A DNA stretch of 64,000 nt. It comes from Neoroseomonas terrae (GTDB lineage Bacteria; Pseudomonadota; Alphaproteobacteria; Acetobacterales; Acetobacteraceae). Made by a program: the position numbers and the translations under genes. Of this stretch, positions 1-64,000 are shown piece by piece. Positions within the stretch are counted from its first letter, which is position 1. The number at the start of each line of letters is the position of its first letter. Where the stretch lies: positions 124,001 to 188,000 of the forward strand of contig NZ_JAAEDI010000002.1 of NCBI RefSeq assembly GCF_018129025.1, read 5' to 3'. The notes beneath the pieces were generated by a model. The model ran no database searches and was not told the origin of the DNA. It worked only from the letters and a program-made list of their open reading frames with translations.

Positions 1-696
1 ACGCCGGGCTTCGTCGACAGTGTCACGGAGGTCGGCCTGGGCTTCATGGTGGATCTCGCGCGCGACCTGTCCGGTTATTCCCGCGCCTATCGCGCGGGGG
101 AGGAGCCGGTGGGCCGGATGGGTCTGCAGCTCTCGGCGGCGACCCTCGGCATCGTCGGCTATGGGCGGATCGGGCGGCGGCTGGCGGAAGTGGCGCTCGC
201 GCTCGGCATGCGCGTGCTGGTGTCGGACCCGCACGCGACTGTGGAAGACCCGCGTATCACCCAGGTGAGTTTCGACGCCGTACTGGCGGAGGCGGACATC
301 GTCGTCTGCCTTGCCATCTCCGTTCCCGAGACGCGCGACCTGTTCAACGCCGACGCCTTCGCGCGGATGAAGCGCGGCACGCGCTTCATCAACCTGTCCC
401 GCGGCGAGCTGGTGGATGAGCATGCGCTGGAGGCCGCGCTCGACAGTGGGCAGCTCGCTGGCGCCGCGATGGATGTCGGGCGCGCGCCGGATCAGCGGCC
501 CTCCGCCTTCCTGGCGCGACGGCCCGACGTGCTGGCGGCCCCGCACATCGCCGGCATGACGCCGGAGGCGATGGAGCATCAGGCGATGGACACCGTGCGG
601 CAGGTCGCCGCCCTGGCGCGCGGTGAGATACCCGACAATGCGGTGAACGCCGCGGCCGCCCACCGGCTGTCGCGTATCGGCATCCCCGTCCCTTGA
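1..696 (+). CDS. D-isomer-specific 2-hydroxyacid dehydrogenase, 5' truncated by window edge
   Basis: The reading frame is open from base 1, so the N-terminus lies outside the window and about 231 residues are visible. What is seen is the NAD-binding domain of the family: a GYGRIG Rossmann loop, then a segment resembling the catalytic-Arg motif (SRGELVDE) and a C-terminal PHIAGMT containing the expected catalytic His. Family members reduce 2-oxoacids or oxidise D-2-hydroxyacids (phosphoglycerate dehydrogenase, glyoxylate/hydroxypyruvate reductase) with NAD(P)H in the cytoplasm. The substrate cannot be read from this part. No C-terminal ACT domain follows, which argues against a long-form SerA. 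The convergent TctC receptor gene ends just beyond its stop, and an Fe-type alcohol dehydrogenase lies further on, so a role in hydroxyacid catabolism is plausible but inferred. Confidence 0.85.
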   Translation, partial: TPGFVDSVTEVGLGFMVDLARDLSGYSRAYRAGEEPVGRMGLQLSAATLGIVGYGRIGRRLAEVALALGMRVLVSDPHATVEDPRITQVSFDAVLAEADIVVCLAISVPETRDLFNADAFARMKRGTRFINLSRGELVDEHALEAALDSGQLAGAAMDVGRAPDQRPSAFLARRPDVLAAPHIAGMTPEAMEHQAMDTVRQVAALARGEIPDNAVNAAAAHRLSRIGIPVP

Positions 697-699
697 GGC

Positions 700-1689
700 T
701 CAGTCGATCGTTAGCCCGGTCGCCCGCTGCAATTCCATCCAGCCGCGTATCTCGCGATCAAGAAGTTCCGCGAAGGCGGCGCGCGTGCCACCGACGAATT
801 CCGCGCCCTCCGCGCGGAATCGGGCACGCATGGCCTCGTTGCGGATGGCCGCGTTCAGCGCGGCGTTGAGCCGGTCGAGCACGGCGTCGGGGGTCGCGGC
901 CGGGGCGAAGAGGCCGCTCCAACTTCCAACGTTGAAGCCGGGCAGCATCTCGGCGACCGCGGGTATGTCGGGGAAGGCCGGTGATCGGGTTGCCGTGCTG
1001 ACCGCAACCGCCCGCGCCGTGCCGGCCTGCAGGACCGGGGCGACCTCGATGGGCTGGGCGAAGATCGTCTGCACGCGGCCCGCCGCCAGATCGATCACCG
1101 CCGGCGCAGTGCCGCGATAGGGCACGTGGTTGACCTCGATCCCGGCACGATGGGCGAGCAGCGATGCCGCCATGCGCTGGCCACTGCCGCTGCCGCCATT
1201 GGCGAAGTCGAGCCGCCCGGGATTGGCCCGTGACCAGGCGATCAGCGCCGCCAGGTCGCCCGGGGGCGCCGTCGGCCCGGCGGTCAGCATATAGGGCACC
1301 TCCAGCACCTGGCCGACCGGCGCGAAGGCGGTGCGCGGGTCGCCGGGGGGCAGGCTTGGCTGCATTACCGGATTGATGGACAGCGACGTGGTGCCGATCA
1401 GCAGCGTATGCCCGTCCGGTGCCGAGCGCGCGACGAAGCCAGCACCGATTGAGCTCGTCCCGCCGGGACGGTTGTCCACCTGCACGGCGGCACCGAGATC
1501 GGCGGCCATCCCATCTGCGATCGCGCGCGCCGCGGCGTCGACGCCGCCGCCGGGGGGAAACGGCACGACGATGATGACCGGGCGGTCGGGGAAGGCCGCC
1601 AGTGCCGGCCTCGCCAATGGCACCGTCAGCGCGGCGAGCGGCAGCGCGACGAGATGACGTCGTCGAAGGAATGTCGCGGAAGGGATCAT
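700..1689 (-). CDS. Bug/TctC-family tripartite tricarboxylate transporter substrate-binding protein (orphan)
   Basis: Periplasmic receptor of the Bug (TctC) family, which captures carboxylates or related small molecules. A signal peptide with a twin-arginine-like start (FLRRRHLVALPLAAL) and an ALA-type cleavage site is followed by the family hallmarks PDRPVIIVVPFPPGGGVD and VDNRPGGTSSIGA. About 329 aa, a usual length. I chose the ATG at 1689 because AAGGAG lies 10 nt upstream of it; the in-frame ATG nine bases earlier sits against that ribosome site. No tctA/tctB adjoins this copy, so it is an orphan receptor, common in Bug-rich proteobacteria; it may use the TctBA encoded 1.5 kb away. The ligand is unknown. 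It is divergent from the Fe-type dehydrogenase. Confidence 0.88.
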   Translation of the reverse strand: MIPSATFLRRRHLVALPLAALTVPLARPALAAFPDRPVIIVVPFPPGGGVDAAARAIADGMAADLGAAVQVDNRPGGTSSIGAGFVARSAPDGHTLLIGTTSLSINPVMQPSLPPGDPRTAFAPVGQVLEVPYMLTAGPTAPPGDLAALIAWSRANPGRLDFANGGSGSGQRMAASLLAHRAGIEVNHVPYRGTAPAVIDLAAGRVQTIFAQPIEVAPVLQAGTARAVAVSTATRSPAFPDIPAVAEMLPGFNVGSWSGLFAPAATPDAVLDRLNAALNAAIRNEAMRARFRAEGAEFVGGTRAAFAELLDREIRGWMELQRATGLTID

Positions 1690-1910
1690 CGGCTGCATGC
1701 TCCTTGCGTCGCGTCCGGCGCGCATCCTGCGTCGCGCGGCAGAGGTCGGCGAGACGAATTCGAGGCGGAGCAAGATCCTTGCCGCGATGATGCGGGATGG
1801 CGAAGCGGCTTCCGGTCGCGGCCCGTTATCGGAGATGCGGCGCATCCCGTCTGGTCACGCCCGGTGGCGCCGATAAGGTCAGACGCGGAGCAGCAGCGGA
1901 GTCGTCTCTC

Positions 1911-3080
1911 ATGTGGCGTGGCACCATCGCCCTTCCGGCGATCGAACGGGTCCAGAGCGGCATCCCCGCGGCGGAGGCGCTGCTGGCCGAGGCCGAGCGG
2001 CTCGATGCGCGGCGCGTGTTCCTGGTCGTCAGCCGCACCATGAATCGCGAGACGGGGCATGTCGCGGCGCTCCGCGACGCGCTGGGCGCACGCTTCGCCG
2101 GGCTGCATGAGGGCATCCCCCCGCATACGCCGATGGATGTGGTGGTCGCGGCGGCGGCGGCGGCACGCGCTGTCGATGCCGACCTTCTCGCCACCTTCGG
2201 CGGCGGTTCCGTCACGGATGCGGGCAAGGTGATGCAACTCTGCCTGCGTCACGGCATCACGGCCATGGAGCAGCTTGAGCCCTTCCGGATGGTGACCAAC
2301 CCGGACGGCACGCGGCACTTGCCGGAGTATGACGGCCCGGTGGTGCGGCAGATCGCCATCCCGACGACGCTGTCCGGCGGCGAGTACAACTCCCAGGCCG
2401 GCTGCACCAACCCGCTAAAGAAAGTGAAGCAGAGCTTCCGCCACGCGCTGCATGTGCCGCGCGTCACCATCCTCGACCCTGCGCCGACGGTCGGCACGCC
2501 GATGTGGGTGTGGCTGGCGAGCGGCATCCGGGCGGTGGACCACGCGACGGAAGGGCTGTGCTCGCCGCTCAACAATCCTGTGAGCGATGCGAGCGCACTG
2601 CAGGCACTTCGCCTGCTGTCGCGCGCGTTGCCGCGGGTGAAGGCCGATCCGGGCGATCTTGCGGCGCGGCAGGAATGCCAGCTTGCCGTGTGGCTGTCCG
2701 TCGTCGGGCGCTGGGGTGGGGTGCAGATGGGGGCAAGCCACGCGATCGGCCATGTGCTCGGGGGTACCGCGGGCGTGCCGCACGGCTACACCTCCTGCAT
2801 CATGTTGCCGCATGTGCTGCGCCACAACGCGGCGGCGAACGCGGATCGCCAAGCGCTGGTGGCGGAGGCGCTCGGCCGGCCGGGCGTGCCGGCGGCGGAT
2901 GCGGTGGCCGAACTGGTCGCCTCACTCGGCCTACCCTCGCGGCTGTCGGAGGTGGGCGTGACGGCGGAGCAGTTTCCGCTGCTCGCCACCAACACGATGC
3001 GCGACCCGTGGCTGCACACGAATCCGGTCCGGATCACGCGGCCGGAGGAAGTGGTCGCGATCCTTGAGGCGGCGGCCTGA
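1911..3080 (+). CDS. Iron-containing alcohol dehydrogenase / maleylacetate reductase-like protein
   Basis: Group III Fe-dependent alcohol dehydrogenase of 389 aa. Visible motifs are the nucleotide-binding TFGGGSVTDAGK near residue 90 and the metal-site region with RAVDHATEG, followed by GASHAIGHVLGG and VPHGYTS, which supply the Asp and His ligands. Members reduce aldehydes, ketones or maleylacetate with NAD(P)H. The SHAIGHVLGG plus PHG pattern resembles maleylacetate reductases, but no aromatic ring-cleavage genes lie nearby, so that assignment is only a possibility. The start at 1911 (MWRGTIALPAIERV) places the family N-terminus correctly; only a weak GCGGAG precedes it. It is transcribed away from the orphan TctC gene and converges with tctA. 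Confidence 0.85.
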   Translation: MWRGTIALPAIERVQSGIPAAEALLAEAERLDARRVFLVVSRTMNRETGHVAALRDALGARFAGLHEGIPPHTPMDVVVAAAAAARAVDADLLATFGGGSVTDAGKVMQLCLRHGITAMEQLEPFRMVTNPDGTRHLPEYDGPVVRQIAIPTTLSGGEYNSQAGCTNPLKKVKQSFRHALHVPRVTILDPAPTVGTPMWVWLASGIRAVDHATEGLCSPLNNPVSDASALQALRLLSRALPRVKADPGDLAARQECQLAVWLSVVGRWGGVQMGASHAIGHVLGGTAGVPHGYTSCIMLPHVLRHNAAANADRQALVAEALGRPGVPAADAVAELVASLGLPSRLSEVGVTAEQFPLLATNTMRDPWLHTNPVRITRPEEVVAILEAAA

Positions 3081-3138
3081 TCAATCGGCGCGCCGCCCAC
3101 ATTGCGACGCCGGCGAAGCATGGCCTGTCCAGTGTTCC

Positions 3139-4635
3139 CTACGCGATGGCGCGCTTCCGCCGAAAGAGGGATCCCAGACCCGGAATCGACCATGCCGCCG
3201 CCACCAGCGTCAGCGCGCACAGCCCCACGCTGATCGGCCGCGTGAAGAAGGGCGAGATGTCGCCACCCGACAGCACCAGCCCACGCAACAGGTTCTTGTC
3301 GAGCAGTTCCCCCAGCACGATGCCGAGCACCAGCGGCGCCATCGGAAAACGCAGCTCGCGAAGGATGAAGCCTACAACCCCCGCGCCGAGCATCACCCAG
3401 ATATCGAACAATCGCGACGTGATGGCGAAGGCGCCAACCGTGCACAGCACGAACACGACCGGCATCAATCGCGCCCGCGGGATCAGCAGGATCCACAGCA
3501 GCGGTCTCACCAACGCCAGCCCATAGAAGATTTTCACCATATCCGCGATGATCAGCATCGCCACGATCTGGTAGATGAATTCCGGCGTGGTGATCGCGAG
3601 CATCGGCCCGGGGTTCAGCCCATGGATCATCATCGCCGCCATGAGCACGGCGGCCGGCGCGGAACCGGGAACGGCCAGTGTCAGCACGGGGATGATCGCG
3701 CCCGGCACGCAGGCGCTCTCGCCGGTTTCGGCGGCCATCAGGCCCTCGATACTTCCCTTGCCGAACTTCTCGCGCTCGGCGCTGGCCCGCTTCGCCGCGG
3801 CGTAGGAAGTCCAGGCGGCGATGTCCTCACCCAGACCGGGCATCGCGCCGATGAAGGTGCCGAGCGCGCCCGAGCGCAGGATCGTCTTCCAATGCTGCGT
3901 CACGTCGCGGATGCGTGGGATGACGCTGTCGATCTTGGAGGACACGGCCATCACGGCCGGGCCGCGCATCGCTGACAGCACCTCCGCCACGCCAAACACG
4001 CCGACCAGCACCGGCAGCAGCCCGAGCCCACCGGCGAGATCGCCGTTCCCATAGGCGAAGCGGGCATAGGCGTGGTTCGTCTCCTGCCCGATGGTCGCGA
4101 CGAACAGGCCGAGGAAGCCCGCGATGTAGCCCTTCAGCGGATCGCCGCCGGACAGCGACCCGGCGATGACGATGCCGAACAGCGCCACCCAGAACATCTC
4201 GTAGGAGCCGAATTGCAGGGCGAACTCGCCGAAGGACGGCGCGAAGAGCGCAAGGATCATCGTGCCGAACAGCGTGCCGAGCCACGAGCCGCTGGTGGAA
4301 ATGCCCATCGCCCGGCCGGCGAGGCCCTGCCGCGCCAGCGGAAACCCGTCCAGCGTCGAGGCCGCCGAGGCCGGCGTGCCCGGAATGTTCAGCAGGATGG
4401 CGCTGCGCGATCCGCCATAGATCGCGCCGACATAGACGCAGACCAGCACGAGCATCGCCTTGTCCGGCCCCATGCCGAAGGTCAGCGTCGTCAGCAGCGC
4501 GACGCCCATCGTCGCGGTCAGGCCGGGCAGCGCACCGATGATGATGCCGATCAGCGTCGCCCACAGCGCGTGAAAGATGGCGCCGCCGCCGAGCACATGG
4601 GCGAAGCCGCCCGCCAGGTTGTTCAGAGCGTCCAT
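3139..4635 (-). CDS. tctA: Tripartite tricarboxylate transporter large permease TctA
   Basis: Large integral-membrane subunit (498 aa) of a TctCBA secondary transporter that brings a periplasm-captured carboxylate across the inner membrane. It opens with ALWATLIGIIIGALPGLTATMG, the TctA signature, and carries a second half-repeat with FIGAMPGLGEDIAAW. Many hydrophobic helices run through the protein and it ends with a short basic tail (RRKRAIA). Its ATG overlaps the tctB stop as TGATG, so the two are translationally coupled. Gene order on this strand is tctC, tctB, tctA, the classic arrangement. The substrate is not determinable; Bug-type systems transport citrate, terephthalate, lactate, adipate and others. 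Confidence 0.94.
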   Translation of the reverse strand: MDALNNLAGGFAHVLGGGAIFHALWATLIGIIIGALPGLTATMGVALLTTLTFGMGPDKAMLVLVCVYVGAIYGGSRSAILLNIPGTPASAASTLDGFPLARQGLAGRAMGISTSGSWLGTLFGTMILALFAPSFGEFALQFGSYEMFWVALFGIVIAGSLSGGDPLKGYIAGFLGLFVATIGQETNHAYARFAYGNGDLAGGLGLLPVLVGVFGVAEVLSAMRGPAVMAVSSKIDSVIPRIRDVTQHWKTILRSGALGTFIGAMPGLGEDIAAWTSYAAAKRASAEREKFGKGSIEGLMAAETGESACVPGAIIPVLTLAVPGSAPAAVLMAAMMIHGLNPGPMLAITTPEFIYQIVAMLIIADMVKIFYGLALVRPLLWILLIPRARLMPVVFVLCTVGAFAITSRLFDIWVMLGAGVVGFILRELRFPMAPLVLGIVLGELLDKNLLRGLVLSGGDISPFFTRPISVGLCALTLVAAAWSIPGLGSLFRRKRAIA

Positions 4636-5165
4636 CAGGGCAACCGCAGCAGGAAGAGCTTCTCGAAGACCAGCATCACGCCGATGCCCGTGCCGATGCC
4701 GATCAGCGCCGCCTCGATGACGCGTCGCAACCGGCCCTGCGGCCCGAGCTCCCATTCGAAAGCCGTTGTGAAGGCGAAGACGAACAGCGCCGAGGCAAGC
4801 CAGAACGGCACGCGGCCGACCATCCCGCCGGCATAGACCACGCCGAGCACCGCTGCGGTCGCGAGCTGCCGACGGTCGGCGGCGCTGCCCTGCGCGGCGC
4901 CGCGCACGGCCCAGCCGCCGCGCCGGATCGCCCGCATGCCAAGAACGATCGACAGCAGCGCGATCACGACGCCATAGAAGCCGGGCACGATGCCTGGTGC
5001 CGTCAGGCCGGTGCCGGATTGCTCCACGAAGCGGGGCATCTGCCAGGCCTGCGTCACGACGGCGATGCCGAAGACGCACAGCACCGCGGCGGTGACAAGA
5101 TCGGCGCGCGGCGAGGCCGGTGCCTTCTCGCCCTCGAACGGGGAGGCTGCGTCGGGCTCGCTCAT
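4635..5165 (-). CDS. tctB: Tripartite tricarboxylate transporter small permease TctB
   Basis: Small membrane subunit (176 aa) with about four predicted hydrophobic helices: near residues 25-42, 62-78, 102-135 and a C-terminal one ending in VFEKLFLLRLP. The N-terminus is a charged, proline-rich cytoplasmic leader (MSEPDAASPFEGEK). Sequence conservation in TctB is low, so the call rests on size, topology and position between tctC and tctA. The stop codon shares bases with the tctA ATG. Upstream there is a 37-nt gap to the end of tctC, so all three probably share one transcript starting before tctC. Confidence 0.9.
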   Translation of the reverse strand: MSEPDAASPFEGEKAPASPRADLVTAAVLCVFGIAVVTQAWQMPRFVEQSGTGLTAPGIVPGFYGVVIALLSIVLGMRAIRRGGWAVRGAAQGSAADRRQLATAAVLGVVYAGGMVGRVPFWLASALFVFAFTTAFEWELGPQGRLRRVIEAALIGIGTGIGVMLVFEKLFLLRLP

Positions 5166-5202
5166 GCGCGCCCGTCGCGAGCAGGGACCGGCAGCAGCCG
5201 CA

Positions 5203-6228
5203 TCAGAGACGCGCGATGCCGACGGTGTCCGGGCTCACCCGCGCCTTGCCGCCGTCGAAATAGAGCCAGGCGGTCTGGCGGACCATCTTCCACGCCTCGT
5301 CATAGGCCTGCTGCCCATAGAGCGGCGTGAACAGCGCGGCGCGGGAGGTCGCGTAATCCTTCAGCCGTTGGGAATTCGCGATGGTCGTGCGCCAGATCTC
5401 GGTCATTGTCGCCACCACATTCTCCGGCACCCCCTTCGCCGCCCAGATGCCGAAATAGTTGAGCGGCGCAGGCATGTTCGGCACCCAGCGGCGGACGGAG
5501 GGGATCTCGATCGCCGGGCTGCTGCCCTGCGCGGCCAGCGTCACCGGGTCGTCCGACTGCACGGCGAGCGGGATCAGGCGGCGAGCGCGGATCATCTCCG
5601 CAGCCTCGACCAGCAGCATGGCGCCGAGCTGCGTTTCGCCCGAAACGGTGGCGATCATCGCCGGGTTGCCGCCGTCATAGGTGGCGTGACGGTACTGGAG
5701 CCCAGGCGTCGCGGCGCGCAGCGCCTCCATCATGTTGTGGCCGGCGGAGGAGACACCCGCCGTGGCGACGCCGATGCTCTGCCCGCGGGTCTTCAGCGCC
5801 TCGAAGGCCTGGGCGAAGTCGCGGAAGCCCGATTGGGGGTTGGCGACCAGCACATTCACATTGGCCACCGCGAAGAATAGGTTCCAATCCGACAACTGCG
5901 TGTCGAGCAGGCCGAGCACCTTGTAGCAGCCCACATCGACGGCGGCGCCGGCCGCCCAGGTCATCCCGTCCTTCGGCGCTTCCAGCGCGTTGCGCGTGCC
6001 GATGGACCCCGAGGCGCCCGGCTGGTTCACCACGACGACGCGTTGGCCGAGCGGCGCTTCCAACTCGGCCGCGACCAGGCGGGCCATCTGGTCGGTCGAC
6101 CCGCCGGCGGCCCAGGGAACGATGATCGTGACCGGGCGATCCGGCCGCCAGGCGCCCTGGGCGCGCAGCGTGGCGGGGGCGGCCAGTCCGGCGGCGGCAG
6201 CGACGAGCACATGCCTGCGCAACAGCAT
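5203..6228 (-). CDS. tctC: Bug-family receptor TctC, first gene of the tctCBA operon
   Basis: Periplasmic binding protein of 341 aa that feeds the TctBA permease. It starts with a signal peptide (MLLRRHVLVAAAAGLAAP, cleavage after LRAQG or close by), then the family motif PDRPVTIIVPWAAGGSTDQMA and VVVNQPGASGSIGT. GGGAAAGG lies about nine bases before the ATG. The region upstream holds a GTAAC-N6-GTTAC inverted repeat that could be an operator. The internal sequence differs strongly from the orphan receptor at 700-1689, implying a different ligand. An unusual point is the stretch AAGAAVDVGCYKVLGLLD, not typical of citrate receptors. Ligand unknown. Confidence 0.9.
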   Translation of the reverse strand: MLLRRHVLVAAAAGLAAPATLRAQGAWRPDRPVTIIVPWAAGGSTDQMARLVAAELEAPLGQRVVVVNQPGASGSIGTRNALEAPKDGMTWAAGAAVDVGCYKVLGLLDTQLSDWNLFFAVANVNVLVANPQSGFRDFAQAFEALKTRGQSIGVATAGVSSAGHNMMEALRAATPGLQYRHATYDGGNPAMIATVSGETQLGAMLLVEAAEMIRARRLIPLAVQSDDPVTLAAQGSSPAIEIPSVRRWVPNMPAPLNYFGIWAAKGVPENVVATMTEIWRTTIANSQRLKDYATSRAALFTPLYGQQAYDEAWKMVRQTAWLYFDGGKARVSPDTVGIARL

Positions 6229-6278
6229 ATCTTCGACCTTTCCCTGATGGCGCCGCGTTGCTCGCGGTGTCCGATGGA

Positions 6279-6294
6279 GTAACCTGCCAGTTAC
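6279..6294. promoter_or_regulatory. Candidate operator upstream of tctCBA
   Basis: GTAAC-CTGCCA-GTTAC, a five-base perfect inverted repeat with a six-base spacer, centred about 60 bases before the tctC ATG in an otherwise non-coding space. The size suits a dimeric repressor such as a GntR- or LysR-type protein, but no regulator gene is adjacent and no promoter hexamers could be assigned. Short repeats of this size can arise by chance. Confidence 0.3.
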
Positions 6295-6336
6295 CAGAGA
6301 TGGTGCGGTGGTCGATACGGTCGCGTCAAGCGGCGG

Positions 6337-7137
6337 TCAGCCGAATTCCGGACCTGCCACGGCAGCGAACAGCTTGGGGTCACCCGGCACGTCGGCACCG
6401 AGCGCCATACGCGTGAAGGGGCGCAGCGCGGCGGCTCCGTGCTGCGTCAGCCACCCGGCGAGGCCGCGTTGCGCATCCGGCAGATCGATCACGGCCGGGC
6501 CGGGCAGCGTGTTGCGCGCGGCGGCGATCAGCGCGCGTGCCGTGGCGTCGTCCGCCGCCACGATGGGGCCGATCTGCGGTCCTCGCGCCCCGTCGCGCGC
6601 CAGGGCGAAGCCGCTGCCGTCCTCAGCGATGAAGGCCGCCTGGGGTAGGCGCGCGGCGAAGTCGCGCAGAAGGGTTGGCCGCGGCGCACCAAAGGCAGCG
6701 GTGTCCAGCGCCAGTAGCGTCGGCCAGTCCGCATCGGCCAGCGGGCGAATGCCGGGCGCGGCGGGCAGGCGCTGCGGCACGGACCAGCGGGCGAAGCCCC
6801 ACAGGTCGCGGAACCCCAGTTGTCGGTAAACCTCCCGACCCGCTGGCGTCGCGTCGAGCGCCGCGCAGCGTGTACCGCCCAACGCCTTGACCGCCCAGCG
6901 CATCAGCGCCGTCGCGTGGCCGCGCCGGCGCTGGTCCGGTCGTACCAGCACCATGGATATCCAGGCGAGGTCACCGCCATACCGGATGTAGGCCGCGGTG
7001 GCGGCAAGCGCCTCCTGCCCGTCGTCGATCGCCCGCACCGCGCCATCCCGCAAGAACAGCGACCAGTCGCGCGGCGTCTGGTTCCAGCCGATCAGGAAAG
7101 AGAGCGCGGCGGCACGCTGCACCGCCGCCTCGGTCAT
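6337..7137 (-). CDS. GNAT family N-acetyltransferase with YitH/HolE-like C-terminal domain
   Basis: Cytoplasmic acetyltransferase of about 266 aa. The N-terminal half is a GNAT fold with the acetyl-CoA-binding segment MVLVRPDQRRRGHATALM (residues about 60-77) and the usual following helix and YRQLGF strand. The C-terminal half (from about residue 130) resembles the Acetyltransf_18 domain seen in YitH-type proteins. The target amine is unknown. The start at 7137 (MTEAAVQRAA) is chosen over an in-frame ATG five codons upstream, which lies inside the long palindrome; neither has a strong ribosome site. It is divergent from the Gfo/Idh operon. Confidence 0.8.
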   Translation of the reverse strand: MTEAAVQRAAALSFLIGWNQTPRDWSLFLRDGAVRAIDDGQEALAATAAYIRYGGDLAWISMVLVRPDQRRRGHATALMRWAVKALGGTRCAALDATPAGREVYRQLGFRDLWGFARWSVPQRLPAAPGIRPLADADWPTLLALDTAAFGAPRPTLLRDFAARLPQAAFIAEDGSGFALARDGARGPQIGPIVAADDATARALIAAARNTLPGPAVIDLPDAQRGLAGWLTQHGAAALRPFTRMALGADVPGDPKLFAAVAGPEFG

Positions 7138-7142
7138 CGGAT

Positions 7143-7176
7143 GCGCCTGCATCGTGGGATGCCACGATGCAGGCGC
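7143..7176. promoter_or_regulatory. 15-bp perfect palindrome in a divergent promoter region
   Basis: GCGCCTGCATCGTGG, a four-base GATG spacer, then its exact reverse complement. It lies in the 91-bp gap between the divergent GNAT and Gfo/Idh start codons. Its centre reads TGGGATGCCA, which fits a loose TGG-N4-CCA pattern as used by some FadR-type GntR repressors (inference). Between two divergent starts an operator is more likely than a terminator, and no U-tract follows on either strand. Confidence 0.55.
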
Positions 7177-7228
7177 GCTCCCGTCAAGCCGCTTGACGGG
7201 CCTTCGCGTTGACGGCCCACTCGGCGGC

Positions 7229-8245
7229 ATGGACAGACCCCGGCTGCTGCTGATCGGCTGCGGCGCCTTCGGACGCGTGCATCTCGCGGCGCTGCGGCGG
7301 ATTGGCGCGGCGGTGATGGTCCACGACGCCGATATGTCCCTGGCAGCCGCGACGGGGTTGCCGGTTGCCGAGAGCATCGGGGCGGGGCTCGCATCCTGCG
7401 AGGCCGCGATCGTTGTCACGCCGGTGCCGACGCATGTGGCGGTGGCGACCGCCGTCCTCAATGCCGGACGCGACCTGTTCCTCGAGAAGCCGGCGACGGA
7501 GACGGCCGCGGAAGCCATGGCGCTGGCGGCGCTCGCCAGGCAGGCGGGCCGTATCGCGCAGGTCGGGCTGTATTTCCGCTTCCACCCGAAGGCGATCGCG
7601 CTTCGCCGCATGGTGGCGGATGGTACGTTTGGCGCGGTCCACTACCTCGCCGCCCGCTTCTCCGGCCTGAAGCGGGCGCGTGGCGATTCCGGCGCGCTGC
7701 TGAACGATGCCGTGCACTTCGCCGACCTGTTGCCCTGGATCGCCGGCGAGGCCCCCACGCGTGTCTTCGCGACCATGGCCGACCCTCTTTGTCGGGGGCG
7801 GGAGGACGTTGCGGTCATCCAGATGATGTTCCCCTCTGGCGCGACGGCTCTGATCGAGGCCGGCTGCGTGCTCCCCGGCCGCTGGCCCGATGCGGTGGTG
7901 GCCGGTGCGGAGACGCGCAAGGAAGTCGTCATCGCCGGGCGGAACGCGCTGGCCGAGGTGGATTTCGCTGCCGAGACCTTCGCGTTGCGCCGCGGCAGCC
8001 ACGCGCCCGCCGCGCATGGCGCCTGGCTGCCGCAGCACGGCGCGCGCGAGGAGTTGCCGATTCCGGCCGCCGACCCTGTGGAGGTCGTCGCGGCTGAACT
8101 CGCCGCCTTCATCGATACGATACGAACGCGCCGTGAACCGGACGCGGACCTGCGTGCCGGCGCCGTCGCCCCGGCGCGCATCCTGGACGCTGCGCGGCGC
8201 TCCGCGCAGGAAGCGCGTGTCGTCGCGCTGGAGGAAATCGCCTGA
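7229..8245 (+). CDS. Gfo/Idh/MocA family NAD(P)-dependent oxidoreductase
   Basis: Dehydrogenase of 338 aa. The N-terminus carries the Rossmann loop LIGCGAFGRVH; the EKP motif that follows the dinucleotide fold is present as FLEKPATET (about residue 90), and the C-terminal alpha/beta domain is complete. Members oxidise or reduce sugars, inositols and sugar acids at a ring or chain hydroxyl. It is the first gene of a tightly packed operon (TGATG overlap with the next gene) that also encodes a sugar-isomerase-like TIM barrel, an enolase-superfamily protein and two lactonases, so it probably catalyses the first oxidation of a carbohydrate or polyol. No strong ribosome site precedes the ATG. The substrate cannot be inferred from sequence alone. 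Confidence 0.88.
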   Translation: MDRPRLLLIGCGAFGRVHLAALRRIGAAVMVHDADMSLAAATGLPVAESIGAGLASCEAAIVVTPVPTHVAVATAVLNAGRDLFLEKPATETAAEAMALAALARQAGRIAQVGLYFRFHPKAIALRRMVADGTFGAVHYLAARFSGLKRARGDSGALLNDAVHFADLLPWIAGEAPTRVFATMADPLCRGREDVAVIQMMFPSGATALIEAGCVLPGRWPDAVVAGAETRKEVVIAGRNALAEVDFAAETFALRRGSHAPAAHGAWLPQHGAREELPIPAADPVEVVAAELAAFIDTIRTRREPDADLRAGAVAPARILDAARRSAQEARVVALEEIA

Positions 8246-9066
8246 TGCGCATCAGTCTGTGCAACGAGGTCGTGCGGGACCTGCCCTTCGCGGCGCAATG
8301 CACGCTGGCGGCCGAACTCGGCTACGACGGTCTGGAAGTCGCGCCGTTCACCTTGGATGCCGAGGCGCCGCATCTGCTGCCGACCTCTCGCCGCGTCGAG
8401 CTGCGCCGCGCCGCGGCCGATGCCGGCACGGCCATCACGTCCCTGCATTGGCTGCTGCTTGCGCCGACCGGCCTGTCGATCACGAGCGCGGATCCCGCGC
8501 TGCGCACGCGCACGCTGGACGTGATGGAACGCCTGGTTGGGCTCGCGGCCGATCTCGGAGCGACGATCCTGGTGCATGGCTCGCCGGGCCAGCGGCGCGT
8601 CGAGGCTGACGGCGACGCCGCCCGCGCCGAGGACGCGATGGCGAGGGCCGGCGAGTTGGCTGCGCAGCATGGCGTGACCTACTGCGTCGAACCGCTCGAT
8701 CCCGGTCAGACCAACTGGTGCACCTCCGTCGCCGAGGGTGCAGCGATCGTGGAACGCATCGGCAATCCCGCGCTGCGGACCATGCTCGACACCTGCTCGG
8801 CCGGGAATGGCGAAACGGAAAGCGTCGTCGCGCTGCTCGAGCGCTTCGTTCCGACCGGTGCCATCGCCCATGTGCATTTCAACGACCGCAACAAGCGCGG
8901 GCCGGGGCAGGGGACCGATCGCTTCGGGCCGGTGTTCGCCGCGCTGAAGCGCAGCGGCTACGCCGGCTTCGCCGCGGTCGAACCCTTCGACTACGTCCCT
9001 GATGGGCCGACCAGCGCCGCGCGCGCCATCGGCTACCTTCGCGCGCTCGAGGAGACCCTCGCATGA
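8245..9066 (+). CDS. Sugar phosphate isomerase/epimerase family TIM-barrel protein (AP endonuclease 2 fold)
   Basis: A 273-aa xylose-isomerase-like TIM barrel. Likely metal-site residues are seen in CVEPLD (Glu), MLDTCSAG (Asp), HVHFNDRNKRGPGQG (His/Asp) and VEPFDY (terminal Glu), in the order expected for the family. Such enzymes isomerise or epimerise keto-sugars, or dehydrate inosose. The start ATG overlaps the upstream stop as TGATG, and its own stop overlaps the next gene as ATGA, so the three proteins are likely made in fixed proportion. The DRNKRGPGQG loop is a common substrate-loop pattern of the family. Role in the pathway inferred from context. Confidence 0.87.
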   Translation: MRISLCNEVVRDLPFAAQCTLAAELGYDGLEVAPFTLDAEAPHLLPTSRRVELRRAAADAGTAITSLHWLLLAPTGLSITSADPALRTRTLDVMERLVGLAADLGATILVHGSPGQRRVEADGDAARAEDAMARAGELAAQHGVTYCVEPLDPGQTNWCTSVAEGAAIVERIGNPALRTMLDTCSAGNGETESVVALLERFVPTGAIAHVHFNDRNKRGPGQGTDRFGPVFAALKRSGYAGFAAVEPFDYVPDGPTSAARAIGYLRALEETLA

Positions 9067-10496
9067 CGGCACCCCGCTTCCGCCTGCTCGAGGTCGAGCG
9101 CTTCGAATGGCCGTTCAAGCTGCGCATGCCGTTCCGCTTCGGCGTCATCACCGTCACGCACGGCCGTCAAGCCGTGCTGCGCGCGCGCATCGCGCTGGAG
9201 GACGGCAGCGAGCATTGGGGCGTGGCCGCCGAAACGCTGGCGGCCAAGTGGTTCGACAAGGACCCGCGCTGGTCGGACGCGCAGAACGAGCATCAGCTCC
9301 GCCGCGCGCTGGAGATCGCGAGCGAGGCGACCCTCGCCGCCGGCGCCAACACCGCCTTCGGCCACTACGCCGATGCCTATGCCGCGCATGTCGCCGCCTG
9401 CGGTGCGGAAGGGCTGAACCCGCTGGTCGCCGCCTATGGCCGTGCGCTGGTCGACCGCGCCATGCTCGATGCGCTGTTGAAGGCGAAGGGGCTGTCCTTC
9501 GCCGCCGGTTTGCACGCCAACATCGGCGGCATGGCGCCGCATGCGGCGATCCCGGATCTCGTCGGCGTGGATTTCGGCGCGATGCTCGCCTCGCTGACCC
9601 CGGCGCGGCGGATGCACGCTCGGCACACGGTCGGCTTGGTCGATCCGATCACCGCCGCCGACCAGGCCGAGCGCGTCGACGACGGCCTGCCCGAGACGGT
9701 GGAGGAGGTCGTCGCCACCTACCGGCACACATGGTGGAAGCTGAAGGTCGGCGGGAATGTCGCGGCGGATGTGGATCGGTTGTGCCGCATTGCCTCGGTG
9801 CTCGACCGGCTGCATGGCTATCACGTCTCGCTCGACGGCAATGAGCAGTACGAGGATGCCGACGGTGTTCTTGCCCTATGGCGTGCCATGCAGGCGGAAC
9901 CGCGGCTGGCGCGGCTCAACGCGTCCATCGCCTTCATCGAGCAGCCGGTGAAGCGTGCCAAGGCGCTGGACGGCGCGATGGGCGCGCTCGCCGCTGAACG
10001 ACCAGTGATCGTGGATGAGAGCGACGGCCCGCTCGACGCCTTCGTGCAGGCGAAGGCGCTCGGGTATACGGGCATCTCCTCCAAGGCCTGCAAGGGCGTG
10101 TGGCGGTCGCTCATCAACCTGGCGCGCTGCCGTGCCTGGAACGCGGCGGCGCCCGAGCCGCGCTATTTCATGAGTGCCGAGGACCTGACGACGCTCGCGG
10201 GCGTCTGCGTGCAGCAGGACCTTGCCCTGGTCAGCGCCATGGGCCTGACCCATGTCGAGCGCAACGGCCACCATTTCGTCGACGGCTTCGCCGGCCGACC
10301 GAAGGCCGAGGGCATCCGCTTCATGGAGGCTTGTCCGGACCTTTACGCCGACACCCCGCGCGGTCCGCGCCTGGCGATCCGCGAAGGCGTGCTGGAGCTG
10401 GGCGGCGTCGCCGATGCCATCGGCCTTGGCGCCGCGATCGAACCCGATACCGCCTCGATGGACCGCATGCCGAAGGCCGCCTGGCCGCCGGGCTGA
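9063..10496 (+). CDS. Enolase-superfamily (mandelate racemase/muconate lactonizing-like) protein
   Basis: A 477-aa enolase-superfamily protein, longer than the usual 370-400 aa. Candidate active-site residues are the KLK pair at 226-228, metal ligands Asp258 (SLDGNE), Glu293 (FIEQP) and Asp318-Glu319 (IVDES), and a lysine-rich SSKACKG at 339-345 on the opposite side of the barrel. A KxK base plus a second lysine suggests proton abstraction alpha to a carboxylate, as in acid-sugar dehydratases, cycloisomerases or racemases. The N-terminal capping domain is enlarged (residues about 60-215). It overlaps the preceding gene by ATGA. It does not match any acid-sugar dehydratase I can name, so the exact reaction is open. 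Confidence 0.8.
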   Translation: MTAPRFRLLEVERFEWPFKLRMPFRFGVITVTHGRQAVLRARIALEDGSEHWGVAAETLAAKWFDKDPRWSDAQNEHQLRRALEIASEATLAAGANTAFGHYADAYAAHVAACGAEGLNPLVAAYGRALVDRAMLDALLKAKGLSFAAGLHANIGGMAPHAAIPDLVGVDFGAMLASLTPARRMHARHTVGLVDPITAADQAERVDDGLPETVEEVVATYRHTWWKLKVGGNVAADVDRLCRIASVLDRLHGYHVSLDGNEQYEDADGVLALWRAMQAEPRLARLNASIAFIEQPVKRAKALDGAMGALAAERPVIVDESDGPLDAFVQAKALGYTGISSKACKGVWRSLINLARCRAWNAAAPEPRYFMSAEDLTTLAGVCVQQDLALVSAMGLTHVERNGHHFVDGFAGRPKAEGIRFMEACPDLYADTPRGPRLAIREGVLELGGVADAIGLGAAIEPDTASMDRMPKAAWPPG

Positions 10497-10583
10497 GCAA
10501 CACGGCGATTCCACCGGCGCACCATCTGCCCTAGCCTGTCCGCGGCCCCGCCAGAGGGCCGAGCCAGGAAGGAAATGCCCATC

Positions 10584-11606
10584 ATGCACATGCAACGCCG
10601 CGCCCTGCTGGGCGCCGCCGGCGGCGCTGTTGCGCTCGCCGCATCGCCTGCCTTCGCTCAGTGGCGGCCCAGCGAGCGCTATCCCGATCCGGCCGTGCTG
10701 GTGCTCGACCCGTCCTTCAACCGCTATCGCCTGGTGCTCGCCAGCGTGGAGCGGCTCTACACCGGCGCGCGTTGGTCGGAGGGCCCAGCGTGGTTCGGCG
10801 ATCAGCGTTGCCTCATCTGGTCGGACATCCCCAACAATCGGATGCTGCGCTGGCACGAGACGACCGGCCGCACCGACGTCTTCCGTGGGCCGGCGAACAA
10901 CAGCAACGGCAACACCCGGGACCGCCAGGGCAGGCTCGTCACCTGCGAGCACCTGACGCGCCGCGTCACCCGCACCGAGCCGGACGGCGCGATCACCGTC
11001 CTTGCGGACCGCTTCGACAACAAGCCGCTCAACAGCCCGAACGATGTTGTCGTGAAGCGCGACGGGTCGATCTGGTTCACCGACCCGCCCTTCGGCGTCC
11101 TCGGCTTCTACGAAGGGGAGATGGCGCAGCCCGAGCTGCCCACCAACATCTACCGCATCGATGGCCAGACCGGCGCCATCCAGGTGATGTCCGGCGATGT
11201 CGGTCGGCCGAACGGCCTCGCCTTCAGCCCGGACGAACGCATCCTCTACGTCGTCGAGGCTGCCGCCACGCCGCGCGTGATCCGTGCCTTCGACGTGTCC
11301 GGCGATGGTGCGCAGACGCGGCTGGCGAACAACCGCGTCTTCTACCAATGCCGGGACGGCGAGACGCCGGATGGCTTCCGCGTCGATGTGGACGGCAATC
11401 TGTGGTGTGGCTGGGGCATGGGGACGGAGGAACTCGACGGCGTGCGCGTCATCAACGCCGCCGGCGCCTCGATCGGTCACATCCGGCTGCCGGAGCGCTG
11501 CGCCAACCTTGCCTTCGGCGGCCGGCACCGCAACCGCCTGTTCATGACGGCGTCGCATTCGCTTTACAGCCTTTACGTCAATACCCAGGGCGTCGCCGGC
11601 GGTTGA
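10584..11606 (+). CDS. SMP-30/gluconolactonase family protein, exported
   Basis: A six-bladed beta-propeller lactonase of the SMP-30/gluconolactonase/LRE family, 340 aa, with an N-terminal twin-arginine-like leader (MQRRALLGAAGGAVALAA, cleavage around AFA-QW), so it probably acts in the periplasm. Metal-site and family motifs seen are WSEGPAWFG, NSPNDVVVKRDGSIWFTD and RPNGLAFSPDE. Two upstream in-frame ATGs are possible; the one at 10584 is preferred because AGGAAGG lies 11 nt before it, whereas the ATG at 10575 abuts that site. It follows the enolase-superfamily gene by 87 bases. Family members open sugar lactones to the free acids. Confidence 0.88.
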   Translation: MHMQRRALLGAAGGAVALAASPAFAQWRPSERYPDPAVLVLDPSFNRYRLVLASVERLYTGARWSEGPAWFGDQRCLIWSDIPNNRMLRWHETTGRTDVFRGPANNSNGNTRDRQGRLVTCEHLTRRVTRTEPDGAITVLADRFDNKPLNSPNDVVVKRDGSIWFTDPPFGVLGFYEGEMAQPELPTNIYRIDGQTGAIQVMSGDVGRPNGLAFSPDERILYVVEAAATPRVIRAFDVSGDGAQTRLANNRVFYQCRDGETPDGFRVDVDGNLWCGWGMGTEELDGVRVINAAGASIGHIRLPERCANLAFGGRHRNRLFMTASHSLYSLYVNTQGVAGG

Positions 11607-11664
11607 GCGTGCGGCTGCGGCGGGCCATGCTTGGCCCGCCGCAAGCCACAGGGGGAAACCAATC

Positions 11665-12606
11665 ATGACCGATGCGTCGCGCTGGCAGCCGAGCGAGCGT
11701 TACCCGGACCCGTCCATCGTCGCGCTGGACCCGTCCTTCAAGCGCTATCACCTGGTGCTGTCGGCGGTCGAATGCCTGTATCGCGGCACCCGCTGGGGGG
11801 AGGGGCCGGTCTGGCTCGGCGATGCGCGCTGCCTGCTGTGGTCCGACATCCCGAACAACCGCGTGCTGAAATGGGATGAGGAAACCGGCGCCGTCTCCGC
11901 CTGGCGCAAGCCATCCAACAACGCCAACGGCCACACCCGCGATCGCCAGGGCCGCATCATCGCCTGCGAGCATCTCGGCCGCCGCGTCGTGCGCTTCGAG
12001 TATGACGGCTCGATCACCGTCATCGCCGACAGCTTCCAGGGCAAGCGGCTGAACAGCCCCAACGACGTGGTGGTGAAGTCCGACGGGTCGATCTGGTTCA
12101 CCGACCCGCCCTTCGGCATCTATGCCTTCTACGAGGGTGAGCGCCACGACCCGGAACTGCCGCACACCAACGTCTATCGCGTGGACGGCCAGACCGGGGA
12201 AATCACTCTGGTCGCGGACGATATCGACCATCCGAACGGCCTCGCCTTCAGCCCGGATGAAAGCATCCTCTACATCGTCGAGAGCCGCGCGGAGCCACGC
12301 CGCATCCTCGCCTATGACGTCGCCGGCGCCACGCTGCGCAACGGCCGCACCTTCATCACCTGCAAGCCGGGCGAGACGCCCGACGGCTTCCGCGTCGATG
12401 TGGACGGCAATCTGTGGTGCGGCTGGGGCATGACCGCCGAATTCGACGGCGTGCGCGTGTTCAATAACGCCGGAACGCCGATCGGGCACATCCACCTGCC
12501 GGAACGCTGCGCCAATGTTGCCTTCGGTGGCCGGCATCGCAACCGGCTGTTCATGGCGGCGGCACAGTCGCTCTACGCCTGCTACGTCAACACGCAAGGC
12601 TGCTGA
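11665..12606 (+). CDS. SMP-30/gluconolactonase family protein, cytoplasmic paralogue
   Basis: A 313-aa paralogue of the preceding gene, aligned almost end to end (RPSERYPDP/QPSERYPDP, GSIWFTDPPFG, GETPDGFRVDVDGNLWCGWG in both) but with no signal peptide. The pair therefore provides the same lactonase fold in two compartments. Propeller metal-site motifs are present: WGEGPVWLG, NSPNDVVVKSDG and HPNGLAFSPDE. AGGGGGAA lies seven to nine bases upstream of the ATG. It is the last gene of the plus-strand operon and converges with udgX three bases later. Recent tandem duplication followed by gain or loss of the leader is the simplest reading. Confidence 0.88.
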   Translation: MTDASRWQPSERYPDPSIVALDPSFKRYHLVLSAVECLYRGTRWGEGPVWLGDARCLLWSDIPNNRVLKWDEETGAVSAWRKPSNNANGHTRDRQGRIIACEHLGRRVVRFEYDGSITVIADSFQGKRLNSPNDVVVKSDGSIWFTDPPFGIYAFYEGERHDPELPHTNVYRVDGQTGEITLVADDIDHPNGLAFSPDESILYIVESRAEPRRILAYDVAGATLRNGRTFITCKPGETPDGFRVDVDGNLWCGWGMTAEFDGVRVFNNAGTPIGHIHLPERCANVAFGGRHRNRLFMAAAQSLYACYVNTQGC

Positions 12607-12608
12607 CC

Positions 12609-13205
12609 TCAGCGCGCGGCCCGTTCGAGGTCGCGCACGAAGCGGGCGAACTCCGCCTCGCGCGTTGCGGGCTCGCCGCGCAGCCGCAGCAGGTAGGATG
12701 GGTGGATGGTCACGCGGACCGGCCGGCCGTCCACCTGTTGCTCTCCCCCGCGGAGCGAGGCGATGGATGCGCGGCTCCGAAGGATCGCCTGCGCGGCCGT
12801 CGCGCCGAGCGCCAGCACGCGGTGCGGGTTCACCAGCGCAATCTCCCGAACCAAGAACGGCCGGTAATGTGCAATGTCGCCCGCATCCGGGCGTTGATGC
12901 AGGCGCCTGCGGCCGGTTTGGACGAATTTGAAGTGCTTCACCGCGTTGGTGACATAGAGCGCGCCGCGCTCGATCCCCGCTTCCGCGAGCGCCCGGTCCA
13001 GCAGCCGCCCAGCCGGGCCGACGAAGGGGCGGCCGGCGCGGTCTTCCTCATCGCCGGGCTGCTCGCCGACCAGCATGAGCAACGGATCGAGCGGCCCTTC
13101 GCCCGGCACCGCCTGTGTCGCCGCCGCGGCGAGCGGTGAGGCGCAGTCCTCTCGGATCTCCTGCTGCAACGCGGCGAGCGCGGCGGCGCGTTCGGCTGGC
13201 GTCAT
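12609..13205 (-). CDS. udgX: UdgX-type uracil-DNA glycosylase, cysteine-poor variant
   Basis: A 198-aa uracil-DNA glycosylase of the family 4-like UdgX group. Seen: GEQPGDEED (47-55), FVGPAGRLLDRAL, YVTNAVKHFKF, the loop GRRRLHQRP with His103, and IHPSYLL (168-173). The RRRLH loop corresponds to the KRRIH loop of characterised UdgX, whose histidine forms a covalent bond with the DNA after uracil removal, making the enzyme a suicide trap. Oddly, there is one cysteine in the entire protein (Cys21); the positions where UdgX and family 4 enzymes carry Fe-S cluster cysteines read DCAS near residue 20 and HYRPF near 114. A 4Fe-4S cluster is therefore unlikely. It sits last in a long minus-strand run, 52 bases after the AtuA tail gene. 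Confidence 0.85.
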   Translation of the reverse strand: MTPAERAAALAALQQEIREDCASPLAAAATQAVPGEGPLDPLLMLVGEQPGDEEDRAGRPFVGPAGRLLDRALAEAGIERGALYVTNAVKHFKFVQTGRRRLHQRPDAGDIAHYRPFLVREIALVNPHRVLALGATAAQAILRSRASIASLRGGEQQVDGRPVRVTIHPSYLLRLRGEPATREAEFARFVRDLERAAR

Positions 13206-13257
13206 GCTCGACCTCCACCGCGTGAAACGCAGCGGGGGGGCGAAGGATGCGCGGCTG

Positions 13258-13590
13258 TCAGCCCGCGTCGGGGATCCGCACGGTCAGCGACAGCAGCCTG
13301 AACGACAGGCTTTTGCCGTGCCCGTCCAGGTTGAGCGAGCCGTTCACGCCGCCTTCCAGCACGTCGTCGATGACGAAGTTGAAGGCGTGGATCAGCGGCA
13401 GGTCGTACCGCACGCAGCGCGTGGCCCCGCGATGCGCGAACAGCGCCAGCACCCGGGCTTCCGTCACCTGCTCCGCCAGCACCGGATACAGTGCCGGGTC
13501 GTAGGGCATGAGCGAGATATTGCCGCGATTGCCCTTGTCCCCCGCCCGGGCATGCGCGACGGCGTGCAGTGGCACTTCCTTCAATTCCAT
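13258..13590 (-). CDS. AtuA-related C-terminal domain protein (ferredoxin-like fold)
   Basis: A small protein of 110 aa starting MELKEVPLHAVAHARAGDKG. The motif HARAGDKGNRGNISLMPYDP is typical of the domain found at the C-terminus of long AtuA/DUF1446 proteins; here it is a free-standing polypeptide. Its ATG lies inside the end of the upstream AtuA gene (10-base overlap), indicating translational coupling and probably a stoichiometric complex. Function is unproven; in Pseudomonas, AtuA is needed for acyclic terpene use, but its reaction is unknown. Confidence 0.78.
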   Translation of the reverse strand: MELKEVPLHAVAHARAGDKGNRGNISLMPYDPALYPVLAEQVTEARVLALFAHRGATRCVRYDLPLIHAFNFVIDDVLEGGVNGSLNLDGHGKSLSFRLLSLTVRIPDAG

Positions 13591-14960
13591 GCCCTTGCCT
13601 CCAGCACGCGCACCTCGATGGGCACCATCTCGCGCGGCACCAGGAAGGATCGCGTCAGCAACCGCGGCGTAACGCGCCAGCGCGCGCCGGAGGTCCCGGC
13701 CGTGCCGCAGCACAGCATCGCCAGCACCTCGCGCGCCGCCTGGTCGGCGTCGTCGCGCGTGCTGGTCTCGACGGCCAGGCGGATGCGGATATCGGGCGGT
13801 TCCGGCCCGTCATAGGACCGCCAAAGCGCTCCATCGTCGGAGTCATGCACGGCCGAGACGCCGATCAGGTCGGCCCGCGCCCGCCGCGCCAGGCCCCGCT
13901 GCTGCACGCGCTGCAACAGGACGTCGGCTGTCGCCCGCGCCCGGGCCAGCGTATTCGGCCCGGCCACCGACACCTCGCCTTCGCCCAACCATGATCCTTC
14001 GTAGCAGGCGGTCACCTTCAGCCGGTCGGGGCGAGGATGACCGCGTACCCCGCGCAGCGCGACGCGGTCGCGCCCGAGCTGTTCCATCGTCACGCCGGTG
14101 ATGTCCATGACCACGTCGGGCGTCAGATAGGCGGCGGGGTCGTGCAGCTCGTACAGAAGCTGCTCCTTCACGCTGCGCAGGTCGACGAGCCCGCCGGTAT
14201 CCCAAGGCTTGGTGATCACCATCGAGCCGTCCGGCGACACCTCGGCGATCGGGAAGCCGATATTCGCGGGGTCGGGAATGTCCTTGAAGCCAGGGTCCCA
14301 GAACACGCCGCCCGTCACCTGGGACCCGCATTCCAGCAGATGCCCGCAGGCCGCGCCGGCGGCGAGCGCCTGCCAGTCGTCCTCCGCCCAGCCGTAGTGA
14401 TGCATCAGCGGCGCGATGGCGAGCGACGGATCGGAGGTCCGTCCCGCCACCACCACCTGCGCGCCGCGCGACAGCGCCTCGGCGAGCGGCGCGGCGCCGA
14501 TATAGGCGTTGGCCGAGATCATGGTCCAGGACGACATGTCGAAGCCCGCATCGGTCTCATGCGCCGCGAGATTGCCGAGATCGACGCTGCCCGACACGTC
14601 ATCGCCGGTGACGACGCCGATGCGCAGATCCTCGATGCCGAGCCGTCGCGCCAGCCGCGCGACGCAGCGCGCCGCCGCCACCGGATTGGCCGCGCCGAAA
14701 TTACCGAGGATCGGGATCCCCGCCCGCGCGCAGTCCGCCAGGATCGGTTCCAGCAGCCGCTCCAGCATCGGTTCGTAGCCCGCCTCCGGGTCGCGCCGCT
14801 TCTCGATCTGCGCCAGCGCAATGGTGCGCTCCGCAAGGCATTCGAAGAACAGCGCTGCGGGCTTGCCGGAACGGACCAGCGCACGGACGACGGGCGGCGC
14901 CGCATCGATCCGGTCGCCGGAGAAGCCGGAGGCATTGCCCACCAGGAACAGTTCGCTCAT
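13581..14960 (-). CDS. AtuA family protein (DUF1446)
   Basis: A 459-aa AtuA/DUF1446 protein. Recognised by the glycine-rich start VGNASGFSGDR, the GNFGAANP segment, the ECGSQVTGGVFWDPGFKDI block and the TKPWDTGGLVDL block. The start at 14960 is chosen because GAAGG lies about ten bases upstream; an in-frame GTG three codons earlier lacks this. The family is named for acyclic terpene utilisation in pseudomonads but is widespread in genomes without terpene pathways, often next to acyl-CoA carboxylase or Bug genes, so the function here is unknown. It follows the Na/Pi-like gene by 16 bases and overlaps its own C-terminal partner. Confidence 0.82.
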   Translation of the reverse strand: MSELFLVGNASGFSGDRIDAAPPVVRALVRSGKPAALFFECLAERTIALAQIEKRRDPEAGYEPMLERLLEPILADCARAGIPILGNFGAANPVAAARCVARLARRLGIEDLRIGVVTGDDVSGSVDLGNLAAHETDAGFDMSSWTMISANAYIGAAPLAEALSRGAQVVVAGRTSDPSLAIAPLMHHYGWAEDDWQALAAGAACGHLLECGSQVTGGVFWDPGFKDIPDPANIGFPIAEVSPDGSMVITKPWDTGGLVDLRSVKEQLLYELHDPAAYLTPDVVMDITGVTMEQLGRDRVALRGVRGHPRPDRLKVTACYEGSWLGEGEVSVAGPNTLARARATADVLLQRVQQRGLARRARADLIGVSAVHDSDDGALWRSYDGPEPPDIRIRLAVETSTRDDADQAAREVLAMLCCGTAGTSGARWRVTPRLLTRSFLVPREMVPIEVRVLEARAWN

Positions 14961-14976
14961 GCGCAGCACACCTTCG

Positions 14977-16638
14977 TCATGTCGTCGCGAGGCCGTCCTC
15001 GGCTTCGGTCAGGCGGCTCGGTCGCAGCGCGCCCATACGCTCCAGCAGGGGATGTGCCGTTGCCGCCAGGTGCCCACCGACGCGCTTGAGGTCGCGCACG
15101 ACTTCCAGCAGCAAGCCCTGCGCGGCGATGGCAGACGGATCGGTCGCGAGGGAGAAGGACTGCGCCGCCTCATCCTCCTCGACCCGCATCCGCTCCTTCT
15201 CCTCGATAAGACGGCGTGCGGCGGTAACGTCCTCGCGCATGAAAGCCGCGACGGCGAGCTGAAGCTGTTCGAGCGCGCGGCCGTGGAGCGCCTGGATGGC
15301 GTCCAGCATCGCGTCGTCCAGGCGTGCGCCCTCCTTGGCCCATTTGGCCGCGACGCGGGCGAGGCTGCGTTCCAGAACGTCACCGGCGCTCTCGAGATTC
15401 AGGACGAAGGTGCGGATCTCGGCGACGCGGCGCTGCTCCTCCTGCCCCAGCAGTTCGGGGTTCAACCCGGCGAGGTAGAGCTGCACGGCCCGGTTCAGAC
15501 GGTCCACGACCTCGTTCAGCCGGGCAACGCCCTTGGCGAGATCGCGATCCTCCTTGCGGAAGCCCGTAGAGATGGCGCGCAGCATCTCCTCCAGCGCATC
15601 GGCCTGGCGCAAAGCCTCGCGCTCGGCATTCGCGAGTGCCACAGGCGGCGATTGCAGTGCCGCGGCGTCCAGGTACCGGGGCGCAGCCGGGTCGCCGGCT
15701 GGGTCGGCATCCGGCAGCAGGCGCTTCAGCAGCCGGCCGGCCGCAGGCAGAAGCGGCAGCGATACGATGGCGAAGACGAGATTGAAGGCGAGATGCGCAT
15801 TGGCGACGAGGCGCGCCGGCGTCGGGTCGAGCCGCAGCATCGCCTCGGTCGCCCAGGGCAGTGCCGCCAGCACCACCAAGCCGCCGGCCAACCGGTTGGC
15901 AAGATTGCCCAGTGGCACACGCATCCGCGCCCATTCGCTGCGATCCCCTTCCAGCACCGGGTTCAGCGCGCTGCCGATATTCGCACCGACGACCATGACG
16001 ATCGCCGCCTCCGGCCCGATCACGCCGACCGCGTGAAGGGAGGCGACGAACAGCACTGCCGCGACCGAGGCGTGCATCGCCCAGGCGAGGAAGGCGGCGA
16101 TCAGCAGATTCGGCAGTGGCTGGTCGGCGACCGCGCTGAGCACCGCGCGCAGCGCGGGCGAGGACTCGATCGGCGCCATCACCACCGACATCATGTGCAG
16201 TGCCAGCAGCATCAGGCCGAGCCCGATGCCCGCGCGGCCCAGGTCGCGCCGCCGCGCGTGGCCCGTGCTGCGGAAGGCGAGGACGCCGAGGAGGATCAGC
16301 GCCGGCGCGACTGCCGAGACGTCGAACGACATGACCTGCACGATCAGCGCCGTGCCGACATTGGCGCCGAGCATCGCCGCCAACCCTGGCACAAGCGCCA
16401 CCGCGCCGCCGGCGCAGAAGGAGGCGACCATGAAGGCTGTGGCCGTGCTGCTCTGCAGCACTGCCGTCACGGCCATCCCGGCGGCGAAGCCGCGCGCCCG
16501 CGTGGCCAGCCCGACGCCGAGATACTGGCGCAACCGGGTGCCGTAGGCACGCATCACGCCACTCTGCACCATGTGCAGGCCCCACAGGAGCAGGGCGGCG
16601 TATCCCGCCAGTTCCAGAATCAGCCAGGCTTCGGCCAC
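14977..16638 (-). CDS. Na/Pi cotransporter family protein with C-terminal PhoU-like domain
   Basis: A 553-aa inner-membrane protein. The N-terminal 310 residues hold two inverted NptA/YjbB-type repeats with the signature QSSTATAF and GANVGTAL, then GANIGSALNP. The C-terminal 220 residues are soluble and helical, resembling PhoU (AIQALHGRALEQLQLAVAAF). E. coli YjbB, of the same layout, exports phosphate. Its position directly after glycerol kinase (10-base gap) is notable: kinase activity consumes phosphate in glycerol-3-phosphate, but a functional link is only inferred. Substrate could equally be another anion. Confidence 0.87.
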   Translation of the reverse strand: MAEAWLILELAGYAALLLWGLHMVQSGVMRAYGTRLRQYLGVGLATRARGFAAGMAVTAVLQSSTATAFMVASFCAGGAVALVPGLAAMLGANVGTALIVQVMSFDVSAVAPALILLGVLAFRSTGHARRRDLGRAGIGLGLMLLALHMMSVVMAPIESSPALRAVLSAVADQPLPNLLIAAFLAWAMHASVAAVLFVASLHAVGVIGPEAAIVMVVGANIGSALNPVLEGDRSEWARMRVPLGNLANRLAGGLVVLAALPWATEAMLRLDPTPARLVANAHLAFNLVFAIVSLPLLPAAGRLLKRLLPDADPAGDPAAPRYLDAAALQSPPVALANAEREALRQADALEEMLRAISTGFRKEDRDLAKGVARLNEVVDRLNRAVQLYLAGLNPELLGQEEQRRVAEIRTFVLNLESAGDVLERSLARVAAKWAKEGARLDDAMLDAIQALHGRALEQLQLAVAAFMREDVTAARRLIEEKERMRVEEDEAAQSFSLATDPSAIAAQGLLLEVVRDLKRVGGHLAATAHPLLERMGALRPSRLTEAEDGLATT

Positions 16639-16648
16639 AATAGTTCCT

Positions 16649-18142
16649 TCAATGCGTCAGTGTCCGGCGCACCGCATCTTGCCAGATGCCGTGCCGCCGC
16701 GAAGCCTCCTCCCGCGACATGGTGGGCATGAAGCGGCGTTCGAGCCGCCAATGCGTGGCGCCCGACGCGCCTGGCGCGGGACACAGGCCCGCCTGCAGCC
16801 CGGCGAGATAGGCCGCGCCGAGCGCCGTCGTCTCCCGCACCACAGGCCGGTCGACGGGCGCCCCGAGGATGTCCGCGAGGAACTTCATCGTCCAGTCGGA
16901 GGCGGCCATGCCGCCATCGACGCGCAGCACCATTGCGTGTGTATCGGGCCAGTCGGCACGCATGGCGTCGGTCAGGTCGCGCGTCTGGAAGGCGACAGCT
17001 TCCAGCGCTGCGCGGCACAGCTCGGCCCGGCCGGCACCGCGGGTCAGACCGAAGATGGCCGCGCGCGCCTCGGCGTCCCAATGCGGCGCGCCGAGGCCGG
17101 TGAAGGCCGGCACCAACACCACGGACTGAGCGGCATCGGCCTTGGCCGCCAGGTCGCCGGCCTCGGCGGCGGTCGCGATGATGCCGAGCCCATCGCGCAG
17201 CCACTGCACGGCCGCACCCGCAACGAAGATCGCCCCTTCCAGCGCATAGGTGCGGACCCCCTCGATCTGATAGGCGATCGTGGTCAGCAGCCGCGTGCGG
17301 GAGGCCACCGGCGTCTCCCCGGTGTTCAGCAGCGCGAAGCAGCCGGTGCCGTAGGTGGATTTGAGCATGCCGGGCTGAAAGCAGCCCTGGCCGACGGTCG
17401 CCGCCTGTTGGTCCCCGGCAACGCCGCGGATCGGCACGGCGGCACCGAGATGCACGGCATCCGTCAGCCCGAAATCGGCCGCGCAATCGCGCACCGTGGG
17501 CAGCACGCCGCGCGGAATGCGGAACAGGCGCAGCAACTCGTCGTCCCAATCACCGCGGCGGATGTCGAACAGCATGGTCCGGGCGGCGTTGGTCGCATCC
17601 GTCGTGTGCAGCCGCCCGCCGGTGAGGCGCCAGATCAGGAAGCAATCCACCGTGCCGAAGGCGAGGCCGCCGCGTTCCGCCGCCGCCCGCGCACCGGGCA
17701 CGTGGTCGAGCAGCCAAGCGAGCTTGGTCGCGGAGAAGTACGGATCGGCCAGCAGCCCGGTGCGTTCGTTCAGCAGCAGCTCGGCGCCCTCGGATCGTAA
17801 CCGCGCGCAATGCTCCGCGGTGCGGCGGTCCTGCCAGACGATGGCGCGATGCAGGCAGCGCCCGGTGGCGCGGTCCCACAGCAGCGTGGTCTCGCGCTGG
17901 TTGGTGATGCCGATCCCGGCGACGCGGCGCGGGTCGACGCCTGCGCCGCCCAGCGCCTCGCGCAACGTCGCCAGGCTGGTGCGCCAGATGTCCTCCGGCT
18001 CATGCTCGACCCAGCCAGGGGCCGGGAAGTGCTGTCGGAACTCCTGCTGGGCGGAGGCGATCGGGTGCAGCGCGGCATCGAAGGCGATGGCGCGCGTGCT
18101 GGTCGTACCCTGGTCCAGGGCGAGCAGGATGTCGGTGGTCAT
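16649..18142 (-). CDS. glpK: Glycerol kinase
   Basis: FGGY-family kinase of 497 aa, close to the 500 aa norm of GlpK. It phosphorylates glycerol with ATP to sn-glycerol 3-phosphate. Diagnostic segments are [16 protein letters not shown] at the N-terminus, [17 protein letters not shown], the FGGY signature region ([13 protein letters not shown]) and the C-terminal [19 protein letters not shown]. The start is the ATG at 18142 with GGGAG some ten bases upstream. It lies in the same run as the four-receptor ABC transporter, 62 bases after the ATPase gene; glpD, glpF and glpR are not in the window. The context allows the idea that the ABC system delivers glycerol or a glycerol-containing compound. 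Confidence 0.93.
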
Positions 18143-18204
18143 GCTGCGGCGGTCACTCCCCGCCGGCAGCATAGGCGCGATTGGCCCGCCGGGGGCAGTG
18201 GGCG

Positions 18205-19278
18205 CTACGCCACCACTGCCACCTGCCGCGGGTCGACACGCAGCCAGACCGGCGTGCCGACGTCGTACGCCTCAAGCGGCGGCGCGGCGGCGCGCAGGCG
18301 AAGGTTCGTGCCCTGCGGTTCGACCACGTAGTCCCAGGCTTCGCCGAGATAGGTGCGTTCCTTCACCGCTGCCGGCAGGACCAATCCGCCATCGCCTGCC
18401 GGCGGCGGGGCGGTCAGCACCGTCATGGCCTGCGGACGGAGAGAGATGAGCACGTTCCCCGCCGTTCCTTCCGCAACGCCCGCGCTGGCGGCGGGGCCGA
18501 GGCTGATGCCGCCCAGCACGAGCTGCCCGCCCTCGACCGCCGCATCAAGTAGGTTGGTCCGTCCGACGAAGCCCGCGACGAAGCGCGTGCGCGGCCGCGT
18601 GTAGAGCAGGTGCGGCGCGTCGACCTGCTCGATCCGTCCGGCGTTCATCACCGCGATCCGGTCCGACGTCGCCATCGCCTCCCCCTGGTCGTGGGTGACG
18701 TAGACGGTCGTGATGCGGAACTCGTCGTGCAGGCGTCGTATCTCGAAGCGCATCTCCTCCCGGAGATTGGCATCGAGGTTCGACAGCGGTTCATCGAGCA
18801 GCAGCACGGACGGCTTCACCACGATGGCGCGCGCCAGCGCCACCCGCTGCTGCTGCCCACCGGAGAGTTCGGCCGGATAGCGGTGCGCGAGGGTATTGAG
18901 CTTCACGACCTCGAGGATCTCGCCGACGCGCTGTTTCACCTCGGCGGCAGGCAGCTTTCGAAGGTTCAGGCCGAAGGCGACATTCTGCTCCACCGTCATG
19001 TTCGGCCAGATGGCGTAGGACTGGAAGATCATCGACATGCCGCGGCGTTCCGGCGGGACGACCGCGCCGGGCGCCGACAGCACCTTCCCGTCCACCGAGA
19101 TGCTGCCCCCGGTCGGGTCGACGAAGCCCGCGATCATGCGCAGCGTCGTCGTCTTGCCGCAGCCTGAGGGGCCGAGGAGGGAGACGAACTCGCCTTCCTC
19201 CAGCGTCAGGTTCACCTTGTCGACGACGGTGAGTTTACCATAGGCCTTGGTCAGGCCGGTGAGCGTCAAACGGGGCAC
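18205..19278 (-). CDS. ABC transporter ATP-binding protein (FbpC/PotA/CysA-like)
   Basis: A 357-aa importer ATPase. Walker [10 protein letters not shown] (near residue 36), Q-loop [12 protein letters not shown], signature [14 protein letters not shown], Walker [13 protein letters not shown] and switch His in VTHDQ are intact. A C-terminal TOBE-type regulatory domain follows from about residue 240. It is one base away from the end of the fused permease gene, so the two are cotranscribed. The family energises import of iron(III), polyamines, 2-aminoethylphosphonate, sulfate and sugars; the ligand must be inferred from the receptors, which are not close to a known one by eye. Confidence 0.93.
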
Positions 19279-19279
19279 G

Positions 19280-21010
19280 CTATTCCCTCCGGAGCATGAA
19301 GTCTCGGCCGACCAGCTTCATGCCGATGCCGACGATGGCCATGGTGATGACGAGCAGGATGCCGCCGAACGCGGACACGACCTCGAAATTGCCCTGCTCC
19401 GTCAGGTCGTAAAGCAGCACGGACATGGTCCGCGTGCGCGGCCCGACCAGGAAGATCGCAGCCGAGAGTTCGCGCGAGGCGACGATGAACACCACCAGCC
19501 AGCCGCCGAGCAGCGACGTCTTCAGCAGTGGCGCCGTCACTTTGCGGATGGCGTGCAGCCGCCCGGAGCCGAGGATCCGCGCGGCCTCCTCCATCTCCGG
19601 ATGCACCGCGCGGATCGCGGCCTGCGAGGAGGCATAGGCGATCGGCAGGAAGCGCGAGGCGAAGGCCAGGATGATCAGCAGTGCCGAGCCGTAGAGCGAC
19701 AGCGGCGGCCCGGCATAGGCGGCATAGAAGCCGATGGCCATCACGATGCCGGGGATGACGAAGGGCGCCATGGCGAGGAAACCCAGCGCATCCGCGAAGC
19801 GGATCAGCCGCCGTACCACGATGTAGGCGACGAGCAGCGCCAGCACCACCGCGATGGTCGCGGACGTGGCCGAGAACCACACCGTGTTCCACACCGCCTG
19901 CGGCGCCATGTCGTGTTCGAACAGCAGGAACTGGTAGTTGCGCAGCGTCAGGTTGTCGAAGGAGAAGCCGCGCCCCCAGGCCTTCGCGAAGGACGCCTGC
20001 AGCAGCACCATCAGCGGCTTCACCACGGACAGCAGCGCCACCAGCACGCACCAGCCGAACAGCACCCAGCGCCAGGGGCCCAGCTTCACTTGGCGCCGCT
20101 CACCACCCTTGCCGGTCTGGGAAACGAAGCCCTTGCGCGCCAGCAGGAGCTTCTGCACCGCGATCAGCCCGATGGTGACGAGCAGCAGCGGCATGGCGAA
20201 GGCCGAGGCGACCTCGACGCGGACCGGGTCCTCGAAGAACTGCCATAGCTGCGTGGTGACGACGTTGATGCGCGCCGGGATGCCGATGATCGCCGGCGTG
20301 CCGAACAACGCGATGGTCTCGAGGAAGATCAGGATGAAGCCGCCGAGGATGGACGGCCAAACCAGCGGCAGCGTCACCTTGCGCATCGTCACCCAGGTGC
20401 CGCCGCCGAGGATGTTGGCGGCGTCCTCCATCTCCGAGGAGATGAGGTCGAGCGCCGACTTCACGAAGATGAAGACCAAGGGGAACGAATGCAGCGCGAT
20501 GACGAAGGCCATGCCGGTGAAGGTGTAGACGTTCACCAGCGGGTCGGTCGCCCCGGTCAGGCTGCGCCAGACGACGTTGATCCAGCCCGAGTTCGGCCCT
20601 GCCAGCAGCACCCAGCCGATCGCGCCGAGATAGGGCGGCATGATGAAGGCCGCCAGCACGATGGCCCAGGTGAAGCCCTTGCCCGGCATGTCGGTGCGCG
20701 AGACCGCCCAGGCCATCGGCACGGCGAGCACGACCGAGATCGCGGCCGACAGGGTACCGAGCAGCAGCGAGTTCCGCACCGCGTCGAGGTAGCGCTGCCG
20801 CCCATAGGCGGTGAGGTAGTTCTGGATCGTGAAGACGCCCGTGTCCTGCTCCTCGAAGGAGATGACGAACATCTTCAGCAGCGGCAGGGCGACCAGGACC
20901 AACAGCGCCGCGATCAGTGCGACCCATAGGATGGTGATCGGCTCCAGAAGGCGGAGGCGGCTGGGGCGCTGGCTCCCCGCCAGGGTCGCGGTGTCTGTAC
21001 TGGCACTCAT
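19280..21010 (-). CDS. ABC transporter permease, two fused transmembrane domains (FbpB-like)
   Basis: A 576-aa inner-membrane protein made of two BPD_transp_1 domains in one chain, as in FbpB/AfuB-type iron(III) and phosphonate permeases. The two EAA loops that dock with the ATPase are seen as EMEDAANILGGGTWVTMRKV (domain 1) and EMEEAARILGSGRLHAIRKV (domain 2). About twelve helices. One such chain replaces two permease subunits, so a single gene suffices for the pathway. GAGGGAT precedes the ATG at 21010. It lies between the receptor array and the ATPase. Confidence 0.92.
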   Translation of the reverse strand: MSASTDTATLAGSQRPSRLRLLEPITILWVALIAALLVLVALPLLKMFVISFEEQDTGVFTIQNYLTAYGRQRYLDAVRNSLLLGTLSAAISVVLAVPMAWAVSRTDMPGKGFTWAIVLAAFIMPPYLGAIGWVLLAGPNSGWINVVWRSLTGATDPLVNVYTFTGMAFVIALHSFPLVFIFVKSALDLISSEMEDAANILGGGTWVTMRKVTLPLVWPSILGGFILIFLETIALFGTPAIIGIPARINVVTTQLWQFFEDPVRVEVASAFAMPLLLVTIGLIAVQKLLLARKGFVSQTGKGGERRQVKLGPWRWVLFGWCVLVALLSVVKPLMVLLQASFAKAWGRGFSFDNLTLRNYQFLLFEHDMAPQAVWNTVWFSATSATIAVVLALLVAYIVVRRLIRFADALGFLAMAPFVIPGIVMAIGFYAAYAGPPLSLYGSALLIILAFASRFLPIAYASSQAAIRAVHPEMEEAARILGSGRLHAIRKVTAPLLKTSLLGGWLVVFIVASRELSAAIFLVGPRTRTMSVLLYDLTEQGNFEVVSAFGGILLVITMAIVGIGMKLVGRDFMLRRE

Positions 21011-21021
21011 CCTGCTATCCC

Positions 21022-22071
21022 TCAGACGCCGAAGATATCGCGCCACTGTTCGCGGAGCTCTGGCACGCCGCGATCGGCGTCCTCGAGGCTCGGAGACAGC
21101 AGTGTCACCTGGTCGAGCGGCCGGCATCCCTCCGGCGGCGGCACGTCCGGACGCAGGCTTTCGCTGAACATCGTCCGCGTGATGCGGGACAGCGCCGGTC
21201 CGGTGTTGAATTCCATGAACAGCTTCGCGGCGTTGGGGTTCGGCGCATTGCTCATGATGGCGGACGGCGCCGGCACGGCGACCACGCCCTCGGTCGGATA
21301 GATCAGCTTCAGCGGATTGCCGCGCGACGCCGCGAACAATGTGGAGGCAGAGGGCACGGCCACGCCGACGGCACGCTCGCCGGCCGTCATCATGGTGACC
21401 GGATCGATCGAGGACCGGCCGACCTGCGGCTTGTTACGCTCGAACCGGCGGAGGAAATCGGGGCCGAACATCGAGCGCATCTGGAGCGCCCAGATGCCGA
21501 TGGCGCCGCTGAAGCCCGGATGGCCGACAGCGAGCTTGTCCTTCCACTTCGGATCCAGCACGTCTGCCCAGGACTTCGGCGCCTCGGCGTCCGACACCAT
21601 GTTGGTGTTGTGACCCAGCAGGTAGATGCCGAGCGAGGAATACTGGAAGTAATTGTCGGGATCGGCAGTGCGCAGCATGGGCAGCATCCCGTCGGCATTC
21701 ACCGGACGGAACTGCGTCAGCCGGTTCTGCCGCTTCAGCTGGATGTAGTGTCCGCCGTTGCTGGATGCGAAGACATCGCACTGCGCGACGCCCGCGCGCT
21801 GGTCCTGCGACAGGCGCTGGAAGGCGACCTGCGAGGTGCTGCGGACCACGCTGCAACGCACGCCGGGATACCGTTCGGTGAAAGCGCGGCCGATCGCTTC
21901 CGAGGTATCGGCTGAATACTGGGCCGAGTACCACGTGACCTGACCCTCGCGCCGCGCCGCTTCGTATAGGTCCCGCTCATGGGGCTCCATCGGCGCCTGG
22001 GCCCATGCCCGGCTCGATGCCGCGGCCCAGGCAGATAGCGCCAGCATCTGCCGTCGATCGATCAAAACCAC
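21022..22071 (-). CDS. ABC transporter substrate-binding protein, tandem paralogue 4
   Basis: Periplasmic family 1-type binding protein, 349 aa, fourth in transcriptional order of four tandem paralogues and the one next to the permease. The start is GTG at 22071: GGAGG lies eight bases upstream and this choice yields MVLIDRRQMLALSAW, matching paralogue 2. A signal peptide ends near AWAQA. Shared core motifs are VVRSTSQVAFQRLSQDQRAG, QCDVFAS, QLKRQNRLTQF, AVGHPGFSGAIGIWALQMR and a C-terminal EQWRDIFGV. Two cysteines (GVRC and QCDV) are conserved in all four. The loop VVAVPAPSAIMSNAPNPN differs from the others. Ligand unknown; the fold is shared with iron(III) and phosphonate receptors. Confidence 0.9.
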   Translation of the reverse strand: MVLIDRRQMLALSAWAAASSRAWAQAPMEPHERDLYEAARREGQVTWYSAQYSADTSEAIGRAFTERYPGVRCSVVRSTSQVAFQRLSQDQRAGVAQCDVFASSNGGHYIQLKRQNRLTQFRPVNADGMLPMLRTADPDNYFQYSSLGIYLLGHNTNMVSDAEAPKSWADVLDPKWKDKLAVGHPGFSGAIGIWALQMRSMFGPDFLRRFERNKPQVGRSSIDPVTMMTAGERAVGVAVPSASTLFAASRGNPLKLIYPTEGVVAVPAPSAIMSNAPNPNAAKLFMEFNTGPALSRITRTMFSESLRPDVPPPEGCRPLDQVTLLSPSLEDADRGVPELREQWRDIFGV

Positions 22072-22105
22072 GCCGTCAACCTCCAGCCCGGACACATGGG
22101 GCGGC

Positions 22106-23155
22106 TCAGATTCCGAAAATGTCGCGCCACTGCTCGCGCACCTCAGGGACGCCGCGCTCGGCCTCCTCCAGGCTCGGCGCCAGCATGGTGGTTTCGCTCA
22201 GCGGCCGTGAACCGACCGGTGGCGGGACGTCCGGACGGATGCTCTCGTTGAAGATTTCCCGGACTGCCGCCGAGAGCCCAGGGCCGGTCTGGAACTCCAT
22301 GAACAACTTTGCGGCATTCGGGTGCGGCGCATTCGCGAGGATGGCCGAGGGCGAGATCGCCGCGACCACGCCTTCCGAGGGATAGATCAGCCTTAGCGGA
22401 TTGCCGCGCGACGCCGCCAGCAGCGTGGAATTGGCCGAGACGGCCACGCCGATGGGCCGTTCCCCCGCATTCATCATGGTTACCGGGTCGATCGACGAAC
22501 GGCCGACCTGCGGCTTGTTCGCCTCGAGCCGGCGAAGGAAATCGGGACCGAGCATGGTGCGCATCTGCAGCGCCCAGACACCGATGGCGCCGCTGAAGCC
22601 CGGATGCCCGACGGCCAGCTTGTTCCGCCACTTCGGATCGAGGATGTCCGCCCAGGACCGCGGCGCGTCGGCTTCCGACACCATCGTCGTGTTGTGGCCG
22701 ATCAGGAAGACGCCGAGGAAGGACGACTGGAAGTAGTTGTCGGGATCGGCGATGCGCAGGATCGGCAGCAGGCCGTCGGCGTTGACGGGGCGGAACTGCG
22801 TCAGCCGGTTCTGCCGCTTCAACTGGATGTAGTGCCCACCGTTGGTCGAGGAGAAGACGTCACACTGCGCCACGCCGGCGCGTTGATCCTGTGAGAGCCG
22901 CTGGAACGCCACCTGGGACGTGCTGCGCACCACGTTGCAGCGCACGCCGGGATACCGCGCATTGAAGGCGCGCCCGGCCGCTTCGGCGGAATCGGCATTG
23001 TACTGGCCGGAGTACCAGGTGATCTCGCCTTCGCGCTTGGCTGCCTCGTAGAGCTCTCGCTCCTGCGCATGCATGGGCGCATCGGCCCAGGCCCGGCTCG
23101 CCGCCACGGACCACGCAGCGAGCGCCAGCATCTCGCGCCTGTTAATCAGAAACAC
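22106..23155 (-). CDS. ABC transporter substrate-binding protein, tandem paralogue 3
   Basis: A 349-aa paralogue of the flanking receptors. It starts with GTG (MFLINRREMLALAAWSVAAS), with GGAGGA six bases upstream. Signal peptide cleavage is expected after AWADA. All family core segments are present, including RSTSQVAFQRLSQDQRAG and ANKPQVGRSSIDPVTM, with EQWRDIFGI at the C-terminus. Compared with paralogue 4 it differs in the segment AVSANSTLLAASRGNPLRLIY and in the C-terminal lobe (GLSAAVREIFNES), the places where ligand specificity could have changed. 34 bases separate it from the next gene, so it belongs to the same transcript. Confidence 0.9.
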   Translation of the reverse strand: MFLINRREMLALAAWSVAASRAWADAPMHAQERELYEAAKREGEITWYSGQYNADSAEAAGRAFNARYPGVRCNVVRSTSQVAFQRLSQDQRAGVAQCDVFSSTNGGHYIQLKRQNRLTQFRPVNADGLLPILRIADPDNYFQSSFLGVFLIGHNTTMVSEADAPRSWADILDPKWRNKLAVGHPGFSGAIGVWALQMRTMLGPDFLRRLEANKPQVGRSSIDPVTMMNAGERPIGVAVSANSTLLAASRGNPLRLIYPSEGVVAAISPSAILANAPHPNAAKLFMEFQTGPGLSAAVREIFNESIRPDVPPPVGSRPLSETTMLAPSLEEAERGVPEVREQWRDIFGI

Positions 23156-23224
23156 TCACCATCCTCCGGCTAGGCAGATCGGATGCGCGCGCGGGGCGCG
23201 CATCCGCAACGACGGCGTCAGGAC

Positions 23225-24277
23225 TCAGACGCCGAAGATCTCGCGCCACTGCTCCCGGACCTCGGGCACGCCGCGCTCCGCTTCCTCCAGGCTCGGCGCC
23301 AGCATGGTCACCTGGTCGAGCGGGCGGGACCCCTCCGGCGGCGGCACGTCGGGTCGGATGCTCTCGTTGAACAGCAGGCGGACGGCGGCCGAGAGCGCCG
23401 GCCCGGTCTGGAATTCCTGGAACAGCTTCGCCGCATTGGGATGCGGCGCATTGGTCGGGATCGCGGAGGGCGACATCGCCGCGATCACGCCTTCGGTCGG
23501 ATAGATCAGCTTCAGCGGATTGCCGCGCGATGCCGCGAACAGCGTGGAGGCCGACGGCACCGCCACGCCGACCGCACGCTCACCGGCCGTCATCATCGTC
23601 ACCGGGTCGATCGAGGACCGCCCGACCTGCGGCTTGTTGCGTTCGAAGCGACGGAGGTAGTCCGGCCCGAACATCGTGCGCATCTGCAGCGCCCACAGGC
23701 CGATGGCGCCGCTGAAGCCCGGATGGCCGACGGCGAGCTTGTCCTTCCACTTCGGGTCGAGCACGTCGGTCCAGGATTTCGGCGCATCAGCCTCCGACAC
23801 CTGGGTGGTGTTGTGGCCCATCAGGTAGATGCCGAGGAAGGACGACTGGAAATAGTCGTCCGGGTCCGGCCGGCGCAGGATTGGCAGCAGCCCGTCCGCG
23901 TTCAGCGGGCGGAACTTCACCAGCCGATTCTGCCGCTTCAACTGGACGTAGTGTCCGCCATTGGTCGAGGAGAAGACGTCGCATTGCCCGACGCCCGCGC
24001 GGAAATCCTGCGACAGGCGCTGGAACGCGACCTGCGAGGTGCTGCGCACGACGTTGCAGCGCACGCCGGGGTAGCGCTCATTGAAGGCGCGCCCCGCGGC
24101 TTCCGACGCATCCGCGCTGTACTGCCCCGTGTACCAGGTGACCTCGCCTTCGCGCTTCGCCGCTTCGTATAGCGTGCGCTCCTGCTCGTTCATGGGTGCC
24201 TGCTGCGCCCATGCCTTGCTGGACGCGGCCGCCCATGTGGCAAGGGCCAGCAGCTGCCGCCTGTCGATCAGAACCAT
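23225..24277 (-). CDS. ABC transporter substrate-binding protein, tandem paralogue 2
   Basis: A 350-aa paralogue. ATG start at 24277 with GGGAGGA nine bases upstream; the frame is open further but that part has no ribosome site and no similarity to the other copies. Leader MVLIDRRQLLALATWAAASS, cleavage near AWAQQA. Same core motifs; distinctive are LSQDFRAGVGQCDV and RNRLVKFRPLNADG-type changes in the first lobe. The gap to paralogue 3 is 69 bases. Its C-terminus, EQWREIFGV, is shared with paralogue 1 apart from the last residue. Confidence 0.9.
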   Translation of the reverse strand: MVLIDRRQLLALATWAAASSKAWAQQAPMNEQERTLYEAAKREGEVTWYTGQYSADASEAAGRAFNERYPGVRCNVVRSTSQVAFQRLSQDFRAGVGQCDVFSSTNGGHYVQLKRQNRLVKFRPLNADGLLPILRRPDPDDYFQSSFLGIYLMGHNTTQVSEADAPKSWTDVLDPKWKDKLAVGHPGFSGAIGLWALQMRTMFGPDYLRRFERNKPQVGRSSIDPVTMMTAGERAVGVAVPSASTLFAASRGNPLKLIYPTEGVIAAMSPSAIPTNAPHPNAAKLFQEFQTGPALSAAVRLLFNESIRPDVPPPEGSRPLDQVTMLAPSLEEAERGVPEVREQWREIFGV

Positions 24278-24312
24278 CGGACCATTCCTCCCTTGACCTG
24301 CTTTTTGCTTGT

Positions 24313-25362
24313 TCAGATGCCGAAGATCTCGCGCCACTGCTCGCGGATCTCGGGCACGCCCCGTTCCGCCTCCTCCATGCTGGGGGAGAGCAGCGTGACC
24401 TGGTCGAGCGGGCGCGAGCCCTGGGGCGGCGGCACGTCCGGACGCAGGCTGTCGGCGAACAATTCGCGCACCGCCATCGACATCGCCGGCCCCGTCTGAA
24501 ATTCCATGAACAGCTTCGCGGCGTTCGGATGCGGCGCGTTGCGGATGATGCCGGACGGCGAGATGGCCGCCAGCACGCCTTCGCTCGGGTAGATCGGCTT
24601 AAGCGGATTGCCGCGCGATGCGGACAGCAGGATGGTGCCCGTCGCCGTCGCCACGGCGATGGCGCGTTCGCCGGAATTCAGCATGGTCACCGGATCGACC
24701 GAGGAACGCCCGACCTGCGGCTTGTTGGCCTCGAACCGACGCAGATAGTCGGGGCCGTACATGTTGCGCATCTGCAGCGCCCAGATGCCGATGGCGCCGC
24801 TGTAGCCGGGATGGCCGACGGCCAGCTTGTCCTTCCACTTGGGCTCAAGGATGTCCGTCCAGGATCGCGGCGCATCCGCCTCCGGCACCAAATTCGTGTT
24901 GTGCGCCATCACGAAGATGCCAAGGAAGGTCGTCTGGAAGTAGTTGTCCGGATCCGACACCCGGATGGCGGGCAGCATGCCGTCGGCATTGACCGGCCGA
25001 TATTGCGTCAGCCGATTCTGCCGCTTGAGCTGCAGGAGGTGGCCGCTGTTGGTCGAGGACAACACGTCGCATTGCCCAACGCCGGCGCGGGCATCCTGCG
25101 ACAGCCGCTGGAAGGCGACCTGCGACGTAGAGCGCACCACATTGCAGCGCACGCCCGGATAGCGCGCATTGAACGCACGACCGGCGGCTTCCGACGAATC
25201 GGCGCTGTACTGCCCGGAATACCAAGTGATCTCGCCTTCGCGCTTGGCGGCCTCGTACAGCTCCTGCTCGCGCGGTGTCAGTGGCGCATTCGCCCAGGCC
25301 TGGCTGCTTGTCGCGGACCACGCCGCCAGCGCCAGGGCCTGTCTCCTGCCTAACAGGAACAT
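24313..25362 (-). CDS. ABC transporter substrate-binding protein, tandem paralogue 1 (operon-proximal)
   Basis: First receptor of the array, 349 aa, ATG at 25362 with GGGAGGAAGG upstream. Leader MFLLGRRQALALAAWSATSS, cleavage near AWANA. It is the most divergent of the four by eye: LSSTNSGHLLQLKRQN replaces the common GGHYIQLKRQN, and ATATGTILLSASRGNPLKPIY replaces VPSASTLFAASRGNPLKLIY. The frame stays open far upstream, but that extension is antisense to the TIM-barrel gene and is not real. It is divergent from that gene across 135 bases, which must hold the promoter of the whole cluster. Confidence 0.9.
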   Translation of the reverse strand: MFLLGRRQALALAAWSATSSQAWANAPLTPREQELYEAAKREGEITWYSGQYSADSSEAAGRAFNARYPGVRCNVVRSTSQVAFQRLSQDARAGVGQCDVLSSTNSGHLLQLKRQNRLTQYRPVNADGMLPAIRVSDPDNYFQTTFLGIFVMAHNTNLVPEADAPRSWTDILEPKWKDKLAVGHPGYSGAIGIWALQMRNMYGPDYLRRFEANKPQVGRSSVDPVTMLNSGERAIAVATATGTILLSASRGNPLKPIYPSEGVLAAISPSGIIRNAPHPNAAKLFMEFQTGPAMSMAVRELFADSLRPDVPPPQGSRPLDQVTLLSPSMEEAERGVPEIREQWREIFGI

Positions 25363-25497
25363 TGGCCTTCCTCCCGCACGGAAGCGCCTGCGCGGCCGCC
25401 TTCGCGGTCTCATCGCCTTGCGCTGTTTCTTGGACCAGGGAAGGTTGCCACCCATGCCCGGCGCTGTAAACGGGCAGCAACGTAACGGAGGAAAGAC

Positions 25498-26331
25498 ATG
25501 TCCCTGATTGACCGCATCGGCGTGGATGTCGGCCGCAAGCTGCGGCTGGAGGACGCCATCGAGTGGGCGGCCCGCAACGAGGTCCGCCATATCGACATCC
25601 AGCTCGACACCGGCGCCAATGCCGTGACGCTTTTCGATGAGGCACGTTGCCGCACGATCAGGCAGAGCGCCAAGGCGAATGGCGTGCATATCGCACTGCA
25701 CACACTCTCGGCGGTCAATGTGGCCGAGTACTCGCCCTTCCTGTCGGACGCCGTGGACGCCTACATGCGCGCCTACATCGAGGTCGCGCCGAAGCTGGAA
25801 GCGGAATGGATCGTCGTCCATGCCGGCTATCACTTCACTGCCGACGTGCCGATGCGCATGGAAGCCGGCCGTGATCGCCTGCAGCGGATGGTGAAGCATG
25901 CGGAGCAGCACGGCGCATTGCTGCTGCTCGAGAACCTGAACCGGGAGCCGGACAACGCCGAGGTCCACTATCTGGCCCATACGATGGAGGAATGGCGCTA
26001 CTACTTCGACGCCATCCATTCGCCGGCCTTCGCGCTGTCCTTCACCGCCAACCACGCGCATCTGCTGCCGCCGGGCGTGGATGGCTTCGTCGCGGAGATT
26101 CCGCTCGATCGCGTGAAGGAGGTCCGCCTCGCCGATTGCTGGCGCAACGGGTTCGAGGAACACCTGATCCCGGGCAAGGGCGATTTCGACTTCGGCGCGA
26201 TGTTCGCCCTGCTGGAAGGCAAGGGCTATCGCGGCGCCTACACCAATGCCTTCGGCACGCTGGACGATATGCAGGCGGCCCGCGGCTACATGGTGGACAA
26301 GGCCCGAGCCGCGGGCGCCGCTGTAGACTGA
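25498..26331 (+). CDS. Xylose isomerase-like TIM-barrel protein (sugar phosphate isomerase/epimerase family)
   Basis: A 277-aa AP-endonuclease-2-fold TIM barrel. Candidate metal-site residues lie in VVHAGYHF, LLLENLNRE (Glu) and RLADCWRNGFEEHLIPGKGDFDF (Asp/His), the last resembling the LHDNDGxxDxHLxxGxG block of the family. A strong ribosome site (ACGGAGGAAAG) precedes the ATG. Just upstream is an imperfect hairpin (TGCCCG-N10-CGGGCA flanked by GTTGC/GCAAC) in the leader. The gene is divergent from the four-receptor ABC operon and may act on the imported compound. Substrate unknown. Confidence 0.85.
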   Translation: MSLIDRIGVDVGRKLRLEDAIEWAARNEVRHIDIQLDTGANAVTLFDEARCRTIRQSAKANGVHIALHTLSAVNVAEYSPFLSDAVDAYMRAYIEVAPKLEAEWIVVHAGYHFTADVPMRMEAGRDRLQRMVKHAEQHGALLLLENLNREPDNAEVHYLAHTMEEWRYYFDAIHSPAFALSFTANHAHLLPPGVDGFVAEIPLDRVKEVRLADCWRNGFEEHLIPGKGDFDFGAMFALLEGKGYRGAYTNAFGTLDDMQAARGYMVDKARAAGAAVD

Positions 26332-26344
26332 TCAGCCTTGTAAA

Positions 26345-26372
26345 CGCGTGGCGGCCTGAAGGGCGCCACGCG
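26345..26372. terminator. Hairpin terminator between convergent genes
   Basis: CGCGTGGCG and its exact complement CGCCACGCG around a ten-base loop, between the convergent TIM-barrel and quinone-oxidoreductase genes. No clear U-tract, so it may act with Rho or as a bidirectional transcript end. Confidence 0.5.
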
Positions 26373-26412
26373 ATGAACGGCCGAAGCGAGCGGACGGCCG
26401 ACGCGCTTCCGC

Positions 26413-27420
26413 TCAGACCCCTTCCAGCACCACCTTGCCGATCATGGTGCCGCTTTCCACCAGCGCATGCGCCTCCCGCAGCCGCGCCGCGGTGGCGGGG
26501 CCGAGATTGCGCGTCATGGTGTGCCGGATGCGGCCATGATCCACCATCTCCGATACCGCGTTCAGCAGGTGGTGCTGCTCGACCATGTCGGGGGTGCCGA
26601 ACATCGGCCGCGTGAACATCAGTTCCCAGTGCAGGGAGACGGATTTGGGCATGAGCTGCCGCGCGTCGATCGGCGCCTGGGACTCGATCAGCACGATCGC
26701 ACCCTGCGGCCCCACCGACGCGACGATCTGGTCCCAGTTGCGCGCCGTGGTGTTGGTCGAGAACACATACCGCGGCCTTACCCCGATAGTCTGGAGCTGC
26801 GCCGCGATGTCCTCGCGATGGTCCACCACGTGATGGGCGCCGAGGTCGCGGCACCACTGCGCCGTCTCGGGCCGCGACGCGGTCGCGACCACCGTCAGCG
26901 CCGTGCGCTGGCGCGCGATCTGGATGACCATGGAACCGACGCCGCCGGCGCCGCCGATCACGAGCAGCGCCTGACCCTCCCCCACACCCTCGTGCAGGCC
27001 CAGCCGGTCGTGCAGCCCTTCCCAGGCCGTGATCGTCGTCAGCGGCATCGAAGCCGCCTCGGCGAAGCTCAACGTCTTCGGCTTGCGGCCGACGATCCGT
27101 TCGTCGACCAGTTGGAACTCGGCATTGCTGCCCGGGCGGTTCACGACGCCGGCGTAGAACACCTCATCGCCAGGCCGGAACAGGGTGCAGAGCGGCCCCA
27201 CCGCGCGCACCACCCCCGCGGCGTCGAAGCCCAGGATGCGCGGCGCGTCCTTGGGCTCCTCGCTGCGCCGACGCTTGGTATCGACCGGGTTCACCGACAT
27301 CGCCCGCACCTCGACCAGCATGTCGTGTCCCGCAGGTTCACCCGGTGCGGGGATGTCGAGGTCGAGCAACGCCTCCGGATGATCCACCGGATGGCACGCC
27401 GTGAAACCGATCGCCTTCAT
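26413..27420 (-). CDS. Zinc-type alcohol dehydrogenase-like / quinone oxidoreductase family protein
   Basis: Medium-chain dehydrogenase/reductase of 335 aa. The N-terminal GroES-like domain has VNPVDTKRR and ILGFDAAGVV; the Rossmann domain has VIGGAGGVGSMVIQIAR, the AxxGxxG-type NADPH loop of quinone oxidoreductases. The structural zinc cysteines are absent and the catalytic-zinc residues are not conserved, so it is probably zinc-free despite the usual database name for this subgroup. Likely reduces quinones or enones with NADPH as a detoxifying enzyme. It is 38 bases from the end of the metallopeptidase gene upstream, possibly cotranscribed. Confidence 0.87.
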   Translation of the reverse strand: MKAIGFTACHPVDHPEALLDLDIPAPGEPAGHDMLVEVRAMSVNPVDTKRRRSEEPKDAPRILGFDAAGVVRAVGPLCTLFRPGDEVFYAGVVNRPGSNAEFQLVDERIVGRKPKTLSFAEAASMPLTTITAWEGLHDRLGLHEGVGEGQALLVIGGAGGVGSMVIQIARQRTALTVVATASRPETAQWCRDLGAHHVVDHREDIAAQLQTIGVRPRYVFSTNTTARNWDQIVASVGPQGAIVLIESQAPIDARQLMPKSVSLHWELMFTRPMFGTPDMVEQHHLLNAVSEMVDHGRIRHTMTRNLGPATAARLREAHALVESGTMIGKVVLEGV

Positions 27421-27458
27421 CGCATCCTCCGCCTGGTTGCGGAGGATATAGGCCGAAT

Positions 27459-28196
27459 TCAGCCCACGCGCAGCAGCGCCGGCCCGTTGTCACGAAGCCA
27501 GTCCTGCGCGGCCTCCCGATCCGGTGCCAGCGTCTCGACATGCGCCCAGAAGCGCGGGGAGTGATTGAGTTCGCGCAGATGCGCGACCTCATGCGCCACG
27601 ACGTAGTCGAGCACCCAGTCGGGGGCCATCACCAGCCGCCAGGAGAAGGCCAGCGTGCCGTCCGGCGCGCAGGACCCCCAGCGGCTGCGCGTATCCTTCA
27701 GCCGGATGGCGCGGATCTTCACGCCGAGCGTTGCGGCGTGGCCGTCCGCCAGCACGGCAATGCGGCGCTTCGCCTCCGCGCGCAGGAAATCCTTCACGCG
27801 CCGCGCGAGGAATTCCAGTTGGCCCGTCACCGTGATTGTCGCGCCCTCCAGGAAGGCGCCGCCGCGCGCCGACGGGTCGTGGCAGATAACGTGCGGCCGG
27901 CCGCCCAACAGCACCTCCGCCCCCGGCGCCAGCGAGACGGCAGGGGCGAGGGCGGCCAGCCGCTGCATCACCCAGGCGGCATGCGTCGTCAGCAGCGCCA
28001 TGCCGGCGCGGCGTGCCTCGCGCATCGGCAGCGTGACGATGACCTCACCGGCGCGCGGATCGATGCGCAGGCTGACCCGGCGTGCGCGTGTCGAGCGGCA
28101 CCAGCGCACCGGGCAGCCCACGGGCGCAGCGAGCATGCCAGGACGCAACAGCACGGTTTCCGACTCGGTGGATTGCATGGGGCCAAGATGGCTCAT
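27459..28196 (-). CDS. YgjP/SprT-like zinc metallopeptidase (M48/DUF45 family)
   Basis: A 245-aa metal-dependent protein. The zinc-binding HEVAHLRELNHSPRFW shows HExxH plus a downstream His in the spacing of the YgjP (DUF45) family, and the preceding TRSRWGSCAPDGTLAFSWRLVMAP is the family signature. Physiological substrate unknown. Two ATGs (28196 and 28178) are possible and neither has a clear ribosome site; the longer is given. The gene is divergent from the EamA transporter across about 58 bases. Confidence 0.85.
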   Translation of the reverse strand: MSHLGPMQSTESETVLLRPGMLAAPVGCPVRWCRSTRARRVSLRIDPRAGEVIVTLPMREARRAGMALLTTHAAWVMQRLAALAPAVSLAPGAEVLLGGRPHVICHDPSARGGAFLEGATITVTGQLEFLARRVKDFLRAEAKRRIAVLADGHAATLGVKIRAIRLKDTRSRWGSCAPDGTLAFSWRLVMAPDWVLDYVVAHEVAHLRELNHSPRFWAHVETLAPDREAAQDWLRDNGPALLRVG

Positions 28197-28254
28197 CGGC
28201 GATGAAAGGTTCAACCGCTTGACAGGCGACGGCGACGCGCGACGCTCGTCATCC

Positions 28255-29148
28255 ATGCACGACGCGCTCCGCATGCTGCCGCCGCTATTCCTCCTGGGCA
28301 CGCTGTGGGGCGTGACGCCGGTGTTCGTGAAGCATCTGGGCAGCATCGGCTGGCCCCCGCTGATGATCGCGGTGTTCGGCGCGACGGGGAGTTCGGCGAT
28401 CCTGTTCACGCTCTGCCGGGTGCGCCGCATCGCCGTCCCGCTCGATGCGCGGCACCTTCGCTACTACGCGGTCAACGGCCTGTTCGGCATGGCACTCGCC
28501 AACCTGGTGGGCTTCACCAGCCTGCAGCACATTCCCGCAGGCTTCTTCGCGATGCTGGTACCGCTCTCGCCGATCATCACGGTACTCGGTGCCGCGCTGA
28601 TCGGTGCGGAGCGCGTGACGCCGCGGCGCGTGCTGGGCACGGCTCTCGGCCTGGCCGGCGTGATGGTGGCGATGAGCCCGGGCGCGGCGTTGCCCGACCG
28701 GTCGGTGCTGGGCTGGGCGATGCTCGCGGCGCTGACGCCAGTCTGCTACGCGATGTCGAATCTGTTCGCGGCGCGCCTTGCGCCGCAAGGTACCCCGCCG
28801 CCTGCGCTGGCAACGGGCACGCTTGCCGTCGGCGCGGTGCAGGTGGCGATCTTCGCTTTGCTGATCGGGCAGTTCCGCATGCCGCCGCCCGAAGGCCTGC
28901 CGATCTCCGCCCTGCAGGTCACGGTGATGGCGAGCGCCTTCCTGCTGTGGTTCCGCTCGATCGTGACCTACGGCAGCGTTGTCACGTCGCAGACCGGCTA
29001 CATCATCACCCTGACGGGCATGGCCTGGGGATGGCTGCTGTTCGGGGAGCGGCCGGGTCCGCTGACGATCCCGGCCGCGATGCTGATCTTTGCCGGGCTC
29101 GCGCTCGTCACGCTGCCCGGCCGGCGCGTCAACCGATCAGGTGCTTGA
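28255..29148 (+). CDS. EamA/DMT-family transporter
   Basis: A 297-aa drug/metabolite transporter with ten hydrophobic helices in two EamA repeats. The start at 28255 gives a short N-terminus before helix 1 (FLLGTLWGVTPVFVKHLG); the longer upstream open frame is antisense to the peptidase gene. Repeat features are AALIGAERVTPRRVLGTALGLAGV and LLFGERPGPLTIPAAMLIFAGLAL. Such proteins export amino acids or metabolites; the substrate is unknown. The 3' end overlaps the convergent cupin gene by 20 bases. Confidence 0.88.
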   Translation: MHDALRMLPPLFLLGTLWGVTPVFVKHLGSIGWPPLMIAVFGATGSSAILFTLCRVRRIAVPLDARHLRYYAVNGLFGMALANLVGFTSLQHIPAGFFAMLVPLSPIITVLGAALIGAERVTPRRVLGTALGLAGVMVAMSPGAALPDRSVLGWAMLAALTPVCYAMSNLFAARLAPQGTPPPALATGTLAVGAVQVAIFALLIGQFRMPPPEGLPISALQVTVMASAFLLWFRSIVTYGSVVTSQTGYIITLTGMAWGWLLFGERPGPLTIPAAMLIFAGLALVTLPGRRVNRSGA

Positions 29149-29443
29149 TCTCGGTCTCGACGAAGGAGAACGGCGTGTCCCCGTCATTGACTACGTTGTG
29201 CTCGATGCCGGCGAGCCGCGCATAGCCTACGCCGGTCCGGATCTCGGCGCGCATCGTCTTGCCCTCGGGCAGTTCGATCAGCATCGAGGCATCGTTCACC
29301 GGCACGACGACATAGGCCATGCCGTGCCGGTGCCAGCCGGTTTCGGACCCCGGTGGGAAGTCCCACCGGGTCACGCGGACGTTCTCGTCATCCACCTGCA
29401 CGGTGGGGATGGCGGGGGCGCGGCAGCGCAGGGGCTCGTTCAT
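29129..29443 (-). CDS. Cupin domain protein
   Basis: A single cupin barrel of 104 aa. Cupin motif 1 is recognisable as PPGSETGWHRHGMAYVVVPV with metal-binding histidines at residues 38 and 40; motif 2 is GVGYARLAGIEHNVVNDGDTP. The start codon overlaps the stop of the dihydrodipicolinate-synthase-like gene as ATGA. Small cupins of this type may be isomerases, dioxygenases or binding proteins; nothing identifies the substrate. Cotranscription suggests it serves the same pathway as the aldolase. Confidence 0.83.
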   Translation of the reverse strand: MNEPLRCRAPAIPTVQVDDENVRVTRWDFPPGSETGWHRHGMAYVVVPVNDASMLIELPEGKTMRAEIRTGVGYARLAGIEHNVVNDGDTPFSFVETEIKHLIG

Positions 29444-30381
29444 TCCGCCGCGGCTTTCGCCGGCGACAGCCCCGGCAGCGGGATGGCCCCGGCTGCGCTC
29501 CACGCGGCCCAGACCTTGTCGGCCTGTTCCTGCGTCAGCGGCAGGTGGGGCGGGCGGATCACGCGCCAGCCGGCATCGCCGGTGCTGCGCGCGATGATCT
29601 CGCGTAGCCCCGAGATCAGCGGCACCGAGGTCGCGGCCCGGCGCGTCGCCGTCAGCACGGCCTGCGCCGCGTCGGCTTCCGACCCCGTGCGCTTCGCATA
29701 GACGATGCCGCCCCAATGGCTGTTCGCATTCGACGCCGCCGTGATGCAGCCCGCGCCGCCCTCCGCCAGGATCTGCTGCAGGAATTCGTCGCTGCCGGAA
29801 TAGACCTCGAAGCCCTCGGCGGCGAAGGCCTTCACCATCGCCTGCATGTTGGCGTAGTCGCCCGAGGAATCCTTCACGCCCTTGATCGTGCCCGGGAAGG
29901 CCTTGATCAGCCGGCCGAGCAGGTCGAGCGTGAACGGCACCGCCGATTGCTGCGGGAAGTTGTACAGGTAGATCTTCACCCCGCCGCCGACGCGGTTCAC
30001 CACTTCCGAGAAGTAGGCGAACAGCCCGTCATCCGACGGCGCCTTGTAGTAGAAGGGCGGCAGCATCAACACGCCGGGGCAGCCGGCGTCGCGCGCATGC
30101 TTCGTCAGTTCGACGGAATCGGTCAGCGACGCGCAGCCCGTGCCGGGCATCATCTTCGCCGCCGGGATGCCGCGCGCGATCAAGCCTTCCAGGATCGCCT
30201 TGCGCTCGTGCAGGCCGAAGGAATTGGCCTCGCCCGTCGTGCCGAGGACGCCCAGCCCGTTGCAGCCGGTCGCCAGCAGCCACTTCGCATGCGCCGCCAT
30301 GCGGTCGAGGTCCGGCGTCAGGTCCGGGCCCATCGCCGTCAGCACCGCGGCATTCACGCCGCCATAGATAGCGTCCTTCAT
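29440..30381 (-). CDS. Dihydrodipicolinate synthase family protein (DapA/NAL-type lyase)
   Basis: Class I aldolase of the DHDPS/N-acetylneuraminate lyase family, 313 aa. The pyruvate-binding Schiff-base lysine is in [11 protein letters not shown], the catalytic tyrosine in YLYNFPQQS and the carboxylate-binding GTTGE near residue 47. The true dapA is usually elsewhere, and the pairing with a cupin in one operon suggests a catabolic lyase or hydratase for a 2-oxo acid. Both ends overlap neighbours by ATGA. Substrate unknown. Confidence 0.87.
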
Positions 30382-30857
30382 CCGGCTCTCCTCCGGTTCC
30401 GCGCCCCCGGCGGCCAGCGACCGGGCCAGGTGACGACGTGGTCTTCGAAATCCTCGGCCTCGCGCTCCGGTACCGTCAGGCCCCGCACCGAGACGCCGGC
30501 TTCATGCACCGTTTCCGCGCGGCCGGAAACCAGCGGATGCCACCACGGCAGATCCTTGCCCTCGGCCACCAGGCGATAGGCACAGGTCGGCGGCAGCCAG
30601 TCGATCGCGGCGACGCGTTTTGGCGTGAGCTTGACGCAATCCGGCACGCGCGCCTTGCGGTTCGCGTAGTCCTTGCACTGGCACGTATCGCCATCGAGCA
30701 GCCGGCACGCGACGTTGGTGTAGGCGAGCCGATCCGTATCCTCGTCCCGCAGCTTGTGCAGGCAGCAGCGGCCGCAGCCGTCGCACAGGCTCTCCCACTC
30801 CGCCCGCGACATCGCGCTGAGCGGCTTTTCACGCCAGAAGGGAGGGGTCGGGGACAC
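30378..30857 (-). CDS. YcgN family cysteine cluster protein (UPF0260)
   Basis: A 159-aa protein with the characteristic cysteine pattern [16 protein letters not shown], then [15 protein letters not shown] and VPDCVKL, giving CxxCxxCC plus further cysteines: a probable metal or Fe-S site. The protein starts with GTG at 30857; no better start exists in the frame that keeps the WREKPLSAM segment typical of the family. Function is uncharacterised, though the gene is widely conserved in proteobacteria. Its stop overlaps the aldolase start (ATGA), an unusual partnership. Confidence 0.88.
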
Positions 30858-30987
30858 GACAGCAGCATAGACCAGACGCGCCGCTGTGGGGAGATTGGAG
30901 GGCGGCGTTGGGCGTCCCAGTGGGCGTTGCCCTCAGCAAACGTCGATAAGGCCGGCCCGGTTACCCTCAGACGTCCGCCACCGGAGA

Positions 30988-31062
30988 TCGGAGGGGCTCT
31001 GCCCCTCCGAACCACCCCGCCAGGGGGTGGACCCCTGGACCGCAATCCGTTGGCGCCGGGCA
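30988..31062 (+). repeat. Two-hairpin dispersed element, copy A
   Basis: Stem 1 is TCGGAGGGGC-TCT-GCCCCTCCGA (ten perfect pairs). A linker AACCACCCCG follows, then stem 2 CCAGGGG-GTGGA-CCCCTGG, then a tail CCGCAATC and TTGGCGCCGGGC. Copy B at 35348-35424 shares everything except the stem 2 arms, which differ yet still pair. The surrounding space 30858-31166 otherwise holds no gene that I can see. Confidence 0.75.
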
Positions 31063-31166
31063 TGGCGGGCTTGTTGACCCGCCAGGCGCGTTTCTTCAAT
31101 GGCGTATCAGGCAGGTCACCAGCAGGACCTCTCGGCCCCAGGCCGGGTGACGCCTCTTCAACGCGC

Positions 31167-32009
31167 TTACCTAGTCCCGCTCGGCGGCATCGGCAGGTTC
31201 TCCGACTGCACCCGCGGCGTCGCGGTATTGCCCGGCGCGGGCGTGATTACTTCCCGCGGCAGGGCTGCCCCCTGCGGGGCCGCCCCCTGCGGAGCCGCTG
31301 CCTGCATCGGCGCGCCACCCGCTGCCGGTGCTTCCGACAGCCGCATCAGCGCCGCTCGCAGCGGGTCGCTGCCAGGGTTGTGCGCCGCCATTTCCACCAC
31401 GACCTGCCGTGCCGTGGCATCGCGGCCGAAATAGGCACGGTTCCATTCGGTGCGGGGATCCAGATACGCGCCGTCCAGCGAGACCCCCGCGAACAGCCCG
31501 CGTGCCCGGGCGATGGTCACGATGTCCCCGCCGACTGCCGTGGTCGTGGAACCCGAGATGCCGCGCCCGAGCGTGCCGAGCGCGACCCCCGCATCCGCAC
31601 CGAACTTGAAGTTGTGGTTCAGTACCGCGTCGAGTGCCTTCTCATTCATGATCAGCATCAGGACCTGCGCGTCCTGCACGCCGATCTGGAAGCCGATCGA
31701 CCCGCCGCCCATGGTGAAGAAGGACGGCGAGGACCAGGACCCGTTGCCGTCGCGTGCCACCAGCACGCAGTCGCCGCCTTGGCCGCCGATGATGAAGCCG
31801 GCGCGGAAGACGCGCGGGCAGATCATGGCGGCCCTCGAGCGGCCGAGCATCGACCGCGCATCGGCGGACATGTCGCCGATATCGAGGATTTCCTGCAGCG
31901 AAAGGGTGGCGCGATCGACCAGCGACTGCTGTTCGGCCTGCGCGCGCGCGTCCCGTCCACTGGCCATGAGGCTCAGCGCCGTGACGGCGATGATCGCAAG
32001 ACAGCGCAT
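31167..32009 (-). CDS. SYLF/Ysc84-domain lipid-binding protein, exported
   Basis: A 280-aa protein with a signal peptide (MRCLAIIAVTALSLMASG, cleavage near ARAQA) followed by a SYLF (Ysc84/YwaF-like) domain, recognised by MICPRVFRAGFIIGGQGGDC, SSPSFFTMGGGSIGFQIGVQ and DAGVALGTLG. The eukaryotic domain binds phosphoinositides; the bacterial homologues are periplasmic or membrane-associated with unknown role. The C-terminal 60 residues are low-complexity, Ala/Pro/Gln/Gly-rich, and include a short AAPQG repeat (nucleotides about 31265-31300). Probably monocistronic. Confidence 0.85.
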   Translation of the reverse strand: MRCLAIIAVTALSLMASGRDARAQAEQQSLVDRATLSLQEILDIGDMSADARSMLGRSRAAMICPRVFRAGFIIGGQGGDCVLVARDGNGSWSSPSFFTMGGGSIGFQIGVQDAQVLMLIMNEKALDAVLNHNFKFGADAGVALGTLGRGISGSTTTAVGGDIVTIARARGLFAGVSLDGAYLDPRTEWNRAYFGRDATARQVVVEMAAHNPGSDPLRAALMRLSEAPAAGGAPMQAAAPQGAAPQGAALPREVITPAPGNTATPRVQSENLPMPPSGTR

Positions 32010-32104
32010 GAAGCAGACCCCCCAAGTCCTTGATGCGACGCTGTTCTAACGCGCCTTTGGGGGCAAGACAAAGGTTTCGCGATGTCGCAGGCGTGATGGC
32101 GCCG

Positions 32105-32743
32105 CTAGCTGCCCTGCGCAGGCGGCGTCCAGGGTTCCTCGTTGACCGCGGCGACGCGCCATGCCGGGCCGTGCTTCTCGATCCGGGTGAGCGACAGGTT
32201 CTTGATGCTGAAGACAAATGCCTGGTCCGGCGTCAGCCCCATGGCGTGGGCCAGCGCAGCGCGGATCGACCCGCCATGGGCGACGATCACCACATCCTGC
32301 CCTTCGAGCAACGTCGCCATGCGCTCCATCACGGCGGCGACGCGCGCCTGCACCTCGCGGAATGATTCGCCGCCGGGGGGGTGTTCCTCCCCGCCATGCG
32401 GCCAGAACGGATGCGCCGGGTGGGTCAGCAGGGCGGGCAATGCCTCATGCGGAATGCCTTGCCAGTCGCCGAGATGCTGCTCGACCAGGTCGGGCTCCGC
32501 CTCCAGTTCCGCTTCCGGGTAGCCGGCTGCGAAGATCGCCGCGGCGGTGAAGCGGGTGCGGGAAAGCGTTGTGACGAACCACCGTGCCGGCTGCGGCAGG
32601 CGATGCGCGAGCCAGCGATACGACGCTGCCTCCTGCTGCAGCGCGAGGTCGCACAGCGCGACGTCCATCGAACCGTAGAGCACGGCGCGGGCGGAGGGCT
32701 CCACCAGCGCATGGCGGACGAGGAAGAAGCGTGTCGGGGTCAC
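32105..32743 (-). CDS. Histidine phosphatase family protein
   Basis: A 212-aa phosphoglycerate-mutase-like phosphatase. The catalytic N-terminal motif is LVRHALVEPS, with an RHA in place of the common RHG, and the second histidine is in VIVAHGGSIRAAL. The acid residue is probably in GGEEHPPGGESF. Members dephosphorylate sugar phosphates, alpha-ribazole phosphate (CobC) and others; there are no cobalamin genes nearby, so no specific role is given. ATG start at the usual distance before the first beta strand. Confidence 0.86.
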   Translation of the reverse strand: MTPTRFFLVRHALVEPSARAVLYGSMDVALCDLALQQEAASYRWLAHRLPQPARWFVTTLSRTRFTAAAIFAAGYPEAELEAEPDLVEQHLGDWQGIPHEALPALLTHPAHPFWPHGGEEHPPGGESFREVQARVAAVMERMATLLEGQDVVIVAHGGSIRAALAHAMGLTPDQAFVFSIKNLSLTRIEKHGPAWRVAAVNEEPWTPPAQGS

Positions 32744-32911
32744 GCGGCGTGGTCTAGCCCAGCGGCGCGGGGCTGGGGAGGGTGCCGGAGGGAAGGTGCG
32801 CCGGAATTTCCCTCGCTCGCGCGGTACGCCCGCGGGGAGGGCGCCTCCCTGCCGGCTTTGTCGCCTTGCGTCCGGCGGATGACTTTCACCTGCCTTGGCG
32901 GGTGGAATTCA
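32744..32911. other. Non-coding space between phosphatase gene and tRNA
   Basis: GC-rich and without a convincing gene. It contains a small stem GGGAGG-GCG-CCTCCC near 32835-32849, about 60 bases downstream of the tRNA 3' end on the minus strand, which may terminate it. Confidence 0.4.
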
Positions 32912-32984
32912 TGGGCCCGGCAGGACTCGAACCTGCAACCAAACCGTTATGAGCGGTCCGCTCTGACCATTGAGCTACAGGCCC
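32912..32984 (-). tRNA. tRNA with CAT anticodon, probably tRNA-Ile2 (lysidine type)
   Basis: A 73-nt cloverleaf. Acceptor GGGCCTG pairs with CGGGCCC (one G-U), discriminator A. The D arm is GCTC...GAGC, the anticodon stem ACCG/CGGT closes the loop CTCATAA (anticodon CAT), and the T arm is GCAGG-TTCGAGT-CCTGC. CAT serves initiator Met, elongator Met or Ile. The Ile2 reading is favoured by the GGGCC acceptor and the CTCATAA loop; initiator features are absent. CCA is not encoded. Confidence 0.85.
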
Positions 32985-33241
32985 ACGATGCCCCCTGATT
33001 GCCCGCAGCGGCGTGGGAAATCAAACCCCTGTCGCAAGCATGGCGGTCGCGCCGGCACGGCCCGATGATCGCGCTGCGTGTCGCGAAGCCGAAAGGCCGT
33101 CGATGAACCGATTGCCAAACCGCGGACGATGGCTGGCGGCAAGACCTGCGCGAGCACGCATCCCTCGGCAGGCTGCACAGCTTCAGCCGGAATGCACCGG
33201 TCATCCCGAGGGAGGGTGGTCGGCGCGGGACGGGATTGACC
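32985..33241. other. Non-coding space upstream of the tRNA
   Basis: About 250 bases with short open frames but no ribosome sites, recognisable motifs or strong hairpins. The tRNA promoter should lie in its left part; none could be assigned confidently. Confidence 0.4.
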
Positions 33242-34492
33242 TCAGCCGGACAGGAAGTCGAAGGCCGCCAGGGCGTGAACGCGCGCGACCGCCTCGAGCT
33301 CGGCGACGTCGGCCCACTCGTCGGCGCCGCCCATGTTGTGCGGCGTCGGTCCGTAGACGACGGTCGGCAACCCGGCCATGCGGAACCACCGTGCATCCGA
33401 CCCGCCCACCCGCATGTTCACCGCGACCTCCGCGCCGAGCACTTCCTCGGCCGCCGCGTGGGTGACGCGGACGATGGCGGCGGCGGGGTCGGTGTGGTTC
33501 GGCTCGAAGCGGCGCAGCACCCGCCAGGCGATACCGGGCAGCTCGTCCAGGCCGCGGGCGAGCGCCGCCTCGGCATCCGCGCAGGTGATGCCGACCGGCA
33601 GGCGGATGTCGCAGGCCGCCTGGGCCGAGGCCGGGACTAGGTTCGGCGCCGTGCCGCCCACCACCTGCCCGACATTCACCGTGACGTTGCCGAGGACGTA
33701 GGCTTCCCCCACGCCGGCGAGCGGTTCGCTGACCGGCTTCGCCGCCGCGATCGCCGCGGTGACCCCGGCTGGCGCGTCCACCGGCAGGTCGCGCAGGCGC
33801 ACCACGGCGTCGAGCGCCACGCGCAGCCGGTCCACCGCATTCTCGCCCAGATGGACATGCGCGCCATGGGCGGCGGTGCCGACGGCCTCGACTTCGATCC
33901 AGAGGAAGCCCTTCTCCCCGAAGCGCAGCACGCGGGGGCTGCCGGCGTCGCCGATGATCACCGCCCCGGCAGCCGCGAGCCCAGGCACGTTGTCGAGCAG
34001 CCATTTGGTGCCGAGCGGGCCCATGCTTTCCTCGTCGCCGGCCAGTGTCAGCACGACCTCCCCCCGCCAGGCGTGGCGATGCCGCGCCAGCAGGGCGAAG
34101 GCGAGGATCGAGGCCGCGATGCCGCCTTTCATGTCCGCCGCGCCGCGGCCGTAGAGGCGGCCGTCGCGCACCTCCCCGTGCAGCGGGTCCACCGTCCAGG
34201 GCAGCGCCTCATTCACCGGGTAGGTGTCGAGGTGGCCGTTGAAGGCCAGCAGCCGTCCCGGTTCGGCGCCGGCGATGCGGGCGACCAGGTTCGTTACCTC
34301 GGCCGAGGTGGCGTGCAGCGTGACCTCGGCTTCCGGGGCGAGTTCCTGAACGAGGGCGGCCGCTTCCTCGGCGCATGCCCTCACGTCGCCGGGCGGATTG
34401 GCTGAGGGGACGGCCATCAGGCGGCGGGCGATGGCCACCACCTCCGGCGCGCGGGCGGCGGCTTCGGTGGCGAAGTCGTTGCGTTCGGTCAT
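33242..34492 (-). CDS. M20 family metallopeptidase (ArgE/DapE-like deacylase)
   Basis: A 416-aa zinc-dependent amidohydrolase. Metal ligands are seen in [10 protein letters not shown] (His, Asp), [10 protein letters not shown] (bridging Asp), GDEESMG (general base Glu and ligand Glu) and the C-terminal [12 protein letters not shown]. The lid domain carries [25 protein letters not shown]. Members remove acyl groups from acyl-amino acids (acetylornithine, succinyl-diaminopimelate) or cleave dipeptides. No arg or dap genes are nearby. The start at 34492 (MTERNDF) excludes an unlikely leader. It is divergent from ppa. Confidence 0.88.
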
Positions 34493-34604
34493 GAATCCAG
34501 CCTCGCCGCCACCGCCCTGTCGTGCAAGGTCATGTTGCACTGCGATTGGCCGCGCCGCCCGGGTCTGCTACCAGCCCGCCGCGACTGTCCCGGAGAATCA
34601 TTCC

Positions 34605-35132
34605 ATGCGTATCGACGCCATTTCGATCGGAAAGAACCCCCCTGACGACGTCAACGTCATCATCGAGGTGCCGGTCGGCGGCGAACCCATCAAGTACGAG
34701 ATGGACAAGGAGGCCGGGACGTTGTTCGTCGACCGCTTCCTCTACACGCCGATGCGCTATCCGGGGAATTACGGCTTCGTCCCGCATACGCTGTCCGAGG
34801 ACGGCGACCCGATCGACGTGCTGGTGGCCAACACCCGCCCGATCATTCCCGGCGCGGTCATCAACGTCCGGCCCGTGGGCGTGCTGCGCATGGAGGATGA
34901 CGGCGGTGGGGACGAGAAGATCATCGCCGTGCCGTCCCCGAAGCTGACGCAGCGCTATGCCCATGTGGAGACGCATACCGACCTGCCGCGCATCACGCTC
35001 GAGCAGATCCAGCACTTCTTCGAGCACTACAAGGACCTGGAACCCGGCAAGTGGGTGAAGGTGCTGGGCTGGGGCGGCGCGGAGGAGGCGAAGCGGCTGA
35101 TCGTGGAAGCGATCGAACGCGCGAAGAAGTAG
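34605..35132 (+). CDS. ppa: Inorganic pyrophosphatase (soluble family I)
   Basis: A 175-aa cytoplasmic PPase that hydrolyses PPi to two phosphates with Mg2+. The start [20 protein letters not shown] is placed at an ATG preceded by GGAG ten bases upstream. The core signature [22 protein letters not shown] contains the Asp cluster, followed by [16 protein letters not shown]. It is followed, after a 660-base spacer, by the membrane H+-translocating PPase, so the cell carries two independent ways to remove PPi. Confidence 0.95.
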
Positions 35133-35347
35133 GTGGCGGTCGTGACACACCCTACGGTTGTGGTCGCTTTAAGTTTTTAGGCTTTTATCCCCTTATTTTG
35201 CGGCGGGTCGCCGCCGCTACCGTCGCGAGGGGCGGCGCCGCCCTCCGGGTCGGCTCGCCGGCACCAGGAACCGCAACTTTCGGCGCCAGGATGGGGGTGG
35301 TCCGTCGGTGAGGAAGGCGCGCGCGGGTCTGCACGTCGGCGGTTGTA
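35133..35347. other. Non-coding space after ppa
   Basis: The first part holds an AT-rich patch (about 35165-35205, TTTAAGTTTTTAGGCTTTTA) that is unusual for this DNA, then GC-rich sequence with no convincing gene. It runs into the two-hairpin element that follows. Confidence 0.4.
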
Positions 35348-35424
35348 TCGGAGGGGCGCCGCCCCTCCGAACCACCCCGCCAGGATGCTGGGCATCCTGG
35401 ACCGCAATCTTTTGGCGCCGGGCC
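35348..35424 (+). repeat. Two-hairpin dispersed element, copy B
   Basis: Stem 1 TCGGAGGGGC-GCC-GCCCCTCCGA is identical to copy A outside the loop. The linker AACCACCCCG is identical. Stem 2 is CCAGGATG-CTGGG-CATCCTGG, with arms that changed on both sides relative to copy A. The tail ACCGCAATC and TTGGCGCCGGGC matches copy A. Confidence 0.75.
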
Positions 35425-35795
35425 AAGGGTCAGCCCTCTGCGGGAGGTGCGGCTACCGTAGAACGGGGCAGTAGAAGATTGGGGTTTGCGCAGGCCATTC
35501 GGCTTTGGATTGCCTAAGCCGTTTCAAGGTGACGCCGGGACGCTTGGCACCTGATACGGGCCGAAGGAGCGAGGGGGCTTGCCGAGGCGGGAGGCACGCT
35601 ACCCGTGGCGCCTTTGCCTTCGGGCCCTATTCTGGCTCTTGATAATTTTCCTATAGCGCGGTGAGACGGCGGTGCGCCAGCATAATCGCGCGCCGTTGCG
35701 CCGTCTCCCATTCCCCCTCTAGCCTTCGTTCCGGCCTGCATAAGACGGGCCCGGAGCGGCTGCCGGCCGCGCAATGACCAGGGGGAGTCCGCAAT
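35425..35795. other. Non-coding leader of hppA
   Basis: No gene recognised. An AT-rich segment around 35639-35656 (TTGATAATTTTCCTATAG) could be part of the hppA promoter but the -35/-10 spacing does not fit. A GGGGGAG site eight bases before the TTG start of hppA closes the region. Confidence 0.4.
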
Positions 35796-37919
<2,124 letters not shown>

Positions 37920-37935
37920 AAGTACAGCGCGCGTG

Positions 37936-37960
37936 GGAGAGGGGCTGTTTGCCCCTCTCC
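37936..37960. terminator. Hairpin terminator between hppA and a convergent lipoprotein gene
   Basis: GGAGAGGGGC-TGTTT-GCCCCTCTCC, ten perfect pairs, placed 17 bases after the hppA stop between converging genes. It resembles stem 1 of the two-hairpin elements, but no second hairpin follows. Confidence 0.65.
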
Positions 37961-37971
37961 GCCTGCACGCC

Positions 37972-38301
37972 TCAGCGTTTCTTGCAGATCACGCCGGAGA
38001 AGAGGGCGTTCCCCGGCCCGCCGTCCAGGCAGCCATTGCCGTCGATGCGGAGCGTCCGGCTGTCGCCGGCGGCAGTCACCGCCACGGTATCGCCCTCGTG
38101 CCGAAAGGTGCCGTTGATGGCGTCCGAGCTGCCGATCATCGTCAGCGTCACCTGGTTGCCAGAGCGGAAGTTCAGGATGGTGAACCACTGGCCGGCTTCG
38201 GTGCGGCCGTACTCGCCTGAGGGCGCCTCGTCTCCGCCGCAGGCTGCCGCCAGCAGGACGATGGCGGCCATCGCCGCCGTTCGGGACATCATTCCACGCA
38301 T
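37972..38301 (-). CDS. Small secreted lipoprotein of unknown function
   Basis: A 109-aa protein with a type II signal peptide, MRGMMSRTAAMAAIVLLAAAC, where LAAAC is the lipobox and Cys21 the acylated residue; the following GGDE suggests outer-membrane sorting. AGGAGAGG lies seven to eight bases before the ATG at 38301. The mature part is rich in beta-strand pattern (GQWFTILNFRSGNQVTLTM, TFRHEGDTVAVTA), resembling a small barrel, with two cysteines (GNGCLDG, GVICKKR) that could form a disulfide. No family recognised. Confidence 0.72.
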   Translation of the reverse strand: MRGMMSRTAAMAAIVLLAAACGGDEAPSGEYGRTEAGQWFTILNFRSGNQVTLTMIGSSDAINGTFRHEGDTVAVTAAGDSRTLRIDGNGCLDGGPGNALFSGVICKKR

Positions 38302-38688
38302 TCGCGTTCCTCTCCTTCTCGGGGAAGCGGGCGAGGTGGCTGGGATCCTGGCTGCCTGCATCCGCGACGGGCCGGATGCCGGCCTCGCGGCTGTCGAGTA
38401 GCATGAGGATAACGGAACGTTCATGACGCCTGGCCGTCGTCGCGACAGTGCCGTGAAGCCGTTCAGCGCGGCCTTCGTGATTCTTTTTGGACAGCGGCCC
38501 GCGTTAGCGCGGCCCTGCTAGGGCGCGTCGCATTCAGATGGCATCATCCGGGCGCATGACGATGTTCGCCAAACGGAAGGCCGGAACAGGTGGCGGGAGC
38601 GCAAGCGAACGCCGCATGCTCTAGCATCCGGGCTCCCACGCATCCTCCCGAGTCGCCGCCCTTGCACTTCCTCGCCACCATCCAACCG
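38302..38688. other. Divergent intergenic region, lipoprotein to mgtC
   Basis: 387 bases without a recognised gene. It contains the promoters of both flanking genes, not assignable by eye. A T-run (TTCTTTTTGG near 38480) follows a GC-rich segment but no clear stem, so no terminator is called. Confidence 0.4.
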
Positions 38689-39378
38689 ATGGCGCTGCTC
38701 GATAGCGCCTTCAGCCTGTTCGTCGCGTTCGTGCTCGGCACGTTGGTCGGCGTCGAACGCCAGATCCGTCAGCGTAGTGCCGGGCTGCGGACGAACACGC
38801 TGGTCGCGGTAGGGGCCGCGGCCTTTGTCGACATCGCCCAACGCCTGGCTGGTGACGCGGAAGCCGTGCGCGTCATCTCCTATGTCGTCTCGGGCATCGG
38901 TTTCCTCGGCGCCGGCGTCATCATGAAGGAGGGGATGAATGTCCGCGGCCTGAACACGGCGGCGACGCTGTGGTGCTCGGCGGCGATCGGCGCGGCTGCG
39001 GGCTCCGACCTGGTGGTGGAGGCGGTGCTGATCACCGTCTTCGTCCTGGCGGGCAACACGCTGCTGCTGCCCGTGGTGACCTGGGTGGAACGGCGGCCGC
39101 TCGACCGGGTGGTGACCGAGGCGCAGAACGAGATCCGCGTGACGACCGACGCCGCCCACCTGGCTACCGTCCGTCGCCATGTCATCGAGCGGCTGCAGGC
39201 GGCCCGCTTCCCGGTCGCGGACATCAACGTGACCGAACGCGGGGAGGAGGCGGTCGAGATCGTCGCCGAACTGGTGAGTACCTCGGTGGCGCCGCGGGAG
39301 ATGGATGCGGTGCTGCACGAACTGCGCCGCTACCCCGCCATTCGGGACGCGGCCTGGGAAAGCAACTCAATCGAGTAG
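38689..39378 (+). CDS. MgtC/SapB family protein
   Basis: A 229-aa inner-membrane protein. N-terminal helices carry the signature VAFVLGTLVGVERQIRQRSAGLRTNTLVAVGAA and the conserved SGIGFLGAGVIMKEG and RGLNTAATLWCSAAIG blocks. The C-terminal 90 residues form a cytosolic ACT-like domain (VTERGEEAVEIVAELVS). MgtC-type proteins act in adaptation to low Mg2+ and low pH in several pathogens and inhibit the F-ATPase in Salmonella; homologues in free-living bacteria are less understood. Start at 38689 follows the family; no strong ribosome site. Confidence 0.88.
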   Translation: MALLDSAFSLFVAFVLGTLVGVERQIRQRSAGLRTNTLVAVGAAAFVDIAQRLAGDAEAVRVISYVVSGIGFLGAGVIMKEGMNVRGLNTAATLWCSAAIGAAAGSDLVVEAVLITVFVLAGNTLLLPVVTWVERRPLDRVVTEAQNEIRVTTDAAHLATVRRHVIERLQAARFPVADINVTERGEEAVEIVAELVSTSVAPREMDAVLHELRRYPAIRDAAWESNSIE

Positions 39379-39441
39379 CGCCACCGCCAATTCATGGATT
39401 CGAGGCTTGCGGACTGCGGCCTGCTACCTTTCTTTGTGTCC

Positions 39442-41511
39442 ATGTTGCGCGCGCTCACGATCCTCCTCGTCGCTTTGGCCCTGGCGCCTGCCGCGGGGGC
39501 GCTGGAAACGCCCGCCGTTACCTCGCCCCGGGCGACGGTGACGGTCATTGCGGACCATGACGCCGTCGCTCCGGGCCAGTCCTTCCGCATCGCGCTGCGC
39601 CAGCGGCTGGCGCCAGGCTGGCATACCTACTGGACCAACCCGGGCGACGCCGGGCAGCCACCCGAGATGCGCCTGACCCTGCCGGAGGGCGCCTCGGCCG
39701 GCGCGATGCAGTTTCCGGCGCCGGAGCGCATCCCCTTTGGGCCGCTGATGAATTTCGGTTACGAGGGCGAGGCGGTCTTCACCATTCCGGTCAATGTGCC
39801 GGCCGATGCCGCCCCCGGCAGCAGCTTCCCGATCGAGGCGCAGGCCGACTGGCTGGTCTGCGAGCGTGTCTGCATCCCCGAGGAGGGCGTGTTCCGGCTG
39901 GACATCCCGGTGGCCGGAACGGCGGTGCCGGCGGCGCCCGAAACGCGCGCTTTGTTCGCGGCGGCCGAGGCGGCCGCGCCGCGTGCCGCGCCCTTCACCG
40001 CTCGGCTCGGCTTCGAAGGTCAGGCCGGCGCGATCGAGGTCGCCGGTCCCGGCATCGCGCCTGGCTCTGTGCGCGACGCCTTCTTCTTTCCGCTGCCCTG
40101 GGGCGTGATCGACAACGCCGCGCCGCAGCCGATGACGGTGACGGACGGCGCCTTGCGCCTCGGCCTGACGCGCGGCCAAGCGGAGGCGCTGCCGGCCCAG
40201 GTGGACGGCGTCATCGCCATCACCGACGCGGCGGGCGTACGCGGGGCCTATCTGGTCGCGGCCGCGCCGGGGGCGGTGCCTGTGGCGGGCGCCGCGCCCA
40301 GAGGGTTGCCGCTATGGCAGGCGCTGGCCTTCGCGGCGCTGGGCGGGCTCATCCTGAACCTGATGCCCTGCGTCTTCCCGATCCTCGCCATGAAGGCGGT
40401 GTCGCTGGCGAAGCTGTCGGGGGCGGCGCGCGGCGGGGTGCGGGCACATGCGGCAAGCTACACGGCCGGCGTGGTGCTCTCGTTCCTGGCGCTTGGCGGG
40501 CTGCTGGTCGGGCTGCGGGCGGCGGGCGGGGTTGCAGGGTGGGGATTCCAGTTCACCTCGCCGGTCTTCGTCGCTGCCATGGCCTGGCTGATGCTGGCCG
40601 TCGGGCTGAATCTGTCGGGGGTCTATGCCGTCGGTGGGCCTGTGTCGGCGGGCGGGTCGCTGGCGGGCAAGGGCGGGCATGCGGGGTCCTTCTTCACCGG
40701 CATGCTCGCGGTACTGGTCGCCACGCCCTGCACGGCGCCCTTCATGGCGGCGGCGATCGGCGCCGCGCTTGGCATGGGCGCAATCGAGGCGCTGGCGGTT
40801 TTCGCGGCGATGGGGCTCGGCATGGCGCTGCCCTATGCGGCGTTGGGCGTCGCTCCCGGATTGGCGAGGCTGCTGCCCCGGCCGGGACTATGGATGGACA
40901 GGCTGAAGCAAGGCCTGGCCTTCCCGATGTACGGGGCCGCGGCCTGGCTGGTCTGGGTGCTGTCCGAGCAGGCCGGCTCCCCGGCGGTGCTGGCGGCGCT
41001 GGCCGGCGCCGTGCTGATCGGCTTCGCGGCCTGGGCCATCGGCGTCGCGCAGAGTTCGGGCGGGCGCGTCGGGCGCATTGCCGGGGCTGCGGCGGTGGTT
41101 GCCGCGCTGGCGTTGCTGCCGGGGCTCAGCGCCGCGCCCCGGCCCGCCCAGGCTGCCGTCGAAGCTGGGGAGCCATGGTCCGAAGCACGGCTCGCTGCGC
41201 TGCGCGCCGAGGGCCGCCCCGTCTTCGTCAACATGACCGCCGCCTGGTGCATCACCTGCAAGGTCAATGAGCGCGTGGCGCTCGCGACCGAGGGCACGCG
41301 GCAGATCTTCGCCGACCGCAATATCGCCCTGCTGACCGGCGACTGGACGCGCGGCGATCCGGCGATCACCGCCGTGTTGCGCGCCCACCAGCGGGACGGC
41401 GTGCCGCTGTACCTGTTCTACCCGGCGGGCGGCGGTGCGCCGCGAATCCTGCCGCAGATCCTGACTGAAGGGATCATCCGCGAAACCATCAACGCAACGG
41501 GAAGCAGCTGA
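39442..41511 (+). CDS. dsbD: DsbD/ScsB-family protein-disulfide reductase
   Basis: A 689-aa three-part protein that carries electrons from cytoplasmic thioredoxin to the periplasm. A signal peptide (MLRALTILLVALALAPAAGA) is followed by a periplasmic DsbD-alpha-type domain with the CERVCIPEEG cysteine pair near residue 140, an eight-helix membrane domain with Cys in NLMPCVFPILAMK and VATPCTAPFMA, and a C-terminal thioredoxin domain with the active site AAWCITCK. The large N-terminal part and layout resemble ScsB. The stop overlaps the next gene's ATG as TGATG, coupling it to a redoxin that may be a partner. Confidence 0.9.
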   Translation: MLRALTILLVALALAPAAGALETPAVTSPRATVTVIADHDAVAPGQSFRIALRQRLAPGWHTYWTNPGDAGQPPEMRLTLPEGASAGAMQFPAPERIPFGPLMNFGYEGEAVFTIPVNVPADAAPGSSFPIEAQADWLVCERVCIPEEGVFRLDIPVAGTAVPAAPETRALFAAAEAAAPRAAPFTARLGFEGQAGAIEVAGPGIAPGSVRDAFFFPLPWGVIDNAAPQPMTVTDGALRLGLTRGQAEALPAQVDGVIAITDAAGVRGAYLVAAAPGAVPVAGAAPRGLPLWQALAFAALGGLILNLMPCVFPILAMKAVSLAKLSGAARGGVRAHAASYTAGVVLSFLALGGLLVGLRAAGGVAGWGFQFTSPVFVAAMAWLMLAVGLNLSGVYAVGGPVSAGGSLAGKGGHAGSFFTGMLAVLVATPCTAPFMAAAIGAALGMGAIEALAVFAAMGLGMALPYAALGVAPGLARLLPRPGLWMDRLKQGLAFPMYGAAAWLVWVLSEQAGSPAVLAALAGAVLIGFAAWAIGVAQSSGGRVGRIAGAAAVVAALALLPGLSAAPRPAQAAVEAGEPWSEARLAALRAEGRPVFVNMTAAWCITCKVNERVALATEGTRQIFADRNIALLTGDWTRGDPAITAVLRAHQRDGVPLYLFYPAGGGAPRILPQILTEGIIRETINATGSS

Positions 41512-42140
41512 TGACGATCTCGATGATCACCCGCCGCGGCGCGCTTGGCGCCGCCGGTCTTCTCGCCCTTGCGCCGGGAGCGGCGTCGGCCAACCCAGTG
41601 ATCGGCGCCGCGGCGCCCGATTTCAGCCTGCCTGACCAGGATGGCGACACCCGTCGCCTGTCGGATTTCCGCGGCAAGGTGGTGGTCCTGGAATGGACCA
41701 ACCACGAATGCCCCTATGTGCGGAAGCACTACGGCAGCAACAACATGCAGGGGCTGCAGCGGCTGGTCGCCGAACGCGGCGGCGTGTGGCTGACCATCGC
41801 CTCCTCACCCGCCGGGGAGCAGGGCTACGTCACCGGCGCCCAGGCGAAGGAACTGACGGCCAGCCGCAATGCGGCACCGGCCGCCGTGCTGCTGGACCAT
41901 TCCTCGGTGGCGGCACGGGCCTATCGCGCCTCCGTAACCCCGCACATGTTCGTCATCTCGGCGGATGGGATGCTGCGCTACATGGGCGGGATCGACTCGA
42001 TCCGCTCGACCCGCCCGGCCGACGTCGCGACGGCCGAGCCCTTCTTCCGCAACGCCTTCGTCGAAGTGGCGGAGGGACGGGCGGTGACGCGCGCGAGCAC
42101 GCCGCCCTATGGGTGCGTGATCAAGTACGTGGGAGCGTAG
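41511..42140 (+). CDS. Exported redoxin/AhpC-TSA family protein, partner of DsbD
   Basis: A 209-aa thioredoxin-fold protein with a twin-arginine-like leader (MTISMITRRGALGAAGLLALAPGAASA). The fold signature is PDFSLPDQDGDTRRLSDFRGKVVVLEWTNHECPYVRKHY. Where thioredoxins have CxxC, it has ECPY, so a single peroxidatic-type cysteine; the only other mature cysteine is at the C-terminus (YGCVIKY). It may be a thiol peroxidase or a DsbD-reduced partner. Translational overlap with dsbD supports a common redox role, by inference. Confidence 0.85.
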   Translation: MTISMITRRGALGAAGLLALAPGAASANPVIGAAAPDFSLPDQDGDTRRLSDFRGKVVVLEWTNHECPYVRKHYGSNNMQGLQRLVAERGGVWLTIASSPAGEQGYVTGAQAKELTASRNAAPAAVLLDHSSVAARAYRASVTPHMFVISADGMLRYMGGIDSIRSTRPADVATAEPFFRNAFVEVAEGRAVTRASTPPYGCVIKYVGA

Positions 42141-42147
42141 GGGGAAT

Positions 42148-42240
42148 TGGAGAGGGCCTCGGCCCCTCTCCAAGTCTGCAACGCCAATGGCGTGCCCCGG
42201 TGCTTGAAGCTCCTGGACCGAACTTGTTGGCGCCACGCCC
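42148..42240 (+). repeat. Two-hairpin dispersed element, copy C (diverged)
   Basis: Stem TGGAGAGGG with CCCTCTCCA around CCTCGGC, then a small stem ACGCC-AAT-GGCGT, then an imperfect GGTGCTT/AAGCTCC stem, ending in CCTGGACCGAACTTGTTGGCGCC, which matches the tails of copies A and B with few changes. Confidence 0.6.
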
Positions 42241-42331
42241 GGACACGCCACAACAACCACGCGCGTTTCAGGCACAGAAGTGGGTTTCGGCGCCGTTCCT
42301 GCCCGTCACGCCCGGCACCAAGTGGAGGTTT

Positions 42332-42391
42332 GCAAAGGCCTTTCGGCCTTTGCTGGGGAGAGGTCCGGAGAGGGGCGACGCCCCTTTCCGG
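42332..42391 (-). repeat. Two-hairpin dispersed element, copy D (inverted orientation)
   Basis: Reading along the plus strand: GCAAAGGCC-TTTC-GGCCTTTGC (nine pairs), linker TGGGGAGAGGT, then CCGGAGAGGGGC-GAC-GCCCCTTTCCGG (twelve pairs with one G-U). This is the same layout as copies A and E read from the other strand. Confidence 0.65.
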
Positions 42392-42422
42392 TCACCCATC
42401 GCGCGCGGGCGTCACACCGCCG

Positions 42423-42992
42423 CTACCGCGCCAGATGCGCCGGCACCTTCAGCCCGAGGCGCGTCGGGACCGGCCACAGCTCGCGCACCGTGCGCAGCCG
42501 CTGGAAGCCGACGGCCAGGTAGGACGGCAGCGCGCGCGGATGGTCTGCCGTGCAGGTGTTGACCGTCACCATCGGCTTTCCCCCGGCCCACGCCGTATCC
42601 ACCGCATGGCGCAGGAAGGCGCGGCCGAGGCCCGTGCCGATCGCCCAGGGCATCAGCCCGAAATAGGCGAGGTTGACGGCCTGCGGGTGTCGCCGGTCGA
42701 GTTCGTAGAACCCGGCCGGCTCGCCATCCTTCATCAGCACGTGGATCGATACCGCCGGCAGCGACAGCAGGGCGGCGAGGTCGGCGTCGGAAGCCGTGCG
42801 CCGCATCCACCACAGCCAGGGCTCCCCGACCGTGTCGTAAAGATAGCGGTAATAGGGAACCGAGCAGTGTCGCACATGTTCGACCCGGACGTCCGGCGGC
42901 AAGGGACGTGGCGGATCGGACGGCGGGTCTTCCATGCGCAGGAAGGTGACGTCGATCATCACCTCCTGCACCGCGTTCATCGTTGCCGCCAT
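42423..42992 (-). CDS. GNAT family N-acetyltransferase
   Basis: A 189-aa acetyltransferase. The fold is visible as [20 protein letters not shown] (strands 2-4) and [19 protein letters not shown], the acetyl-CoA loop in a variant GTGLGRA form, followed by [21 protein letters not shown]. The start at 42992 has GAGGGG about eight bases upstream; other methionines lie four and more codons later. It follows rpoD after 80 bases on the same strand and may share its transcript. Substrate unknown. Confidence 0.83.
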
Positions 42993-43072
42993 GGCCGCGC
43001 ACCCCTCGTATGGCGCGAAATCTCGCGGAATGGACCGGCGCCGGTCAACGGGGCGAAAGCCCCGGACCGTAT

Positions 43073-44998
<1,926 letters not shown>

Positions 44999-45024
44999 GC
45001 GTGTTCCGCTCCGTCCAACGGTTT

Positions 45025-45050
45025 CGGGCATCCGGGGGGCCGGATGCCCG
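45025..45050. promoter_or_regulatory. Strong hairpin between dnaG and rpoD
   Basis: CGGGCATCCGG-GGGG-CCGGATGCCCG, eleven perfect pairs, located 26 bases before the rpoD ATG and 21 bases after the dnaG stop. No U-tract follows in the transcribed direction. Its place corresponds to the E. coli dnaG-rpoD spacer, where the mRNA is processed, so an mRNA processing or stability element is a reasonable inference; partial termination is the alternative. Confidence 0.6.
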
Positions 45051-45070
45051 AAGAAATTTCAGTCCCTAAC

Positions 45071-46870
45071 CTATGCGGCGTCGCCGGACGCCCCGGAGGC
45101 ACCTTCCCCGCGGCGGAGCGCATCGAGCGCCTCCGACACCAGGATGAGCCGCCGCTGCGCCGAGGGGTCGTTCGTCTCGGCCAGTGCCTTCAAGGCGTCC
45201 TGCTGGTCCTCGATCAATTCCGCCTCGCCGCGCAGGCGCAGGAAGAAGTGCCAGAAGCCTTCCTCGACCTCCCCGGGCAGGGCCTCGGCCCTCGCCGCAA
45301 GGGGCAGGCCGATGGGCGCAAGGGCCCAGGACACCGCATCTTCAACGCCGTATCGGGCGAGTTGGGCGATCAGACCCTCAGAGTCAAGCGGTTCCGCGGC
45401 AACAGTTGATGCGAGAAGCGCGTCCCTCAGTTGCGTCGCGGGGCCTGGAGGCAGGTCGAGCAGACCCACAGCCTCCTCCACCTGAGGCAAAAGCCAGGGG
45501 TGGCGGAGGATGACGGCGAACATCATGCGGGCCCGTTCGGCCTGCACGGGGCCGGCGGCGATGGCCGGGCGGGGTAGGGTGCGCGACGGGGGGCGGCCGC
45601 CGGATTGCGGGCGGCGCGATGCCGCGAAGAAGCGATCCAGCAGCACCCGGCGATACTCGGCCGACAGCGCCTTGTCCGCGATGGCCCCGGCGGCGCCGGT
45701 CAGGCGATGGCGCAGCGCGGCGCGCTGTTCCGGCGTCACGGCGGGACGGCCTTCCGCGACCAGGCCGTACAGTGCCTCGGCCATTGGGCGTGCGGCGTCC
45801 AGCACGGCCTGGAAGGCGCCGGAGCCGCGCTTCGCCGTAAGGGTGTCGGGGTCATCCCCGGCGGGCAGGGTCGCGAAGCGCAGGCTGCGTTCGCTGCTGA
45901 TGAGCGGCAGCGCCACTTCGGCGGCGCGTGCGGCCGCCCGTGCACCGGCGGCGTCGCCGTCGAAGCAGAGCACGGGCTCGGGGTTGAGGCGCCACAGCTC
46001 CTCAAGCTGCTCGGCCGTCAGCGCCGTGCCGAGCGGCGCGACCGCCCCGGTGAAGCCCGCCTGGTGCAGCGCGATGACATCCATGTAGCCCTCGACGGCG
46101 ACGACCGGGGCGCCGCGGAACGCACCCTCCCGCGCCAGATCCAGGCCGTAGAGTCCCATCCGCTTGCGGAAAAGCGGAGTCTCCGGGCTGTTCACATACT
46201 TCGGCTGGCCATCGCCCAGGATGCGGCCGCCGAAGGCGATGACGCGGCCGCGGCGGTCGCGGATCGGGAACATCACGCGGGCGAAGAAGAAGTCGCGCGG
46301 CGGGTCGCCACCCTCGCCGCGGCGCAGCAGCCCGGCTTCGATCATCTGCGCCTCGGTGATGTCCTCGGCGCGCAGATCCGCGGCCAGCGCACCGCGCCCG
46401 CCGGGCGCCCAGCCCAGGGCGAAGTCGCGGATCGTGCGCTCGGTCAGCCCGCGTCGCAGGAGGTAATCCAGCGCCGGCCGGCCTTCCGGCAGGAACAGGC
46501 GGCGGTGATAGGCGTCCGCGGCGACGGCCATGACCGCATGCAGGTCCCGCACGCGGCGGTCCCGCGCCGCGTCCTGAGCGGAGGGCTTGGGGACGTCCAT
46601 CCCGGCCTCGGACGCCAGCCGCTCGACCGCTTCGGGGAATGAGGCACCGTCCGCGCGCATGATGAAGGTGATGGCGTCGCCATGCGCGCCGCAGCCGAAG
46701 CAGTGGAAGTGGTCGTCGTAGACGTAGAATGAGGGCGTCTTCTCCCCATGGAAGGGGCAGCAGCCCTTCCAGTTCCGCCCGGACTTCGCCAGCCGCGTCT
46801 TGCGCCCGATCAGCCCAGGCAGGGGGGTGCGGGCGCGAAGCTCGTCAAGGAAGGCAGGAGGGAGGGCCAT
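45071..46870 (-). CDS. dnaG: DNA primase
   Basis: A 599-aa primase that makes RNA primers at the replication fork. N-terminal CHC2 zinc finger: Cys38, His41, Cys57 and Cys60 in GCCPFHGEKTPSF and HFHCFGCGAHGD. The catalytic core follows (GRILGDGQPKYVNSPETPLF), with the TOPRIM motifs VVAVEGYMDVIALHQAGF and VLCFDGDAAGARAA carrying the metal-binding acids. The C-terminal helicase-binding domain is present but diverged. The ATG directly begins MALPPAFLDELRARTPL, the usual start. It is cotranscribed with rpoD. Confidence 0.96.
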   Translation of the reverse strand: MALPPAFLDELRARTPLPGLIGRKTRLAKSGRNWKGCCPFHGEKTPSFYVYDDHFHCFGCGAHGDAITFIMRADGASFPEAVERLASEAGMDVPKPSAQDAARDRRVRDLHAVMAVAADAYHRRLFLPEGRPALDYLLRRGLTERTIRDFALGWAPGGRGALAADLRAEDITEAQMIEAGLLRRGEGGDPPRDFFFARVMFPIRDRRGRVIAFGGRILGDGQPKYVNSPETPLFRKRMGLYGLDLAREGAFRGAPVVAVEGYMDVIALHQAGFTGAVAPLGTALTAEQLEELWRLNPEPVLCFDGDAAGARAAARAAEVALPLISSERSLRFATLPAGDDPDTLTAKRGSGAFQAVLDAARPMAEALYGLVAEGRPAVTPEQRAALRHRLTGAAGAIADKALSAEYRRVLLDRFFAASRRPQSGGRPPSRTLPRPAIAAGPVQAERARMMFAVILRHPWLLPQVEEAVGLLDLPPGPATQLRDALLASTVAAEPLDSEGLIAQLARYGVEDAVSWALAPIGLPLAARAEALPGEVEEGFWHFFLRLRGEAELIEDQQDALKALAETNDPSAQRRLILVSEALDALRRGEGASGASGDAA

Positions 46871-46950
46871 GAAGGGCGGACATGCTACGGGGTTTGCACC
46901 CGCGGCGCACGGGGTCTATCAGCCGGCCATTCCAACATGAGGGCCCCGCC

Positions 46951-47169
46951 ATGACCCCGGCCGAACGCGCTGCCGTGCAAGCTCATCTCCGCCGCCTGTT
47001 CGGCAACAACCGGATCGCCGTGATGGCGCCGGAGCGCAAGGGCGCAAGCGTGGAGCTGCGCGTGGGCGACGAGTTCATCGGCACCATCCATCGGGATGCC
47101 GAGGATGGTGAGGTGTCCTACGCCGTGCAGATCGTGGTGCTGTCCGAAGACCTCGAAATGCCGAACTGA
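46951..47169 (+). CDS. DUF3126 family protein
   Basis: A 72-aa protein, typical length for DUF3126, a small family confined largely to alphaproteobacteria. Recognised by MTPAERAAVQAHLRRLFGN, VELRVGDEFIGTIHRD and GEVSYAVQIVVLSEDL. Function unknown. The ATG at 46951 matches family starts; the frame is open further but without similarity. It is divergent from dnaG with an 80-base gap, so both promoters lie there. Confidence 0.88.
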   Translation: MTPAERAAVQAHLRRLFGNNRIAVMAPERKGASVELRVGDEFIGTIHRDAEDGEVSYAVQIVVLSEDLEMPN

Positions 47170-47177
47170 GGCGGTGG

Positions 47178-47248
47178 CCGGAGGGGCATTGCCCCCTCCG
47201 GGCCTGCCCCACCGAAGGCCGAAGGGCCTTCGAAGCCCGGTACCGGGC
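47178..47248 (+). repeat. Two-hairpin dispersed element, copy E
   Basis: Stem 1 CCGGAGGGGC-ATT-GCCCC(C)TCCGG with one bulge, linker CCTGCCCCA, stem 2 CGAAGGCC-GAAG-GGCCTTCG (eight pairs), then a third small palindrome GCCCGG-TA-CCGGGC. It begins nine bases after the DUF3126 stop, so it may also end that transcript. Confidence 0.65.
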
Positions 47249-47356
47249 GTTGCTCGCCCTGGGTGCCTGGCCGTGACCATGTCGCGCCGCGCCCGCTGGC
47301 TGATGCCCCAAGGGCGCTTTCCTCCCTGCGTCCGGCCCCTCGCCAAAGCGATGTTT

Positions 47357-47384
47357 CCAAAGGCCCTCCGGCCTTCGGTGGGGC
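47357..47384 (-). repeat. Partial two-hairpin element, copy F, inverted relative to copy E
   Basis: CCAAAGGCC-CTCC-GGCCTTCGG followed by TGGGGC. Its reverse complement matches copy E over GCCCCACCGAAGGCC(A/G)-type sequence with a single mismatch in about 24 bases. Copies E and F thus form an inverted pair some 130 bases apart, between DUF3126 and the Lrp gene. The sequence between them (47249-47356) shows no gene. Confidence 0.6.
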
Positions 47385-47471
47385 GTGGTCTGGAATGAGG
47401 GGGAGGCGCTTTCCATCTCTGACGCCCGATTCCTCGTTCCGTTTTGTCCAGGCGCCGGATAGGCTGCGGTC

Positions 47472-47942
47472 ATGGACAGCATAGACCGGAACATCTTGGT
47501 CGCGCTGCAGCACGATGGTGCGGCGGGGCTGGCGGAGCTCGCGAAGGTCGCGGGGTTGTCGGTCTCCGCTACGGCGGAACGCGTCAAACGGCTGGAGGAA
47601 CGCGGCACGATCCGTGGCTGGCGGGCGGATCTTGATCCGGCGGCGGTGGGCTGCCCGCTGCTGGCCTGGGTGTTCGTCGCCCTGCGGGCGGGGGCGCTGG
47701 ACCAGAAGTTCCGCGAATCGATCCTGCCGCTGGAGCAGGTGCTGGAATGCCACGCGGTGAGCGGGCCGTGGTCCTACATGCTGAAGCTGCGCGCGCCGGG
47801 GCTGCGGGAACTGGAGGACTTCGTCGCGCAGGAGGTCCGGCGCTGCGCCGGCGTGGAGCGGACGGAGACCGTCATCGCGCTGCTGACGGCCAAGGAGACC
47901 GCGATGGTGCCTGTCGCACCGCCGGATGACGACGAGGCGTGA
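47472..47942 (+). CDS. Lrp/AsnC family transcriptional regulator
   Basis: A 156-aa regulator. The N-terminal winged helix-turn-helix is MDSIDRNILVALQHDG...LAKVAGLSVSATAERVKRLEERGTIRGWRADLDP, and the C-terminal RAM/AsnC ligand domain includes VLECHAVSGPWSYMLKLRAPGLRELEDFV. Members bind amino acids and control their metabolism. The stop shares bases with a possible GTG start of aat (GTGA), though a later ATG is preferred for that gene. Target genes unknown. Confidence 0.9.
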   Translation: MDSIDRNILVALQHDGAAGLAELAKVAGLSVSATAERVKRLEERGTIRGWRADLDPAAVGCPLLAWVFVALRAGALDQKFRESILPLEQVLECHAVSGPWSYMLKLRAPGLRELEDFVAQEVRRCAGVERTETVIALLTAKETAMVPVAPPDDDEA

Positions 47943-47974
47943 CGGGTGCCGGCCGGCTGGTGCAGGCTTTGCCC

Positions 47975-48646
47975 ATGAGCCGCCGGCAGCTTGAAGTGAC
48001 GCCCGACCTGGTGATCCGCGCCTATGCCGCCGGCGTATTCCCGATGGCGGAAAGCCGCGGCTCGGACCGGATGTATTGGCTGGACCCGGCGCTGCGGGGG
48101 GTGCTGCCGCTCGATGGCGGATTCCATCTGTCGCGGCGGCTGCGGCGCACGGCGTTGTCGGACCGCTTCACCGTCACGGCGGACAAGGACTTCGCCGGGG
48201 CGATCCGCGGCTGCGCCGAACCGGCGCCGGGGCGGAGCGATACCTGGATCAGCGACGAGATCGAGCGGCTGTTCGTGGAACTGCATCGGCGCGGCTTCGC
48301 CCATTCGGTGGAGACCTGGCTGGACGGGCGGCTGGTCGGCGGGCTGTACGGGGTGGCGCTTGGTGGGGCGTTCTTCGGGGAAAGCATGTTCTCCCGCGTG
48401 ACGGACGCCTCGAAGGTCGCGCTGGTGCATCTTGTGGCGCGGCTGCGGCTGTGCGGCTTCGTGCTCTGCGACACGCAGTTCCTGACGGCGCATCTGGCGC
48501 GCTTCGGCACGGTCGAGATCCCCAAGGCGGAGTACAAGGCGCGTCTGGCGGCGGCCCTCGAGGTTCCGGCGCGCTGGGTGGCGACGCTGGCGGACGAGGT
48601 CGTGGCGGCGGAGATCCGTGCCCTGCGGGATGGCGCGCAGGAATAG
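47975..48646 (+). CDS. aat: Leucyl/phenylalanyl-tRNA--protein transferase
   Basis: A 223-aa transferase that adds Leu or Phe from aminoacyl-tRNA to proteins beginning with Arg or Lys, marking them for the ClpS/ClpAP N-degron pathway. Recognised by VIRAYAAGVFPMAESR, MYWLDPALRGVLPLD, WISDEIERLFVELHRRGFAHSVETW and GGAFFGESMFSRVTDASKVALVHL. The ATG at 47975 gives the typical N-terminus MSRRQLEVTPDLV with a weak GCAGG ten bases before; a GTG at 47939 that overlaps the Lrp stop is the alternative. clpS/clpA are not in the window. Confidence 0.94.
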   Translation: MSRRQLEVTPDLVIRAYAAGVFPMAESRGSDRMYWLDPALRGVLPLDGGFHLSRRLRRTALSDRFTVTADKDFAGAIRGCAEPAPGRSDTWISDEIERLFVELHRRGFAHSVETWLDGRLVGGLYGVALGGAFFGESMFSRVTDASKVALVHLVARLRLCGFVLCDTQFLTAHLARFGTVEIPKAEYKARLAAALEVPARWVATLADEVVAAEIRALRDGAQE

Positions 48647-48722
48647 TCGCCGGGGCGTGTCACAGCGGCGGGCGCTACCTCGTCCTGTCTTCGGAAGCCA
48701 ACCGGATGCAGGAGAAGCACCG

Positions 48723-49181
48723 ATGACCACCCGACTGAACCATTGGACCGCCGCGCCGAAGGTGATGCAGGCCATGATGGCGCTCGAGAAGGCGAGCCGC
48801 AGCAACGGCCTGGAGCACAGCCTGCTGGAACTGGTGAAGACCCGCGCCTCGATCATCAACCGCTGCGCCTTCTGCCTGGACATGCACACGCGCGAGGCGC
48901 GGGCGGCGGGCGAGACTGAGGAGCGGCTGATCATGCTCGCCGCCTGGGAGGAAGCGACCTGCTACACGCCGCGCGAGCGTGCCGCGCTGGCCTGGGTCGA
49001 TGCTCTGACGCGCCTCGCCGAGACGGGCGCGCCGGATGCGGCCTTCGAGGCGATGGCGGCCGAGTTCAGCGCGGAGGAGCAGGTGGCGCTGACGCTGGCG
49101 ATCGTGACGATCAATGGCTGGAACCGCTTCGCTGTCGGCTTCCGGGCGGAGCCGGCGCGCGGCGGCAAGGTGGCAGCCTGA
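48723..49181 (+). CDS. Carboxymuconolactone decarboxylase / AhpD-like protein
   Basis: A 152-aa AhpD-fold protein. The redox-type motif is CAFCLDMHTREAR (CxxC plus His) near residue 50, as in alkylhydroperoxidase AhpD and related thiol peroxidases. AGGAGA precedes the ATG at 48723. Its stop overlaps the start of an ECF41 sigma factor gene as TGATG. Carboxymuconolactone decarboxylase-type proteins are the characteristic neighbours of ECF41 sigma factors and are probably their regulated targets. The name reflects the fold, not a role in aromatic breakdown. Confidence 0.88.
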   Translation: MTTRLNHWTAAPKVMQAMMALEKASRSNGLEHSLLELVKTRASIINRCAFCLDMHTREARAAGETEERLIMLAAWEEATCYTPRERAALAWVDALTRLAETGAPDAAFEAMAAEFSAEEQVALTLAIVTINGWNRFAVGFRAEPARGGKVAA

Positions 49182-50047
49182 TGTCGGGCGCCGCGGCTGG
49201 GGCGGAAGCCTTCCTCGCCGCCCGGCCGCGGCTGCGGGCGCTGGCGTACCGCTTCCTCGGTTCCATGGCGGATGCCGAGGATGTGGTGCAGGCCGCCTGG
49301 CTGCGCTGGGCGGAGGCGGACCGGGAGAGCGTCGGCGATGCGGAGGGCTATCTGCGCCGCATCGTCGCCCGGCTGTGCCTGGACGAGCTGAAATCCGCCC
49401 GTCGCAGGCGCGAGACCTATGTCGGGCCGTGGCTGCCGGAGCCGGTGGTGGAGACCGATCCGCTCGCCGGCCAGGCGGCGGCGGAAGAGGTGTCGGTCGC
49501 GCTGATGCTCGCGCTGGAACGGCTGTCGCCGCTGGAACGCGCCGCCTTCCTGCTGCACGACGTGTTCGGCGGGAAGTCCGAGGAGGTGGCGACGACGCTG
49601 GGGCGGACGCCGGCGGCGGTGCGGCAGCTCGCGGCCCGGGCGCGGGCGCATGTGCAGGAGGCGCGGCCGCGCTTCCCGGTGACGCCGGAGGAGGGGCGGC
49701 GCATCGCGGGCGCGTTCCGATCGGCGATGGAGACCGGAAACGGCGAGGCGCTGCAGCGGCTGCTGGCTGAGGATGCCGTGCTTCGAGCTGATGGCGGCGG
49801 TGTCGCGCGGGCGGCGACCAGGCCGTTGCTTGGGGCCAGCCGCATCGCCCGGTTCTTTGCCGGCCTCGCGCGGAAGGGGCGTCTCGGGCACCACCACGAG
49901 ATGGCGTGGATTAACGGCCTGCCCGGCTATGTGACGCGGTTCGAGGACGGGTCGATGCAGACGATGGCGTTGGAGATTGAGGCTGGGGCGATCCGGGCCG
50001 TGTATGTGGTGCGGAATCCGGAGAAGCTGCGGGGGCTGCTAGGCTGA
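49181..50047 (+). CDS. ECF41-group RNA polymerase sigma factor with SnoaL-like C-terminal domain
   Basis: A 288-aa extracytoplasmic-function sigma factor. Sigma2 (RFLGSMADAEDVVQAAWLRW, residues 25-43) and sigma4 (LERLSPLERAAFLLHDVFG, then EEVATTLGRTPAAVRQLAARAR) are joined by a linker with WLPEP at 84-88. After sigma4 comes a 120-residue SnoaL-like extension carrying DGGG at 204-207 and RNPEKL near the C-terminus. WLPEP, DGGG and NPDKL-type motifs define ECF41, which has no anti-sigma factor and instead is regulated by its own extension. Translational coupling to the CMD gene fits the group. The signal is unknown. Confidence 0.9.
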   Translation: MSGAAAGAEAFLAARPRLRALAYRFLGSMADAEDVVQAAWLRWAEADRESVGDAEGYLRRIVARLCLDELKSARRRRETYVGPWLPEPVVETDPLAGQAAAEEVSVALMLALERLSPLERAAFLLHDVFGGKSEEVATTLGRTPAAVRQLAARARAHVQEARPRFPVTPEEGRRIAGAFRSAMETGNGEALQRLLAEDAVLRADGGGVARAATRPLLGASRIARFFAGLARKGRLGHHHEMAWINGLPGYVTRFEDGSMQTMALEIEAGAIRAVYVVRNPEKLRGLLG

Positions 50048-50076
50048 GTCGGAGCGAGGCTTTCCGCTCCGGCCCC

Positions 50077-50511
50077 CTAGTGCCACTCGGCCAATTCGAC
50101 AGTCACGCCTTCTGGTCCGTCGAGGAAGACCAGCTTCCTGGAATGGAAATCCATGATCTCGTTGCGGGTGTGGAAGCCGAGCGCTTTGAGCTTGGCCACT
50201 TCGGCCTCGACGTCGTCCACTGCGAAGCAGATGTGGTTCATGCCGAGCTTGTTCAGGTCGCGGATATGCGGGTCGGGCAGGCGATCAGGGTGCCAATAGT
50301 GCAGGAGCTGAATCTCGGTCCGCGGGGAGGCGTCGTCCAGCACCAGCGTTACATGATCAGCCTTAATGCCGGGGACACCCATGTAGGAGCCGAAGGGCTC
50401 GCCTTCGATGACGACGGCCTGGGCCTCGCTGAAGCCCAGCGCGACGAAGAAGGCCTTCGCCTTCGGGAGATCCCGGACGACGATCGTCAGATGGTCGAAA
50501 TGCCGCAGCAT
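50077..50511 (-). CDS. VOC family protein (glyoxalase/bleomycin resistance fold)
   Basis: A 144-aa vicinal-oxygen-chelate protein. Two beta-alpha-beta-beta-beta modules are visible: FDHLTIVVRDLPKAKAFFVALGF and MNHICFAVDDVEAEVAKLKALGFHTRNEI, with likely metal ligands His7, a Glu in the first module (TEIQLLHYW), His in MNHICF and Glu in VTVELAEWH. Could be a glyoxalase, isomerase or dioxygenase; no partner genes indicate which. Convergent with the sigma factor gene. Confidence 0.85.
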   Translation of the reverse strand: MLRHFDHLTIVVRDLPKAKAFFVALGFSEAQAVVIEGEPFGSYMGVPGIKADHVTLVLDDASPRTEIQLLHYWHPDRLPDPHIRDLNKLGMNHICFAVDDVEAEVAKLKALGFHTRNEIMDFHSRKLVFLDGPEGVTVELAEWH

Positions 50512-50635
50512 GTTGGGCTCGCCCTACTTGTTGCGATTTCGTTTTAAGAGGCCGCCGCTCCGCGAGCAATACTGCGGCGATCGTGCACGCCCGCCACGCC
50601 ACGCGCCCGTCCAACAGACAGAAAAAGGAGGGGGT

Positions 50636-50657
50636 TCGGGGGAGTTCTCTCCCCCGA
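50636..50657 (-). terminator. Intrinsic-like terminator after thiG
   Basis: In the thiG direction: TCGGGGGAG-AGAA-CTCCCCCGA, nine perfect pairs, followed ten bases on by a T-run (50622-50626 on the minus strand). The stem begins 11 bases past the thiG stop. Confidence 0.7.
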
Positions 50658-50667
50658 CCTTGAGCTT

Positions 50668-51465
50668 CTAGCGGATAAGCCCGGTCATCGGGCTCGACGC
50701 ATCCGCCTGGTAATTCCACGGCATCCGGCCCGCGAGGAACGCGTCTCGACCGGCCTCGACCGCAGCCTTCATCGCGACCGCCATCCGCACCGGGTCCTTC
50801 GCGTGCGCGATGGCGGAGTTCAGCAGCACCGCGTCGCAGCCCAGTTCCATCGCCTTCGCCGCATCCGACGCCGTGCCGATGCCCGCATCCACCAGCACCG
50901 GCACCTTCGCGTTCTGCTTGATGGAGCGGATCATGAAGGGGTTGGTCAGCCCGAGCCCCGACCCGATCGGCGCGCCGAGCGGCATGATGGCGACGCAGCC
51001 GAGATCTTCGAGCTTCTTCGCTGCGACCGGGTCATCCGCGCAGTAGACCATCACCTCGAAGCCATCGGAGATCAGAGCCTTGGCGGCTTCGAGGGTGCCT
51101 TCCATGTCGGGGTACAGATACGGCGGCGGGCCGAGGACCTCGAGCTTCACGAGGTTCCAGCCGCCGGCTTCGCGCGCCAGGCGCAGGGTGCGCACGGCCT
51201 CGTTCGCCGTGTGACAGCCGGCGGTGTTGGGCAGGTAGGTGTAGTCCTTGGGCGAGACGAAATCCTGCAGCATCGGCGCGTTGGGGTCGGAGAGGTTCAC
51301 CCGGCGCACGGCCACGGTGACGATCTCGGCGCCCGAGGCGGCGATCGCCGCGGCTGTTTCCTCAAGCGACTTGTAGCGGCCGGTGCCGACGATGAGGCGG
51401 GAGCGGAAGCGGCGGCCTGCGACCTCCCAGCTGTCGTCGCCCATCGCTGCGGGGGTTCCGTCCAT
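50668..51465 (-). CDS. thiG: Thiazole synthase
   Basis: A 265-aa TIM-barrel enzyme that forms the thiazole phosphate of thiamine from 1-deoxy-xylulose-5-phosphate, dehydroglycine and ThiS-thiocarboxylate. Key segments: [34 protein letters not shown] with the Schiff-base lysine, [35 protein letters not shown] and [22 protein letters not shown]. It begins four bases after the thiS stop. thiC, thiE and thiO are not present in the window. Confidence 0.95.
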
Positions 51466-51469
51466 GGTC

Positions 51470-51682
51470 TCAGCCTCCGCCGATGAAGTGCACGATTTCC
51501 AGACGATCGCCGGCGGCGAGCGCGACCGTGGGATAGGTCGAGCGCGGCACGATTTCCTCGTTCCGTTCGACCGCGACCTTGCGCGTGTCGAGGCCGATGG
51601 CGCGGAGCAGGGCGGCGAGGGACTCGCCGGGGGCGATCTCCCGCGCCTCTCCGTTTACGGTGATGGCAATCGTCTTGGACAT
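51470..51682 (-). CDS. thiS: Sulfur carrier protein ThiS
   Basis: A 70-aa ubiquitin-like sulfur carrier ending in the required Gly-Gly (FIGGG), the site of adenylation and thiocarboxylation. The N-terminal [20 protein letters not shown] and the central [15 protein letters not shown] are typical. It provides sulfur to ThiG, whose gene follows by four bases. The leader between thiS and aroQ (51683-51816) shows no TPP riboswitch pattern that I can recognise. Confidence 0.93.
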
Positions 51683-51816
51683 GATGGGGCGGAATGTGGC
51701 GAAGGGTTGGGGCGGCGGCAAGCCGGGTGGCCCGCATGGCAGGGGTGCCCCGCCGCTTGCCCCCCCCAAACCGCCCGTGCTAGCCCACCACGCCCTGTTT
51801 TCCGCCGGAATCGCCC

Positions 51817-52269
51817 GTGACACCCCCCCTGATCGTCGTGCTGAACGGCCCGAACCTCAACATGCTCGGCGTGCGCGAGCCGGAGAAATACGGCACCGCC
51901 ACGCTGGACGACGTCGAGGCGCTGTGCGCCGAGACGGCCGATGCGTTCGGCCTGGCGATCGATTTCCGCCAGACGAATTCCGAAGGGGAACTGGTGACCT
52001 GGGTGCAGGAATGCCGGGGCCGGGCAGCCGGGATCATCATCAATCCTGCCGGGTACACCACCACCTCGATCGCCGTGATGGACGCGCTGCTGACTGTCGA
52101 CGTGCCGGTCATCGAGGTGCACATCACGAATATCCACCGCCGGGAGGAATTCCGGCATCACAGCTTTATCTCCAAGGCGGCGACCGGGGTCATCTGCGGG
52201 CTGGGGGTGGCGGGCTATGCGCTCGCCATGCGCGCCATGGCCGATCTGGTCGAGCAGGACGAGGAATGA
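51817..52269 (+). CDS. aroQ: 3-Dehydroquinate dehydratase, type II
   Basis: A 150-aa type II dehydroquinase of the shikimate pathway. Catalytic residues are visible: LNGPNLNMLGVREPEKYG (Arg and Tyr), FRQTNSEGELV, INPAGYTTTSIA (Asn) and EVHITNIHRREEFRHHS (His). It starts with GTG at 51817; no ATG in the correct place exists and the following PPLIVVLNGPN matches the family start. It overlaps the accB start, so it leads an aroQ-accB-accC operon, an order common in alphaproteobacteria. Confidence 0.95.
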   Translation: MTPPLIVVLNGPNLNMLGVREPEKYGTATLDDVEALCAETADAFGLAIDFRQTNSEGELVTWVQECRGRAAGIIINPAGYTTTSIAVMDALLTVDVPVIEVHITNIHRREEFRHHSFISKAATGVICGLGVAGYALAMRAMADLVEQDEE

Positions 52270-52733
52270 TGGGCAACTTCATCGAATTCGACGCGGCGGC
52301 GATTCGCGAACTGGCGCAGATCCTGCGTGAGACGGACCTGACCGAGATCGAGCTGGTGGACGGCGAGGCCCGGCTGCGGGTGGTGCGGCAGGCGCTGGTG
52401 GCCGCATCCGTGGTGGCGCCGGTTGCCGGGGCGGCGCCGGTGGTCGCGCCGGTCGTCGCGGCGGGGCCCGCGCCGGTCGTGGCAGCCGATGCCGACCATC
52501 CGGGCGCGGTCGTCAGCCCCATGGTGGGCGTCGTCTACTTGGCGCCGGAACCGGGTGCTGCGCAGTTCGTCACGGTCGGGGCCAAGGTCTCGCAGGGCCA
52601 GACGCTGCTGCTGATCGAGGCGATGAAGACCTTCAACCAGATCAAGGCGCCGCGCGCGGGCACCGTGACGCGCATCCTGGTCGAGAGCGGCATGCCGGTC
52701 GAGTACGGCGAGCCGCTGATCATCATCGAATAG
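52269..52733 (+). CDS. accB: Acetyl-CoA carboxylase biotin carboxyl carrier protein
   Basis: A 154-aa BCCP. The N-terminal segment (FIEFDAAAIRELAQILRETDLTEIEL) is followed by an Ala/Val/Pro linker (residues about 45-75) and a biotinyl domain with VSPMVGVVYLAPEPGA and the biotinylation site IEAMKTFNQI. Two adjacent ATGs (52266, 52269) are possible starts. It carries CO2 from AccC to the carboxyltransferase for malonyl-CoA synthesis. Seven bases separate it from accC. Confidence 0.95.
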   Translation: MGNFIEFDAAAIRELAQILRETDLTEIELVDGEARLRVVRQALVAASVVAPVAGAAPVVAPVVAAGPAPVVAADADHPGAVVSPMVGVVYLAPEPGAAQFVTVGAKVSQGQTLLLIEAMKTFNQIKAPRAGTVTRILVESGMPVEYGEPLIIIE

Positions 52734-52740
52734 TCCCGCC

Positions 52741-54087
52741 ATGTTCGGGAAAGTTCTGATCGCGAACCGCGGCGAGATTGCGCTGCGGGTCCACCGCGCC
52801 TGTCAGGAGATGGGCATCCGCACCGTCGCCGTGCATTCCACGGCGGATGCGACGGCGATGCATGTGCGCCTTGCGGATGAGAGTGTCTGCATCGGGCCGC
52901 CTGCGGCGCGCGATTCCTATCTGAACGTCGCGGCCATCCTGTCGGCCGCGACGATTACCGGCGCGGATGCGGTGCATCCCGGCTACGGCTTCCTTTCCGA
53001 GAACGCGCGCTTTGCGGAAATGGTCGAGGCGCACGGGCTGAAGTTCATCGGCCCGACGCCCGACCACATCCGCATGATGGGCGACAAGATCGCGGCGAAG
53101 GATGCCATGCGGCGGCTGGACGTGCCGCTGGTCCCCGGTTCGCCCGGCGCGCTGGAATCGCTGGAGGAAGCGCGCGCGGTCGCAGACCAGATCAAGTACC
53201 CCGTGCTGATCAAGGCCGCCGCCGGCGGTGGCGGGCGCGGGATGAAGGTGGCGCGCAGCGCGGATGAGCTGGAGGAGGCCTGGCGCGTCGCGCGCGCGGA
53301 GGCCAAGGCCGCCTTCGGCGACGACAGCGTCTATATGGAGAAGTATCTCGACCGGCCGCGGCATATCGAGCTGCAGGTGCTGGCCGACACCCACGGCAAT
53401 GTCGTGCATTTCGGGGAACGCGACTGTTCCCTGCAGCGCCGGCACCAGAAGCTGGTGGAAGAAGCGGGCAGCCCGGTCCTTTCCGCCGCGGATCGCGAGG
53501 CACTCGGCGCCCGCGTCACGGCGGGGCTGGCGAAGCTGGGCTACCGCAATGCCGGGACGCTGGAATTCCTGTGGCAGGACGGGCAGTTCGCCTTCATCGA
53601 GATGAACACCCGCCTGCAGGTCGAACATCCGGTGACCGAGATGGTCTGCGGCATCGACCTGGTGAAGGAACAGATCCGCATCGCCGCGGGCGAACCGCTC
53701 GGCTACGGCCAGAAGGACGTCGCCTTCGCCGGCCATGCGATCGAATGCCGCATCACCGCCGAGGATCCCGAGACCTTCGCGCCCAGCCCCGGCCGGGTGA
53801 ACACCTATCACGCGCCGGGCGGGCTCGGCGTCCGCGTCGATAGCGCGCTGTATTCGGGCTATACGGTGCCGCCGCACTACGACAGCCTGGTTGCCAAGCT
53901 GGTGGTGCATGCGCCGTCGCGGCCCGAGGCCATCGCGCGGATGCGGCGCGCGCTGAACGAGATGGTCGTCGCGGGAATCCGCACTACATTGCCGCTGCAC
54001 CAGGCGGTGATGGACGATCCGGAATTCCAGTCCGGGGAATACACCATCCACTGGCTGGAGCGCTTCGTCGCGACCCGACAGGGCTGA
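52741..54087 (+). CDS. accC: Acetyl-CoA carboxylase biotin carboxylase subunit
   Basis: A 448-aa ATP-grasp enzyme that carboxylates biotin on AccB. Seen: [39 protein letters not shown], the ATP-binding [31 protein letters not shown] and [16 protein letters not shown]. Length and motifs are those of stand-alone AccC, not a fused propionyl-CoA carboxylase. Its stop is only seven bases before the guanidine-II riboswitch, so that riboswitch leader may be reached by read-through or by a promoter within accC. Confidence 0.97.
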
Positions 54088-54093
54088 CGAATG

Positions 54094-54144
54094 GCGCCGG
54101 GGACGACCCCGGCGCGTCATTCAACAGGTGGGGACGACCCCGCC
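54094..54144 (+). promoter_or_regulatory. Guanidine-II (mini-ykkC) riboswitch upstream of sugE
   Basis: Two hairpins, each with an ACGA tetraloop, the defining feature of guanidine-II. P1 is GCGCCGGGG-ACGA-CCCCGGCGC (nine pairs); an 11-base linker follows; P2 is GGTGGGG-ACGA-CCCCGCC (seven pairs with one U-G). It lies 23 bases before the ATG of a SugE/Gdx guanidinium exporter, the classic target. A third stem (ACAGG/CCTGT, 54145-54166) encloses the GGGG ribosome site, giving a plausible way to block translation until guanidinium binds. Confidence 0.9.
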
Positions 54145-54167
54145 ACAGGACCGAAAGGGGACCTGTG

Positions 54168-54482
54168 ATGGGTTGGTTGTATCTGTTGGCCGCCGGATTG
54201 TCGGAGATCGGCTGGGCGGTCGGGCTGAAGTACACGGAAGGCTTCACGCGCCCGTTGCCGACCATACTGACCGTCGTGAGCATGATCGTGAGCCTGTTCC
54301 TGCTCGGGCTCGCGCTGCGCACGCTGCCGCTGGGCACCGCCTACGCGATCTGGACCGGGATCGGGACGGTGGGCACGGTGGTGCTGGGCATCGTGCTGTT
54401 CGGGGAAGCCGCGACGGCGATGCGGCTTGCCTGCGTCGGGCTGATCCTGGCGGGGATCGTCGGGCTGAAGCTGTCGGCGTGA
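54168..54482 (+). CDS. sugE: SMR-family guanidinium exporter SugE/Gdx
   Basis: A 104-aa four-helix small multidrug resistance protein. Glu13 in [20 protein letters not shown] is the essential proton/substrate residue; the [10 protein letters not shown] helix and the later [35 protein letters not shown] and C-terminal GLKLSA mark the SugE (Gdx) branch, as opposed to EmrE. These proteins exchange guanidinium for protons. The guanidine-II riboswitch directly upstream strongly supports this function. A GTG at 54165 is in frame, one codon upstream, but the ATG is preferred. Single subunit, so a homodimer is expected. Confidence 0.94.
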
Positions 54483-54491
54483 GGGGGCATC

Positions 54492-54514
54492 GGAGAGGGG
54501 CTCGGCCCCTCTCC
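54492..54514. terminator. Terminator hairpin after sugE
   Basis: GGAGAGGGGC-TCG-GCCCCTCTCC, ten perfect pairs, starting ten bases past the sugE stop and between convergent genes. It has the stem 1 sequence of the two-hairpin elements but no second stem. Confidence 0.65.
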
Positions 54515-54536
54515 ATCACGCGCGGAGGTCGGCGCC

Positions 54537-56120
54537 TCAGTTCGCCGGCTTGGCCGACATCGCCGTGGTGCGTTCGTCCATCCGCGCCTCATAGGCCACG
54601 CCGCGCCGCGCGGCCCAGAAGTTCACGAGCTGGAACAACGGCATCATCGCCTGGTCGTCCACGGTGACCATGCGCACCGCCTCGCGCAGCATGGCCTCGC
54701 GCTGCGTGTCGTCGAGCGTCGCGGCCGCGCGCTCGGTCAGCGAATCGAGCGCGGCGCTGGACCAGCGGGACGAGTTCGAGGCGCCGCGCCGGCGTTCGCG
54801 GTCATAGGTGCCGAAGATGTTGACCAGCATGTAGGATGCCTCGCCGGTCACGCTGCCCCACCCGCCCATGCGCATGTTGAACTCCTGCCGCGAGGTGCGG
54901 GCGGAGAAGGTGGACCAAGGCAGCGCCTGCACTTCCGTGCGCACGCCGATGCGCGCCCACATCTGCGCGACAGCCTGGCAGGTCCGCGCGTCGTTGGGAT
55001 AGCGGTCGTTGGGGCAGGACAGTGTCATGCGGAAGCCCTGCGGGAAGCCGGCCTCGGCCAGCAGGCGCCGCGCGCCTTCCGGGTCGTGCGGCGGCACGGG
55101 CACGTCCGAATTGAAGCCGAAGGCGCCTTCCGGCAGCCATTGGCCGGTCGGGCGCGCCGTGCCCTCCATCACGCGCTCCGCGAGGCCGGCGCGGTCGATC
55201 GCGATCGACATGGCGCGGCGGACCCGGACATCGTGGAACGGGTTGCGCGCCAGCGGCTGGCCGTTGTTGTCGGTCACCCACAGCGGGTTCTCGGTCCGGG
55301 AATAGTCGGGGATCAGGTAGATCAGCCGCAGGCCCTGGATATCGAACAGGCTGACGCGCGGCTCACGCCGCAGCCGGGCAATGTCCGAGGACGGCACCTG
55401 GTCGATGAGGTCCACATCGCCCGCCAGCAGCGCCGCGGTGCGGGAGGTGTCGTTGGCGATGAAGCGGTAGGAGACGCGCGCCCAGGGTTGCGGGCCGGCC
55501 CAGTAGCCGTCGTTGCGCACGAACTCGGTGCGGTCGCCGGACCGATAGGAGACCAGGCGGTACGGCCCGGTGCCGATCGCGGCCTGGCCGGAATTGTACT
55601 GTTCGGTCTCCGCGTCCGTGCCGGCGTGGCGGGAGATGATCTGGATCGAGGCCAGTTCGGTCGGCAGCAGCGGGTGGGGGGACGCGGTGTGGAAGCGGAC
55701 CGTCGTCGGATCGACCACCTCCACCCGGGTGATGGCGCGGATCAGCCCGGCGAAGGTGCCGGGGCTGTTGCGCACCGTGGGCACGCGCCCGATGGTGAAG
55801 GCGACGTCGTCAGCGGTGAAGTCGCGTCCGTCATGCCACTTCACGCCGGGGCGCAGCTTGAACTCCCATACGGTCGGCTCCACCGCGCGCCAGGATTCCG
55901 CGAGCATCGGGCGCAGGCGCGCCTGCGCATCCTGTTCCACCAGCCGGTCGAACAGATGCTGGGTCAGGCTGATGTTGGGCGAGGCGTTGTAGAAATGCGG
56001 ATCGAGCGAGGTGGGGGACCCGCCGATGCCGATCGTCAGCGGCTGCGCGGCAGCGGGCGCGGCGGCAACGAGGGTGACGGCTGCCGCGAAGGCGGCGCGC
56101 CGCAGGGTGGGGCGGATCAT
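54537..56120 (-). CDS. ABC transporter substrate-binding protein, family 5 (peptide/nickel type)
   Basis: A 527-aa DppA/OppA-type receptor with a signal peptide (MIRPTLRRAAFAAAVTLVAAAPAAAQ). Family core: TIGIGGSPTSLDPHFYNASPNISLTQHLFDRLVE, KLRPGVKWHDGRDFTADDVAFTI, LLAGDVDLIDQVPSSD and RRAMSIAIDRAGLAERVMEG. It is paralogous to the receptor encoded divergently and probably uses the same permease. Ligand unknown; peptides, glutathione and opines are possibilities. Its gene is transcribed away from the dpp-like operon across about 100 bases. Confidence 0.92.
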   Translation of the reverse strand: MIRPTLRRAAFAAAVTLVAAAPAAAQPLTIGIGGSPTSLDPHFYNASPNISLTQHLFDRLVEQDAQARLRPMLAESWRAVEPTVWEFKLRPGVKWHDGRDFTADDVAFTIGRVPTVRNSPGTFAGLIRAITRVEVVDPTTVRFHTASPHPLLPTELASIQIISRHAGTDAETEQYNSGQAAIGTGPYRLVSYRSGDRTEFVRNDGYWAGPQPWARVSYRFIANDTSRTAALLAGDVDLIDQVPSSDIARLRREPRVSLFDIQGLRLIYLIPDYSRTENPLWVTDNNGQPLARNPFHDVRVRRAMSIAIDRAGLAERVMEGTARPTGQWLPEGAFGFNSDVPVPPHDPEGARRLLAEAGFPQGFRMTLSCPNDRYPNDARTCQAVAQMWARIGVRTEVQALPWSTFSARTSRQEFNMRMGGWGSVTGEASYMLVNIFGTYDRERRRGASNSSRWSSAALDSLTERAAATLDDTQREAMLREAVRMVTVDDQAMMPLFQLVNFWAARRGVAYEARMDERTTAMSAKPAN

Positions 56121-56221
56121 GGTCGGTTGCTCCGGCAGTGGTTCGTTACGGGCCGTAGCCTAGCGGCGACTTGAACGGGCTGCTACAAGACGGCGTCTGG
56201 GACGAAATGTGGGGAAACAAA

Positions 56222-57817
56222 ATGAGGCATAATTCGGGGCGGGGTGTGGCCGTCACCACGACCGTCGCCGCAGCCTTCGCGCTGCTGGCCAGCCATGCGT
56301 CGGCCCAGACGGCGACGATGGCCGTCGGCGCGCCGGTCACGTCGCTCGACCCGCATTACCATCAGCTGTCGCCGAACAACGCGGTCGCGGACACGATCTT
56401 CGAGCGTCTGGTGAATACCGATGAGCGCGCGCGGATGGTGCCGGGCCTCGCCACGGAATGGCGCGTCGTCGAGCCGACCGTGTGGGAGTTCAAGCTGCGG
56501 CCGAATGTGCGGTTCCACAACGGCAACGCCTTCACGGCGGAGGATGTGGCCTTCACCCTGGCCCGCCTGCCGAATGTGCCGAACAGCCCGTCCTCCTTCG
56601 CGGCGTATTCCCGCCCGATCTCGCGCGTCGAGATCGTCGATCCGCTGACCATCCGTTTCCATACGCCGGAGCCGTATCCGCTGCTGCCGCTGGACATGAC
56701 CAATGTCCGCATCATCGACAAGGAAACGGCCGAGCACGCGACGACCGACGACTTCAACGCGCTGCGCGCGGCGGTCGGCACCGGTTCCTATCGCGCCGTT
56801 GTCCATCGCAATGGCGATCGCATCGAATTCGAGCGCTTCAACGAATACTGGGGCGAGCGCGCGCCGTTCCAGCGCGTGAACTACCGCATGATCACCAATG
56901 ACGCGGCACGCACCGCGGCGCTGCTGGCCGGCGATGTGGACCTGATCGACCAGGTGCCGACCTCGGACCTGGCCAATCTGCGCCGCAACAACAACGTGCG
57001 TCTGTCCGAGACGGTGGGTCTGCGGCTGGTCTTCCTCGGCCTCGACTTCCTGCGGCCGGGGAATGAGAACTCGCCCTTCGTCACCGACAATGACGGCAAG
57101 CCGCTCGGACGGAATCCGCTGCAGGACGTGCGGGTGCGCCGGGCGTTGTCCATGGCGATCGACCGCCGCGCCATCGTCGAGCGCATCATGGAAGGCGCGG
57201 CGGTGCCGGCCAACCAGTTCCTGCCGGAGGGCGTGTTCGGCTACGTCGCCAACCTGGCGGCGGCGAGCTACGATCCGGACGGCGCGAAGCGGCTGCTCGC
57301 CGAGGCCGGGTATCCAAATGGCTTCCGCATCCAGCTGAATGGGCCGAACGACCGCTACATCAACGATTCGCGCATCATCCAGGCGATCGGCCAGATGTGG
57401 ACGCGCATCGGCGTCCGCACGACGGTCGAGGCGCAACCCTGGGCGACCTTCGTCGGCCGCGCCGGCCGCCAGGAATACTCGGCCTTCCTGATCGGCTGGG
57501 GGTCGAACCCGGACGGATCGCACCCGCTGCGCAACATCCTCGCCACCGTGAACCGCGATCGCGGCTGGGGCTCCTCCAACCGCGGGCGCTACTCCAACCC
57601 GCAGGTGGATGCGCTGCTGCTGCAATCGCTGGGCGAGATGGACGAGGCGAAGCGCGAGCAGCAGGTGATCGAAGGCATGCGGATCGCCATGACCGATGTC
57701 GGCGTCATCCCGCTGCACATCCAGACCAACATCTGGGCGGTGCGCCGCGGCTTCGAGTTCACTGCCCGCAACGACGAGCTGACGCGGGCGCAGGACCTGC
57801 GTCCGGCCGCACGCTGA
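56222..57817 (+). CDS. ABC transporter substrate-binding protein, family 5, operon-linked
   Basis: A 531-aa receptor, first gene of the dpp-like operon. The start at 56222 (MRHNSGRGVAVTTTVAAAFALLAS) gives a standard signal peptide ending in ASAQT; earlier methionines add an unlikely leader. Parallel motifs to the divergent paralogue: VGAPVTSLDPHYHQLSPNN, EPTVWEFKLRPNVRFHNGNAFTAEDVAF, LLAGDVDLIDQVPTSD and RRALSMAIDRRAIVERIMEG. The lobes differ in ligand-contacting stretches. It is separated by 23 bases from dppB. Confidence 0.92.
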   Translation: MRHNSGRGVAVTTTVAAAFALLASHASAQTATMAVGAPVTSLDPHYHQLSPNNAVADTIFERLVNTDERARMVPGLATEWRVVEPTVWEFKLRPNVRFHNGNAFTAEDVAFTLARLPNVPNSPSSFAAYSRPISRVEIVDPLTIRFHTPEPYPLLPLDMTNVRIIDKETAEHATTDDFNALRAAVGTGSYRAVVHRNGDRIEFERFNEYWGERAPFQRVNYRMITNDAARTAALLAGDVDLIDQVPTSDLANLRRNNNVRLSETVGLRLVFLGLDFLRPGNENSPFVTDNDGKPLGRNPLQDVRVRRALSMAIDRRAIVERIMEGAAVPANQFLPEGVFGYVANLAAASYDPDGAKRLLAEAGYPNGFRIQLNGPNDRYINDSRIIQAIGQMWTRIGVRTTVEAQPWATFVGRAGRQEYSAFLIGWGSNPDGSHPLRNILATVNRDRGWGSSNRGRYSNPQVDALLLQSLGEMDEAKREQQVIEGMRIAMTDVGVIPLHIQTNIWAVRRGFEFTARNDELTRAQDLRPAAR

Positions 57818-57840
57818 CCTGATTAGAGAGGGCGCCGCCC

Positions 57841-58845
57841 ATGACCGTTTACCTTGTGCGGCGCCTGATACAGGCTCTGTTCGTCGTCCTGGCGATGTCG
57901 GTGATCGTCTTCGTCGGGGTCTATGCCATCGGCGACCCCGTCGAGATCCTGATCAGCCCGGATGCCGACCAGATCGAGCGCGAGCGCGCCGTGCGGGCGC
58001 TCGGCCTCGACCTGCCGCTGTGGCAGCAATACCTGGTCTTCCTGACCAATGCGGTGCAGGGCGATCTCGGTCGGTCCTTCGTGTTCAACGAACCGGCGCT
58101 GAAGCTGATCCTGCAGCGCATGCCGGCGACGCTGGAACTCGCCTTTGGCGCGATGTTCCTGTCGATCATCATCGGCCTGCCGCTGGGACTGTATGCGGGC
58201 CTGCGGCCGAACTCGCCTGCGTCCAAGACGATCATGGCGGGGTCGATCCTCGGCTTCTCGCTGCCGACCTTCTGGGTCGGGCTGATGCTGATCATGGTGT
58301 TCGCCGTGCAGCTCGGCTGGCTACCCTCCACGGGCCGCGGGGAGACATGCTCGGTCCTTGGCTTCGTCGGGCTGACCTCGTGCAGCTCCGGCACGCAATG
58401 GTCGTTCCTGACGCTGAACGGCCTGTCGCACATGGCGATGCCGGCCCTGAACCTCGCGCTGTTCAAGATCAGCCTCGTCATCCGCCTGACCCGCGCGGGC
58501 GTGCGCGAGACGATGCTGATGGACTACGTGAAGTTCGCGCGGGCCAAGGGGCTTTCGCCGTCCCGCGTTACCTTCGTGCACGTCTTCAAGAACATCCTGA
58601 TCCCGGTCGTCACTGTCGTCGGGCTTGAGCTCGGTTCGACCATCGCCTTCTCGGTGGTGACGGAAAGCGTCTTCGCCTGGCCGGGCATGGGCAAGCTGAT
58701 CATCGACAGCATCAACGTGCTCGACCGGCCCGTGATCGTCGCCTACCTGATGATCATCGTGCTGCTGTTCATCACCATCAACCTCGTGGTCGACCTCACC
58801 TATTCGATGCTCGATCCCCGCGTCAGGCTGGAGAGCAAGGCATGA
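57841..58845 (+). CDS. ABC transporter permease, DppB/OppB type
   Basis: A 334-aa inner-membrane subunit with six helices. It begins with MTVYLVRRLIQALFVVLAMSVIVFVG, typical of DppB, and contains the EAA loop RETMLMDYVKFARAKGLSPSR. A GAGAGGG ribosome site lies about eight bases upstream. The stop overlaps the next gene as ATGA. Together with the DppC-like subunit it forms the translocation path. An insertion of about 25 residues with two cysteines (GETCSVLGFVGLTSCSSG) in a periplasmic loop is noticeable. Confidence 0.93.
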   Translation: MTVYLVRRLIQALFVVLAMSVIVFVGVYAIGDPVEILISPDADQIERERAVRALGLDLPLWQQYLVFLTNAVQGDLGRSFVFNEPALKLILQRMPATLELAFGAMFLSIIIGLPLGLYAGLRPNSPASKTIMAGSILGFSLPTFWVGLMLIMVFAVQLGWLPSTGRGETCSVLGFVGLTSCSSGTQWSFLTLNGLSHMAMPALNLALFKISLVIRLTRAGVRETMLMDYVKFARAKGLSPSRVTFVHVFKNILIPVVTVVGLELGSTIAFSVVTESVFAWPGMGKLIIDSINVLDRPVIVAYLMIIVLLFITINLVVDLTYSMLDPRVRLESKA

Positions 58846-59771
58846 GCCAGGCCGCCATCGGCGGGGCTGCCACCCCGGCTGCCCCGCGCAAGGACAAGGT
58901 GGAGACGCCGTTCCGGCGCTTCGTGTCCGAATTCGCCGAATCCAAAGTGGCGATGTTCGGGCTGATCGTCTTCTCGATCATCGCCCTGATCGCGATCCTC
59001 GCACCCTGGATCGCGCCGCAGAACCCGTACGACCTCGCTCAGCTCGACATCATGGACGGGCGGATGGAGCCGGGCACTGTGGGAGGTGCGGGCTTCACCT
59101 ACTGGCTCGGCACGGATGACCAGGGGCGCGACATGCTCTCGGGCATCATGTACGGGCTCCGCATCTCGCTGACTGTCGGTGCCGGCTCTGCGCTGATCGC
59201 CTGCCTGGTCGGGGCGTCGCTCGGGCTGCTCGCGGCCTATGCCGGCGGGCGGACCGATTCCGCGATCATGCGCCTGGTGGACCTGCAGCTGTCCTTCCCG
59301 TCGATCCTCGTCGCGCTGATGATCCTTGCCTTCCTGGGCAAGGGCGTGATGAACGTCGTCATCGCGCTCGTCATCGTGGAATGGGCGTACTACGCACGCA
59401 CCGTGCGCGGCACGGCGCTGGTGGAACGCCGGCGCGAGTACATCGAGGCGGCGCAGTGCCTCGCCCTGCCGACGCATCGCATCATGTTCCGGCACCTGCT
59501 GCCGAACTGCCTGCCGCCGCTGATCGTCATCGCGACGATGCAGGTGGCGCGCGCCATCGCGCTGGAAGCGACCCTGTCCTTCCTCGGCCTCGGCGTGCCG
59601 ATCACCGAGCCCTCGCTCGGCCTGCTGATCGCCAACGGCTACGAGTACATGCTCTCCGGCAAGTACTGGATCAGCTTCTACCCGGGCATCGCGCTGCTCA
59701 TCACCATCGTCTCGATCAACCTCGTCGGCGACCAGCTGCGCGACGTGTTGAATCCCCGACTGAAGAAGTAA
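58842..59771 (+). CDS. ABC transporter permease, DppC/OppC type
   Basis: A 309-aa inner-membrane subunit. A cytoplasmic N-terminal tail (MSQAAIGGAATPAAPRKDKV) precedes helix 1; the family motif GTDDQGRDMLSGIMYGLRISLTVG is clear and the EAA loop reads ERRREYIEAAQCLALPTHRIM. It overlaps dppB by four bases and is followed eight bases later by the first ATPase. Confidence 0.93.
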   Translation: MSQAAIGGAATPAAPRKDKVETPFRRFVSEFAESKVAMFGLIVFSIIALIAILAPWIAPQNPYDLAQLDIMDGRMEPGTVGGAGFTYWLGTDDQGRDMLSGIMYGLRISLTVGAGSALIACLVGASLGLLAAYAGGRTDSAIMRLVDLQLSFPSILVALMILAFLGKGVMNVVIALVIVEWAYYARTVRGTALVERRREYIEAAQCLALPTHRIMFRHLLPNCLPPLIVIATMQVARAIALEATLSFLGLGVPITEPSLGLLIANGYEYMLSGKYWISFYPGIALLITIVSINLVGDQLRDVLNPRLKK

Positions 59772-59779
59772 AGCAGGAC

Positions 59780-60792
<1,013 letters not shown>

Positions 60793-60796
<4 letters not shown>

Positions 60797-61830
60797 GCGA
60801 GAGCATGGCCGCTGCGCGCCGCGCCCTGGGTGACGGCGCCCCGATGGTGGAACTGCGGGGCATTTCCCGCCGGTTCGAGAAGAAGCTCGATTTCGCCGGG
60901 CGGCTGGCGAAGCGCCTTGGCGCCGGCGTCCGCGAAGAAACGGTACACGCCGTCGACAATGTCGATCTGACGATCCGCAAGGGTGAGGTGGTCGGCCTTG
61001 TCGGCGAATCCGGCTGCGGCAAGTCCACCCTCGGCCGCATGGTCGCTGGCATCCTGCCACCCTCGGACGGCAGCATCCTGCGCGATGGGACGGAACTGCT
61101 CGACCGCGATTCCGCCGCGGCGCGTGAACTCAAGCTGCGCACGCAGATGATTTTCCAGGACCCCTATGCGTCCCTGAATCCTCGCATGCGCGTCGTCGAC
61201 ATCGTCGGCGAGGCACCGCTGGTCCACGGCATCACCAGCCGCTCGGGCTTCGATGCCTACGTCGACGAACAGATGCGCCGGGCCGGACTCGATCCCGCCT
61301 TCAAGCGGCGCTACCCGCACCAGTTCTCGGGCGGGCAGCGGCAGCGCATCGGCATCGCCCGCGCGCTCGCGGTGAAGCCGGACTTCATCGTCTGCGACGA
61401 AGCCGTCGCCGCGCTCGACGTCTCGATCCAGGCGCAGATCCTGAACCTGTTCATCCGGCTGCGCTCGGAACTCGACCTGACCTACCTGTTCATCAGCCAC
61501 GATCTCGGCGTGGTGGAGCACATCTCCGACCGCGTGGTGATCATGTATCTCGGCCGGGTGGTCGAGGAAGCGTCGTCCGAGACGGTCTTCGCCAGTCCGA
61601 ACCATCCCTATACACAGTCGTTGCTCGCCTCTGTGCCGCGCATCGAAAGCCGCAAGCGCGCGTTCTCGGTGGTGAAGGGGGAGATCCCGTCGCCGCTCAA
61701 CCCACCGCCCGGATGCCATTTCCATCCTCGCTGCCCGCATGCGATGGAACGGTGCAAGGTGGAGAAGCCGGAGCTGAAGACTGTGGCGCCCGGCCAGCGC
61801 AGCGCGTGCCATCTGAACGACATGGCGTGA
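60793..61830 (+). CDS. ABC transporter ATP-binding protein, DppF/OppF type
   Basis: A 345-aa partner ATPase with Walker A GESGCGKST, Q-loop IFQDPYASLNPRM, signature FSGGQRQRIGIARAL, Walker B FIVCDEAVAALDV and FISHDLGVV. In Walker B it has CDEAVAALDV where most OppF proteins have CDEPVSALDV, so Pro is replaced by Ala after the catalytic Glu, a mild change. The C-terminal cysteine region (GCHFHPRCPHAMERC) is present. It ends the transport operon, with a tiny lipoprotein frame overlapping its stop. Confidence 0.93.
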
Positions 61831-61943
61831 CGCGGGCGCTTGCCCTGCTTGCCGTCCTGGTACTGGTGGCGGCGTGCGAGGGCCATGGTTCGCGGGGCGC
61901 CTATGTCGGCGGCGGCATCGGTGCCGCCGCGGGCGGGCGCTGA
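61827..61943 (+). CDS. Possible 38-aa small lipoprotein overlapping the dppF-like stop
   Basis: From a GTG that overlaps the dppF-like stop (GTGA), the frame encodes 38 residues: TRALALLAVLVLVAAC, a compact type II leader with lipobox LVAAC at Cys17, then EGHGSRGAYVGGGIGAAAGGR, a glycine-zipper-like tail. This resembles entericidin-like and glycine-zipper mini-lipoproteins. No separate ribosome site; it would rely on coupling. It ends directly against the convergent MFS stop. Length is short enough that chance must be considered. Confidence 0.45.
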   Translation: MTRALALLAVLVLVAACEGHGSRGAYVGGGIGAAAGGR

Positions 61944-63116
61944 TCAGCGGCGCGCCGCGACGATGAAGCCCGCGACCGACAACGCGCCCACCGCTGCCAG
62001 CAGCCACGGCACCGGCCCGTAGCTGCCGGCGCCCTCCCAGACCAGGGCGACGATCAGCGGCGCCGAGGTGCGCGGCAGGGTGGACACCGCCGTCAGCGCT
62101 CCGCTGATCGCGCCGTAATCCTCGCGCCCGAGGATGTCCGCCGTGCCCGCGGCGCGCACGATGCCCATCAGCCCGTCGCCGACCGACCACAGCAGCATGA
62201 ACAATGCGGCCATGGCGATGTTCGCGCCGCCGAGCGCCAGGGCGATCATGGCGAGCGGCACGAGCGCCGTCGCGAACACGCCGACGCGGCGCATCGTCAG
62301 CCCCTGCCGCGCGGCATACAGCAGCGCGCGGGCGGCGACCTGTGCCGGGCCCTGGGCGGCGGCGATCAGCAGCACCGTCGCTTCCGGCCAGCCGCGTTCG
62401 CGCAGCAGCGGGATGAGATGCGCGGCGAGGGCCGTCGCGATGAAGGCGTGGGCGGCGATGCACAGTGCCAGGCCAAGGAAGGCCGGATCCCGCAGCCGTC
62501 GCATCAGGCCGGCCGGCGGGCCGCTGCGGGCGTCCCCCGCGGGCGGCCGCGCGTCCCGCAGCATGCGCCAGGTCAGCCAGGCCGAGACGAGTTGCATCGC
62601 GGCCAGCGCCTGCAGCGCGCCGCGCCAGCCGAGGGCCTGCACGAGCAGTTCCGTCAGCGGCAGGAACACCGTCGCGGTGAAGCCCGTGATGAAGGTGATG
62701 GCGGTGATGATGCGCATCGGATCGCGCGCCTCCGCCACCACGACCGCCATGGCGGGGCCCCACAGGGCGGTCGCATGCACCACGCCGATCGCCAGCCACA
62801 CGACGACGTACGCGACGGGGTGATCGACCACGCTCCAGGCCACCAGCAGCAGGGCGCCGGCGAGGGCGCCGAGGGTCATCATGCCGCGCGCGCCGCGCGT
62901 ATCTAGCCAACGCCCGGCCGGCACGGCGAGCAGGCCGGCGACGAGCAGACCGCCGGTGAGGGCGCCATTGATCAGCACCCGCGACCAGCCGAGTTCGGCT
63001 TCCATTGGTGCGACCAGCAGCGGGAAGCAGAAGTAGAGCGTGCCCCAGCCGATGAACTGCGTGATCGCGGTGCCCCAGATCAGGGTGCGATCGGGGATGC
63101 CGGGCGGGGTCAGCAT
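61944..63116 (-). CDS. MFS transporter
   Basis: A 390-aa major facilitator protein with about twelve helices. Visible are a GRWLDTRGARGMM loop of the MFS A-motif type after helix 2, and a second-half equivalent AARALLYAARQGLTMRRVG. The N-terminus MLTPPGIPDRTLIWGTAITQFIGWGTLYF at 63116 fits the first helix; a longer open frame upstream has no membrane character. No ribosome site is clear at either. Substrate unknown. Converges with the dpp-like operon with no gap. Confidence 0.88.
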   Translation of the reverse strand: MLTPPGIPDRTLIWGTAITQFIGWGTLYFCFPLLVAPMEAELGWSRVLINGALTGGLLVAGLLAVPAGRWLDTRGARGMMTLGALAGALLLVAWSVVDHPVAYVVVWLAIGVVHATALWGPAMAVVVAEARDPMRIITAITFITGFTATVFLPLTELLVQALGWRGALQALAAMQLVSAWLTWRMLRDARPPAGDARSGPPAGLMRRLRDPAFLGLALCIAAHAFIATALAAHLIPLLRERGWPEATVLLIAAAQGPAQVAARALLYAARQGLTMRRVGVFATALVPLAMIALALGGANIAMAALFMLLWSVGDGLMGIVRAAGTADILGREDYGAISGALTAVSTLPRTSAPLIVALVWEGAGSYGPVPWLLAAVGALSVAGFIVAARR

Positions 63117-63327
63117 GATGGGGAAGGCGCGCCGGAAGCGTGGGTTGCCTCCCGCCGGATCCGACGCCGCGGCGGGTGCCCTGCAACGTTGCCACGGCAC
63201 TGTGATCGGCCAGCGGGCCTTTCGGAACCGCAGTTCGGTGCTCGGCTTGGCAGGTGGCGCGTTGAGCAGGACGGGCACCGGCAGCGCGGTTCCGCGCCCG
63301 CCACGGCCCGCTCAACGTATCGCCCTT
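63117..63327. other. Non-coding space upstream of the MFS gene
   Basis: No gene recognised. Expected to hold the MFS promoter, which cannot be placed by eye, before the two-hairpin element H. Confidence 0.35.
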
Positions 63328-63385
63328 CAAAGGCCCGGGTGCCTTTGGGGACGGGGGGGTTACGGAGGGGCAGCGCCCTTCTCCG
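63328..63385 (-). repeat. Two-hairpin dispersed element, copy H (inverted orientation)
   Basis: Plus-strand reading: CAAAGGC-CCGGGT-GCCTTTG (seven pairs), linker GGGACGGGGGGGTTA, then an imperfect CGGAGGGGC-AGC-GCCCTTCTCCG stem. Same order as copy D. It is downstream of the NAD kinase stop on the minus strand, so it may terminate that transcript. Confidence 0.6.
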
Positions 63386-63402
63386 GCGCGCCACGCGCGT
63401 CC

Positions 63403-64000
63403 TCACACGGTGAACTGTTCCGCGATGATCCGTTCCGACAGCCCGTGGTCGGGGTCGAACAGCAGCGTCAGCGACACGTCCCGTGCCTCCCGGACCTCGA
63501 CACGGGACACGTCCCGCGCCTCCGTGTAGTCCGCGACCGCCGCAACGGGCCGCTTGTCGCGTTCCAGGATCTCGAAGACCACCTCGACGTCGGAGGGCAG
63601 CAGCGCGCCGCGCCAGCGCCGCGGGCGGAAGGCCGAGATCGGCGTCAGGGGCAGCAGGTTCGCGTTCAGCGGCACGATCGGCCCGTGGGCCGACAGGTTG
63701 TAGGCCGTGCTGCCCGCCGGTGTGCTGACCAGGACGCCGTCGCACATCAGCTCCGGCAGGCGTTCGCGGCCGTCGATCAGGATGCGGATCTTCGCCACCT
63801 GGCGGCTTTCGCGCAGCAGGGAGACCTCATTGATCGCCAGCGCTTCGACCGGTTCGCTGCCGTTGGAGATGGCGCGCATGCGCAGCGGGTGCAGCGTGGA
63901 GGCCTGCGCGGCGGCGATCCGGGCCGGCAGATCCTCCTCGGCATAGTCGTTCATCAGAAAGCCGACCGAGCCGCGATTCATGCCGTAGACTGGGGTGCCA
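63403..64000 (-). CDS. nadK: NAD kinase, N-terminus beyond the window
   Basis: The frame continues to the window edge, so about 199 C-terminal residues of NadK are visible. It phosphorylates NAD to NADP in the cytoplasm. Diagnostic segments are [17 protein letters not shown], where the Asn-Arg-Gly-Ser pattern is typical, NEVSLLRES and [22 protein letters not shown], the NAD-binding GGDGT-partner region. An apparent ATG at 63981 is internal. The C-terminus [11 protein letters not shown] is normal for alphaproteobacterial forms. Confidence 0.93.

Follow-up and report, generated by a model that had tools for sequence, protein, structure and literature searches.

The window, a 64,000 nt stretch of Neoroseomonas terrae DNA, encodes a UdgX family uracil-DNA-binding protein that retains the residues for uracil excision and covalent bonding to DNA, and that lacks cysteine at all three Cys ligand positions of the family's [4Fe-4S] cluster. 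Judged from its sequence and that of its relatives, it is probably a functional UdgX that removes uracil and then links itself covalently to the DNA through H103, without the [4Fe-4S] cluster. Moreover, it is not one odd protein: cluster-less UdgX is a branch met many times in Alphaproteobacteria, and the comparison suggests that the cluster is not needed for the covalent uracil-trap chemistry. The features of the gene are as follows, with equivalent residues in Mycobacterium smegmatis UdgX (MsmUdgX) given by alignment.

12609..13205, minus strand: UdgX family uracil-DNA-binding protein, cluster-less; 198 aa, ATG start (TIGR03914, PF03167, AlphaFold model)
12684..12686, minus strand: R174, equivalent to R184, which has a DNA-binding role according to parts of PMC10359453
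12696..12704, minus strand: motif B HPS, residues 168-170; H168 is equivalent to H178
12864..12866, minus strand: Y114, replacing the last Cys ligand; among the 63 cluster-less loci this column is Tyr 62 times and Thr once, and it is Cys in all 231 others
12897..12911, minus strand: R-loop RRRLH, residues 99-103; R101 is equivalent to R107, and H103 to the crosslinking H109
12924..12947, minus strand: NAVKHFKF, residues 87-94; N87 is equivalent to N91 and K90 to K94, and H91 lies in the presumed His-ligand column
13050..13067, minus strand: motif A GEQPGD, residues 47-52; E48, Q49 and D52 are equivalent to E52, Q53 and D56 (roles from parts of PMC10359453 and PMC10776899)
13137..13148, minus strand: D20-C21-A22-S23, aligned at the site of CxxC in cluster-bearing UdgX, with no Cys in either ligand column

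The family assignment is supported by profile scores, motifs and fold. The UdgX family model TIGR03914 scores 249.4 bits against the 198 aa protein, above its cut-off of 189.95, and PF03167 scores 112.5 bits; the family-4 UDG models TIGR00758 (119.1 bits, cut-off 125.3) and NF040953 both score below their own cut-offs. The protein further departs from family 4 UDG (UdgA) in reading GEQPG, not GE(A/G)PG, in having an R-loop and in lacking the Cys ligands. Among 29 distinct sequences of solved structures that match it, the top 24 (E-values from 6e-44 to 8e-42) are UdgX entries, many of them MsmUdgX mutants by their entry titles, and family-4 enzymes come after. In particular, the protein carries the GEQPG of UdgX motif A, with Gln replacing Ala or Gly, at G47-D52; the R-loop pattern (K/R)RR(I/L)H, with the equivalents of R107 and H109, at R99-H103; and the motif B pattern HPS(S/A)(L/V)(L/V)R as HPSYLLR (168-174), where Tyr occupies the (S/A) place, as is also common in Cys-bearing relatives, and the rest matches. 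A first-pass annotation of the window had described a UdgX-like protein with GEQPGD, RRRLH, HPS and a single cysteine, and that description holds throughout; the cysteine is C21.

Structure prediction, one of the checks proposed in that annotation, yielded an AlphaFold model (ma92ae6580e46) with a pLDDT of 95.0 and a pTM of 0.91, and VIA-align matched it to the UdgX structure 6ajo with a Z of 28.6 and an rmsd of 2.0 over 189 aligned residues. The match to 5gn2, the BdiUNG of Bradyrhizobium, is weak (TM 0.56 by query length); BdiUNG belongs to the UDG superfamily, like the N. terrae protein, and we take it to have no cluster and not to be a UdgX. The prediction gives a confident UdgX fold that is weak solely around the old CxxC loop, where residues 21-30 have a mean pLDDT of 72; the block holding CxxC in the UdgX domain of the genome's own Cys-bearing paralogue has a mean of 94. 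The low value fits the view, found in parts of PMC5295032, that a cluster pins this loop.

The loss of ligands was located by aligning the protein to MsmUdgX plus 111 further rows, including one family-4-like paralogue. At the four columns compared, MsmUdgX has C-C-H-C (the CxxC pair, then the His within KHFKF and the Cys within ACRPWL) and the N. terrae protein has D20, S23, H91 and Y114, its DCAS aligning on CRGC and its HYR on ACR. The first-pass annotation had placed DCAS and HYR at these sites and noted the missing ligand cysteines, and the alignment with MsmUdgX agrees on both. Its mention of several cysteines around the 4Fe-4S cluster needs a small correction, since the UdgX ligands appear to comprise one His besides three Cys. 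We presume, consistently with its position, that the His in the column of H91 is the fourth UdgX cluster ligand. C21 was considered as a cluster ligand and rejected, as it sits between the two CxxC ligand columns and on neither. The cluster of MsmUdgX is stated in PMC10359453, yet it is absent from the motifs by which that paper separates UdgX from other UDGs. The R-loop and motif A are taken here as defining UdgX, and the protein is filed as a variant, because the ligands are missing from 63 of the 294 loci that carry the remaining UdgX motifs, this one included.

Across the 294 loci, the three Cys columns are all Cys in 231, all non-Cys in 63 and mixed in none, an all-or-none pattern that is more than chance; counted as non-identical domains, 59 of 289 are cluster-less and 230 are Cys-bearing. 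These 294 loci are the union of four overlapping samples that are not independent and include 5 identical domains, and the rows from genome_contigs are the nearest 80 of 551 relatives (16 of the 80 cluster-less), so that 63 of 294 is no frequency in nature. Less biased figures, each counting the N. terrae protein, come from the samples of the same family (35 of 111 UdgX domains cluster-less; 200 genomes), class (6 of 37; 385 genomes) and phylum (9 of 81; 398 genomes), where the family count takes rows of at least 136 bits among the matches listed, the class and phylum counts take E-values up to 1e-35, and divergent or broken UdgX members may be missed at these thresholds. Outside the class, the phylum sample holds 15 domains from 14 genomes, all of them Cys-bearing. 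The locus L319 (re-fetched from the place of L091) and the genus loci L321-L327 lie outside the 294. The first-pass annotation had portrayed a single odd protein and proposed that UdgX sequences be aligned and the cysteine-less branch mapped; the loci sampled replace the portrait with 63 cluster-less members, probably the result of three losses.

The last ligand column holds Tyr in 62 of the 63 cluster-less loci and Thr in L305, and the column of H91 holds His in 62 of the 63. A rule that Tyr is universal in the last column was discarded when the wider sample gave the Thr of L305; Tyr is not required there. L305, from another alphaproteobacterial family, reads E, T, R and T at the four ligand columns and KRFGF for KHFKF, with its R-loop and motifs A and B intact, and represents a third cluster-less kind.

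Trees were built on subsets of 146 rows (46 cluster-less and 100 Cys-bearing, with near-copies and short rows left out), 89 rows and 70 rows; the Cys-bearing rows of the latter two were hand-picked, and the 70-row tree was built with the ligand columns left out. In the 70-row tree, branch A comprises 14 rows (support 100/99) with two residues at CxxC deleted and the sequence HYRWWL, and branch B comprises 34 rows (84/85) with YRPFL; the sister of branch B is the Cys-bearing L109, the two joined with support 99/95. L305 groups with a Cys-bearing Rhodobacter row (97/84), apart from both branches. The starred branches of this tree force three changes of state, and on the 89-row set a single origin of the cluster-less kind appears in 0% of 200 bootstrap trees. 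The AU test did not reject branches A and B as one clade (p 0.167), and separate losses of A and B are therefore favoured, not proven. Overall, the trees favour three separate cluster losses, probably. Further, branch B has private residues E53, D110 and F117, with a frequency of 1.0 in 38 rows and of 0.0, rounded to two decimals, in the 230 Cys-bearing domains, and these may compensate for the loss of the cluster.

The residues of the crosslinking chemistry are kept throughout. All 63 cluster-less loci have GEQPGD together with Arg and His in the R-loop, Asn and Lys in motif 3, and His and Arg in motif B, the latter six equivalent to R107, H109, N91, K94, H178 and R184 of MsmUdgX; in 46 aligned cluster-less rows, with the N. 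terrae protein first, the equivalents of D59 and F65 are also invariant. According to parts of PMC10776899, MsmUdgX mutants give E52, D56, D59, F65, N91, K94, R107, H109 and H178 roles in excision or crosslinking; parts of PMC10359453 assign R184 to DNA binding, report unchanged complex formation for Q53A and credit Q53 with shaping the R-loop. The conservation of these residues in the N. terrae protein and in all 63 cluster-less loci fits a chemistry that survives without the cluster. The first-pass annotation had raised this possibility, which is thus partly supported and likely correct in substance. H103 would bond C1' of the abasic sugar, as H109 does in MsmUdgX. The cluster of the UdgX fold would be structural, pinning the N-terminal CxxC loop to the core; its ligand site would have been dismantled as a unit, and the Tyr in the last ligand column probably packs into the emptied site. 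We infer both the absence of any metal and the crosslinking activity. In the cell, the protein may shield uracil or abasic sites, by extension of a proposal for UdgX in PMC10359453, and the loss of the cluster could have changed its substrate range or rate.

Four other explanations compete with a working, cluster-less UdgX. The best placed of them, though unlikely, is that the cluster-less proteins have reverted to ordinary turnover glycosylases that do not crosslink: single changes of H109 in MsmUdgX yield such enzymes (parts of PMC10359453), but none of the 63 cluster-less loci has lost the equivalents of H109, R107, Q53 or E52, and it is the family-4-like paralogues (20 rows) that have no R-loop. 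It is more doubtful still that a cluster or other metal remains bound by other ligands, such as H91, Y114, D20 and C21, or with a partner protein. The H91 kept in all but one of the cluster-less loci speaks for such a site; however, H91 belongs to the motif NAVKHFK and may owe its retention to something else, two residues at CxxC are missing from branch A, and L305 has lost the His too. Moreover, from query residue 18 onward Cys is entirely absent from 50 of the 59 non-identical cluster-less domains (the N. terrae protein itself has one), and a Cys-held cluster is therefore impossible in those.

That the protein is catalytically dead and acts solely by binding uracil-DNA or abasic DNA is just as doubtful as a cluster held by other ligands; nothing direct speaks for it beyond the fact that a lost cofactor site can mark a lost function, and against it stand the excision and crosslinking residues of MsmUdgX, invariant in the 63, and the constraint on the cluster-less domains, which in disjoint pairs resembles that on their Cys-bearing relatives. 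For the cluster-less domains, 17 disjoint pairs with low dS have a median dN/dS ratio of 0.235 (range 0.058-0.884, none above 1), and 32 Cys-bearing pairs chosen in the same way have a median of 0.231. This mechanically drawn set was used instead of 12 earlier pairs (0.031-0.295), which were drawn largely from the lowest ratios and were biased. When all low-dS pairs are taken, the cluster-less median of 0.473 (n=194) exceeds the Cys-bearing median of 0.313 (n=95), with ratios up to 0.967; over all pairs with dS of 0.15-1.5, the cluster-less median is 0.49 (1670 pairs) and the Cys-bearing median 0.42 (18857 pairs). The high ratios come from distant pairs of these GC-rich genes, where dS looks compressed. 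All ratios were computed on relatives, as the N. terrae protein has no close enough relative (highest identity 67% among the matches listed). In the disjoint pairs, the constraint on cluster-less domains looks as strong as on Cys-bearing ones, and the ratios are as expected of working proteins under like constraint.

The weakest explanation, a decaying pseudogene made redundant by the Cys-bearing UdgX fusion of the same genome, gains from the presence of that copy beside its radical-SAM partner and from the patchiness of the cluster-less kind in the genus (3 of 35 genomes), but is very improbable given the open frame, the 249 bits to TIGR03914, the retention of all named catalytic residues, and the dN/dS of 0.107 in the same-genus pair L321/L322, a pair from the set picked largely from the lowest ratios.

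The N. terrae genome has four UDG-superfamily genes: the gene studied here, a TIGR03915-UdgX fusion on contig C5, a family-4-like gene that is short of cluster ligands, and one gene on contig C4. The fusion keeps C-C-H-C and follows a TIGR03916 radical-SAM gene, and its UdgX domain is 54% identical to the N. terrae protein over query residues 5-195; the protein, by contrast, is standalone and has lost the ligand cysteines. A lack of iron-sulfur assembly in the host was rejected as the cause of cluster loss, as the same genome keeps this Cys-bearing UdgX by the radical-SAM gene. Across 35 genomes of the genus, the cluster-less kind occurs in three and the Cys-bearing kind in six, and both occur together in the N. 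terrae genome alone. With resemblance to the N-terminal region of this genome's own fusion as the criterion for fusion to TIGR03915, 37 of 51 classified cluster-less rows were fused, 10 standalone and 4 unclear, as were 118, 25 and 26 of 169 Cys-bearing rows. For example, the cluster-less fusion of Pararoseomonas L006 follows a TIGR03916 gene, and the cluster-less domain therefore occurs in the same setting as the Cys-bearing fusion.

The N. terrae gene has AtuA-like and SGL genes as neighbours. Upstream on the same strand are an AtuA gene and an ORF with an AtuA ferredoxin-like domain (13258-14969, minus strand), the nearer one ending 52 bases before the UdgX start, and two tandem SMP-30/gluconolactonase-like genes (both PF08450; 10575-12606, plus strand) run towards the end of the UdgX gene. 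Ten neighbouring ORFs were scanned: one is without a Pfam match, and the other nine are AtuA-like, SGL, transport, kinase or TIM-barrel genes. With this content the neighbours were rejected as an explanation of the gene. A DnaN-like (beta clamp) ORF adjoins the cluster-less UdgX in seven of seven Roseomonas-like loci (L003, L004, L005, L008, L014, L103 and L110), whose rows form their own group (100/97) beside the N. terrae protein and two genus relatives, though the join to the N. terrae protein is weak (83/60). No DnaN-like neighbour was seen at the N. terrae gene or at L321 and L322, of which 2.1 and 3.6 kb were read. L004 and L005, the two inspected, also have a large UvrD-like helicase carrying a PD-(D/E)XK nuclease domain nearby.

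Among known systems, MsmUdgX (6ajo, 6ail, 6iod and others) shares with the N. terrae protein the fold, GEQPGD, the R-loop with its crosslinking His, HPS and the residues tested by mutation (parts of PMC10776899 and PMC10359453); the difference is at three of the [4Fe-4S] ligand columns, all Cys in MsmUdgX and D, S and Y in the N. terrae protein. Parts of PMC11078426 and PMC5295032 cite Trasvina-Arenas 2016 for members of the DNA glycosylase MutY that lack [4Fe-4S] ligands. Like UdgX, then, MutY would be a glycosylase family in which some members are short of cluster ligands, but its fold and chemistry are other. We know of no covalent trap in MutY. In two family-4 UDGs, mutants with Ser in place of Cys lost about 40% of their activity, and the cluster is credited with stabilising a loop (parts of PMC5295032). 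Since cluster-less MutY and these mutants precede it, the cluster-less UdgX is a new form of a known theme, not a new kind.

Family-4-like UDG paralogues in the same bacterial family are also short of cluster ligands. At the four columns, the rows L082, L230-L240 and L242-L249 read FS-F in 7 of 20, with Phe last, and FC-C in 13 of 20. Unlike the N. terrae protein, these paralogues have no R-loop, GEAPG or GEGPG in motif A and HPA in motif B, motifs by which they appear to be ordinary UDGs.

In the literature searched on UdgX and UDG clusters, no mention of a UdgX without a cluster was found; the original 2015 paper and the 2019 structure papers were outside that search. We hold it somewhat better than an even chance that the covalent trap is fully separable from the cluster, that the two were separated about three times in Alphaproteobacteria with the whole Cys set lost each time and Tyr installed in two branches, and that the outcome is a metal-free, oxygen-insensitive crosslinker, which in the DnaN-linked group may serve the replication fork. 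UdgX, unlike other UDGs, bonds itself to its product site (parts of PMC10359453), has been used for detecting uracil in DNA (parts of PMC8070346) and is reported to have been tried in base editors. Should natural members prove to work cluster-free, the cluster would be structural in the UdgX family, a point relevant to why certain glycosylases have one, and such members would also supply small cofactor-free traps whose expression in eukaryotic cells requires no iron-sulfur assembly. Given the all-or-nothing pattern (63 cluster-less loci, 231 Cys-bearing, none mixed), natural pairs can be used to test the question, among them the two kinds in the N. terrae genome.

A viral origin of the cluster-less kind was considered and rejected: two relatives turned up when viral contigs were scanned once with the alignment of cluster-less rows, of which L330 has the Cys ligands and L331 is 30% identical and was unrecovered by phmmer. 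L330 (73-594 on a contig of a viral collection) encodes a Cys-bearing UdgX with 56% identity near the contig end, and may be host DNA or a prophage.
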